Of a DNA stretch of 41,364 nt, positions 1 to 41,364 are shown piece after piece. A model generated the notes under the pieces. That model ran no database searches. It was not told the DNA's origin and saw only the letters and a list, made by a program, of their open reading frames with translations. Where the stretch lies: IMG/VR virus record IMGVR_UViG_3300030331_003482, positions 1 to 41,364 of that record. One strand, written 5' to 3'. The position numbers and the translations under genes were made by a program. The DNA comes from a virus. The number at the start of each line of letters is the position of its first letter. Position 1 is the stretch's first letter.

Positions 1-1
1 T

Positions 2-676
2 AATGGAACTGATGTGGGTAAATTTAAAGTTGCTAGTGCAGGTGTAAACCACGCTGTTCAAATAGGTAGTATTAGTAATAACGAAGTGCAATTTCACACT
101 AACAATAGTGAAAAAATGCGTATTACGTCAGCAGGAAACGTAGGAATAAACATAACAAATCCAGGTCAAAAACTTACTGTTAGTAGCGATGGTAGCGGTA
201 CTTCAGATGTAGTTAGAATTAATCATGGTAATGGTAGTCACACTGGCTATGGGTTAAGTATTAGATCAGGAAATACAGGTAATGCACTGCATATTGACGG
301 GACATCTGGTAGTGGTTTTGCAACAATAACATCAGCTTATAATTCAAATCCTTCGCTTCAAATATCTGGTGATGTTGTTGCTTTTGCTTCTTCTGATAAA
401 AGATTTAAAGATAACTTAGAAGTTATTAAAAATCCTATAGATAAATTACAACATTTAAATGGATATACTTTTGAATGGAATAACAAGCAAGATGTTTACA
501 AAGGAAAAGATTATGGAGTTGTTGCTCAAGAAGTAGAAAAAGTAGCTCCTGAGTTAGTAAACACTAGGTTCGATGGTTATAAAGCCGTTAAATACGAAAA
601 ATTAGTACCCTTATTAATTGAGAGTATAAAAGAATTAAAGCTTGAAATAGAAGAACTTAAAAAACAAATAAAATAA
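2..676 (+). CDS. Tail spike/fibre C-terminus with S74 intramolecular chaperone (5' partial)
   Basis: The reading frame is open to the left edge, so the gene begins outside the window; a GTG at 14 is in frame but need not be the start. The first ~120 visible residues are Gly/Ser/Asn-rich beta-repeat sequence typical of fibre shafts. The last ~95 residues match the peptidase S74 (endosialidase chaperone) domain: an SDKRFK stretch begins near base 392, with Ser and Lys five residues apart as in the autoproteolytic dyad, followed by a GYTFEW strand, a GVVAQEVEKVAPE helix and a C-terminal Lys/Glu coiled coil. In known S74 proteins this domain trimerises the spike and then cleaves itself off. The stop overlaps the next ATG (TAATG). 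It is probably the receptor-binding or depolymerising tail protein; the enzymatic part is not visible. Confidence 0.85.
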   Translation, partial: NGTDVGKFKVASAGVNHAVQIGSISNNEVQFHTNNSEKMRITSAGNVGINITNPGQKLTVSSDGSGTSDVVRINHGNGSHTGYGLSIRSGNTGNALHIDGTSGSGFATITSAYNSNPSLQISGDVVAFASSDKRFKDNLEVIKNPIDKLQHLNGYTFEWNNKQDVYKGKDYGVVAQEVEKVAPELVNTRFDGYKAVKYEKLVPLLIESIKELKLEIEELKKQIK

Positions 677-1290
677 TGACCTTACCAGCATCAGGATCTT
701 TATCAATTGGCGCTATAAATGTAGAGATGGGTAGAACTAATACCACACAAAATACAAGTTTATCACAATTGTCTGATGGAACTCATGGAACTATAAATGT
801 AGCTAATTTAAATGAAAATAAACCAGATGCATCTCTACCTCATGTTATGAGCGAGTTTCATAAGTATGAACATGTTGTTACTGTAAACGCAGTACCTGGA
901 TCTTTTAGTCAATTTTCTAGTAGTTCTCACAGTAGCGCAGGAACTATTACTGTTACTCATGCAGAACACTCTACTTTTTATGTTTCTTCAAAACCTAGTT
1001 GGGTTACTATAACTTCAGGAAACTTTGGAAGTAGTTTAAAAGATACTGGAGATGGTAACGTAACATTTAACGTGTCTGCTAATAGCGGTAGCGCAAGAAG
1101 TGGAAACATAGTAATAACTTATGACGTAGGCACAACAGGTGGAGGTTTAGGTGATGCAAACACTACAACTACAAGATCTGTTTCTGTTAGTCAAGCTGGA
1201 ACTTCTAGTGGAGGTGGTGGTAACCAAGGCGGTGGACCAGGCGGTGGTGGAGGTATACCACCAGGTGGTGGTGGAGGAGAAGCACCATAA
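676..1290 (+). CDS. Tail-associated protein with BACON-like domain and Gly-rich tail
   Basis: 204 residues. The N-terminus (LPASGSLSIGAINVEMG) resembles an opening seen in many marine phage structural proteins. Residues ~65-175 form a beta-sandwich with the BACON pattern: PSWVTIT near 104, then an SANSGSARSGNIVIT strand pair and a closing VSVSQAG. BACON domains are known mainly from Bacteroidota and their phages, including crAss-like phages, and are thought to bind glycans or mucin. The last ~30 residues are almost only Gly, Pro and a few charged residues, which would be a flexible tail. It overlaps the spike gene by one base, so the two are probably co-translated and may form one adhesion apparatus. 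The BACON call is by eye. Confidence 0.6.
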   Translation: MTLPASGSLSIGAINVEMGRTNTTQNTSLSQLSDGTHGTINVANLNENKPDASLPHVMSEFHKYEHVVTVNAVPGSFSQFSSSSHSSAGTITVTHAEHSTFYVSSKPSWVTITSGNFGSSLKDTGDGNVTFNVSANSGSARSGNIVITYDVGTTGGGLGDANTTTTRSVSVSQAGTSSGGGGNQGGGPGGGGGIPPGGGGGEAP

Positions 1291-1331
1291 GAAATTTAAA
1301 ATAACAGTAAATACTGTAATTATAATTACAT

Positions 1332-1349
1332 GCGGTAAAACCGCTTTAT
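1332..1349 (+). terminator. Putative short terminator after tail genes
   Basis: GCGGT (1332-1336), loop AAA and ACCGC (1340-1344) form a five-pair GC stem, followed directly by TTTATAA. It lies in the 96-base gap after the BACON-like gene. The stem is short and the U-tract broken, so it would be a weak terminator. Confidence 0.45.
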
Positions 1350-1386
1350 AAATATAAAATTTGTTTAACCTTTAAATTTAAATAAC

Positions 1387-1758
1387 ATGGCATTAAAAGG
1401 AGCTTATGATTACAAAGGTATCGCTATAAGTGATGCGTATGTAAAAATATCAAACGTAAATTGGAGCTGCAATCAAAGTTCTGAACAATACGTAAAGACA
1501 GCGGCTGTGTTCAATTCTGATGGTACAATTAAAACCCCTGAAGTAACTGATACTAGATGGGTACAAAATACTTTTGGAAATTGGCATGCAAATGTTTATA
1601 AAGATAAAGCAGCTAGAGATGCAAATCCTAACGAACATATCTGCTCAATTAGCGGATCTTTTGATATGGACTTGAAAGACAGCGCTAAAAATCCTGTAAA
1701 ACAGGCTTACGTTGCAGTAAAAGCAATGGATCTTTATAAAGATATGACAGACGCGTAG
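1387..1758 (+). CDS. Small virion-type protein of unknown function
   Basis: 123 residues, not recognised as a named family. It starts with MALKGAYDYKGIAISDAYVKI and is rich in alternating beta-strand sequence. It has no signal peptide or membrane segment and only two Cys (near 28 and 86). The look is of a small beta-sandwich decoration, tail-tip or neck protein that takes part in virion assembly. It sits alone between two hairpin-containing gaps, with an A/T leader (TTTAAATTTAAATAAC) and no Shine-Dalgarno box, so it may be expressed separately from its neighbours. Function is inferred only from position among late genes. Confidence 0.6.
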   Translation: MALKGAYDYKGIAISDAYVKISNVNWSCNQSSEQYVKTAAVFNSDGTIKTPEVTDTRWVQNTFGNWHANVYKDKAARDANPNEHICSISGSFDMDLKDSAKNPVKQAYVAVKAMDLYKDMTDA

Positions 1759-1808
1759 TAGCTATGAAAATAGCTATTTAATATTATTATATTGTATGTA
1801 ATAATATT
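1759..1808 (+). terminator. Two consecutive hairpins, possible terminator or mRNA end structure
   Basis: Immediately after the TAG stop, TAGCTAT (1759-1765), a GAAA tetraloop and ATAGCTA (1770-1776) form a perfect seven-pair hairpin with a GNRA loop, followed by TTTA. A second perfect ten-pair inverted repeat follows: AATATTATTA (1780-1789) and TAATAATATT (1799-1808), ending in TATAAAATTTT. The stems are AT-rich, so termination would be weak; the structures might instead stabilise transcript ends. Confidence 0.4.
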
Positions 1809-1842
1809 ATTATAAAATTTTAACACTTTAATAAAATAAATT

Positions 1843-2115
1843 ATGAATAAAGAAGTAAAAAAAATATCTGAGGAGCAGTTAACAGAGCTTCAAGGACACG
1901 TTAATAAAATTAACCAAGCGCAATTACAGCTTGGTGGCTTAGAATCTCAAAAACATAATTTACTACACGCTGTAGTAAAAATGCAGACTGAGTTAACTGA
2001 GCTTCAAGGTAAATTAGAGGAAGAATATGGTAAAGTAAGTATTAATATACAAGACGGAACTATTGCAGAAATTCCTGAAGAAAACGTGGAAAATGAAGCT
2101 AATAAGGAAAATTAG
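1843..2115 (+). CDS. Small coiled-coil protein, unknown function
   Basis: 90 residues. Residues ~5-70 are a continuous heptad-like helix rich in Leu, Gln, Glu and Lys, with the phrase TELQG occurring twice (near 14 and 51), which suggests internal duplication. The C-terminus is acidic. No membrane segment or signal peptide. The leader has no Shine-Dalgarno box (AAAATAAATT before ATG). It begins a tight cluster (1843-7699) that runs with overlaps into the terminase and portal genes, so a role in head assembly or packaging is possible but unproven. Confidence 0.6.
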   Translation: MNKEVKKISEEQLTELQGHVNKINQAQLQLGGLESQKHNLLHAVVKMQTELTELQGKLEEEYGKVSINIQDGTIAEIPEENVENEANKEN

Positions 2116-2311
2116 TATAGGCAAAGATTATAAAAATGACGCAATGCATTACTCCGTAGGCCAAGAAGTCTACGGAGGGCACGTCATTTGTGATATAGTT
2201 GAAGGCGAAACAAAGTATAGTATTTTTATAGAAAAAAATAAAGATGTTATTCCTTGGAAAGATTTTAACAAAAATATGGCTATATCAGTAGAATATAATC
2301 TTGAATATTAA
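2093..2311 (+). CDS. Small conserved-looking phage protein, unknown function
   Basis: 72 residues from the ATG at 2093; an upstream in-frame ATG at 2063 would add ten residues but lies deeper in the preceding gene. Strong beta-strand content and a compact core (AMHYSVGQEVYGGHVICDIV, then WKDFNKNMAISVEYNLE) suggest a small beta-barrel. From memory, similar proteins with GKDY and WK.FN elements recur next to terminase genes of marine phages; no function is known to me. It overlaps the gene before by 23 bases and shares one base with the next start, which implies translational coupling. Confidence 0.6.
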   Translation: MKLIRKISIGKDYKNDAMHYSVGQEVYGGHVICDIVEGETKYSIFIEKNKDVIPWKDFNKNMAISVEYNLEY

Positions 2312-2856
2312 TGAAAAGTACGTTTTATTTTTTAATAAAACCTAAAGCGAAGCGATATAACAATACTAAGCAAGTTGGTGATAAAGAACTTATTTTAAAT
2401 ACTGAAATATTTTCACATCAATATATTAGTAGACAAGCTATTGTTGTAGGTTTACCTACGCAATTTAATACGCCTATAAATATTGGTGACGAAGTTATTG
2501 TTCATCATAATGTTTTTAGAAGGTGGCATAATGCTAGAGGTGAAGAAAAAAATAGTAGCAGTTATATAAATGAAAATTTATATAAGGTTGATGATATGCA
2601 ATTATACGCATATAAAAATAACAACACTTGGAAAGCTCTTCCAGGTTATACTTTTGTAAAACCTATAGAAAATGGTGTAGGTGAAGTACAATACTCTGAT
2701 GTTTACAAACAAGGTGATATAGTTAGTTATTTACCTGTAGGTGAATATGAGTTTATGATTGATGATCAAAAACTATACAGAGTAAAAACAAATTTTATTA
2801 CAATTAAATATGAATACAAACCAGAAAAAAAAGAGCATAATAGAAGCTGGGTATAA
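2311..2856 (+). CDS. GroES-like co-chaperonin candidate with two barrel halves
   Basis: 181 residues. The opening FYFLIKPKAKR fits the first strand of GroES. Two segments then each show the GroES order of a turn, G-D-x-V, a variable loop, and a final strand pair: residues ~45-107 (IGDEVIVHHNVFRR, later ENLYKVDDMQLYAY) and ~125-172 (QGDIVSYLPVGEYEF, later DDQKLYRVKTNFITIKYEY). GroES and T4 gp31 cap GroEL and help fold capsid protein, which would fit a gene just upstream of the terminase, portal and capsid genes. The protein is nearly twice the length of GroES (~97 residues), so it may hold two fused barrels. The assignment rests on pattern only; an unrelated small-barrel virion protein is the alternative. 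Confidence 0.45.
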   Translation: MKSTFYFLIKPKAKRYNNTKQVGDKELILNTEIFSHQYISRQAIVVGLPTQFNTPINIGDEVIVHHNVFRRWHNARGEEKNSSSYINENLYKVDDMQLYAYKNNNTWKALPGYTFVKPIENGVGEVQYSDVYKQGDIVSYLPVGEYEFMIDDQKLYRVKTNFITIKYEYKPEKKEHNRSWV

Positions 2857-3085
2857 AGCAGTTGATGAATTGATCAAAGTGGCAAAAGAGAAAATCGTCG
2901 ATTCTGATGACGATGTTTCTGCTGATAGACTTAAAAATGCTGCAGCAACAAAAAAATTAGCTATATTTGATGCTTTTGAAATACTTAATCGTATAGAAGA
3001 AGAAAAAAATATATTAGAAGATAAACCAAAAGAAGAAAGTAAACCTAAATCTTTTGGTGGTTTTGCAGAAAGAAGATCTAAGTAA
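2810..3085 (+). CDS. Candidate small terminase subunit
   Basis: 91 residues, mostly helical and highly charged, with a central helix rich in Ala, Lys and Glu (AAATKKLAIFDAFEILNRIEEEK) and a Pro/Lys/Arg tail. It overlaps the GroES-like gene by 47 bases and shares one base with the TerL start, the usual place for a DNA-recognising small terminase. Small terminases diverge fast, so the call comes from position, size and helical content. No clear helix-turn-helix is visible near the N-terminus. Confidence 0.45.
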   Translation: MNTNQKKKSIIEAGYKAVDELIKVAKEKIVDSDDDVSADRLKNAAATKKLAIFDAFEILNRIEEEKNILEDKPKEESKPKSFGGFAERRSK

Positions 3086-5289
3086 TGTACGAACAAAGCT
3101 TATATAAAATAATAGAACCTATAAGGGCTAATACAATTAAACGTCTCAATAAAAGTAAAAAATGGGAATATGGTTATAACAAAGAACATGATGTTGTTGT
3201 TATATCTAAAGATGGTACTATAGGTGAAATATATAATATACAAAATCTTAAAATAGCATTACCAAAACAACCTAAAAAAGTTCACAGGTTTAATAGTGAC
3301 AAATGGGAAGTAACTCAATATCCAAAAGCTCTTGAAAGAATCAAGACTATATTTGATTGGAGAGATTATCCTAATAGTTTTAAAGATAAGTATATTGATT
3401 ATATTGAAAATGAATTTAGAAGAAGAGAAAGAGGTTTCTGGTTTTATAACAAAAACACTCCTTGTTATATTACTGGTACTCATTACATGTACCTCCAATG
3501 GTCAAAAATTGACGTCGGACACCCTGATTTCAGAGAAGCAAATAGATTATTCTACATTTTTTGGGAGGCCTGCAAAGCGGACCAGAGAAGTTATGGAATG
3601 TGCTATCTCAAAAATAGACGCTCAGGCTTTTCTTTTATGGCATCGGGGGAAACAGTTAACAGTGCCACAATATCTTCCGATTCACGCTTTGGGATACTGT
3701 CCAAATCTGGTCCCGATGCGAAGAAAATGTTCACGGATAAAGTTGTCCCAATTTCAGTTAACTATCCATTCTTCTTCAAACCTATCCAAGACGGTATGGA
3801 TCGACCTAAGACAGAACTGGCGTACAGAGTACCAGCATCTAAACTTACCAGAAAAAACATTACCACCTCTTCCAGTGATAAACCAGAAGAGCTCACAGGG
3901 CTCGATACAACTATCGACTGGAAAAATACCGGTGATAATTCGTATGACGGAGAAAAACTCAAACTCCTCGTCCATGACGAATCAGGCAAGTGGGAAAGGC
4001 CAAACAACATCCTCAACAACTGGAGGGTCACAAAGACAACATTAAGGTTAGGTAGTAGAGTTATAGGTAAGTGTATGATGGGATCAACATCAAACGCTTT
4101 AGATAAAGGTGGTGACAATTTTAAGAAATTATATTATGACTCAGACGTCACAAAAAGAAATCGCAATGGACAGACTAGCTCGGGATTATATAGTTTGTTC
4201 ATACCTATGGAATGGAACTACGAAGGATTCATTGATGCTTATGGTATACCTGTATTCGATACGCCAGAGCAAGAAGTTGAAGGACCGTACGGTGATTTTA
4301 TAGACGTTGGTGTTATAGATCACTGGCAAAATGAAGCAGACGGTTTAAAAAACGATCAAGATGCTTTAAATGAATTTTATAGACAGTTTCCAAGAACTGA
4401 AGAACACGCTTTCAGAGATGAAACTAAAAATAGTATATTTAATTTAGCTAGAATATACGAGCAAATAGATTATAATGATTATAATAAAAAACCTATAAAA
4501 GGTAATTTTCAATGGAAAGATGGTGTTAAAGACACACAGGTTGTTTTCTCACCAGATTTAAGTAACGGAAGATTTAATATATCATGGGTACCACCATTAG
4601 ATTTACAAAATAAATATGTTGTAAAAAATGGTTTGAAATATCCTGGTAATGAACACATAGGTGCTCTTGGTTGTGATAGTTACGATATATCAGGAACTGT
4701 TGATAAAAAAGGATCAAAAGGTTCTTTACATGGTTTAACTAAGTTTAGCATGGAAGATGCTCCACCTAATAAATTTTTTTTAGAATATATAGCTAGACCA
4801 CAAACAGCAGAAATATTTTTTGAAGATGTATTAATGGCTTGCGTATTTTATGGTATGCCAATATTAGCAGAAAATAATAAACCAAGATTATTATACTATT
4901 TAAAACGTAGAGGATATAGAGGTTACTCTATGAACAGACCAGATAAAATATGGAATAAGTTATCTGTGACTGAAAAAGAAATAGGTGGTATACCTAACTC
5001 AAGTGAAGATATAAAACAAGCTCATGCTGCGGCTATTGAAAGTTATATCTCACAACACGTTGGTGAGTCTGACAAAATACCATTTAATAGCACTTTAAAT
5101 GATTGGTCTAAATTTGACATTAATAATAGAACAAAGTTTGATGCTACTATTAGTTCAGGTTTAGCTATTATGGCTTGTAACAGACATTTATATACACCAA
5201 AACAAGAGAGATCAACTACAACAATAAATTTTGGTTTCTCAAAATATAACAATAAAGGAACAGTATCAAAAATAATAAATAATGATTAA
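3085..5289 (+). CDS. terL: Terminase large subunit (packaging ATPase/nuclease)
   Basis: 734 residues. The ATPase domain shows a Walker A variant KNRRSGFS (176-183, Phe where classical P-loops have Lys, as in some other large terminases), Walker B LLVHDE (294-299, catalytic Glu299) and a coupling motif GSTSN (333-337). The C-terminal half should be the RNase H-fold nuclease; Asp531 in IGALGCDSYD is a good candidate for its first acidic ligand. The protein translocates DNA into the prohead through the portal and cuts it. It overlaps the portal start by eight bases. Bases ~3482-4030, which encode the ATPase core, differ sharply in GC content and codon use from the rest of the gene; see the separate entry. 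Confidence 0.93.
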   Translation: MYEQSLYKIIEPIRANTIKRLNKSKKWEYGYNKEHDVVVISKDGTIGEIYNIQNLKIALPKQPKKVHRFNSDKWEVTQYPKALERIKTIFDWRDYPNSFKDKYIDYIENEFRRRERGFWFYNKNTPCYITGTHYMYLQWSKIDVGHPDFREANRLFYIFWEACKADQRSYGMCYLKNRRSGFSFMASGETVNSATISSDSRFGILSKSGPDAKKMFTDKVVPISVNYPFFFKPIQDGMDRPKTELAYRVPASKLTRKNITTSSSDKPEELTGLDTTIDWKNTGDNSYDGEKLKLLVHDESGKWERPNNILNNWRVTKTTLRLGSRVIGKCMMGSTSNALDKGGDNFKKLYYDSDVTKRNRNGQTSSGLYSLFIPMEWNYEGFIDAYGIPVFDTPEQEVEGPYGDFIDVGVIDHWQNEADGLKNDQDALNEFYRQFPRTEEHAFRDETKNSIFNLARIYEQIDYNDYNKKPIKGNFQWKDGVKDTQVVFSPDLSNGRFNISWVPPLDLQNKYVVKNGLKYPGNEHIGALGCDSYDISGTVDKKGSKGSLHGLTKFSMEDAPPNKFFLEYIARPQTAEIFFEDVLMACVFYGMPILAENNKPRLLYYLKRRGYRGYSMNRPDKIWNKLSVTEKEIGGIPNSSEDIKQAHAAAIESYISQHVGESDKIPFNSTLNDWSKFDINNRTKFDATISSGLAIMACNRHLYTPKQERSTTTINFGFSKYNNKGTVSKIINND
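3482..4030 (+). other. Compositionally foreign patch inside terL
   Basis: GC is about 48-50 percent in hand-counted 60-base rows (3661-3720 and 3961-4020), against about 20 percent in the row 4441-4500 of the same gene. In the patch 11 of 12 leucine codons are CTN and only one is TTA, whereas downstream in the gene TTA dominates. Ile is mostly ATT or ATC instead of ATA. The reading frame is intact across both edges and the encoded segment runs from just before Walker A to Walker B. The simplest reading is homologous recombination with a relative of different base composition. Confidence 0.65.
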
Positions 5290-7699
5290 AACAAAAGGTA
5301 AATCTAGTTTTCCAAGTCAGGCAGTGCCTGATGTAGAAAAATCTAGTTTAGAATATGGCTTGCAAGTTGCAAAGGCTGTAGAGTCCGAGTGGTTTAAGCA
5401 GGATCAAGGTAGATCAAGATACTACGATACAGCAAACCATTTCCATGAATTAAAATTATACGCAAGAGGAGAACAGAGTATACAAAAATATAAAGATGAA
5501 TTATCTATTAATGGTGATTTATCTTATCTTAATTTAGACTGGAAGCCAGTACCTATTATACCTAAATTTGTTGATATTGTTGTTAATGGTATATCAGAAA
5601 GATTATATAAAATAAAAGCATTTTCACAAGATTCTGTAGCAGCTCAAAAAAGAACTGATTATATTGAAGCTATGGTTGAAGATATGCAGTTTAAAACATT
5701 TAAAACAAATGTTCAACAGCAAACAGGTTTAAACACGTTTAATAACGATCCTAATAAATTACCTGAAAATGATGAAGAATTATCAGTGCACATGCAGCTT
5801 GACTATAAACAATCAATTGAAATAGCAGAAGAAGAAGCATTAGACAATGTAATGAATTTAAACAAGTATAGTTTAGTTAAAAAAAGATTAGATTATGATT
5901 TAGCTGTACTTGGTATAGCTTGTGTTAAAAACAGTTTTAATACAGCTGAAGGAATTAAAATAGAATATGTAGATCCTTCAAAGATTGTTTACTCATATAG
6001 TGATTCACCGTACTTTGATGATTTATACTACTTTGGTGAAGTTAGAAGAACAACTATAACAGAATTAAAAAAACAATTTCCTGAAATGACTCAAGAGCAG
6101 GTAGAAGATCTTGAGAAAAAATATACAGATTCAAAATACGATAAATATGTTTATTATCCTGAAGATAGCCAAAATTCAAATTATGTAAATGTATTGTATT
6201 TTGAATATAAAACTTTTCACAATCAAGTATATAAAGTAAAGCAAACTGCTAGTGGTGCAGATAAAGCTTTACAAAAAGATGATACATTTAACCCACCAAA
6301 AGATAATAGAGCTAAATTTGAAAGAGTAGCAAGATCTATAGAGGTTTTATATAGTGGTGTAAAGATATTAGGTCACGATGTTTTATTAGACTGGAAGATG
6401 TGTGAGAATATGACAAGACCAAAATCTGATATTACTAAAGTTGCTATGAGTTATAACTTAGTAGCACCTAGGATGTATAAAGGTAGACCTGAGTCTTTAG
6501 TTAGTAGAATGACAACGTTTGCTGACATGATTCAGTTAACACATTTAAAAATACAACAAGTAATGTCTCGTATGGTACCTGATGGTGTTTATTTAGATGC
6601 TGATGGACTTGCTGAAATAGATTTAGGTAACGGTACTAATTATAATCCACAGGAAGCATTAAATATGTATTTCCAAACTGGTAGTGTTATTGGTAGATCA
6701 ATGACGCAAGACGGTGATTTTAATAATGGTAAAATGCCTATACAAGAATTACAATCAAGTAATGGTCAAGCTAAAATAGGTAGTTTAATAAACGCTTACA
6801 ATTATTATCTACAAATGATAAGAGATGTAACCGGTTTAAATGAAGCAAGAGACGGTAGTAAGCCAAATGAAAAATCATTAGTTGGTTTACAAAAATTAGC
6901 AGCTGCTAATAGTAACACAGCTACAAAACATATTCTTGACGCTGGTATTTATTTAACACTAAAAACAGCTGAAGCTGTATCATTAAGAGTTTCAGATGTA
7001 TTAGAATATTCTAACAGTAGAAATCAATTTATTAATTCATTAGGTAGATTTAATGTTGGTACACTAAACCAAGTTAAAGAGTTACACATACATGATTTTG
7101 GTATATTCTTAGAGTTAGAACCAGACGAAGAAGAAAAACAAAGATTAGAAAACAATATTCAAATGGCGCTGCAACAAAAAGCAATAGAGCTTGAAGATGC
7201 TATTGATATTAGAGAAGTTAAAAATTTAAAACTAGCTAATCAATTGTTAAAACTTAGAAGAAGAAAGAAACAAGAAAGAGATCAAGCAATGCAACAGCAA
7301 AATATTAAAGCTAATGCAGATGCTAATGCTCAATCTTCTCAAGCTGCAGCTCAAGCAGAAGCTCAGAAGCAACAAGTTGTAACTGAAAGTAAAGTACAGC
7401 TAGCACAAATGCAGAATAAACTTGACATCGAAAAGATGGAAAAAGAAGCTCAAATAAAATTTGATTTAATGGAAAAAGAGTTTGAGTTGAACATGAAGCT
7501 TAAAGATGGTGAAAGACAAGTGATTAAAGATAAAGAGAAGTATAAAGAAGATCGTAAAGACGAAAGAACTAGAATACAAGCTACTCAACAGTCTGAATTA
7601 ATCGATCAAAGAAAAAAAGATTTACCAGCTAAAAAGTTTGAGTCTGCCGGCTTTGACAATTTAGGTGGTTTTGACTTGGAACAATTTGATCCAAGATAA
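5282..7699 (+). CDS. Portal protein
   Basis: 805 residues, long for a portal but typical of podovirus-type ones. It lies directly after TerL with an eight-base overlap and directly before the scaffold and capsid genes. A helix-rich core around residues 515-590 (RDVTGLNEARDGSKPNEKS, then LVGLQKLAAANSNTATKHI) matches the crown/stem part of large phage portals. Residues ~635-780 are a long Gln/Ala/Lys/Glu coiled coil, probably the C-terminal barrel reaching into the head. It would form the dodecameric DNA gate at the capsid vertex, binding terminase outside and neck proteins after packaging. No signal or membrane segment. Confidence 0.85.
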   Translation: MIKTKGKSSFPSQAVPDVEKSSLEYGLQVAKAVESEWFKQDQGRSRYYDTANHFHELKLYARGEQSIQKYKDELSINGDLSYLNLDWKPVPIIPKFVDIVVNGISERLYKIKAFSQDSVAAQKRTDYIEAMVEDMQFKTFKTNVQQQTGLNTFNNDPNKLPENDEELSVHMQLDYKQSIEIAEEEALDNVMNLNKYSLVKKRLDYDLAVLGIACVKNSFNTAEGIKIEYVDPSKIVYSYSDSPYFDDLYYFGEVRRTTITELKKQFPEMTQEQVEDLEKKYTDSKYDKYVYYPEDSQNSNYVNVLYFEYKTFHNQVYKVKQTASGADKALQKDDTFNPPKDNRAKFERVARSIEVLYSGVKILGHDVLLDWKMCENMTRPKSDITKVAMSYNLVAPRMYKGRPESLVSRMTTFADMIQLTHLKIQQVMSRMVPDGVYLDADGLAEIDLGNGTNYNPQEALNMYFQTGSVIGRSMTQDGDFNNGKMPIQELQSSNGQAKIGSLINAYNYYLQMIRDVTGLNEARDGSKPNEKSLVGLQKLAAANSNTATKHILDAGIYLTLKTAEAVSLRVSDVLEYSNSRNQFINSLGRFNVGTLNQVKELHIHDFGIFLELEPDEEEKQRLENNIQMALQQKAIELEDAIDIREVKNLKLANQLLKLRRRKKQERDQAMQQQNIKANADANAQSSQAAAQAEAQKQQVVTESKVQLAQMQNKLDIEKMEKEAQIKFDLMEKEFELNMKLKDGERQVIKDKEKYKEDRKDERTRIQATQQSELIDQRKKDLPAKKFESAGFDNLGGFDLEQFDPR

Positions 7700-7712
7700 A
7701 TTTTTATTAATT

Positions 7713-7726
7713 ATATAATATTATAT
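7713..7726 (+). promoter_or_regulatory. AT palindrome just upstream of the scaffold start
   Basis: ATATAATATTATAT is a perfect 14-base palindrome ending one base before the ATG at 7728, in the 28-base gap after the portal gene. A similar TTATTATATTATAT run precedes the ATG at 10442, and a related ATTATTATATT lies upstream of the gene at 1843. It could be a promoter element, an A/T leader that favours initiation without a Shine-Dalgarno box, or simply base composition. Confidence 0.25.
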
Positions 7727-7727
7727 T

Positions 7728-8894
7728 ATGGCAGAAAAAAAAGAAGAGGTTGTAGAACAGTCGTCTGAACAAACTAAAGTTGAAGAAACTAAAGTTGAAG
7801 AAACGCCTGTTGAAGAACCTAAAAAAGATACTGGCTTCCAGGAAGACGGTACTTACAAAGTAGACTTTAATCAACAAGAAGAAAATGAAAAAGAAAAAGT
7901 TGATGGTAAAGTAAATATAGAGCCTGTTGAAGAAGAAAAACAGGAAGAAATAAAAGAAGAGTTAGTGCTTGAAGAAGTAACTAATGAAGAAGAGCAACCT
8001 GAAACTACTGAAGAAGTAGTAGAAGAAGAGGTTGAAGAAAAAATTGAAGAAAAAACTCCAGAAGTGGAACTACCAGAGAACATACAAAAAGTCGTAGACT
8101 TTATGAATGAGACTGGTGGAACGTTAGAGGACTACGTTCGCCTCAACGCGGATTACTCAAATGTAGATAACGAAGCACTCTTGCGAGAGTACTACAAATC
8201 TACAAAACCTCATTTGTCTTCAGAAGAAGTTAATTTTATGTTAGAAGATAATTTTAGCTACAACGAAGAGACAGATGAACCAAGGGACGTAAAGCGAAAA
8301 AAGCTTGCTTATAAAGAAGCGGTTGCACAAGCTAAAAACCATTTGGAAGGTTTGAAGAGCAAATATTACCAAGAAGTCAAGTTGGGTTCAAGGTTAGCTC
8401 CAGAACAACAAAAGGCTATAGATTTTTTCAATCGTTATAATGATGAGCAAGTTAAGGTTGAAGAGCTAAACGCAAAACAACAAAAACACTTTAATAAAGA
8501 AACTGATAAAGTATTTAATGAGAACTTCAAAGGTTTTGATTTTCAAGTTGGGGACAAAAAATATCGTTACAACGTTAAAGATGCTACGCAAACTAGAGAA
8601 GCTCAAAGTGATGTAGTAAAAGCTTTTAGTGGATTTATAAGTAAAGAGAATTTACTTCAAGATGCTAAAGGTTATCACAAGGCTTTGTTTGCAGCGCGTA
8701 ACGCTGATGCTTTAGCAAATCATTTTTACGAACAAGGTAAAGCCGATGCTGTAAAGCAAATGACCAGTGAAGCTAAAAACATTAATGTTAATAGACAAAC
8801 TTCAGATGGTCAGGTTAAAATCGGTAACCAAAAAATGAGAGTTATAAGCGGCGATAATAGTTCTAACCAAAAATTTCGACTTAAAAATTATTAA
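7728..8894 (+). CDS. Capsid scaffolding protein
   Basis: 388 residues. Residues 1-~115 are extremely acidic (Glu/Val/Lys repeats such as EETKVEE), probably disordered. Residues ~120-330 are helical and charged, and the C-terminus is basic (MRVISGD, then QKFRLKNY). An acidic disordered region, a helical core and a small basic end is the usual scaffold architecture, and the gene sits between portal and major capsid protein. The scaffold drives prohead assembly and leaves or is cleaved before packaging. A short section near 8085-8215 has CTC, CGC and CGA codons unlike its surroundings. No protease motif was seen, so a protease-scaffold fusion is unlikely. Confidence 0.75.
   Translation: MAEKKEEVVEQSSEQTKVEETKVEETPVEEPKKDTGFQEDGTYKVDFNQQEENEKEKVDGKVNIEPVEEEKQEEIKEELVLEEVTNEEEQPETTEEVVEEEVEEKIEEKTPEVELPENIQKVVDFMNETGGTLEDYVRLNADYSNVDNEALLREYYKSTKPHLSSEEVNFMLEDNFSYNEETDEPRDVKRKKLAYKEAVAQAKNHLEGLKSKYYQEVKLGSRLAPEQQKAIDFFNRYNDEQVKVEELNAKQQKHFNKETDKVFNENFKGFDFQVGDKKYRYNVKDATQTREAQSDVVKAFSGFISKENLLQDAKGYHKALFAARNADALANHFYEQGKADAVKQMTSEAKNINVNRQTSDGQVKIGNQKMRVISGDNSSNQKFRLKNY
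7773..7802 (+). repeat. Two-copy 15-base tandem repeat in the scaffold gene
   Basis: ACTAAAGTTGAAGAA occurs twice in direct succession (7773-7787 and 7788-7802), encoding T-K-V-E-E twice in the acidic N-terminal region. The frame is kept, so the number of copies could vary without breaking the protein. Confidence 0.8.
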
Positions 8895-8922
8895 ACAAGT
8901 TAAACATTAAAAATTAAAAATT

Positions 8923-10365
8923 ATGGCAAACGTAAGTTTTTCTGGCCCACCGCAGGCCAGTTTGTTAAGCCCTGCTTATCAAAAAATGACGTTGGCGTCT
9001 AATTATTTAGACATCCAAAACAACGGGTGGACACAACAGTATCTACCTGAATTATACGAGCAAGAAGTAGATAGATATGGTAATAGAACTATATCTGGAT
9101 TTCTAGCTATGTTAAGTGCTGAAATGCCTTTACAGTCTGATCAAGTAATTTGGTCTGAACAAGGTAGGTTGCACTTAGCTTATAAAGCAACAATCAACTG
9201 TACAACTGGTGCTGTCACTTCTATTAAAAATATAGATGACAATAACTTAGCTGAAGCACACGCTGTAAGAAAAGGTGCTACTGTAGTAGCTTCTATTACT
9301 GGTGCAGGAGGTACTAAAGTATGCAAAGCAATAGTTGAAGAAGGTATTGAAACATCAACAACTGCTTTAAAACTAAGACCGTATGGTGCTCAAAACTTTG
9401 ACGACTTAGCAACATTAACTGGTAGTGATACTGCTGTAGCAATTAACTTCTTTGTTTATGGTTCTGAGTTTGACAAAGGTACAGATACTATGCAAAACTC
9501 TATAGAGCCTACATTTAAAACTTTTACTAATCAACCAATGATCATCAAAGATCACTTTGAAATCAATGGTTCTGATACTGCTCAAATCGGTTGGATTGAA
9601 GTAGCTGGTGAAAGTGGACAAGGTGGTTACTTATGGTACTTAAAATCTTCAGGTGATACTAGAACTAGATTCAATGATTACATGGAGATGACAATGGTTG
9701 AAGCTGAAAAAGCTGCTGTATCTAACACAGCTACTGCAAACTCTGAAGTAGGTGTTGCAGGTTCTGAAGGTTTATTCTCTGCTATTGAAAACAGAGGTAT
9801 TGTAGCTACTAACTTAGTAGATACTAAAACTGATGCTTTAGCAGATTTTGATAGCCTTTTAGCTGAATTAGACAAGCAAGGAGCTATTGAAGAAAATATG
9901 CTTTACTTAGACAGATCATCTAATCTAGTATTTGATGACATGTTAGCTGAAATTTCTGTTGGATCACAAGGTGGTACTGCTTATGGAGTATTTGAAAACT
10001 CTGAAGACATGGCACTTAACTTAGGTTTCACAGGTTTTAGAAGAGGTTCTTATGACTTCTACAAAACTGATTGGAAATATCTAAATGATCCTTCAACTAG
10101 AGGTTTAATATCAGACATTAAAGGAGTTTTAATTCCTGCTGGTACTTCTAGTGTATATGATCAGCAAGTAGGTGCTAATGTAAGAAAACCTTTCTTACAC
10201 GTCAGATATAGAGCAGGTCAAGCAGATGATAGAAAATTAAAGTCTTGGGTTACTGGATCAGTTGGTGGACCAACTAGTAACAGTATCGATAAGATGGAAA
10301 TACACTATCTATCTGAAAGATGTTTAGTAGTACAAGCTGCAAACAACTTTGCATTATTAAAATAA
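8923..10365 (+). CDS. Major capsid protein
   Basis: 480 residues, directly after the scaffold gene and followed by the strongest terminator of the window, as expected for the most abundant virion protein. The N-terminal segment (SPAYQKMTLASNYLDIQNNG, then LPELYEQEVDRYGNRTISGF) is a helical arm; the rest alternates strands and helices with many Gly, Thr and Asp. An HK97-type fold is the expectation from its place after portal and scaffold, but I cannot prove it from the sequence. The leader is very A-rich (AAAAATTAAAAATT) with no Shine-Dalgarno box. Confidence 0.85.
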   Translation: MANVSFSGPPQASLLSPAYQKMTLASNYLDIQNNGWTQQYLPELYEQEVDRYGNRTISGFLAMLSAEMPLQSDQVIWSEQGRLHLAYKATINCTTGAVTSIKNIDDNNLAEAHAVRKGATVVASITGAGGTKVCKAIVEEGIETSTTALKLRPYGAQNFDDLATLTGSDTAVAINFFVYGSEFDKGTDTMQNSIEPTFKTFTNQPMIIKDHFEINGSDTAQIGWIEVAGESGQGGYLWYLKSSGDTRTRFNDYMEMTMVEAEKAAVSNTATANSEVGVAGSEGLFSAIENRGIVATNLVDTKTDALADFDSLLAELDKQGAIEENMLYLDRSSNLVFDDMLAEISVGSQGGTAYGVFENSEDMALNLGFTGFRRGSYDFYKTDWKYLNDPSTRGLISDIKGVLIPAGTSSVYDQQVGANVRKPFLHVRYRAGQADDRKLKSWVTGSVGGPTSNSIDKMEIHYLSERCLVVQAANNFALLK

Positions 10366-10385
10366 TTAATATTATTTTTTAAAGA

Positions 10386-10420
10386 GTTAGGCGCTTCGGC
10401 GCCTAGCACTTTATTTTTTT
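10386..10420 (+). terminator. Strong intrinsic terminator after the capsid gene
   Basis: TAGGCGC (10388-10394), loop TTCG and GCGCCTA (10399-10405) form a perfect GC-rich stem with the extra-stable UUCG tetraloop; a U-G pair and a G-C pair extend it to 10386-10407. A run of seven T (10414-10420) follows. It separates the head genes from the downstream neck and tail genes, which suggests either partial read-through or a new promoter before 10442. Confidence 0.9.
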
Positions 10421-10441
10421 AAACTTTTATTATATTATATC

Positions 10442-11200
10442 ATGGAAAAACAAAAAACAAAAAAACAAAAGCCCACGGAAAAGTGGCAAGTTAAAGATAG
10501 ATTATATGAGCTTATAGGTGAAGCAATACCTCCGGTTTATATGATGAAATCAAGAGGATTATACTGGTTTGATGAAGAAGCCGGTTATGAAAGAGAAATA
10601 AAGTATTGTAGAAACCAACAAACTGTATTTGTTGACGAAATGAAAGGACCACAAAGACTTGGTCATATTGTTTTTAGAAACGGAAACTTGTTTGTTGAAA
10701 AAGAACAAACTACATTACAAAAATTTCTTTCACTATACCACCCTGATTCAGGATCGGTATATAAAGAATTTGACGCAGACGTAAAAGCAGAAACAGATAT
10801 AGACATACTAGAGTTACAATTAGAAGCTATGAATTTAGTTAAAAATCTAGATGTTGATCACATGGAAGCAATATTAAGGTCAGAGATTGGAAATGACGTA
10901 TCTAGGATGACTTCTAAGGAGCTTAAACGTGATGCTTTTATATTTGCACAGAATAACCCACAATTGTTCTTAGAACTTGCTAATGATGAAAATATCAATA
11001 TTAGAAATATAGGTATAAAGTCTGTTGAGCAAGGTATAATTAAATTATCTAATGATCAAAGAACATTTAAATGGGGATCAACTGATAAAACATTATTTAA
11101 AGTACCATTTGATGAAAACCCATACTCAGCTTTAGCTGCGTATTTTAAAACTGATGACGGTATTGAAATTTTTAAAACAGTTGAGAAAAAACTAAAATAA
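10442..11200 (+). CDS. Probable virion or head-completion protein, unknown function
   Basis: 252 residues. It has a Lys-rich N-terminal ~15 residues, a beta-rich part to ~residue 90 (GLYWFDEEAGYEREIKYCRN, then GHIVFRNGNLFVEKEQTT) and a helical part ending in KTVEKKLK. No catalytic motif, signal peptide or membrane segment was seen. It lies between the major capsid gene and the neck genes, so a head-completion role, or replacement of a cement protein, is plausible. I recall similar proteins directly downstream of capsid genes in marine phage contigs, without known function. Confidence 0.65.
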   Translation: MEKQKTKKQKPTEKWQVKDRLYELIGEAIPPVYMMKSRGLYWFDEEAGYEREIKYCRNQQTVFVDEMKGPQRLGHIVFRNGNLFVEKEQTTLQKFLSLYHPDSGSVYKEFDADVKAETDIDILELQLEAMNLVKNLDVDHMEAILRSEIGNDVSRMTSKELKRDAFIFAQNNPQLFLELANDENINIRNIGIKSVEQGIIKLSNDQRTFKWGSTDKTLFKVPFDENPYSALAAYFKTDDGIEIFKTVEKKLK

Positions 11201-11206
11201 ATCATT

Positions 11207-11237
11207 TATAGAGTGGTCATCTCTATAGGTGACCACT
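11207..11237 (+). promoter_or_regulatory. Overlapping alternative hairpins upstream of a neck gene
   Basis: In the 56-base gap before the ATG at 11257, AGTGGTCA (11212-11219) pairs perfectly with TGACCACT (11230-11237). TATAGAG (11207-11213) also pairs perfectly with CTCTATA (11221-11227). The helices share bases 11212-11213 and interleave, so they are mutually exclusive as full helices. No T-run follows, which argues against a simple terminator. It could be an RNA switch, a processing site or a protein-binding site affecting the next gene. Confidence 0.5.
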
Positions 11238-11256
11238 ACTATAAAAAAAAGAAATT

Positions 11257-12297
11257 ATGGCGATTAACGTAAATAAAGTATATAAGTCTGTTTTATCAAT
11301 ACTAAACAAGGAGCAGAGAGGTTATTTAACGCCTGCAGAGTTTAACAATTTAGCTAGACAGGCACAATTAGAATTAGTAGATAAATTATTTTATCAATAC
11401 AATAAGTTTTTAAATATTGAAAACGTTAACCGTACAAACGAAGGCTATGCTGATTTAGCGCAAAAGATAGAAGAACAAATCGATATTCATTTTGCTCAAT
11501 CAACTATATCAAGTAACACGTTGGTTATAGGACCAGGCGGTGTTAATGATTTATACAAAACTATTGGCGTTTATAGAACGTCAAAAAATTCAGATTTAAA
11601 TGGACAAAACATTTTGTTTGAAACAGAAGTAGAAAAAGTAGAAAAATCAAAAGCAGTTTATTTGAACTCTTCTCCATTAACTGCTCCATCAAAAGACTTT
11701 CCAGTCTATTATCAAAATCACGCTACAATAATAACTATACCTGCTGATGCTAACGCAACAGAAGTTATAAGATATATAAAAAGACCTGCTAACCCAAGGT
11801 TTGGCTATACATTAAATGCTAATTATGGTATTGAGGTGTATGATGACTTAACTTTTGTAAATGGTGGTTTGATAAATAACAAAACATTAGCTAGCACAGC
11901 TGCTAACTATACAGAGAGTGGATCATACACTAATGGTACTTATACAACATTTACAACAAGCGGTAGTGGTACCGGAGCTTCATTGACATTAACTGTAGCT
12001 GGCAACGATCCAACAACATTAGTAGTTGGTAATGCTGGTAGTGGTTATAAAGTTGGTGATACAATAACATTTAGTGGTGTAGGTGGTAGTGGTACTATAG
12101 TATACACTATAAAAGCTGGTGATACATTTGATAGTAGCACTAGAGGTTCAACGGACTTTGAATTACATTTATCACAAGAAACAGAATTAATAATAAGTAT
12201 TTTGGCTTATGCTGGATTTATATTAAAAGATCCTAGTATAGTTCAAAGTGCTGTTCAGATAGGTCAAGGATCTGAAATGACAAAACAACAACAATAA
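11257..12297 (+). CDS. Neck/head-tail connector protein candidate
   Basis: 346 residues. Residues 1-~70 are helical (NKVYKSVLSILNKEQRGYLT, then PAEFNNLARQAQLELVD) and match an opening I recall in marine phage virion proteins near the neck genes. Residues ~225-290 are a Gly/Thr/Ser-rich beta insert containing GNAGSGYKVGDTITFSGVGG, a motif repeated in many phage adhesin or structural inserts. The final ~45 residues return to helix. It would act at the connector between portal and tail. The Gly-rich insert interrupts an otherwise compact protein and may be surface-exposed. Confidence 0.6.
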   Translation: MAINVNKVYKSVLSILNKEQRGYLTPAEFNNLARQAQLELVDKLFYQYNKFLNIENVNRTNEGYADLAQKIEEQIDIHFAQSTISSNTLVIGPGGVNDLYKTIGVYRTSKNSDLNGQNILFETEVEKVEKSKAVYLNSSPLTAPSKDFPVYYQNHATIITIPADANATEVIRYIKRPANPRFGYTLNANYGIEVYDDLTFVNGGLINNKTLASTAANYTESGSYTNGTYTTFTTSGSGTGASLTLTVAGNDPTTLVVGNAGSGYKVGDTITFSGVGGSGTIVYTIKAGDTFDSSTRGSTDFELHLSQETELIISILAYAGFILKDPSIVQSAVQIGQGSEMTKQQQ

Positions 12298-12298
12298 T

Positions 12299-13408
12299 AT
12301 GGGATTACTAGGAACAACAAACGCTGAAAATTATTATACCTCAAGTCAAAAGTTTACAACGAGTACGTCACAAGCTTCTAGTGGAGACTATGTACTTACT
12401 GTAAGTAACTTACCTGCAGATGAAGATGCTTTTATTGTTTTTGTAAACGGAACTGAAGTTGGTAGAGATAAATACACTTTTCCAAAAACTAATACAAATA
12501 ATACAATAAACTTTACATCAAACTTACCAGTTGCTGGCGATACTGTTTTAGTTAAATTTACTGATAGAAAATTAGGTGATTATAGATATATAAATCTTGT
12601 TGATATTATAAACAATTTTATGTACGGTTATACAGGTGATGGTAAAGTTATTAATAAAGCAAAAAGATCTGATATATTATTTCACGCAAAAAGAGGTATA
12701 CAAGAGTTTGCTTACGATATATCAAGAGTTGAAAAAATACAAGAAGTAGAAGTTGGACCTGATCTGACCGTAGCTATGCCTCAAGATTATGTGAATTATA
12801 TTATGCTATCATGGGTTGATACTTCTGGACTTGAACACCCAATATTTCCAGCTGAATATACATCAAGACCAAGTGAGTCTATAGCTCAAGACGCTAATGG
12901 AGATTACTTATTTACAAGCCAAGGTGATACTATCACTCAAACAAGATTTAAAGATTTTGATTTAAACTTATATTCAGGTAACTTAGCTAATGATGATTAT
13001 TATTTATTTACACATTATGTTTCAAATAGAATATATAACAGAAGCGGTAGATATGGTATTGATCCAGTTAAAGCTAATTTTAATGGAGTATTCGTTGTTG
13101 ATGAAGCAAATGGTCAGTTTGGTTTTAGTAATGATCTATCTGGTAGAATAATAAATATAAAATATGTATCTGATGGTTTAGCAACTGATTCAGAAATGAA
13201 AATACATAAGTTAGCTGAAGATGCTATTTATAAATATATTTATCATGCTGTTTTATCTACAAAATTAGGTGTTCCTGAATACCAAGTTATGAGAGCTAAA
13301 AGAGATAGAAGAGCTGCTATGAGAAACGCAAAGCTTAGATTATCTGATTTAAATATAAAAGAGCTTACCAATATAATGAAAGGTAAAGCTAAACATATTA
13401 AACATTAA
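12299..13408 (+). CDS. Neck/tail adaptor protein candidate
   Basis: 369 residues, starting one base after the previous stop. Residues ~25-90 look like a small beta-sandwich (SGDYVLTVSNLPADEDAFIV, ending DTVLVKFTDRK). The remainder mixes helices and strands, including a helical C-terminal segment (KIHKLAEDAIYKYIYHAVLS) and a very basic end. Position between the connector candidate and the stabilisation protein suggests a gp8/gp11-like adaptor or tail-tube role in a short tail. No enzymatic motif was found. The family assignment is weak; virion location is well supported by context. Confidence 0.6.
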   Translation: MGLLGTTNAENYYTSSQKFTTSTSQASSGDYVLTVSNLPADEDAFIVFVNGTEVGRDKYTFPKTNTNNTINFTSNLPVAGDTVLVKFTDRKLGDYRYINLVDIINNFMYGYTGDGKVINKAKRSDILFHAKRGIQEFAYDISRVEKIQEVEVGPDLTVAMPQDYVNYIMLSWVDTSGLEHPIFPAEYTSRPSESIAQDANGDYLFTSQGDTITQTRFKDFDLNLYSGNLANDDYYLFTHYVSNRIYNRSGRYGIDPVKANFNGVFVVDEANGQFGFSNDLSGRIINIKYVSDGLATDSEMKIHKLAEDAIYKYIYHAVLSTKLGVPEYQVMRAKRDRRAAMRNAKLRLSDLNIKELTNIMKGKAKHIKH

Positions 13409-13412
13409 TTAA

Positions 13413-16400
13413 ATGCCAGAAATAAAAAATAACTTTCTAAAGGGGAAGATGAACAAAGACCTCGATGAGAGACTTATACAAAAAGGTGAATATAGAGAAG
13501 CTCAAAACGTAAATATTATAGAATCAGAATCATCTGATGCTAGCGCTATAGAAAATATAAAAGGTAATGTTGCTAAAAATGTTTTAGCATCAATATCAGG
13601 TTCTCCAGAAGTTATAGGTTTTGTGCCTGACGTTAAAAATAAAAAAATATATTACTTTGTAACTAATTTTAGTGGAGGTAATAATTTTAATGATAATATA
13701 AGAAATATAGATAGAAGCACGTCGGCTGTTTGTAAAATAATACAATACGATACTAGTATACAACAGAACACTGTTCTTTTAGAAGGCAGTTTTTTAAATT
13801 TTAGTAAAAATCATTTAATAACTGGAGCGCAAGTTATAGATGATTTATTATTTTTTACAGATGATTATAACCAACCTAGAAGAATTAATGTTAAAAGATG
13901 TGTAGAAAGTAACTCAACAACCTACTACACTACTGAAGATGAAATAAGTATAGCTAAATATGCACCTTACACGCCTATACGGTTAGTAAACACAAATGGT
14001 GTTTGGGCTAATAGTAATAGCGTTTCATCAAATGTTGCTGCTGATAAAACTAATCAAAATATAAAATCAGATTATTTAAGAGAAAATTTTGTTAGATTTT
14101 CATATAGATATAAATATGAAGATGGAGAATATTCTTTGTTTGCACCGTTTACACAAATAGTTTTTGAACCTTTAAACAATGGTGAAATAAAAACACAAGA
14201 TGGTCAAAGAAACTCTACAACTAACGAGCCTAATGTTCCTATAAGCGCTCAAGATATTTTAAAGAAAACAAAAGTTGATTTGATGCAAAACGCTATCAAC
14301 AAGGTTATACTAAGAATACCTGTTCCTAATGCTGATGAAAGAGGACATACAACTGATGATTTTCAAAATCAATATACTAATCCATATAAAATATCTGAAA
14401 TACAAATAGTATTAAAAGAAGCAGATAGCAGAGCAATAAAAGTTGTTAAAAATATAAAAATAAGTGATACTAGTAATATATTTGAAACGTATACTATAAA
14501 GCCTAAAAGTGATGGTTCAACAACTTATTTTAGGCAAGTGTTAAAGCATATTTACAGATCAGAAAAACCTTTTCAAGTTTTACCAGAAGATCAAACTACA
14601 AGAGTTTATGATCAAGTACCTTTATTAGCTAAATCATTAGAAATAGTAGGTAATAGAGTTGTTTTTGGTAATTATGTAGAAAACTATGAGTTTCCTAAAG
14701 ATCAAGGTGGTAAAAAAGGTATGAACTACTTTGTTGGTTTATCAACAGCTAAATCAGATGTTGAACATAACAAAACTTTTGGTTTATTGCAAAACACATT
14801 TAATGCGTATAGACATCATAATATAAAGCAAAGAAGAACTTATCAAGTAGGTATTGTTTTTGCAGATAAATTTGGTAGGCAATCACCTGTAGTACTTTCG
14901 TCACATAGTGGTAATATAACAGACACATTTACAGTTGGACCTGACGTTGAAGATAAAAAAGCAAAATTTAACAGTAACACTTATAGTTGGAGCTCAAATA
15001 GAGTTGCTTATGGTCAAGCTTTACAAATAGATTTTCAAGATCCGGTTTTATTTGAAAACGTAAAAGACCTTTACAACGGTAACAAAGCAAGTGCTGATTA
15101 TAATCCACATGGATGGTATTCATATAGAATTGTTGTAAAACAAACAGAGCAAGAGTATGATAATGTTTACGGTAATTACGCTGCTAACTCATGGAGTAAC
15201 GTTGGAACAACAGAAACAAGGTTTGATGATAATGGTAACATAAGTAACACAGGATCAAACTCACAGATAATTGATGGTAGGCAAGACTTAACAGCTGGCG
15301 GTAGATCTTGGTTTACTCTATATGGTGATAATATAAACAAAGTGCCTAGAAACCCATCAGAACAAGATTTTACAAGAGAAGGTATATCAGGATCAGATGC
15401 TACGTTGTACCCTAAAGTAATACCACAAGATGGTGCTGGAAAATCAAAAATGGGTGATGTTAATCAAGAACCTGTAGATGTTATAAGTATTGGTACTGCT
15501 ATAGAACAAGGTTTATTTTCTGACAATCCCATAATAAAACCAACTACATTAAGCTTAGCTAACAAACCAAGAATATATAACTTTGTATATGGTAAAGACA
15601 GAAACCCTTTGGTTGCAGAATTACCTAATTTAAAAGTAGAACCAGTTGGTATTGATAATATAGACATTGATGTAACACAGTCAAATAGTAACACTACCGA
15701 TACACCTATTGGTTATCCAACAGATGGTAATATTGGTATAGGAGAAAACCCTCAATTTGGATCAGAAGGTTTAATGGTTTTTGAAACAAAACCTTTTGAA
15801 TCTAAAATAGATATTTTTTATGAAAGTGGTACTTGTGGTTTAGTTCAAGATCTTGATGATCAGTTAGAGGTTACGGAAAATACAGCTAATCCAGATGATA
15901 TTGAAATAAGTCCAGCTAATGGACAGTTTCCTGAATCAACTGCTATTGGTGGTACTGTTGTAACTGTTTCTGCTGATGATAACACAGGTTCTTCAAATTT
16001 AAGTTTTGCAATACAAAGCGCGTCAACAGGTAACGGTCAAGATGTTACAAGTAGATTTAATATAAACTCAAACACTGGTGTTGTTACTTTAGCAGGTGGT
16101 TTTAGAAGAACAGATACTACTGCTGATACAATAACTTTAAATGTTGCTGTTTCAGATCCTGACGCTGGAACTGCTTACTCAGCAAAAACATTAACTGTTA
16201 TGAACTCAGCGCCAACATCAACAGGTCCTTCTAGTGTTAATATACCTAACAATGCTGGTAATAATTATACTGTAGCAACTCTTACTATTAAAAACGGAAC
16301 TACAATAACTAGCGAAGATCACATTGGTTTATCTGTAACCCACGTATTAGGAAATACTAATTTTAATAATTATTTTAATACATCTATATCAGGTAATATA

Positions 16401-16871
16401 CTAACTATTAAAACAACTTCTCAATGGACTGTTTCTAATGCTAACACGTTTTTTGGAAACTCAAGCTCAAATAGAACTATTACAATTACAATAAATGATG
16501 GCTTAAGTACTAATAACACAGTTACTGATACTGTACAAGTAAATCAACAAACTACATCAGTTACTGGTACCTTAGATATTGGTCAAAACATTTCTGTTTG
16601 TGGTTATTGTGGAGCCTCACCAGGAACTTTTTATGCCGTTGCAGGTAGCGGTACAACGCCGACTGTTGTTAACGGTGAACTTAGAGTACATGCTGGTAAC
16701 CAAATATTTACAAATGTTGGTTTAAGTAATACAGCTTCTGCTGGTGATTATTTTTATGAAAACGATAGCGCACAATTTCCTGACGAAGCTTATTATTGTG
16801 TTAGTATTAATAGTAGTGGTCAAGTAACGGCTGTAAATTTAACTGAAGAATGTGATGATAACCAAGGATAA
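13413..16871 (+). CDS. DNA-stabilisation/tail nozzle protein, first part, with Ig/cadherin-like C-terminus
   Basis: 1152 residues. The opening (NKDLDERLIQKGEYREAQNV) matches the start of packaged-DNA stabilisation proteins of podoviruses (P22 gp10-like), which plug the tail after packaging. Residues ~1-800 are rich in strands and Asn/Tyr as in a beta-propeller. Residues ~820-935 look like a cadherin-type fold (FNINSNTGVVTLAGG, then VAVSDPDAG); a second Ig-like unit follows, then a Cys-containing end (VCGYCGA, YYCVS, EECDD). The next gene continues the family pattern, so a function normally on one long chain seems shared between two proteins. The Ig-like modules may face outward and bind host surface sugars. 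Confidence 0.7.
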   Translation: MPEIKNNFLKGKMNKDLDERLIQKGEYREAQNVNIIESESSDASAIENIKGNVAKNVLASISGSPEVIGFVPDVKNKKIYYFVTNFSGGNNFNDNIRNIDRSTSAVCKIIQYDTSIQQNTVLLEGSFLNFSKNHLITGAQVIDDLLFFTDDYNQPRRINVKRCVESNSTTYYTTEDEISIAKYAPYTPIRLVNTNGVWANSNSVSSNVAADKTNQNIKSDYLRENFVRFSYRYKYEDGEYSLFAPFTQIVFEPLNNGEIKTQDGQRNSTTNEPNVPISAQDILKKTKVDLMQNAINKVILRIPVPNADERGHTTDDFQNQYTNPYKISEIQIVLKEADSRAIKVVKNIKISDTSNIFETYTIKPKSDGSTTYFRQVLKHIYRSEKPFQVLPEDQTTRVYDQVPLLAKSLEIVGNRVVFGNYVENYEFPKDQGGKKGMNYFVGLSTAKSDVEHNKTFGLLQNTFNAYRHHNIKQRRTYQVGIVFADKFGRQSPVVLSSHSGNITDTFTVGPDVEDKKAKFNSNTYSWSSNRVAYGQALQIDFQDPVLFENVKDLYNGNKASADYNPHGWYSYRIVVKQTEQEYDNVYGNYAANSWSNVGTTETRFDDNGNISNTGSNSQIIDGRQDLTAGGRSWFTLYGDNINKVPRNPSEQDFTREGISGSDATLYPKVIPQDGAGKSKMGDVNQEPVDVISIGTAIEQGLFSDNPIIKPTTLSLANKPRIYNFVYGKDRNPLVAELPNLKVEPVGIDNIDIDVTQSNSNTTDTPIGYPTDGNIGIGENPQFGSEGLMVFETKPFESKIDIFYESGTCGLVQDLDDQLEVTENTANPDDIEISPANGQFPESTAIGGTVVTVSADDNTGSSNLSFAIQSASTGNGQDVTSRFNINSNTGVVTLAGGFRRTDTTADTITLNVAVSDPDAGTAYSAKTLTVMNSAPTSTGPSSVNIPNNAGNNYTVATLTIKNGTTITSEDHIGLSVTHVLGNTNFNNYFNTSISGNILTIKTTSQWTVSNANTFFGNSSSNRTITITINDGLSTNNTVTDTVQVNQQTTSVTGTLDIGQNISVCGYCGASPGTFYAVAGSGTTPTVVNGELRVHAGNQIFTNVGLSNTASAGDYFYENDSAQFPDEAYYCVSINSSGQVTAVNLTEECDDNQG

Positions 16872-16881
16872 AATATAAAAT

Positions 16882-18270
16882 ATGGGACAAATATTAGAAG
16901 TATCTTATTACAACTCTTTTATTTTAGCCGGTGGAACAACTTCATCCGGTAGCACAAATCAAAATCATAAACCTGGTGTTTATCATATTGAAGAAGCTAG
17001 AATAAAAGGAGAGTTTAATGGAAAGTCGGTTGACTTTGGAGCTAGAGCATACGCCACAGATGATGAGTATGGTACTAGAAGAAGATCTAACGCTATGATA
17101 TATTCTGGTATATACAACTCAAAAACAAAAGTAAATAAAACTAATGAATTTCCTATAGGTGCAGCTATCACTAGATCAGTTGATATTGCACATGGTAGTA
17201 TACAAAAACTACATGCTGAAGAAACTAACTTAAATATATTGCAAGAAAACAAGGTTAGTAGAGCGTTAATTGATAAAGACGCTATATTTACAGCTGAAGG
17301 TGGTAACTTAACTGTATCTGGTTCTAAAGTTATAGGCCAAGTTGTAGCATACGCTGGTAAATACGGTATAAGTACACATCCTGAAAGCTTTGCTGTATTT
17401 GGCACAAGAAAATATTTTGCTGATAAAAATAGAGGTGTTATATTAAGATTATCTCAAGATGGTTTAACTCCTATATCAGAAGCTGGTATGAAAGACTTTT
17501 TTAGAGATAATTTAAAAATAACTAACGCAAAAATATATGGTATGTATGATGAGGTATATGATCAATACTATATATCAATGCAAAAAAATAATCCATCTAG
17601 TAATATAACACATGGTAGTCAAACTACAAACGGATCAACATTATCAGCTATAACAGATTATGTAACGTTATCTTACTCAGAAAAATCAAAAGGTTGGGTA
17701 TCATTACATACATTTAAGCCTAGTTTTGGTGTAAGTTTAGGTAACGAGTTTTTTACATTTAGTGGTAAAGATATTTATCAGCATTATGTAGGTGATTATA
17801 ACAATTTTTATGGATCACAATATCAACAACCTTCTTATGTTAAACTTATAATGAACGATATGCCTAGCAGCATTAAAACATTTAGAACTATTAACTACGA
17901 AGGATCTAAAGGTTGGTCAATGGAATCAGCGGTAGCTGAAAGTGTAATGAAAGATGGTTACACATTTGAGACTCAAGCAGAAGAAGCATATAAAATACCG
18001 AAGAAAGGTGTAACTATAACTGATGAGAATAGCATATCTATTAACGTTGGTTTTGAGTTGAAAGAAAGTAAATACTACAAAGACTTAAGACAAAAAGTAC
18101 CTTATACTAGTACAAGCTATGATATTGATTTTAATAACAATACATTAAATACTACAACTGGTATAAAAGGTTATCATGCAGAGTTTAAAATACAGTACTG
18201 GGAACCAAACCCAATACCAGGTGAAACTAAAGCAGAACTTTTTGCAGTGTCAAACGAAATAACATTATAA
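16882..18270 (+). CDS. DNA-stabilisation/tail nozzle protein, second part
   Basis: 462 residues, ten bases after the preceding gene. It contains strongly conserved-looking stretches: FGARAYATDDEYGTRRRSNA, MIYSGIYNSKTKVNKTNEF, GSIQKLHAEETNLN and FAVFGTRKYFADKNRGVILR. From memory these belong to the same large family of podovirus tail-stabilisation proteins as the previous gene's N-terminus. No signal peptide or membrane segment. With its neighbour it probably builds the tail tip that holds DNA and opens on contact with the host. Two genes could come from division of one gene, with the first part then gaining Ig-like modules. Confidence 0.65.
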   Translation: MGQILEVSYYNSFILAGGTTSSGSTNQNHKPGVYHIEEARIKGEFNGKSVDFGARAYATDDEYGTRRRSNAMIYSGIYNSKTKVNKTNEFPIGAAITRSVDIAHGSIQKLHAEETNLNILQENKVSRALIDKDAIFTAEGGNLTVSGSKVIGQVVAYAGKYGISTHPESFAVFGTRKYFADKNRGVILRLSQDGLTPISEAGMKDFFRDNLKITNAKIYGMYDEVYDQYYISMQKNNPSSNITHGSQTTNGSTLSAITDYVTLSYSEKSKGWVSLHTFKPSFGVSLGNEFFTFSGKDIYQHYVGDYNNFYGSQYQQPSYVKLIMNDMPSSIKTFRTINYEGSKGWSMESAVAESVMKDGYTFETQAEEAYKIPKKGVTITDENSISINVGFELKESKYYKDLRQKVPYTSTSYDIDFNNNTLNTTTGIKGYHAEFKIQYWEPNPIPGETKAELFAVSNEITL

Positions 18271-18280
18271 ATAAAAAAAT

Positions 18281-18970
18281 ATGGTAACAGCAATAGCGGG
18301 AGCAGCAGCTTCGATGATTGGCGGATTATTCCAGGGATTTGGTGCTAGAAAAGCTGCCAGAAGACAAGAGCGTAGATCTAAAAAATTACAACGTGATTTA
18401 AATAGATTAGAGGCTAATAGACAAGATATTATTGATCCATCAAGAAATATAGTTGATAGATCATCGCTCATTAGTAATACTATGGGTAATTTACAAGTAT
18501 CAACCCAAGCAGCTGAGTTTCAAGCTGAAGAGGCTGATTTAAGTTTAGCAAGTACATTAGATACGTTAAGAGCTACAGGAGCTGGAGCAGGTGGAGCTAC
18601 AGCGTTAGCACAGGCTGCGTTAAGAAGTAAAGCGGGTATAGCTGCTACTATAGATCAACAAGAAGCACAAAATGCTAGACTAAGAGCGCAAGGAGCACAA
18701 GCAGCTCAGGCAGCTAGATTGCAAGAAGGTAGTAGAGTAGATTCAGCAAGAATGCAGGGTGATATGTTCCAGTTTAATGTTAGAGAAGATAGAGAACAAA
18801 TGAAGCTAGATAGAACCGCTGGTTTACTAGATCAATCAAGAATGCAAGCTGCTAATTTAAAATCACAAGCTAGCCAAGGATTTGGTCAAGCTTTTGGAGC
18901 TTTAGGTGGCGTTGTGGCAGGTCAAGCTGCTTCAGCTGAAGGTTTTAAAAATATATTTGGCAGCGGTTAA
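18281..18970 (+). CDS. Internal virion (ejection) protein A, gp14-like
   Basis: 229 residues. The N-terminus is a Gly/Ala-rich hydrophobic stretch (AIAGAAASMIGGLFQGFGA) followed by a basic, Gln/Ala-rich helical body and a Gly-rich C-terminus (GQAFGALGGVVAGQAASAEG). This composition and size match T7 gp14-type internal proteins, which leave the head first and form a pore in the outer membrane. It is the first of three consecutive genes of growing size (229, 676 and 2696 residues), the same order as T7 genes 14, 15 and 16. Function is inferred from this order and composition. Confidence 0.6.
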   Translation: MVTAIAGAAASMIGGLFQGFGARKAARRQERRSKKLQRDLNRLEANRQDIIDPSRNIVDRSSLISNTMGNLQVSTQAAEFQAEEADLSLASTLDTLRATGAGAGGATALAQAALRSKAGIAATIDQQEAQNARLRAQGAQAAQAARLQEGSRVDSARMQGDMFQFNVREDREQMKLDRTAGLLDQSRMQAANLKSQASQGFGQAFGALGGVVAGQAASAEGFKNIFGSG

Positions 18971-18981
18971 AATAAAATATT

Positions 18982-21012
18982 ATGAGTTATAGACATCCAA
19001 GATTTTACAAAGAAGATTATACAGGTTTTAACAAAGGAGCATCAGCTGCTTTTCAACAATCCTTTACAGACGTTAAAGGATATTTCGATAAAAAAATAGA
19101 ACAGAGAAAAGAATATGAAGCTGATCTACATGCACAAGCTGATAAAATGCGTGAAGCAGCAGCTGCATCAGGTCAAGTTGGCGCTGAGTTTCAAAAGAAA
19201 CTAGAAGAAAATATACAAAACTTCTTGAAAGAAGGTATGGCTGTAGATGGTATGGATAAACCTGGTTTCTTTTTTCAAAACGTAAAAGAAACTGGTAAAA
19301 AAGATAAATTAGATTTAGATAAAGCTAATGCTAATTTTAATGCTGAAATAGCAGCCGCAAACAATATAACAGATAGAGCTTTTGTTGCTGGTTTAGAAAT
19401 AGATGAAGATTACGATCATGGATCAGGTAGTTATTTAGAATATGCGTCAGTTGTTAAAGCTTTACAAAGTAATTTCAAAGAAGGTGGTAACGTAGATTTT
19501 AAATATAAAGGCGAAGGTAGTAATGAGTTTGGTTTTGGTGTTACAATAAACAACCCAAGATGGAGACCTGGTGATCCTGAAGAAGAAAAGATGATAACGT
19601 ATAGCGCTCAAGATGTGCAGAGACTTATCGGTGAAAATGATCCGAAAGCTAGAGCACAAATAGAAGAAAATATAAATACAGCTGTGGATTCTTTAGTTAA
19701 AACTGCTAAATCTGATTTAGATGAAAGATTTGCTAGTGGTAGAGCTAGTGGTAAAGATGGTGTATTATATAAAGGTGAAACATCAGTAGAAAACACTGTT
19801 GCTCAGTATATGAGAGAGATGAGACAACAAGATGAAAATAACCCTGATGATCCTAGTATTATAGATGATATATTTAACAATAAGGTTAAATTTAATGACA
19901 ATATACGACTACAAGAATTAGAAAGAGTTGAAGGTAGCGCGGGTTTAATAGGTTTAGCAAACAATGAAGATAATGCTGAAAAATTAGCTATGTTACTAGA
20001 CATGCCTCATAATGAATTATCATATTCAAAAAAGATATTAAATGAAATGGGTGTTAAAGATGTTGATGGAGCTTTAAAAACTTTAGAAGCTGCTAAGAAC
20101 AACATGGTTGAAAGATATTTAAAAAACGAGGTTATGGGTAGTGGTATTGCTAGTAAATATATTGATCCTAAAGCACCAGAAAAACCTAAAGGTCCTCCCA
20201 CTAAACCACCAAAAGTAGATAATTACGCTATACAACAAGGCTCAAGAACTATGGAAACAATAAATGAAACTCAAAGTGCTATAGAAAGAGCTGCTGAAGT
20301 ATTACCAGGTGTTTTAGATGGTACCTACGAAGGAGGTAGTTTAATTACAGCTGCTTTAGCGCAAGATCCAAGCGTTCAATTAACAGATTTTAAAGAAAGT
20401 ATGACAGGTCAAACATTTAAGTATGGTGGTACTAATGTTCCAGTAAAAGATTTTGACATTGACAAAGATGGTAATATGATATTTACTTTTGAGCGAGGTA
20501 GTGCTACTGAAGATGAGGTAGATGAAGATGGTAACAAAACAGGTAGAAAAACAAGAGTTGATTTTCAAAAAGATTCTGAAACCTTTAATATATATGATCC
20601 TGAAGATATGAGAGGCTTTTATAAAGCTATATCTCCAGAAATGGGAGGATCAACAGAGTACAGTAGAAACTTCTCATCTATAGCTTTTGATGAAAATATG
20701 GTAGAAAACTTTATTAATAGTGATGATTTTATAAGCAAAATTAGTAATCCAAAATATGAAAAATGGGTTGATTGGGTTAGTAAAAGAACTAAAAAGGTAA
20801 GTAATAAGGACGGCGATTTAGTAACAAGTTATTATGGTAGAGAAGAAATTATCAATAAAATAGCTAATGATCCAGCTATTATAAATCACATAGACCCTAA
20901 TGATAAAGAAAATTACAAACCTGCTTTAGCTAAAGTTTACAATAAATTTAAAAGTGAAATAGATAGCAGAGAAATAGATAGGTTAATGTCAGTTAGAGGA
21001 TTTGGCAATTAA
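18982..21012 (+). CDS. Internal virion (ejection) protein B, gp15-like
   Basis: 676 residues, highly charged, mostly helical, with no signal or membrane segment. The N-terminus (SYRHPRFYKEDYTGFNKGAS) is followed by a long helix with heptads. A Pro/Lys-rich hinge lies near residues 390-410 (KAPEKPKGPPTKPPK). It stands between the gp14-like and the giant ejection protein, so it probably forms the periplasmic tunnel segment as T7 gp15 does. Sequence similarity to gp15 is not visible by eye; the call is positional. Confidence 0.55.
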   Translation: MSYRHPRFYKEDYTGFNKGASAAFQQSFTDVKGYFDKKIEQRKEYEADLHAQADKMREAAAASGQVGAEFQKKLEENIQNFLKEGMAVDGMDKPGFFFQNVKETGKKDKLDLDKANANFNAEIAAANNITDRAFVAGLEIDEDYDHGSGSYLEYASVVKALQSNFKEGGNVDFKYKGEGSNEFGFGVTINNPRWRPGDPEEEKMITYSAQDVQRLIGENDPKARAQIEENINTAVDSLVKTAKSDLDERFASGRASGKDGVLYKGETSVENTVAQYMREMRQQDENNPDDPSIIDDIFNNKVKFNDNIRLQELERVEGSAGLIGLANNEDNAEKLAMLLDMPHNELSYSKKILNEMGVKDVDGALKTLEAAKNNMVERYLKNEVMGSGIASKYIDPKAPEKPKGPPTKPPKVDNYAIQQGSRTMETINETQSAIERAAEVLPGVLDGTYEGGSLITAALAQDPSVQLTDFKESMTGQTFKYGGTNVPVKDFDIDKDGNMIFTFERGSATEDEVDEDGNKTGRKTRVDFQKDSETFNIYDPEDMRGFYKAISPEMGGSTEYSRNFSSIAFDENMVENFINSDDFISKISNPKYEKWVDWVSKRTKKVSNKDGDLVTSYYGREEIINKIANDPAIINHIDPNDKENYKPALAKVYNKFKSEIDSREIDRLMSVRGFGN

Positions 21013-21022
21013 ATAATTTAAT

Positions 21023-24000
21023 ATGAATAGATCGGAATATATGAATAGTCTTGTTGACCAAGGATTAAGTAAACAAGAAATACTCAATAAACTCGCGGAA
21101 TATGACGCGGGAAAGTCACAGGACCCTGCAACTGTAGAGGCGAATGTAGGGTCAAACAATACGGCCTCAAGCTCGGAGAGTGGTTCATCGGAATCACAAG
21201 AAAACAATAATCTAAGTGTTTTTGAAAACCAAAACAAAAATTACCTTCAAAGAAGAGAAGATTATATAAACGCTGAAGGTGAGTTTGATACACCTGAAAT
21301 GAAAGCTATACCACTAGCAACTAGAGCTAAAAATGTTGATAAATTTGTTACAGCTCCAGATGTATCTGAATATGAAAGAGGTGTATCTTTAGATCAAGAC
21401 GGCAAATCTAGAAAACAAAAAACAAGTTTTTATAATGAATTTGAAGATAAACTTAATAAACATTTAGATGCTAATTTTAATGTTACTAGAGATAAAGATG
21501 GTAACATAAACGACATAAGACATAAAACTGATACTGAAGAATATGATAGAGCTAGAGGCGAAGGTATGTTCGGTATAAAAGACATGCAAACTAGATATGT
21601 AGCTTCTAGTGATGAGGAAATTGGTAGGGCTATAAATGATGTAATTAAAAATGAGTTTATAGCTAAAGATCCTGTTTTAAAAAGAAAAACAGAAGAATAT
21701 AACAAAAAAATACAACCAAAAATAGAAGCTATACGAGAAGAGTTAATACAAAAATACCAAGGTAGATTAACTTCAGATGCTAAATTTAACGAAGATATTT
21801 ACGATCAAATGAACAAAGAGTTTGAAGATCGAAGAAGATTACTTGGTGAAGATTTGTATGATGATCCAGAGTTTCAAGCTAGAATTCAAAAATACGAAAA
21901 AATTAGAAACAATTATTTTGATTCTAGTATTAAAAAAATTAAAAGATTTAGAGATCCATCTCTAAGACTTTATGACAATATTCCTTATGTTGGTAACCTA
22001 TTAGAGGGTATGGATAGTGCTGTTGCTGGTATGATACAAGGAGGTAAAGGTGTTGTTTTAAATAAAGAAGAAAAAGATATAACAAGTGCTCAAAAGGAAC
22101 TAACTGAACTAAAAAATAAGTTAGCTAAAAACCCTGAACTTGGGGATCAAGAAAAAGAGTATATAACAGGCACAGTTGAACTTTTTGGTAAAGATGATAA
22201 AGGAGAACAAAGAACAAGAGTTAAAAAAGAAAAAGGAACTCTTAACGATCTTATAAAGAAAAAAGAAGATGAACTAGCTGAACACACAAAGAACTATTTA
22301 AGTGTTTTAGAAAGCTACGAAAAAGGAAAGGACAAACAAGCTTTGTATAGATCTTTTTCTATAACAGATGGTGATGTTGATTTAGGTGATGTTTTAGGTA
22401 CTATAGGTAACGTAGCTCCTTATATGGCTGTTGCTGTAACGCCATACGTTGGAGCTCCTTTAATAGCAGCTACTTCATACGGTAATTCAAGACAAGATAT
22501 ACTTGCTAATCAAATGTCTAAAAAGTTAGGTAAAGATGTTTCTGAATTAACAGCTCAAGATTATGTTGATTTTGCTAAAAATAATGAAGAAGAAATAAAT
22601 GAGTTTTATGTTGGAGCAGGCGCTGTTGCTATGGCTTATTTAGAAAGATTAGGTGCAACAAAAGTAGCTAGCAAAACAGCTAAAGTATTAGGTTTAGGTA
22701 AATCAGCTAATTCTCAAGTTTATGGTTCATTATTAAAAGGACATTTTGGTAAATTTGCTCAAGGTTTATCTGGTAGAGCTAAAGATGCTACACTTTCTTC
22801 AGTTTTTGAAGGTGGAACAGAGGTTTTACAAGAAACTATTGAAGGTGTTGGTAATTACCTTGGAGACGAGACTATAAACGACAAGAGTTTCAATAATGCT
22901 TTTTTAAACAATGAATATGTTAGAGCAGATGAGCTATTAGAAGCTGGAGCTGCTGGTGCTTTAATAGGTGGTATTTTTCCTGGTTTAGGTGGTATAGCTA
23001 AACAAACCACGGTTGAGTTAAGAACAGCTGCAAGGATGTTTTCTACTAAGTTTGACATGAAAAATAATTCAGCTAGAGCAGAGCAGTATTTTGATGGTTT
23101 AAAACAAGAGTTAGAAAGAAGAAAAGGATTATCACCAGGTAATCCACTACGTTTAACAGAAGCAGAGTATAAGCAAGAAATAGATTACATGCAAGATCTA
23201 TATGGTAAATCTATGAGAGTTAAAGGTAACTTAGATGCTAATGTTAAGCATGATATATTTAAGTTAATGTATGAGAGAGATAACGTTAAAAAAGAATTAG
23301 CTGATCCTAACGTGGATGAGTCTGCTCATAAAAAATTAAATTCTAGATTAGTAGAAATAAATGCTGAAATAGAAAACAAACAAGGTGTTGACTTTGTTAA
23401 ATCTGGCATCAAGCAACTAAAAGATTTAGGATTTACAGAAGATTTAGATATTGATGCTGGTAAAAGTCAAGCTGAACTAGAAAAAGAGTTTGAAGGTAAT
23501 GAAGATGCTGTAAAAACATCTTATGGTTGGTTTGATCCTAAAACAAACAAAATGTTTGTTAATTCAGAGCTAGCGAATATGGATGGTAACGTTACTACAG
23601 CTCAACATGAATTTTTACATCCAATAACAAAAGCATTAATACAGTCTGGTAAAATTAAAAAAGAAACAATATTAGACTTAGTTAATAAGTACGATACTAA
23701 TAATTATGTTCAAGGTAGAATAGATGGTGATAAGGAGACTTACACAGATGAATACATGGATAAAAATCTTGATGAGTATTTAGCTATGTTTGGTGAAGGC
23801 GTAGCCGCTAATGAAATAAATATAGAAAACGAATCAACATTTACCGGTGTTAAGAATTTTGTAAAACAAGTATTAGGCGTTGCTTTACCGAAAGCAAACA
23901 TTGATTTTAACACTGTTGATGGTCTAAAAAACTTTATGGTAGAGTACAGTAAGTCTGATAGGGAAGGTAAGCTTACTGAAAGTTTAGTTAGTAGTTTAAA

Positions 24001-27000
24001 AGGAGTTAAGCAAGTTGGTAGAGAAGGTGAAGCTGTTATGTCATCAAGGCTAGCAGATAAGTTAAGTGAATATGGTGGTAACAAGACAAGATTAGTAAAT
24101 GAAACATTAATGTCTACGCCTGACGGTAGGATGGTTGACATGCAATCAGTTCCTTTAACTGAAAGTGAGTTTGGTCAAGAGATCGGTGGCGTTGTTGAGA
24201 GTATAACTAAAAGATTATTTGATAAAATACCAAGTGATTTAACTAGAGTATTAAATGAAGATAGAGGAAAAGCTAGACAAGCTTATAAAGACGCTTTAGT
24301 ATCAAAAGCAGCTACTATATTACAAAATGAGTGGGATCCAAGTAAACAACGTGGACAAAGTTTAGATAGTTGGTTAACACAGTTATTAAATCAAAGAGCT
24401 AACTCTTTAGCAACTGAGCTAGGTGTTGAACAAACGTTTACACAAGAAGCAACTGGTCAAGAGGCTACAACTGAAATAGAAACAACTCAAGAAGCAGATA
24501 AAGAATTTATTAACATAAGAGAAGGTGTATTTAGAATAGAAACTGGTAGTCCTCAGTATGAAAAAATATTAAATAAAGTAAAAGATATTATTACTAGAAA
24601 AAACCTTGTAAAAAGAAGTGGTAAAAAAGTTGTACTTGATTTTAATAATAAAAATCTTAGAAAAGATTTAAATGAAATATTTCAAAAAGAAGTAAGAAAA
24701 ATATTAGTATCTGAAGGTCTAATACCTAAAAATGTAGATGATTATAAAGCTTGGTTAGGTAAGAACAAAGGTAGGATATGGTCTAAGTTATCACAAGACG
24801 TTATTAACAAAAGATTTCCAGATTTAGTTACAAAGGTTGTTGATAGACAAACAAGAAAACAATCTAAATTAGATATAAATACAAAAAACATAAATGCTGG
24901 TAACGCTTTGTTTATTAAGAACAACATTGATACCGATGCTTTTGTTGAATATTTTTCAGGTAGAGCAAGAAAAGAATCACTTGGTCAAGCTCTTGCTATA
25001 GAACTAGCAAATGATGCAACTGTACAAGTAATGGGTGATCCTGATGTTTTATTAAAAAGAGATCAAGAAGGATTAAATAAAGGTACAATGAAAAATGAAT
25101 CAGCTAAAGCTGCTATGGCTAAAGTTGTTCAAAGACCTACTGATTTAGTATTTAGTAAAAAAGCAGCTGAGCTATCAGTTGGTGACGGTCCACAAAAATC
25201 AGATTATGATAAAATTATAGATACTTTTAAATCAAAAGATTTTATAGATGATTTAGATAAGTACGCGTCTGATCCTTCTGGTAAAGTAAGATCTTCTATA
25301 AAAAGAATAATAAATGAGCATTTAAGAAAAGCTGGGTTAGAAACAGTTAGTATAGGTGATATATCTAAAATAGCTGATCAAATGATACCTGGCGCTATAA
25401 AGGTAGATGTACAAGGTAATTTAGACATTGAAAATGCTGGTCAAACTATTGCAAATTATTTACTATCAACACACGAAGGTTCAAGAGAAGTCATAAGCGT
25501 TAAAGCTGGAGTTGAGGGTGGTTTTGATAAATCTGATTTAAAAGTTATAAACAATGGTAGAAAAGCCGTTAAGTCTTCTACTGAAGCAATATTAGATGGT
25601 GAAATATACGATGGTGATAAAAAGGTAAAACTAAAAACAGACCCTAAAAATCTAAAACTTATAAACAGAGCTTATGTAAATCCAGGTGACATGGGTGGTT
25701 TTAAAAGTAAAAATGGAACTACACCTGCTGATATTAAAGTAAAAGAAACTGAAGTACAAAAGAAAGACGGTCAAAAAAGAACATCATTATTTTTAAATGA
25801 AAGCGACTTTTCTAATAACGTTTCAAGTTTACAAGATCAAAATTCTTTAACAAGTAAATTAGGTTCTAAAGATGCTTATATAAATGATAAAAATGTAGAC
25901 ATAAATCCTAATGACTACAAACAAATAAGAGACGATGGTATTAAAGCTAAAAAAATACTACAAGATTATATTGATGATTTAAGGCTATTAGTAAAGCACG
26001 GTTACATATCAAATAAACAAGCAAGAATATTGATAGAGTCACAGTTTCAAGACACTAATGGCTTAGGTAGACAAGCCGCAGTTTTATCTTATATACCTAC
26101 AAAAGGTATAGACGCAATAAGAAAGTTATTAAACATAGATGGTGATAACTTTGTTTTTGAGCATATGATACCTGCAAATAATATAGCCACATTAGCTTAC
26201 AATTATATTATAAACGGTGATGCTAAATCTAAAAAAGATTTTGACGCTGAATTTAAAAACTATAAATCAGCTATTATACCAAAAGCTATAGATAATGTTT
26301 TAAAGGATAAAGGTACTATGTCTATAATGGGTATAAAGCATAAGCTTGGTCAAGATCCATTAACCTCAAGGTATGAGAATATACTAGATAATATAGAAGT
26401 ACATGACCTTGAAAATGGAAATATTATAGGTGAAAATAAAGTTGTATTGTCAAAAAGCTACAAAAAAGATCAATTAATAGACAAAGCTATTGAGATGGCA
26501 AGAAGAACTGATGCGCCTAAAAAAGGAATAACAGTTATGGACTTTGATGATACTGTTGCTAAAACAAAAAGCAAAATTGGTGTAACAATGCCTGATGGTA
26601 AATTTAAAAAGATTAATGCTACTGAGTTTGCTAAAGCATCTAGCGAATTGTCAGAGCAAGGAGCTATATTTGATTTTTCAGAATTTAATGAAGTAAAAAG
26701 CGGTCAAAAAGGTCCTTTGTTTGATATTATTAAAAAACGTGTAGAAAAGTTTGGAAATAAAGATGTATTTATATTAACAGCTAGACCACAAGAATCAGCT
26801 GGTGCTATTAAGAAGTTTTTAGAAGATAATGGTGTTGATATACCTATAGAGAATATAACCGGGTTAGAAAATGGTAGCCCAGAAGCAAAAGCTGATTTTA
26901 TGATAGCTAAAGCAGCTGAAGGTTATAATGATTTTTATTTTGCTGATGATGCTATAAAAAATGTTAAAGCTGTTAAAGACGTATTAGATATAGTAGACGT

Positions 27001-29113
27001 TAAGTCAGACATACAACAAGCTAGAGAAGATATTGTGTTTAGTAAGCGTGGTAAAAAGAGTCAAAAGTTTAATGAAATACTAGAAGAAACAAAAGGAATA
27101 AGAGCTGAAACTGAATATTCAGACGCCGCAGGTAAAGCAAGGGGTGCAAGAAAAGGTAAATTTAGTTTCTTTATACCTCCATCGGCTGAAGATCTTATGG
27201 GTTTAATGTATAGATTCATGGGTAAAGGTAAACAAGGCGAAGCACACAAAAAGTTTTTTGAAGATATGATAGCTAAACCTTTAGCTAGAGGTATAGACAG
27301 TATAAATAGAGCTAAACAAGCTTTAAGAAATGACTATGAAGCTATTAAAAAAGAATATAAAGATGTTCATAATAAACTTAAAATAGATAGTGGCTATAAT
27401 AACTTTACAAACGATGTGGCTGTAAGGGTTTACTTATGGACTAAAGCTGGTATGAAAATACCTGGTTTATCTAAAACAGATATTAAAAACCTTACTGATA
27501 TAGTAAAAAATGATCCTAGGATGTTAGAGTTTGCCAATAAAGTTTCGGCTGCTACTAAATTAAAAGAAGGATACATTGAACCACAAGATGACTGGTTAGC
27601 TAGCAGCATAGGTTTAGATATATTAAACATAAACCAAACAATAAGAAGAGGTGAGTATTTAAAAGAGTTTAATGACAATGTGGCTGAAATATTTAGCCCT
27701 GAAAATAAAAATAAAATTAGAGCTTTATATGGTGATAATTTTGTTGAAGCATTAGAAGATGTCATATATAGAGTTCAAAATGGTACTAATAGAAATTTTG
27801 GCAAAAATAGATTAGTAAATAATTTTATGACATGGATAAACTCTGCTACTGGTACTATAATGTTTTTTAATACGAGATCAGCGGTGTTGCAGACAATATC
27901 TTTTGCTAACTTTGTTAACTTTACAGATAATAATATATTAGCAGCTGGTAGAGCTTTTGCTAACCAAGGTCAGTTTTGGAAAGATTTTGGAACATTATTT
28001 GATTCAGACTTTTTAAAACAAAGACGTGGTGGTATGAGTCAAGATGTTAACTGGCAAGAAATAACAGACGCAATAAAAGGATCTAAAAGTCCAGTTACAA
28101 GAGCTATATCATTATTACTACAAAAAGGATTTTTACCTACACAAATAGCAGATAGTTTTGCTATAGCTTTAGGTGGTGCTAGTTTCTTTAGAAACAGAAT
28201 AGGTAAATATGAAAAAGAAGGTATGTCTCCTGGTGATGCTGAAAAACAAGCATTTTTAGATTTTCAAGAGGTAGCTGAAAAAACACAGCAGTCTGGTAGA
28301 CCTGATTTAATATCACAGCAGCAAGCAAGTCCACTTGGTAGAGTTTTATTAGCTTTTCAAAACGTTACTATGCAGTACAATAGGTTAGCTAAAAAAGACG
28401 TACTAGACTTAGTTAATGGAAGAAGGGAGCCTGGCGTTGATTCTTACACAAAAAGCGCTGCTATAAAAGTTGGTAGAGTTGCTTATTATATGGGTATGCA
28501 AAACCTAATATTTAATGCTATGCAACAAGCTTTATTTGCTATGATATTTGATGATGAAACTGACGAGGAAGAAAAAGAAAGATATAATGGTATAGCCAAT
28601 GGTATGGCTGATTCAATACTACGTGGTATGGGTATAGCTGGTGGTATTGTTGCTACACTAAAAAACATGGCTATAAGATTTGCTAGAGAAGATGCTAAAC
28701 CTGGAGGTAGAGGTGACTATGCTTACGTGTTAATAGAAGGTATTAATGTTTCTCCACCGGTTGGTAGTAAAGCAAGAAAGGTTTATAGCGCATTAAAAAC
28801 ATACGAGTTTAACAAAGAAGAAATGAAAAGAAAAGGTTTATCATTAGATAACCCAGCTTATGAAGCAGCCGCTAATGTTATATCAGCTGGTACTAATGTA
28901 CCTACAGACCGTTTATATTATAAAATAGAAAGCATTGGCACTATGTTAGATAACGAAACTCAAGCTTGGCAAAGAATAGCGTTAGCCTTAGGTTGGAGAG
29001 ACTGGCAGCTTGGTTTAACAGATGCTAAGCCTAAACCTCCTATGGTATATGATAGAAAAAGACAAAGTAGAGATTCGGGTGCAAGAAAAACTATTTCAAG
29101 AAAATCTAATTAA
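21023..29113 (+). CDS. Giant polyvalent ejection protein with HExxH peptidase and HAD phosphatase motifs
   Basis: 2696 residues, one uninterrupted frame. Gly/Ala-rich hydrophobic segments lie near 440-500 and 630-665. A zinc-peptidase motif HEFLH is at 862-866, with Glu918 in DEYLAMF as a likely third ligand. A HAD-fold unit spans ~1838-1990: DFDDT (1840-1844), Thr1919 in LTARP, Lys1956 and FADD (1973-1976) fit motifs I to IV. An EHMIP stretch (Glu1713-His1714) recalls an HNH motif but is weak. The last ~600 residues are helical with aromatic-rich stretches, as in large virion proteins ejected with DNA. As third of the ejection set it corresponds in place to T7 gp16 but is about twice as long. 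Such polyvalent proteins may carry enzymes into the cell early to counter defences or open the envelope; that role here is inference. Confidence 0.75.
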   Translation: MNRSEYMNSLVDQGLSKQEILNKLAEYDAGKSQDPATVEANVGSNNTASSSESGSSESQENNNLSVFENQNKNYLQRREDYINAEGEFDTPEMKAIPLATRAKNVDKFVTAPDVSEYERGVSLDQDGKSRKQKTSFYNEFEDKLNKHLDANFNVTRDKDGNINDIRHKTDTEEYDRARGEGMFGIKDMQTRYVASSDEEIGRAINDVIKNEFIAKDPVLKRKTEEYNKKIQPKIEAIREELIQKYQGRLTSDAKFNEDIYDQMNKEFEDRRRLLGEDLYDDPEFQARIQKYEKIRNNYFDSSIKKIKRFRDPSLRLYDNIPYVGNLLEGMDSAVAGMIQGGKGVVLNKEEKDITSAQKELTELKNKLAKNPELGDQEKEYITGTVELFGKDDKGEQRTRVKKEKGTLNDLIKKKEDELAEHTKNYLSVLESYEKGKDKQALYRSFSITDGDVDLGDVLGTIGNVAPYMAVAVTPYVGAPLIAATSYGNSRQDILANQMSKKLGKDVSELTAQDYVDFAKNNEEEINEFYVGAGAVAMAYLERLGATKVASKTAKVLGLGKSANSQVYGSLLKGHFGKFAQGLSGRAKDATLSSVFEGGTEVLQETIEGVGNYLGDETINDKSFNNAFLNNEYVRADELLEAGAAGALIGGIFPGLGGIAKQTTVELRTAARMFSTKFDMKNNSARAEQYFDGLKQELERRKGLSPGNPLRLTEAEYKQEIDYMQDLYGKSMRVKGNLDANVKHDIFKLMYERDNVKKELADPNVDESAHKKLNSRLVEINAEIENKQGVDFVKSGIKQLKDLGFTEDLDIDAGKSQAELEKEFEGNEDAVKTSYGWFDPKTNKMFVNSELANMDGNVTTAQHEFLHPITKALIQSGKIKKETILDLVNKYDTNNYVQGRIDGDKETYTDEYMDKNLDEYLAMFGEGVAANEINIENESTFTGVKNFVKQVLGVALPKANIDFNTVDGLKNFMVEYSKSDREGKLTESLVSSLKGVKQVGREGEAVMSSRLADKLSEYGGNKTRLVNETLMSTPDGRMVDMQSVPLTESEFGQEIGGVVESITKRLFDKIPSDLTRVLNEDRGKARQAYKDALVSKAATILQNEWDPSKQRGQSLDSWLTQLLNQRANSLATELGVEQTFTQEATGQEATTEIETTQEADKEFINIREGVFRIETGSPQYEKILNKVKDIITRKNLVKRSGKKVVLDFNNKNLRKDLNEIFQKEVRKILVSEGLIPKNVDDYKAWLGKNKGRIWSKLSQDVINKRFPDLVTKVVDRQTRKQSKLDINTKNINAGNALFIKNNIDTDAFVEYFSGRARKESLGQALAIELANDATVQVMGDPDVLLKRDQEGLNKGTMKNESAKAAMAKVVQRPTDLVFSKKAAELSVGDGPQKSDYDKIIDTFKSKDFIDDLDKYASDPSGKVRSSIKRIINEHLRKAGLETVSIGDISKIADQMIPGAIKVDVQGNLDIENAGQTIANYLLSTHEGSREVISVKAGVEGGFDKSDLKVINNGRKAVKSSTEAILDGEIYDGDKKVKLKTDPKNLKLINRAYVNPGDMGGFKSKNGTTPADIKVKETEVQKKDGQKRTSLFLNESDFSNNVSSLQDQNSLTSKLGSKDAYINDKNVDINPNDYKQIRDDGIKAKKILQDYIDDLRLLVKHGYISNKQARILIESQFQDTNGLGRQAAVLSYIPTKGIDAIRKLLNIDGDNFVFEHMIPANNIATLAYNYIINGDAKSKKDFDAEFKNYKSAIIPKAIDNVLKDKGTMSIMGIKHKLGQDPLTSRYENILDNIEVHDLENGNIIGENKVVLSKSYKKDQLIDKAIEMARRTDAPKKGITVMDFDDTVAKTKSKIGVTMPDGKFKKINATEFAKASSELSEQGAIFDFSEFNEVKSGQKGPLFDIIKKRVEKFGNKDVFILTARPQESAGAIKKFLEDNGVDIPIENITGLENGSPEAKADFMIAKAAEGYNDFYFADDAIKNVKAVKDVLDIVDVKSDIQQAREDIVFSKRGKKSQKFNEILEETKGIRAETEYSDAAGKARGARKGKFSFFIPPSAEDLMGLMYRFMGKGKQGEAHKKFFEDMIAKPLARGIDSINRAKQALRNDYEAIKKEYKDVHNKLKIDSGYNNFTNDVAVRVYLWTKAGMKIPGLSKTDIKNLTDIVKNDPRMLEFANKVSAATKLKEGYIEPQDDWLASSIGLDILNINQTIRRGEYLKEFNDNVAEIFSPENKNKIRALYGDNFVEALEDVIYRVQNGTNRNFGKNRLVNNFMTWINSATGTIMFFNTRSAVLQTISFANFVNFTDNNILAAGRAFANQGQFWKDFGTLFDSDFLKQRRGGMSQDVNWQEITDAIKGSKSPVTRAISLLLQKGFLPTQIADSFAIALGGASFFRNRIGKYEKEGMSPGDAEKQAFLDFQEVAEKTQQSGRPDLISQQQASPLGRVLLAFQNVTMQYNRLAKKDVLDLVNGRREPGVDSYTKSAAIKVGRVAYYMGMQNLIFNAMQQALFAMIFDDETDEEEKERYNGIANGMADSILRGMGIAGGIVATLKNMAIRFAREDAKPGGRGDYAYVLIEGINVSPPVGSKARKVYSALKTYEFNKEEMKRKGLSLDNPAYEAAANVISAGTNVPTDRLYYKIESIGTMLDNETQAWQRIALALGWRDWQLGLTDAKPKPPMVYDRKRQSRDSGARKTISRKSN

Positions 29114-29171
29114 ATTTTCACTAAAAACAAGTGATTACATACTAAGTAAAAGACTTTAACTAAACTACAAA

Positions 29172-29468
29172 ATGCCGACAGAAATATTAGACAAACAAGT
29201 AGGAATTGATATAGACGGTGATAAAAAACCAGACATAAAACTAGACATAAAGACGATAGCTATCGTTGTGGGTTTTATAATTAGTGGCTCAATGGGTTAT
29301 CAAACTTTAAAGCAGGAAATAGAATTAGCTAAAGAATTACCTGTATATGAAGTTAAAGAAACATCTGATGGGTTATTACAAAAGCAAAAGCTTGAATACT
29401 TAGAGAAAGAAATTGAAAAACTAGAAGCTAAAGTAAATGATCTAGAAAATAAAGTTTATAAAAAATGA
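29172..29468 (+). CDS. Membrane-anchored coiled-coil protein (paralogue 1)
   Basis: 98 residues. A short polar N-terminus containing DIDGDKKPDIKLDIKT leads into one membrane segment (IAIVVGFIISGSMGY, ~30-45), then a Leu/Glu/Lys coiled coil ending in ENKVYKK. The protein at 30279 has the same plan and shares KLDIKT before the membrane segment and a K-V-Y-basic end. In lysis modules such proteins can be spanin-like or holin-accessory; there is no lipobox, so an outer-membrane spanin is unlikely. It overlaps the HMA-domain gene by four bases (ATGA). The preceding 58-base gap holds only a weak five-pair hairpin. Confidence 0.65.
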   Translation: MPTEILDKQVGIDIDGDKKPDIKLDIKTIAIVVGFIISGSMGYQTLKQEIELAKELPVYEVKETSDGLLQKQKLEYLEKEIEKLEAKVNDLENKVYKK

Positions 29469-29785
29469 TAGCAAAATTATTATTTATATTCCTAGCTCTT
29501 AATAATATAACTCTAAAGGTAAATGGATTAACATGTAGTATGTGTTCGTTTAGTATAGAAAAGAGCGTTGAAAAGGTATATTTTGTAGAAGATGTAGAGG
29601 CTAATATAGAAGATACTACATTTAAGATAATTTTTAAAAAAAATAACTACGTAGATTTTTTTGCATTACAAAACGCTGTTGAAGATGCTGGTTTTTTTAT
29701 AGATAAAGAATCTGTTATAATTGATACAAAAAATTCAAATGAGTTTTGGCAAAATAGTAATTATATAATTTGGAAAAATAATTAA
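29465..29785 (+). CDS. Secreted or membrane-anchored heavy-metal-associated (HMA) domain protein
   Basis: 106 residues. Residues 1-12 (MIAKLLFIFLAL) form a signal peptide or short anchor. Residues ~15-83 follow the HMA/ferredoxin-like order: strand ITLKVNG, metal-binding loop GLTCSMC (Cys24 and Cys27, compare GMTCxxC), helix, strands and a closing DAGFFI that parallels the usual AGY. In cells such domains bind Cu(I) or other soft metals in chaperones and P-type ATPases. A single-domain, apparently exported copy inside a phage lysis block is unusual. The ~20-residue tail is rich in Trp, Asn and aromatics and unlike known HMA tails. Binding is predicted by motif only; the role in infection is unknown. 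Confidence 0.7.
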   Translation: MIAKLLFIFLALNNITLKVNGLTCSMCSFSIEKSVEKVYFVEDVEANIEDTTFKIIFKKNNYVDFFALQNAVEDAGFFIDKESVIIDTKNSNEFWQNSNYIIWKNN

Positions 29786-29792
29786 TGTGATA

Positions 29793-30254
29793 ATGGAAAA
29801 AATAAGTAAACATATAAGTTACAAAGAAGGTGTGTATAGCATAACAGCTTTAAGGCTAGGTTTAAATAATGATCCCTCTGATGATCATTTACAAAACATG
29901 AAGCTTTTGGCAGAAAAAGTATTTGAACCTCTTAGAGCTCACGTAGGAGGTCCTATAAAGATAAATTCGTTTTATCGTGGACCAGAACTTAATGCTGCTA
30001 TAGGAGGATCAGCTAAATCTCAACACTGTCACGGACAAGCAATAGATATTGATGACACTTATGGTCATATGAAAAACTGTGATATGTATGAATTTATAAA
30101 AGAAAATTTAGATTTTGACCAGATGATATGGGAGTTTGGTGATGATAAAAATCCAAACTGGGTGCATGTTAGTTATAATAATCCTGGTGAAAATAGAAGA
30201 AGATGCTTAAAAGCTTACCGTGAAGATGGTAAAACCAGATACATGGTAATATAG
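29793..30254 (+). CDS. M15-family peptidase endolysin
   Basis: 153 residues from the ATG at 29793; a GTG two codons earlier is possible but less likely. The zinc-site signature SQHCHGQAID (76-85) fits SxHxxGxAxD, with His78 and Asp85 as ligands, and WVHV (His125) supplies the third; Glu114 in IWEFG is a candidate catalytic base. Family M15 includes VanY-type carboxypeptidases and phage L-alanyl-D-glutamate endopeptidases, which cut peptidoglycan stem peptides. No signal peptide is present, so export would need a holin. It lies between two paralogous membrane/coiled-coil genes and upstream of a holin candidate. Confidence 0.88.
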   Translation: MEKISKHISYKEGVYSITALRLGLNNDPSDDHLQNMKLLAEKVFEPLRAHVGGPIKINSFYRGPELNAAIGGSAKSQHCHGQAIDIDDTYGHMKNCDMYEFIKENLDFDQMIWEFGDDKNPNWVHVSYNNPGENRRRCLKAYREDGKTRYMVI

Positions 30255-30278
30255 ACTAACCAGAAACAACATAAAAAA

Positions 30279-30587
30279 ATGGCAAAAAAAATAAGTGAAG
30301 ATACAGAAGTAAAATTAGACATTAAAACTATAGGTTTATTAGTTGCCGGTGTAATATCGCTAGCTAGTATGTGGTTTACCCTACAAGGAGAAATACAAGA
30401 AATTAATAGCAAAGTAGAAAACATTAGTAGTGAAGAGTTTGTACAAAAAATGGAGTTTCAATTAAAGGACGAACTTGTTAGATCAACTATTATACAAATA
30501 GAAAAATCAACTGAAGTTTTAAAAGAAGATATACTAGACAATAAAGAATCAATAAAAGAATTAGAAGATAAAGTTTATAGAAGATGA
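30279..30587 (+). CDS. Membrane-anchored coiled-coil protein (paralogue 2)
   Basis: 102 residues. Polar N-terminus with EVKLDIKTIG, one membrane segment (~17-33, LLVAGVISLASMWF), then a long charged coiled coil ending in EDKVYRR. Length, topology and both ends match the protein at 29172, which points to duplication. The two copies flank the HMA and M15 genes. Topology with a short inner part and a long coiled coil outside would suit a periplasm-spanning lysis factor or a holin regulator; neither is proven. It overlaps the next start by four bases (ATGA). Confidence 0.65.
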   Translation: MAKKISEDTEVKLDIKTIGLLVAGVISLASMWFTLQGEIQEINSKVENISSEEFVQKMEFQLKDELVRSTIIQIEKSTEVLKEDILDNKESIKELEDKVYRR

Positions 30588-30907
30588 AAAATTTAATAAT
30601 AATACTATTTATACTATTTAGCTTTGCAGCTAAAGCCCAAGAACAGATTACTGTTATACATTTTAACTACAAGTGGAATGATAGAAATAATTATAACATT
30701 AAAGGGCTTAAAAACGCTAAACTTCAATATGCTTGGTTAGAAGAACAACCTGATCATATTAGAGAAACAATAAAAGCAGTTCCTGTTATAGTTGTTTTAG
30801 GAAAAGACGGTAAGGTAAGAGGTCAGTTTTCAGCTGATATATCGTTTAAAATTCAAGCAAAAAAAGAAGATATACAAAAGTTTATAGATACTATTAAAGA
30901 CAAATAA
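30584..30907 (+). CDS. Secreted thioredoxin-fold protein lacking the CxxC site
   Basis: 107 residues. A clear signal peptide (MKNLIIILFILFSFAAKA, cleavage probably before QEQ) has the form common in Bacteroidota. The mature part has a first strand ITVIHFNY, a long helix, then KAVPVIVVLGKDGKV, where the proline after Val is the usual cis-Pro of thioredoxins, followed by strands and a last helix. Where thioredoxins carry WCxxC the sequence reads KWNDRNN, so no redox site exists; there is no cysteine at all. It may have become a binding protein in the periplasm or envelope. The fold is inferred from pattern; an unrelated alpha/beta fold is the alternative. Confidence 0.55.
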   Translation: MKNLIIILFILFSFAAKAQEQITVIHFNYKWNDRNNYNIKGLKNAKLQYAWLEEQPDHIRETIKAVPVIVVLGKDGKVRGQFSADISFKIQAKKEDIQKFIDTIKDK

Positions 30908-30913
30908 TTAATC

Positions 30914-31186
30914 ATGCCAGCTAAAACAAAAAGAAAACCTGATGTAAGAAAAACTACTAAAGGTAAGAATAGAAACTTTAGGACTATTAAAGAAGGCGCT
31001 GGCATGACTAAAAAAGGAGTTGCGGCTTATAGACGTAAAAATCCTGGTAGTAAATTAAAAACAGCGGTAACAGGTAAAGTAAAGCCTGGTAGTAAAGCCG
31101 CTAAACGTAGAAAATCATTTTGCGCTAGATCAAAAGGTTGGACCAGCGAAAGAGGTCGAGCAGCTAGACGTAGATGGAGATGTTAA
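30914..31186 (+). CDS. Small basic two-cysteine protein (DUF6321-like)
   Basis: 90 residues, about a third Lys or Arg. The central and C-terminal parts (GAGMTKKGVAAYRRKNPGSK, SFCARSKGWTSERGRAARRR) match a family I recall from many marine phages, annotated as a domain of unknown function (probably DUF6321). Two Cys: one in FCARS and one at the C-terminus. Charge suggests binding to DNA, RNA or membranes. It is the first of a run of similar tiny basic genes. Confidence 0.75.
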   Translation: MPAKTKRKPDVRKTTKGKNRNFRTIKEGAGMTKKGVAAYRRKNPGSKLKTAVTGKVKPGSKAAKRRKSFCARSKGWTSERGRAARRRWRC

Positions 31187-31190
31187 AAGT

Positions 31191-31349
31191 ATGAAAGATA
31201 GAGGGTTAGGTGATACAGTTCACCGATTTACAAAAGCAACAGGAATAAAATCAATGGTTGATAGAGTTTCAGAAGGTTTAAACATACCCTGTGGTTGTGA
31301 AGGGAGACGTAAAGCTATGAACGCTTTATTTCCGTATAAAAAGAAATGA
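31191..31349 (+). CDS. Small phage protein with CGC motif
   Basis: 52 residues starting at the ATG four bases after the previous stop. The middle reads GLGDTVHRFTKATGIKSMVD and the end NIPCGCEGRRKAMNALFPYK. From memory this short protein, with its GLNIPCGC, R-K and N-x-LFPY elements, is widespread in marine phages without a known role. Both cysteines sit in the CGC. Its stop overlaps the next ATG (ATGA), so coupling is likely. Confidence 0.75.
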   Translation: MKDRGLGDTVHRFTKATGIKSMVDRVSEGLNIPCGCEGRRKAMNALFPYKKK

Positions 31350-31423
31350 CAAGTATAATAATTTTAATACTAGCGTGTGGTATATTTTATTTTTTATACA
31401 ACGCGTTTAAAAACGATTGGTAA
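31346..31423 (+). CDS. Tiny single-membrane-segment peptide
   Basis: 25 residues: a hydrophobic stretch of ~18 residues (IIILILACGIFYFLYNAF) followed by KNDW. The start overlaps the previous stop (ATGA) and the next gene begins one base after its TAA. Such tiny membrane peptides occur in lysis blocks as holin helpers or antiholins, but the role is not shown here. It is short enough that chance cannot be excluded; the exact fit between neighbours supports it. Confidence 0.55.
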   Translation: MTSIIILILACGIFYFLYNAFKNDW

Positions 31424-31424
31424 T

Positions 31425-31652
31425 ATGTGGGCATTATTTAAAGACAAAAACGATATTAACGAAAAAAATATTGTAGGATTTGCATCATTTATAGTTATGG
31501 TATTATTTGCTGTAGCAGATCTATTAACTAGTTTAATAGCTGATAAAGATCTTATTATTAACGAGGTGGTTTATAACTCATTTGTATGGGTTACATTAGG
31601 CTGCTTTGGTATATCATCAATAGAAAAATTTAAAAGCAATGGGAAAAATTAG
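31425..31652 (+). CDS. Holin candidate with two membrane segments
   Basis: 75 residues from the ATG at 31425 (an earlier GTG in frame at 31377 would overlap the peptide gene and is less likely). Segments ~19-39 (VGFASFIVMVLFAVADLLTS) and ~50-66 (YNSFVWVTLGCFGISSI) are hydrophobic and joined by a short charged loop, a hairpin typical of small holins. A charged N-terminus (FKDKNDINEKN) and basic C-terminus fit. It would permeabilise the inner membrane to release the M15 endolysin encoded ~1.2 kb upstream. No experimental family known to me. It overlaps the next gene by 14 bases. Confidence 0.6.
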   Translation: MWALFKDKNDINEKNIVGFASFIVMVLFAVADLLTSLIADKDLIINEVVYNSFVWVTLGCFGISSIEKFKSNGKN

Positions 31653-31776
31653 TCCAGCTTGTAAAGCTGCAGCGAAAAGAAAATTTAAAGTATGGCCTAG
31701 CGCTTACGCTTCAGGTTGGGGTGTAAGATGTACAAAGGCAGGTGGACCAGGTAGAATGGGTAAGTCTAAAAAGTAA
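31639..31776 (+). CDS. Small basic two-cysteine protein with PSAYASG motif
   Basis: 45 residues: SPACKAAAKRKFKVWPSAYA, then SGWGVRCTKAGGPGRMG. A W-P-S-A-Y-A-S-G motif between two cysteines is one I recall from small proteins of phages and of some large algal viruses (possibly DUF5872-related). Very basic. Start overlaps the holin candidate; stop overlaps the next ATG (TAATG). Confidence 0.7.
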   Translation: MGKISPACKAAAKRKFKVWPSAYASGWGVRCTKAGGPGRMGKSKK

Positions 31777-32054
31777 TGGCTGATCCAGTTAAAGGCACAG
31801 GTAAAAAACCTAAAGGCAGCGGTAGGCGTTTATATACTGACGAAAACCCTAAAGATACAGTTAGTATAAAGTTTGCTACACCCGCAGATGCTAGAGCTAC
31901 TTGCGCTAAAGTAAAGCGTATAAGTAAGCCTTACGCTAGAAAAATACAAATACTTACAGTTGTTGAGCAAAGATCTAAAGCTGCAGGTAAAAGAGAACAA
32001 GCTAGAATAGCTAAAAGATGTAAAATAGCATTAAAAAGAAAACATGGCAAGTAA
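31776..32054 (+). CDS. Small basic two-cysteine protein
   Basis: 92 residues, Lys/Arg-rich. It opens with GTGKKPKGSGRRLYTDENPK and continues with helices containing ATCAKVKRISKPYARKIQIL and a C-terminal KRCKIALKRK. The Y-T-D-E-N-P and K-P-Y-A-R-K-I-Q-I elements are ones I recall from conserved marine phage proteins of unknown function. Two Cys, one at each end of the helical part. The stop region overlaps the next gene by 11 bases. Confidence 0.7.
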   Translation: MADPVKGTGKKPKGSGRRLYTDENPKDTVSIKFATPADARATCAKVKRISKPYARKIQILTVVEQRSKAAGKREQARIAKRCKIALKRKHGK

Positions 32055-32283
32055 AAGACCCACATGGAAAGACTCTGACGCGCCAGACGCTAAAGGCAAG
32101 ATGAAAAGTTTATCTTGCTCCGCTTTAGCTAGCTGGATGATTAAGTCAAGAAAAGGTAACGTTAAAAAAATAGTTGGTAGTTTAAATCAACAAATAGTTT
32201 TTAATAGAAAACGTAATCCCAGCTACGCTGCTAAAATGAAGTGCGCTAGAAATAAAGCTGTAAATAGATTAAAGAAAAAATAA
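32044..32283 (+). CDS. Small basic two-cysteine protein
   Basis: 79 residues, strongly basic, helical. It has KSLSCSALASWMIKSRKGNV in the middle and a C-terminal YAAKMKCARNKAVNRLKKK. Two Cys. It shares 11 bases with the gene before and one base with the gene after. Like its neighbours it may bind nucleic acid, but there is no motif to prove it. Confidence 0.65.
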   Translation: MASKRPTWKDSDAPDAKGKMKSLSCSALASWMIKSRKGNVKKIVGSLNQQIVFNRKRNPSYAAKMKCARNKAVNRLKKK

Positions 32284-32963
32284 TGGCATTTAAAATGAAA
32301 AGTGTAAACGATGTATTAAGTTTGCACCATACATCTAACCATAACGATAACGTCATAAAATTAGTTGATATGCCAACTGATAAACATTGGGGTTATATTG
32401 ATGAGCATAAAACTATACATGTTAACAAGAATATAAAGCCGCATCAAATGGCTAAGACTATTAAGCATGAAAAAGTACATAAGAAACAAATGGAAGAAGG
32501 TAGATTAGATTTTAATAGCTTAAGGTACAAGTGGAAGCCTGGTAGAAATGCAGAGACAATAACAATACCTACAGATAAAATAGATACAAGAAGAAGAGAT
32601 TTACCATGGGAAAAAGAAGCTGATCATAAGCCAGCTAATATAAAAGATAAATTAAAAAATAAGCTTGATAAAGCTAAAAATAAAGTAAAAGAAAAAACAG
32701 GTATAGGTTCTGGCAAAGATATTAATGAGTATGGCTACACTAATAAAGAGTGGAAAAACATGGACATACTTAAAAAAATTAGAATAGAAAGAGATCATGA
32801 TATAAAAACTGGTAAAGTTAAAATATCAACCAAAGGTATGGGTGAATATTTAAAATTAAAAGGAGATCCAAGAGCTGATGAAGTTATAAAAGCATTAGAT
32901 CCAGACGGCGTACCTTTAAAACATTGTACAATAACTAGAAACATAAAACGTAAAAAAAGATGA
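32283..32963 (+). CDS. Small HExxH zinc-metallopeptidase-like protein
   Basis: 226 residues. Residues 61-66 read K-HEKVH, a HExxH zinc motif (His62, Glu63, His66) in a helix, and PWEKEAD (109-115) supplies Glu110 or Glu112 as a likely third ligand. This layout resembles DUF4157-type or other minimal zincins. The rest is Lys-rich; residues ~117-140 are a charged helix and the C-terminus ends in KRKKR. No signal peptide. It is the only enzyme-like gene inside the run of basic mini-proteins, so it might act on them, on host proteins, or on virion proteins; none is shown. It overlaps the next start by four bases (ATGA). Confidence 0.6.
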   Translation: MAFKMKSVNDVLSLHHTSNHNDNVIKLVDMPTDKHWGYIDEHKTIHVNKNIKPHQMAKTIKHEKVHKKQMEEGRLDFNSLRYKWKPGRNAETITIPTDKIDTRRRDLPWEKEADHKPANIKDKLKNKLDKAKNKVKEKTGIGSGKDINEYGYTNKEWKNMDILKKIRIERDHDIKTGKVKISTKGMGEYLKLKGDPRADEVIKALDPDGVPLKHCTITRNIKRKKR

Positions 32964-33112
32964 AAGTAAAAGCACCAAAAGGCTACCACTGGATGAAACA
33001 AAGATCCGGTGCACCAAAATTAATGAAAAACCCAAAAGGCGGTTATAAACCACATAAAGGAGGAAGTTTATCATTTAACTTCAAAATGCAAAAAGTTCAT
33101 GCCAAGAAGTAA
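32960..33112 (+). CDS. Small basic phage protein (KAPKGYHWM type)
   Basis: 50 residues: KVKAPKGYHWMKQRSG, then PKGGYKPHKGGSLSFNFKMQ and a KVHAKK end. I recall the APKGYHWM and YKPHKGA elements as a short conserved marine phage protein of unknown role. It has no cysteine, unlike its neighbours. The start lies inside the preceding stop (ATGA) and the last 14 bases overlap the next gene. Confidence 0.7.
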   Translation: MKVKAPKGYHWMKQRSGAPKLMKNPKGGYKPHKGGSLSFNFKMQKVHAKK

Positions 33113-33353
33113 GATAAAAGGCGGAGGTACTAAAAAAGTATGTCTACCTTATGCTAAATACAAAAGCATGAGTAAAGCTGAAAGGCAAAAAGTTATACGT
33201 GCTAAACGTACAGCTGCCGCTCAAGGTAAGTATAAAAGATCTAGTAAATCAAACGTAAAAGGTGCTCGTAAAAAAGGAGCAACACTACGTGATTGGTTTA
33301 AAAAAGAACGATGGGTTAACATCGCAAACGGCAAGCCTTGCGGGGCTAAATAA
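33099..33353 (+). CDS. Small basic two-cysteine protein (DUF5872-like)
   Basis: 84 residues, about a third Lys or Arg. It contains KKVCLPYAKYKSMSKAERQK, YKRSSKSNVKGARKKGATL and RDWFKKERWVNIANGKPCG. From memory this matches a DUF5872-type family seen in phages and some large DNA viruses of algae. Two Cys, near each end, could pair or bind metal. It is the last gene of the + strand block; the stop is the first part of the bidirectional terminator. Confidence 0.72.
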   Translation: MPRSKIKGGGTKKVCLPYAKYKSMSKAERQKVIRAKRTAAAQGKYKRSSKSNVKGARKKGATLRDWFKKERWVNIANGKPCGAK

Positions 33354-33382
33354 AAAAAGGGGCATAAGCCCCTATTTTTTTT
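33352..33382. terminator. Bidirectional terminator between converging gene blocks
   Basis: A run of seven A (33352-33358), stem AGGGGC (33358-33363), loop ATAA, stem GCCCCT (33368-33373), an A and a run of eight T (33375-33382). Read on either strand it is a GC stem followed by a U-tract, so it can stop both the late transcript and the nrdA transcript. It overlaps the stop codons of both flanking genes. Confidence 0.92.
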
Positions 33383-35102
33383 AACCATCACAACTCAAAC
33401 AATTTGGATCCATTGCTTGATCCGCTATGTCTCCTCTCAGTACCGATTCGGTACGCATATAATATAAAGTCTTAATACCCTTCTTCCAGGCTTCTAAATG
33501 TATTTTATTAATCCATTTAGGATCTACCTGTGCAGGAAAAGCTAAGTTTAAACTTACGGCTTGATCTATATATTGTTGCCTTATGCCAGCCTGATTAACT
33601 AACTCTAGCTGATTTATTTCCTTGAAAGTTTTGAATACTTCTTTGATTGGTATGTCGTGATCTCCCAATGTAATTTTCTCTAATTGTTTTATACCTTGTA
33701 TTGAACCACCGTCTTTCAAAATTTGATCCCATATTTTATCTTTATTTAAATTATGTTCTTCTAATACTTCGACCAAAGTAGGGTTTTTACGTATAAACGT
33801 ACCCTTCGCACTTTGATCCGTAAATACATTAGCAGCCCATGGCTCGATTCCTGGGCTAATATTGCCAGCAAGTTTTGAATTAGAAACGGTAGGTGCAATA
33901 GCACGAAGGTGAGTATTACGGAATCCGGTACCCACACACCATAGCGGCTCACCATACGTCTCTGCAAGCGCCATACTAGCTCTTTCGCTTTCAATTTTAA
34001 TCTGACTAAAAATCCTTCTTGTTTCATATTGTGCTAGTAATCCTTCAAAAGGAAAACCTTTTTGCTGTAGATATGTGTGCCAGCCTAAAACACCTAAACC
34101 AAGTGCTCTACCTTTTTCTGCAGATCTTACAGCGTTTTCAAAGCCTCTTCTATTTTTGGCTTTCTGTATAAACTCTTCTAACACGCCATCTAAAAACCAT
34201 ATACTATCGTATATTAAGTTTGAGTCTTTCCACTCGTGATATTTAGCTAGATTTAAACTAGATAAACAACATACAAAACTATGATTTTCATCTGTGTGTA
34301 AAACTATCTCTGAACATATGTTTGTCATAAACACTTTCAGAGCATTATCCTTATACATACTAGGATTTTGTTTGTTAACATTACCCTTAAACATAATATA
34401 AGGCTCACCAGTTGCTTTACGTTTTTGTAGTAATTTACCCCATTTACGCCTTGCAACTTTATCACCGTCTCTAAGTTTTCTCATAAACTTATCACCTATT
34501 ATAGTACATTGATGTAAGTTAAGTGATTGTCTATTTACATCACCCTTTGGTTCTCTTATTTCTAACCAATCTTCCCAATCTTTATGATCTATATTTAAGT
34601 TAACTGATGCAGCTCCTCTACGTACAGCACCTTGGTTAGTAGCTAGTATAGTTGAATCATATATCTTACAGAAAGGTACAACACCATCTGATGTACCATT
34701 CATTGTAATTTCTGCACCTGACGGTCTGATCTGATTTATACCAACACCAACTCCACCACCGTGTTTAGCTAATAGCATCATTTCTAGGTTTTTAGTTCCT
34801 ATGTCTAATATGCTATCAGCAACATCAATACCAAAGCAAGATATTGGTAATCCTCTTTCAGTTCCTGTATTTGACAACACTGGAGAGGCAAGACATAACC
34901 AGCCTTTCCATATGTAATCAAAAAACGTATCAGCCATTTCTGGCTTTTTTAAACGTCTAGCTACAGTTGTAGCTACACGCATATAAGCTTCTTTAGGTGT
35001 TTCGCCGTTATATAAATAACCACCTGTTATAGTTTTTTTATAAACATCTGCGTCTGCCCACTCTGGGTAATCAACGCCTTTCTTCCATCTATTACTCCAC
35101 AT
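33381..35102 (-). CDS. nrdA: Ribonucleotide reductase class I, large (alpha) subunit
   Basis: 573 residues from the ATG at 35102, six bases below the nrdB stop; a TTG four codons earlier lies across the nrdB stop and is rejected. Catalytic features: Cys89 in LPISCFG and Cys278/279 in FVCCLSS as the redox pair, Asn261-Cys263-Glu265 in NICSE around the thiyl radical, LYYMRTES as the radical-transfer tyrosine pair, and a C-terminal CLSC for re-reduction. The N-terminal ATP-cone of cellular enzymes (~760 residues) is absent, so the enzyme should lack dATP feedback inhibition, as in other phage enzymes. It reduces ribonucleotides for phage DNA synthesis together with NrdB. It ends in the convergent terminator. 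Confidence 0.95.
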   Translation of the reverse strand: MWSNRWKKGVDYPEWADADVYKKTITGGYLYNGETPKEAYMRVATTVARRLKKPEMADTFFDYIWKGWLCLASPVLSNTGTERGLPISCFGIDVADSILDIGTKNLEMMLLAKHGGGVGVGINQIRPSGAEITMNGTSDGVVPFCKIYDSTILATNQGAVRRGAASVNLNIDHKDWEDWLEIREPKGDVNRQSLNLHQCTIIGDKFMRKLRDGDKVARRKWGKLLQKRKATGEPYIMFKGNVNKQNPSMYKDNALKVFMTNICSEIVLHTDENHSFVCCLSSLNLAKYHEWKDSNLIYDSIWFLDGVLEEFIQKAKNRRGFENAVRSAEKGRALGLGVLGWHTYLQQKGFPFEGLLAQYETRRIFSQIKIESERASMALAETYGEPLWCVGTGFRNTHLRAIAPTVSNSKLAGNISPGIEPWAANVFTDQSAKGTFIRKNPTLVEVLEEHNLNKDKIWDQILKDGGSIQGIKQLEKITLGDHDIPIKEVFKTFKEINQLELVNQAGIRQQYIDQAVSLNLAFPAQVDPKWINKIHLEAWKKGIKTLYYMRTESVLRGDIADQAMDPNCLSCDG

Positions 35103-35107
35103 ATTAT

Positions 35108-36067
35108 TTACCAAATATTTTCGAAATCTTCTCCTTCGTTTGCTTTGCTGTAATCTGTCGGCCTAATAGCAAAAAAGTCAGTATGGGTATGACCACCAGT
35201 AAGATGATAAAACCAATCAAGGTTTTTTGCTGCTTTTTTGTCGTAGTCGAAGAGTTCTTTATATCCGAGCTCTTTAAGTTTTTCATTTGTTCTTCTTCTT
35301 ATAAATTGTTTTAAATCGTATTTAGTTAAATTTTCTAAATCACCCATTTCAAACATTTTATCTATATACTTTTCTTCTAGCTCTAACATTGTCATAGCAG
35401 CGTCTTCTATATGTGGTTGACAAGTTTTTCTAAGAAAATCTTTTTCTTCACACATATGGTTAAACAACCTACAACCCATTTTACTATGTAATGATTCATC
35501 TCTTACAGACCATTTCATTTGTTGACCAATGCCTTTAAGTAAATTGCGTAGCTGAAAACTATATAACACTGCGAAAGCAGAGTATAAACTAACACCTTCA
35601 GCAAAAGCGCTAAATACAGCTAATGATTTACCTATTTCAACAGGATCACTACCATCATAACTTACTAGATTATCAAATCGTTCAGCGGTTGCTGGCTCGT
35701 GTAAAAACGCTTCAAAGTTTTCAAGCCCGAGAGTTTCATTTAAATAACTATAAGCTACAGCGTGTATTGTTTCTTGACTTCCAAACATCATAGCCATTTG
35801 TTGTATTTCATGTTTAGGAAACCAACCTACAACTTTCTGAGTCCAGTAATCTGATACTGCACATTCAGTTTGAGCAAAGCCTAGTAGTATATTTCCTACT
35901 AAATTTTTTTCTGCATCAGTTAGTTTTTCGTTCCAGTCTTTTACGTCACCTGACATAGGTATTTCTGTGTGTAGCCAAAAAGCTTGAGCTTGTTTCAACC
36001 AACCCTCGTTATAATACTCAGGGTACTCAAAAGGTTTATATGCTATTCTGTTATCAAATAATCCCAT
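35108..36067 (-). CDS. nrdB: Ribonucleotide reductase class I, small (beta) subunit
   Basis: 319 residues. Metal ligands at family spacing: Glu68, Glu99, His102, Glu157, Glu191 and His194; radical Tyr106 is present in ETIHAVAY. The first ligand is Glu where E. coli R2 has Asp84; Glu here occurs in some subclasses. The C-terminal tail (EDFENIW) is acidic and aromatic as needed to dock on NrdA. It makes the tyrosyl or metal-based radical that starts catalysis in NrdA. nrdB precedes nrdA in one transcript, five bases apart. The metal (iron or manganese) cannot be told from sequence. Confidence 0.95.
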   Translation of the reverse strand: MGLFDNRIAYKPFEYPEYYNEGWLKQAQAFWLHTEIPMSGDVKDWNEKLTDAEKNLVGNILLGFAQTECAVSDYWTQKVVGWFPKHEIQQMAMMFGSQETIHAVAYSYLNETLGLENFEAFLHEPATAERFDNLVSYDGSDPVEIGKSLAVFSAFAEGVSLYSAFAVLYSFQLRNLLKGIGQQMKWSVRDESLHSKMGCRLFNHMCEEKDFLRKTCQPHIEDAAMTMLELEEKYIDKMFEMGDLENLTKYDLKQFIRRRTNEKLKELGYKELFDYDKKAAKNLDWFYHLTGGHTHTDFFAIRPTDYSKANEGEDFENIW

Positions 36068-36068
36068 A

Positions 36069-36218
36069 TTAATTGTATTGTAAGGTTAAACATATATCAA
36101 ATAAAAATATATAAAATACGTGATCTATTTTATTATTATCTACATCTGGATAATTTCTGTATCCAAATAAAAGCCCTGTAAATAATCCAAAGCTTAATTC
36201 CCATTTTTGTAGTTCCAT
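36069..36218 (-). CDS. Small conserved phage protein, unknown function
   Basis: 49 residues from the ATG at 36218; an upstream in-frame start at 36251 would overlap the next gene more. The sequence MELQKWELSFGLFTGLLFG and a C-terminal VFYIFLFDICLTLQ are patterns I recall from a short protein in cyanophages and marine phages. The ends are hydrophobic, which suggests membrane contact or a small beta-sheet. It lies one base upstream of nrdB, so it belongs to the same transcript. Function unknown. Confidence 0.65.
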   Translation of the reverse strand: MELQKWELSFGLFTGLLFGYRNYPDVDNNKIDHVFYIFLFDICLTLQYN

Positions 36219-36219
36219 A

Positions 36220-36360
36220 TTATCTTCCTTGTCCACGGTACTTAGGACCACTATAGTACTTACCGTGTTTTTGTTTTGTGTTTCTGTTTTTACTGTGAAC
36301 TCCTGGTCTTTTCTTTTTAGGTTTAAACCTATATGCTTGTAAGTTTAATCTTTTAGCCAT
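36220..36360 (-). CDS. Tiny basic protein ending in YRGQGR
   Basis: 46 residues, very basic: KRLNLQAYRFKPKKKRPGVH, then SKNRNTKQKHGKYYSGPKYR and a GQGR end. The RPGVHSKN and YRGQGR elements are ones I recall from a short conserved protein in Bacteroidota and marine phages. The start overlaps the preceding gene by eight bases. Probably nucleic-acid associated, by charge only. Confidence 0.65.
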   Translation of the reverse strand: MAKRLNLQAYRFKPKKKRPGVHSKNRNTKQKHGKYYSGPKYRGQGR

Positions 36361-36520
36361 TTAAGTTATATTTTTTAAATTTATCCATAAGCTCTTTCCA
36401 AAGTACTTTGCCTCTCATATCCCAACTCCATTTAACCCACTTATCAATTTGTCTTTCAGCATACTTACGTCTTGCTAATTGCTTTTCAACTTCTGTATTA
36501 ATCTTATTGTTTCGTCGCAT
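36353..36520 (-). CDS. Small charged helical protein, unknown function
   Basis: 55 residues from the ATG at 36520, inside the 3' end of the endonuclease gene, in another frame. The sequence ARRKYAERQIDKWVKWSWDM, then RGKVLWKELMDKFKKYNLNG, has an amphipathic, Trp-rich helix pattern. Not recognised. It is supported by the tight overlaps on both sides and by filling a gap that otherwise lacks a gene. Confidence 0.5.
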   Translation of the reverse strand: MRRNNKINTEVEKQLARRKYAERQIDKWVKWSWDMRGKVLWKELMDKFKKYNLNG

Positions 36521-36924
36521 TCTTTTTGATTTTGTGGTTTGTACAATGTAACATTAGGTAAATGTTCTTGCACGTACTTTTTAAACATCTTCCAACGTAA
36601 AGGAAAACTTTCATTTGCTCTACCTTTACATTCAATAATAAATCCCTTACCCATGAAGTCTGGTGTATAAGATATATTTAATATTTTTTTATTACCCCTA
36701 TCTTTATATTCACCTTTACCATTAGCGCATCTTTCATATGCTGAGGATTCGTAATCAAAACCTGGAAATATTTCGTATGTATGCCCTTCATAAACAGCTT
36801 GTATTCTAGCTTTTTTAAGAGCAACATGCATATACTTTTCCAAACCTGATGCAAAGGTTATCCCGTCGTAAGTAATTTTCTTACTTACAACAGGTCCTTT
36901 TTTTCTCCTAATTTTTCTTCTCAT
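36475..36924 (-). CDS. PD-(D/E)xK endonuclease, DUF1064-like
   Basis: 149 residues from the ATG at 36924; an earlier start at 36966 would overlap the preceding gene by 59 bases. Core motifs of a restriction-endonuclease fold: Glu29 in GLEKYM, Asp89 in SYTPDF, and Glu98-x-Lys100 in FIIECKG, followed by a helix FPLRWKMFKKY. The arrangement matches DUF1064 proteins of phages, thought to be junction resolvases or T7 endonuclease I analogues. The N-terminus is Arg/Lys-rich. In a replication operon it may resolve branches before packaging or degrade host DNA. Specificity cannot be read from sequence. Confidence 0.7.
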   Translation of the reverse strand: MRRKIRRKKGPVVSKKITYDGITFASGLEKYMHVALKKARIQAVYEGHTYEIFPGFDYESSAYERCANGKGEYKDRGNKKILNISYTPDFMGKGFIIECKGRANESFPLRWKMFKKYVQEHLPNVTLYKPQNQKECDETIRLIQKLKSN

Positions 36925-37132
36925 CCTCCAAACATTTTTTAGCAGCTTCAATGTACAACAGAGCATCCATTATCTCTTCTTGCACATCTGTTAAAAACAT
37001 ACATAAGCTTTTCTTACCTGTTTCTACTTCGTTACACATTGTTTGACCATATTTCTTTTGGCCAGTAATGCTACGATTATCCATCTTCCTTAGTACAGCT
37101 TGTACTATCTTATCTTTAGTTTTAATCTGCAT
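36908..37132 (-). CDS. Small all-helical protein, possibly MazG-related
   Basis: 74 residues from the ATG at 37132; a TTG three codons earlier is in frame but not preferred. The body reads VLRKMDNRSITGQKKYGQTM, then a helix with DVQEEIMDALLYIEAAKKC. The R-S-x-x-G-x-K-K-Y-G and E-E-I-M-D-A-L-x-Y elements recall short phage proteins in or near the all-alpha NTP pyrophosphatase group. It overlaps the MazG fusion gene by 11 bases, so it may be a partner or remnant of a second NTPase domain. Activity is uncertain because the full EExxE...ExxD set is not present. Confidence 0.55.
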   Translation of the reverse strand: MQIKTKDKIVQAVLRKMDNRSITGQKKYGQTMCNEVETGKKSLCMFLTDVQEEIMDALLYIEAAKKCLEDEKKN

Positions 37133-37913
37133 CTTTAACAAATGTTCCGTTAACCATTTTACCCTTTCGTTTTGATATAACGTTGTAAGCCTCAGCTATA
37201 CAAGTTTCAATATGTACGTTGTTTAAATGAGCTAAATTAGTTAGTACTACAACCATATCACCAATAGCATCAATAACTTCTGCTTGATCTTTTTCTAGTG
37301 TAGCTTTAGCTAGCTCACCCATTTCTTCTTGTAATTTGATTAATTGAGTTTTAGCGTCACCCTTGTCATATATGCCTCTTTCATCAGCCCATTGTCTAAT
37401 AAGTTCAAACATTTTTAAAGGTTTTTTAGAGCATTTAACAACTTTAGTTTCTTTTGTATTAGTAAGGTTTTCAGCAAATACTGCAAAAGCCTTATTGTAC
37501 ACATATGATCTATCGTTGTTAAACATAGATGTTTTTACATTTTTCATTATCCAGTCTATTGTTCTTGGATTAATTATAAAATCACCGTGATCCGTTGTCC
37601 ATTCGTAGCCGATCATATCAAACAACCTGCCTTTTAATTTATCTACTGGACATGGAAAAGTAGTAGTTTGTTCAGTCACATTTAAGTCCATCATAGTTTT
37701 TCTATTTAAGTTTTTATAAGGTACCATATCTACTCGGTAGCCATATTCTCGTTGTAGTGTTCTTTCTTTAGCTGATATATAATCAACGTCTTCAGAACTT
37801 TCTAGTATTTCATATTCACTTGGTGAATAACCTTGTTGAACTGTGACCCGGTTATTAAGGTCACACGTTACGCCAATTTTTTTACCAGGAATATGATATA
37901 AATAATACATCAT
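37122..37913 (-). CDS. GIY-YIG-like domain fused to MazG-type NTP pyrophosphohydrolase
   Basis: 263 residues. Residues 3-67 resemble a GIY-YIG unit: YYLYHI for the first motif, KIGVT for YIG, Arg22 and Glu50 (AKERTL) as the usual catalytic pair; Lys12 replaces the Tyr of YIG, so cutting activity is uncertain. Residues ~85-160 are of unknown type. Residues ~168-250 are a MazG-type all-alpha domain with EE-x-x-E (196, 197, 200) and EVIDAIGD (Glu212, Asp215, Asp219), which bind Mg and cleave an NTP to NMP and PPi. T4 dCTPase and many phage dUTPases belong to this superfamily. It overlaps the thymidylate synthase-like gene by four bases (ATGA), so the two are made together. Confidence 0.75.
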   Translation of the reverse strand: MMYYLYHIPGKKIGVTCDLNNRVTVQQGYSPSEYEILESSEDVDYISAKERTLQREYGYRVDMVPYKNLNRKTMMDLNVTEQTTTFPCPVDKLKGRLFDMIGYEWTTDHGDFIINPRTIDWIMKNVKTSMFNNDRSYVYNKAFAVFAENLTNTKETKVVKCSKKPLKMFELIRQWADERGIYDKGDAKTQLIKLQEEMGELAKATLEKDQAEVIDAIGDMVVVLTNLAHLNNVHIETCIAEAYNVISKRKGKMVNGTFVKDAD

Positions 37914-38551
37914 AATTTATCGTTATAAATATGCATGTTATGTGCGTGGTGATAATACCAACCAACTGGTATTTTTAATCTCTCTGCAACTAATTTTTGT
38001 AACATACTAAAACAGTATTGATCGTTACAGAAACCGTACCAGAGATCATTAGAACGCATATAAACAGACATATTAAGTTTATCATCAACAATTGTAAATT
38101 GAACAGCATACGTACAAGGGGTATCTTTCTTGTATTTGTCATGCTCTTTACAATCGTATATACTAATAGCAGCGTGTCTAGTTTCTTTATGTTTTATTAA
38201 CTTTTTGATAACATACTCTAACTGATTTTCACGTTGCCACTGCCAACCATAATTGCTATTAACTTCGCCTTTATTGTTAGCCATTCGCACCCATATTGGT
38301 GGTATTTTACCATATATTGCTCCTAGCTTTCTAATACTATTGTCGCCTGATAAATACCATTGCCACTCAGCTTCAGCGTAATCAAGTTTCCAATTACGAT
38401 CTTCATTTGTTATAACATTGTCTAATGGTTTTTCAATAGTAAAGCCACAGTTAAATATAGCTTTAGTATTATCAAAATCAACACCATTTTTTATTATATA
38501 ATCCCAAAGATAATTGTATGCGTGATTAGCGTTGTAAAATTTATTTTCCAT
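37910..38551 (-). CDS. Thymidylate synthase-fold pyrimidine C5 transferase, dCMP hydroxymethylase-like
   Basis: 213 residues. All main active-site residues can be placed, mostly at E. coli ThyA numbering: nucleophile Cys146 in TPCTYA, Arg166 and Asp169 in RSNDLW, His207 and Tyr209 in MHIY; Glu62 and Trp87 match ThyA Glu58 and Trp80. The position of ThyA Asn177, which selects dUMP, is Asp177 (GFCND). T4 dCMP hydroxymethylase has Asp at this site, so the likely substrate is dCMP. The chain stops right after HIY, about 50 residues shorter than ThyA and lacking its closing C-terminus. It lies next to the MazG fusion. Product could be 5-hydroxymethyl-dCMP (water attack) or 5-methyl-dCMP. Confidence 0.75.
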   Translation of the reverse strand: MENKFYNANHAYNYLWDYIIKNGVDFDNTKAIFNCGFTIEKPLDNVITNEDRNWKLDYAEAEWQWYLSGDNSIRKLGAIYGKIPPIWVRMANNKGEVNSNYGWQWQRENQLEYVIKKLIKHKETRHAAISIYDCKEHDKYKKDTPCTYAVQFTIVDDKLNMSVYMRSNDLWYGFCNDQYCFSMLQKLVAERLKIPVGWYYHHAHNMHIYNDKL

Positions 38552-38819
38552 ATTTATTATAATAATATAATTGATATTCAGCTACCTTTTGCCATATTCT
38601 AACTCTACCATAAACTTCAGGTGTTGAACCTAATAATTTTCTATTAGGATATTTACCCTTTTCTATGTCTATATGCCATATAGGTTCTCTCCATTTAGCT
38701 TGTCTTGGTGTTATTATTATATCGTTTTCCATACACCAAAGTCTAGCTTCTTCCTCTTCAGCTGTACGAGTATAACTACCCATACCATACTTCTTATTCC
38801 CATGGAAGGCCGCCGTCAT
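38541..38819 (-). CDS. Small phage protein, unknown function
   Basis: 92 residues from the ATG at 38819, overlapping the primase-helicase end by 26 bases; an in-frame ATG at 38783 would give 80 residues and no overlap and may be the real start. The sequence RTAEEEEARLWCMENDIIIT and a C-terminal YQLYYYNKYGK recall short marine phage proteins with a W-x-I-x-I core (here IWHIDIEKG). It overlaps the next gene by 11 bases. No motif suggests an activity; it is placed in the replication block. Confidence 0.6.
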   Translation of the reverse strand: MTAAFHGNKKYGMGSYTRTAEEEEARLWCMENDIIITPRQAKWREPIWHIDIEKGKYPNRKLLGSTPEVYGRVRIWQKVAEYQLYYYNKYGK

Positions 38820-40518
38820 TCTTCTCGTCTAATACATTAACTTCTGGTACAAACGAACCTGATTTAGGCTCCCAAGTAAAAAAGGCTTCACCACCATTTT
38901 CACCTAAGTTTTGAAACTTAACTTTTAATACTTTTACTTTAGTATTTTTAGCTTCATAATCTCTGTGTACCAATAAACCGTGATAACTAGCATCATACCA
39001 TTCACCACCACCTTTTATGTTATACATATTAGGTTCTACAATTTTACCGTTTTCTCTTGGCATTTTAGTCGGATGAGCTACTATAAATGTTAAGACATCA
39101 TACTTTTTACAGAACTGCTCTATTTTACCTAGATAGTCCATAGTATATCTATTAACATCATCTGACACTGCATTAACGTCTCTAACCTTATTGTAAGGAT
39201 CGATAACTAAGCATTTTATACCTTTACGTTTTACTAGCTCAGCGCCTTTACGTAGTATAGACTCTAAACTATATTTATCCATATCAATAAAATAAAAATT
39301 ATCATTTACATGATTAGAAACTTCTTTCCATTTACTGCCACCTATTTCACCAGGCGATGGCATATCACCCCAACATTTACGCATAAGTTTATGTGCATGT
39401 AAATATATTGGAGCATTTTCAGGGCTAGCAAATGCTGTTTTCCAACCATATAATTTATTGTAACCTACAACCATTTGATCTACAAAATCAGACTTACCAG
39501 ATGATGGTATACCAGTTACAGTAATAAATTGACCTGTATAAGTACTGAATATACTATCAAAATTAGGTAAACCAACTTGATAACCAGGTTTAAAACCATG
39601 CTTAACAAAGTCTTTTAAATCTGATTCTACGTTTTTTAATGTGGTTACATTTTCAAGTGGTACTTGCTGCGATGTGTGTATAGCAGAGCGCAACTGCTCT
39701 GACCCATACTTTATTAAATAATCGTTCGCATCTTTACAATCTTCAAAATCAACTAGATAACATATTTCAGCGCCTAACCTACGTATAAGCTCTTGCTTTA
39801 ACATAGTGCCAGGTTCATCAGCATCAACTGCTATAATTACTTTTGTTTTATCTTCAAAGTAATCTATACAATTATCTAAGTAATCTAAGTTATTGTTATT
39901 TAATGTAGCACCATTTGGAACTGATACAACGTTTCTTATACCAGCTTCATGTAATGATAAACAATCTATTTCACCTTCAACGATAACACATTCATCGTGA
40001 CCAACTATACTGTTAATATTATAAAATACTTTTTCAGCACCTTTATATAACTTAAAGTTTTTAGCACCATCACGGTACTTAATATTTATCAATTGGTTAC
40101 CAATGAAATAATTAAATTTAATTGTGTTCTCTTCCTTACCAGTTTGCGGCATAAACTCAGGACCCTCAGAGACGTTTAGATCTTCAAGGGTCGACTGAGA
40201 TATACCTCTAGACTTAAACCATTCTACAACTTTACTACTAGGAGCCTTGTGAGTTTTTGTAGAAAAACTCGGCATAACGTATTCACGCTCGCTGGATCCC
40301 TTACGCTTGTAAGTGTGTAGTTGATAAGTTGAATTACAGTTATGGCAAGTACCGAGACCACGTTCCCAGTCGTATGAAGAACATTTCTTCTTACGATTTT
40401 CAGGTTTCCTATCGTGAGAACACAAGGGACAAATCCCCTGTGTTTTACCCACGCTAAGATTATATTGATTGAACTCGTCAATCAAAAAGCCATTGATCTC
40501 TTTATCTTCTACTTGCAT
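38794..40518 (-). CDS. Replicative primase-helicase (T7 gp4-like)
   Basis: 574 residues. A zinc finger is formed by Cys30, Cys33, Cys58 and Cys61 (CPLC and CHNC). The TOPRIM primase part has VEGEID (Glu181, Glu183) and VDADEPG (Asp232, Asp234). The DnaB-like helicase part has Walker A GIPSSGKS (336-343), Walker B CLVIDPY (Asp440) and a motif H3-like AHPTK (His482), then KGGGEWYDASYHGLLV, typical of phage gp4 helicases. It unwinds DNA 5' to 3' as a ring and makes primers at the fork. It starts 9 bases after the SSB stop. The first ~100 codons have somewhat more GC than the rest. Confidence 0.93.
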   Translation of the reverse strand: MQVEDKEINGFLIDEFNQYNLSVGKTQGICPLCSHDRKPENRKKKCSSYDWERGLGTCHNCNSTYQLHTYKRKGSSEREYVMPSFSTKTHKAPSSKVVEWFKSRGISQSTLEDLNVSEGPEFMPQTGKEENTIKFNYFIGNQLINIKYRDGAKNFKLYKGAEKVFYNINSIVGHDECVIVEGEIDCLSLHEAGIRNVVSVPNGATLNNNNLDYLDNCIDYFEDKTKVIIAVDADEPGTMLKQELIRRLGAEICYLVDFEDCKDANDYLIKYGSEQLRSAIHTSQQVPLENVTTLKNVESDLKDFVKHGFKPGYQVGLPNFDSIFSTYTGQFITVTGIPSSGKSDFVDQMVVGYNKLYGWKTAFASPENAPIYLHAHKLMRKCWGDMPSPGEIGGSKWKEVSNHVNDNFYFIDMDKYSLESILRKGAELVKRKGIKCLVIDPYNKVRDVNAVSDDVNRYTMDYLGKIEQFCKKYDVLTFIVAHPTKMPRENGKIVEPNMYNIKGGGEWYDASYHGLLVHRDYEAKNTKVKVLKVKFQNLGENGGEAFFTWEPKSGSFVPEVNVLDEKNDGGLPWE

Positions 40519-40527
40519 CTATAATAT

Positions 40528-40851
40528 TTAAAACGGTAAATCATCTACTGGTGCAGCTGTAGCGCCTCCTGCTGTAATAGGTTGTGCTACTGGCTGATCT
40601 TGCCTTGGAGCAACAGCAACATTAGCGCCGTTAGTCCAAACAACTTTTACGTTACCAAGATAAGTCTTTTCAGTCTTAGCATCTCTTTCCTCTTTAGTTT
40701 GTTGAACTACTACAGGACCTTGATTACCAAACTGATCTTGCTCATCGTTTAACGTAATAGTAATTGGTAAGTATTTACCTTTCTTGCCTTCGATAATTTT
40801 ATCTTTAGGTATTTTTGTAAGGTCAATACTTGTAGCTATTATACTCGCCAT
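40528..40851 (-). CDS. Single-stranded DNA-binding protein
   Basis: 107 residues. The N-terminal half is beta-rich (KYLPITITLN, KTYLGNVKVVW) as in an OB-fold, and the C-terminal third is a disordered Gly/Ala/Pro/Gln linker ending in APVDDLPF. The acidic end with Phe is the SSB tip by which partner enzymes bind (compare DDDIPF of E. coli SSB). The linker plus tip is the strongest sign; the OB core is shorter than in cellular SSB. It precedes the primase-helicase in the same transcript and should coat the lagging strand. Confidence 0.75.
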   Translation of the reverse strand: MASIIATSIDLTKIPKDKIIEGKKGKYLPITITLNDEQDQFGNQGPVVVQQTKEERDAKTEKTYLGNVKVVWTNGANVAVAPRQDQPVAQPITAGGATAAPVDDLPF

Positions 40852-40852
40852 A

Positions 40853-41020
40853 TTAATAAGTATTTAATTGGTTAAACATTCTGGTCATCTGTTGCTTTGT
40901 AGCTCCAGTTAACCTTCTCAAATTGTCAACAGCTTTTACGTGCGATTGATTAGTGTAAAAATTGTTAACGCTTGTATTCATGCCAGTTACGTCGCATGTT
41001 CTTTTTCTTGTTCTAGCCAT
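40853..41020 (-). CDS. Small basic protein, unknown function
   Basis: 55 residues: ARTRKRTCDVTGMNTSVNNF, then a helix (SHVKAVDNLRRLTGATKQQM). A single Cys. Starts ten bases below the exonuclease stop and ends one base before the SSB start, so it belongs to the replication transcript. It has no recognised domain; a basic N-terminus followed by a helix would suit a DNA-binding or regulatory role. Confidence 0.6.
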   Translation of the reverse strand: MARTRKRTCDVTGMNTSVNNFYTNQSHVKAVDNLRRLTGATKQQMTRMFNQLNTY

Positions 41021-41029
41021 AATATTTAA

Positions 41030-41364
41030 TTAAAGTGTTTTGCTTATGAAATATTGTTTTGGATTAAAATCCTTGGTTTTATAGAACAGCTCATAAGCTT
41101 GTTCTGCTCTATCAACCTTATCTTTGCCCGAAGATAAAAACTCAGGCGAACAGTCAAACACACCTAACTGATGTGTTGTCTTATCTATTGCAATAAACAC
41201 CATATCATAACCAAATAACTTTTGGTATATATATGCTTGTGAATCGTAATTATAACGATAAGCACTGCTCTTAAATTTATTTATGTCCGCGGTTGTTTTA
41301 ATGTCAACTATTAACTGATCTGTGTGGTTGATAATATCTGCTTTTCCTTTCCACATATACTTTC
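41030..41364 (-). CDS. RecB/Cas4-like PD-(D/E)xK exonuclease (partial)
   Basis: The C-terminal ~111 residues are visible; the frame is open to the right edge, so the start lies outside, and the ATG at 41356 is probably internal. Motifs: KGKAD (Asp as motif II), LIVDIKTT (Asp and Lys of the D-x-K site) and the QAYIY helix downstream, as in the PDDEXK_1 family of RecB, AddB, Cas4 and phage exonucleases. It likely resects or degrades DNA, for example host DNA or phage replication ends. It is the first visible gene of the - strand block. Confidence 0.8.
   Translation of the reverse strand, partial: KYMWKGKADIINHTDQLIVDIKTTADINKFKSSAYRYNYDSQAYIYQKLFGYDMVFIAIDKTTHQLGVFDCSPEFLSSGKDKVDRAEQAYELFYKTKDFNPKQYFISKTL

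Follow-up and report, generated by a model that had tools for sequence, protein, structure and literature searches.

A predicted phage dCMP 5-hydroxymethylase beside a GIY-YIG-like/MazG fusion protein, in a putative cytosine-modification slot

To our knowledge, phage genomes in which cytosine is fully modified are known from few cultured groups. Within the thymidylate synthase (TS) superfamily the residue at position 177 selects the substrate, Asp going with dCMP and Asn with dUMP (PMC6400193, PMC5175136, PMC8670742). The change from Asn to Asp at this position alone makes ThyA a dCMP methylase; in metagenomes Asp177 goes with modified cytosine, and position 147 is the other top position (PMC8670742). 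Ser94, Tyr96 and Asp145 have been proposed as a signature of hydroxymethylation, and the dCMP hydroxymethylase of phage T4 (gp42) does not have the TS tail (PMC6400193). In cyanophage S-2L, MazZ supplies the base-modifying PurZ (PMC8342488), and the one cyanophage MazG that has been tested preferred dGTP and dCTP (PMC6850273).

The window analyzed here is a stretch of 41,364 nucleotides, namely bases 1-41364 of a viral record of 65,226 nt. On its minus strand the genes are arranged in the order primase/helicase (38794..40518), a 92-aa ORF (38541..38819), a TS-superfamily enzyme of 213 aa (37910..38551), a MazG protein of 263 aa (37122..37913), a 77-aa ORF (36908..37141), a DUF1064 protein, and the small and large subunits of ribonucleotide reductase, NrdB (35108..36067) and NrdA (33381..35114). 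The preliminary description had already placed nrdA and nrdB downstream in the same block, and this is the case. The primase/helicase forms the left border of the slot that is occupied by the TS-superfamily gene. Both small ORFs are conserved: the 92-aa ORF between primase and slot has a homolog in 65/80 loci and occurs in methylase-type loci too, while the 77-aa ORF after MazG (phrog_11184) has one in 78/80. The latter contains a GQKKYG...QEEIMDALLYIE pattern, which is reminiscent of small MazG-like proteins.

We predict that the 213-aa protein is a dCMP 5-hydroxymethylase (HM type), on the basis of its match to the TS superfamily, its residues and its fold model. The protein matches the Pfam family Thymidylat_synt with 7.7e-24. 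A phmmer search against solved structures ranked T4 dCMP hydroxymethylase (1.2e-18) and MilA (4.1e-16) above all thymidylate synthases, and a profile built from 37 relatives again found MilA (2.9e-24) and the T4 enzyme (3.4e-20) on top. The AlphaFold2 model (pLDDT 87.5) gave its best structural alignments with MilA and with enzymes acting on dCMP. The kinship to dCMP hydroxymethylases proposed in the preliminary description is therefore borne out by sequence matches and structure prediction alike.

A scan of viral contigs confirmed at least 596 relatives of the enzyme. The residues of the HM type were checked in 81 of these and then in 146 of the same type. Asp177 (codon 38021-38023) aligns with Asp179 of T4 gp42 and with Asn177 of E. 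coli ThyA, as had been claimed before, and is present in 146/146 HM relatives. Furthermore, Ser99 (38255-38257), Asp143 (38123-38125), the catalytic Cys146 (38114-38116), Thr147, Glu62, Trp87, Asp169, Arg125 and Ser167 are, like Asp177, invariant in 81/81, and so are the corresponding positions in the 146. The hydroxymethylase signature, with Asp143 three residues before the catalytic Cys and Ser99 two before a Tyr, was found in 81/81 and 146/146. The window enzyme also has the folate-type residues Glu58, Trp80, Asp169, Gly173 and Tyr209. The ratio of dN to dS against near relatives is about 0.08-0.15; together with the constancy of Asp177 this argues that the gene is a product of neither chance nor decay.

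The earlier statement that every ThyA active-site residue is kept except the one at 177 was right about Asp177 but too broad. Relative to E. coli ThyA the window enzyme also carries R127->H, W83->M, L143->Asp, H147->Thr and Pro92->Ser, and it has no C-terminal tail. These changes, together with the missing tail, indicate hydroxymethylation. At the second Arg with which TS-family enzymes bind phosphate (Arg127; residue 126 of the window enzyme), 122 of the 146 HM relatives have His and 24 have Gln; the enzyme of SPO1 likewise has Gln at this position. The HM proteins stop 4 to 7 residues past Tyr209, and exactly 4 residues past it in 78/81. The preliminary description had seen the short C-terminus as a reason for caution about activity; this concern is largely answered, since all relatives end there and the T4 enzyme does not have a TS tail either. 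A truncated or frameshifted TS gene can be ruled out, as the relatives end at the same place and in nearly all of them the next gene overlaps or directly follows. From these sequence comparisons, and from the roles of the residues tested in other enzymes, the 213-aa protein very probably converts dCMP to 5-hydroxymethyl-dCMP. Of the two products considered earlier, 5-hydroxymethyl- and 5-methylcytosine, the residues point to the former in the phage of the window; the latter is predicted for its sister phages (see below).

The similarity to T4 gp42 (1b49/6a9a) comprises Asp at 177, the Ser-x-Tyr and Asp-x-x-Cys motifs, the MRSND...GF.ND stretch and the absence of a TS tail. Both phages also encode an enzyme that removes dCTP, which in the window phage is a prediction. 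The two differ in that only 4 residues follow the last His-x-Tyr in the window enzyme, whereas 28 follow in gp42, and in that Arg127 is His in the former. In place of gp56 the window phage has the fused GIY-YIG-like/MazG neighbor, and no kinase or glucosyltransferase was seen. MilA shares the fold, Asp at 177 and the Asp three residues before Cys; the Lys/Ala pair that selects ribose, and a C-terminal domain of large size, are found only in MilA.

The closest cultured relatives are proteins of the Bacteroides phages BF503P2 and BF486P2, annotated as dCMP hydroxymethyltransferase, which are 46% identical over the full length and have the same signature residues. They differ from the window enzyme by a tail of 17 residues, and no GIY-YIG-MazG gene lies beside them; instead their vicinity contains a carbamoyltransferase, a P-loop kinase, a dUTPase and a second TS paralog. 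The carbamoyltransferase family acts on 5hmC (PMC8670742). The presence of carbamoyltransferase and P-loop kinase suggests that the same enzyme family is used there in a more elaborate pathway. In BF503P2 the two TS paralogs, carbamoyltransferase, P-loop kinase and dUTPase lie together (L084:10651-13927 and 16001-16681), and this stretch looks like a pathway of the 5-carbamoyloxymethylcytosine type in a cultured phage. A protein of Enterococcus phage nattely (L086:5995-6840; annotated thymidylate synthase/hypothetical) has Asp177, Ser-x-Tyr and Asp-x-x-Cys with a longer tail; from these motifs it is predicted to be another dCMP hydroxymethylase.

The gene of the MazG protein starts with the ATG of ...TTATGATG and shares four nucleotides (ATGA) with the stop of the 213-aa gene, in agreement with the four-base overlap reported before. 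Its MazG/PRA-PH domain covers about residues 167-263 (37125..37415, minus strand) and has both the fold and the acidic motif EExxE...(D/E)xxD, with E196, E197, E200, D215 and D219 invariant. We predict that the protein is a dNTP pyrophosphohydrolase that supplies dCMP. The proposed coupling of an Asp177 enzyme with MazG is supported by the relatives. The MazG gene adjoins the enzyme gene in 80/80 HM loci and in all methylase-type (MT) loci with room. When loci were anchored on MazG, an Asp177 enzyme was found directly upstream in 78/78, 68 of them HM type and 10 of the other type; among the 80 best-scoring loci, which are a non-random draw, none had an Asn177 enzyme and none lacked a TS gene. 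A link to cytosine modification, and not to one chemistry, is what one expects of a supplier that turns dCTP into dCMP.

In fold searches the matches to the MazG domain included DCTPP1, MazZ and MazG/HisE proteins, tied with each other. MazZ of S-2L (Z 9.6 to the window domain) is comparable in being a MazG-fold pyrophosphohydrolase that lies beside a base-modifying synthase and feeds it; it differs, as a member of the Z-genome triad, in being (d)GTP-specific and in having no GIY-YIG domain. The MazG domain of the window protein probably hydrolyzes dCTP to dCMP.

The preliminary description did not mention the N-terminus of the MazG protein. Residues 1-66 (37716..37913, minus strand) have a beta-beta-alpha-beta-alpha order with invariant K12, G14, R22 and E50, and this topology together with Arg22 and Glu50 makes them look like a GIY-YIG-type domain. 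Among 30 members, 12 matched T5orf172 and 6 matched MUG113, in each case weakly and below threshold, and the fold-search matches of the 263-aa protein fell on its MazG domain throughout. T4 endonuclease II is a nuclease that acts on unmodified DNA, and one idea is that the GIY-YIG-like domain might act in the same manner. Another is a homing-type activity that might favor replacement at the adjoining slot.

Together, these observations suggest the following pathway, to which we assign a probability of about 0.78 as a whole. As in T4 gp42, Cys146 would attack C6 of dCMP, and Asp177 would bind and protonate the cytosine. C5 would then receive the one-carbon unit from methylene-tetrahydrofolate. 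As a TS tail that could close off the active site is missing, water held and activated by Asp143 and Ser99 would quench the exocyclic methylene in place of hydride, giving 5-hydroxymethyl-dCMP and tetrahydrofolate. Hydrolysis of dCTP by the MazG domain would both feed dCMP to the enzyme and lower the pool of unmodified dCTP. Deoxynucleotides would come from the phage NrdAB, and the phosphorylation of hmdCMP to hmdCTP would be left to kinases of the host. As a result 5-hydroxymethylcytosine would largely replace cytosine in the virion and protect it against restriction. The analysis shows the sequence, its conservation, the fold and the gene context, and in this account catalysis, MazG specificity, base replacement and the anti-restriction role are deduced.

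Several features do not fit this pathway directly. Arg127 is lost, and no hmdCMP kinase (DNMK, AAA_28) is recognizable in the window's phage or its relatives. T4 requires its own hmdCMP kinase. Neither a carbamoyltransferase nor a family-2 glycosyltransferase, the one glycosyltransferase family searched, was recognized in the window's phage. The simplest reading of these missing follow-on genes is bare 5hmC made with the help of host kinases. A dCMP deaminase, ThyX and a family-A DNA polymerase were also not found in the window's phage. DHFR is absent from methylase and hydroxymethylase phages alike and does not separate them. These gene absences are weak evidence because the record has two gaps of 10 N and its completeness is not established. 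The gaps lie at 41365-41374 and 60136-60145; the first directly follows the window and splits an exonuclease gene. An 83-nt end repeat of the record was not found on direct check.

A TS fold can also bind flavin and oxygen, and the product is then 5-hydroxy-dCMP; RB69 and further phages with arabinosyl-hydroxycytosine use an enzyme of this sort. The RB69 ORF048c class makes 5-hydroxycytosine for arabinosylation (PMC13390438), and the solved flavin-dependent dCMP hydroxylase (9iqc, 9iqu) is nearly identical to RB69 ORF048c. It has the fold and Asp177 in common with the window enzyme, is likewise tail-less and uses dCMP, which for the window enzyme is a prediction; in the structural comparison it is tied with MilA (Z 22.8 and 22.1 to the enzyme model). 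By sequence profile, however, it lies far lower (8e-14 versus 2.9e-24 and 3.4e-20). The RB69 type furthermore has Ala for Trp80, Asn for the folate-binding Asp169, Val for Gly173 and Phe for Tyr209, all of which are kept by all HM relatives, and it has Glu in place of Asp143 and Thr in place of the signature Ser. Sugar genes of the arabinose type were not observed. Because the four residues lost in the RB69 type are kept, and because the profile is nearer to the folate enzymes, a folate enzyme is favored and a flavin-dependent hydroxylase is unlikely. Another reading is a methylase that gives 5-methyl-dCMP, like the Asn177Asp thymidylate synthase; Asp177 alone suffices for this in ThyA, and the slot of sister phages holds a predicted enzyme of this kind. 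These sister enzymes differ from the window enzyme in Val93, Leu143, His147 and the tail; in the latter the tail is missing, Leu143 is Asp and the Ser/Asp signature of hydroxymethylases is complete, so that we consider a methylase somewhat more improbable still.

Other readings doubt the substrate or the activity itself. The annotated families are named thymidylate synthase, and since no ThyX was found as a separate source of dTMP in the window's phage, the phage could lack a dTMP source of its own; the protein might then serve the thymidine pool by acting on dUMP, as a TS or dUMP hydroxymethylase, with MazG in mere house-cleaning. Neither hallmark of ThyA, Asn177 and the sealing C-terminal tail, is present in the window enzyme. 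Asp177 occurs in 146/146 relatives and in all sister enzymes, whereas the five nearest ordinary phage ThyA that were sampled all have Asn177; in T4 the D179N exchange reduces kcat by as much as about 3600-fold (PMC6400193). With no dCMP deaminase either, this reading is very unlikely. We attach just as little weight to a CMP hydroxymethylase like MilA, whose product would go into RNA or a small molecule. MilA ranks first by profile and is a top match by fold, but its ribose-selecting residues Lys133 and Ala176 (PMC5175136), at positions 126 and 167, are Arg and Ser in all HM relatives, as in deoxy-specific enzymes. Finally, the shortness of the protein and the replaced Arg127 could mean that it is inactive or repurposed, for example as a structural protein; with all catalytic residues invariant and strong purifying selection this is scarcely credible. 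A phage dCMP 5-hydroxymethylase hence remains our preferred explanation.

In a survey of the slot anchored on the primase, 67 of 79 typable loci contained the HM type, and in 12 the TS-superfamily protein was of another type, with 277-297 aa. With a further scan this MT set grew to 91 sequences (L161:1954-2787, L183, L193, L196, L215, L239, L254 and 84 more), which are full-length ThyA proteins. Asp177 is present in 91/91; the hallmarks Val93, Leu143, His147, Arg127, Trp80 and a full C-terminal tail were all present where checked, one partial sequence being without the N-terminal positions. In the tree the MT proteins nest inside ordinary ThyA and apart from the hydroxymethylases; their nearest sampled neighbors among ordinary phage ThyA are the five with Asn177 named above. 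From their residues we predict that they are natural dCMP methylases, which would make 5-methyl-dCMP in the sister phages. The MT proteins, and not the window enzyme, correspond to the engineered Asn177Asp TS (PMC8670742) and the dCMP methylase of the Xp12 group, with which the window enzyme shares Asp177. In Stenotrophomonas phage AXL1 (L255:6623-8334), which stood in for its genus-mate, the 5mC phage Xp12 (MT664984), an Asp177 TS lies beside a nucleotide (MazG-type) pyrophosphohydrolase. This pair may account for the route to 5mC in the Xp12 group, which the authors had left open.

The type of the slot changes 10 times on the tree of the MazG protein and 5 times on that of the primase; at least 4 changes are forced by well supported branches in the former and at least 4 are forced in the latter, while the exact counts from these FastTree phylogenies are soft. 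The primases of a hydroxymethylase locus (L024) and a methylase locus (L196) are 93% identical. A trace of 5mC deamination was sought in the GC3 of the primases, which did not differ between the two types (p 0.34); a small difference in locus GC runs opposite to the expectation from deamination. The sequence data are best explained by a cytosine-modification slot at the position bordered by primase and MazG, whose occupant has repeatedly been replaced by an enzyme of another lineage. A bolder proposal, for which we see slightly less than an even chance, is that in an abundant lineage of marine phages this one slot sets the chemistry of every genomic cytosine and was switched repeatedly between 5-hydroxymethylation and 5-methylation by gene replacement, while the dCMP-supplying MazG was kept each time. 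The GIY-YIG-like domain may drive the replacement or degrade unmodified host DNA, and opposing host defenses, restriction of plain C versus modification-dependent restriction of 5hmC/5mC, would select. No earlier account of an exchange between hydroxymethylase and methylase was found in the literature searched, which covered few subscription journals.

The window also encodes a GroES-like protein (2311-2856), and a relative encodes GroEL (L083:2940-4514). A BACON-domain protein (window 676-1290) hints at a Bacteroidota host, as do three relatives (L264, L267, L268) binned with MAGs of Flavobacteriaceae, Saprospiraceae and Sphingobacteriaceae; other bins of relatives (Aliivibrio, Halieaceae) conflict with this host. 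A weak match to pyrimidine dimer DNA glycosylase (PF03013) at L082:9019-9552 was just under the cut-off.

The enzyme itself is of a known kind; the conserved cassette with the fused MazG protein and the repeated exchange of the hydroxymethylase for a predicted methylase set the locus as a whole apart. The HM proteins are the smallest predicted dCMP hydroxymethylases in this comparison, and the MT proteins are candidates for natural Asp177 methylases of the ThyA type. The data also caution that the label thymidylate synthase in metagenomes may conceal cytosine-modifying enzymes. If our interpretation is true, modification of cytosine would be usual in a large group of uncultured marine phages. 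These phages would then constitute a natural experiment in which near-identical backbones differ in 5hmC versus 5mC at one gene, and the selection of phage base chemistry by restriction and by modification-dependent defenses would become directly testable.
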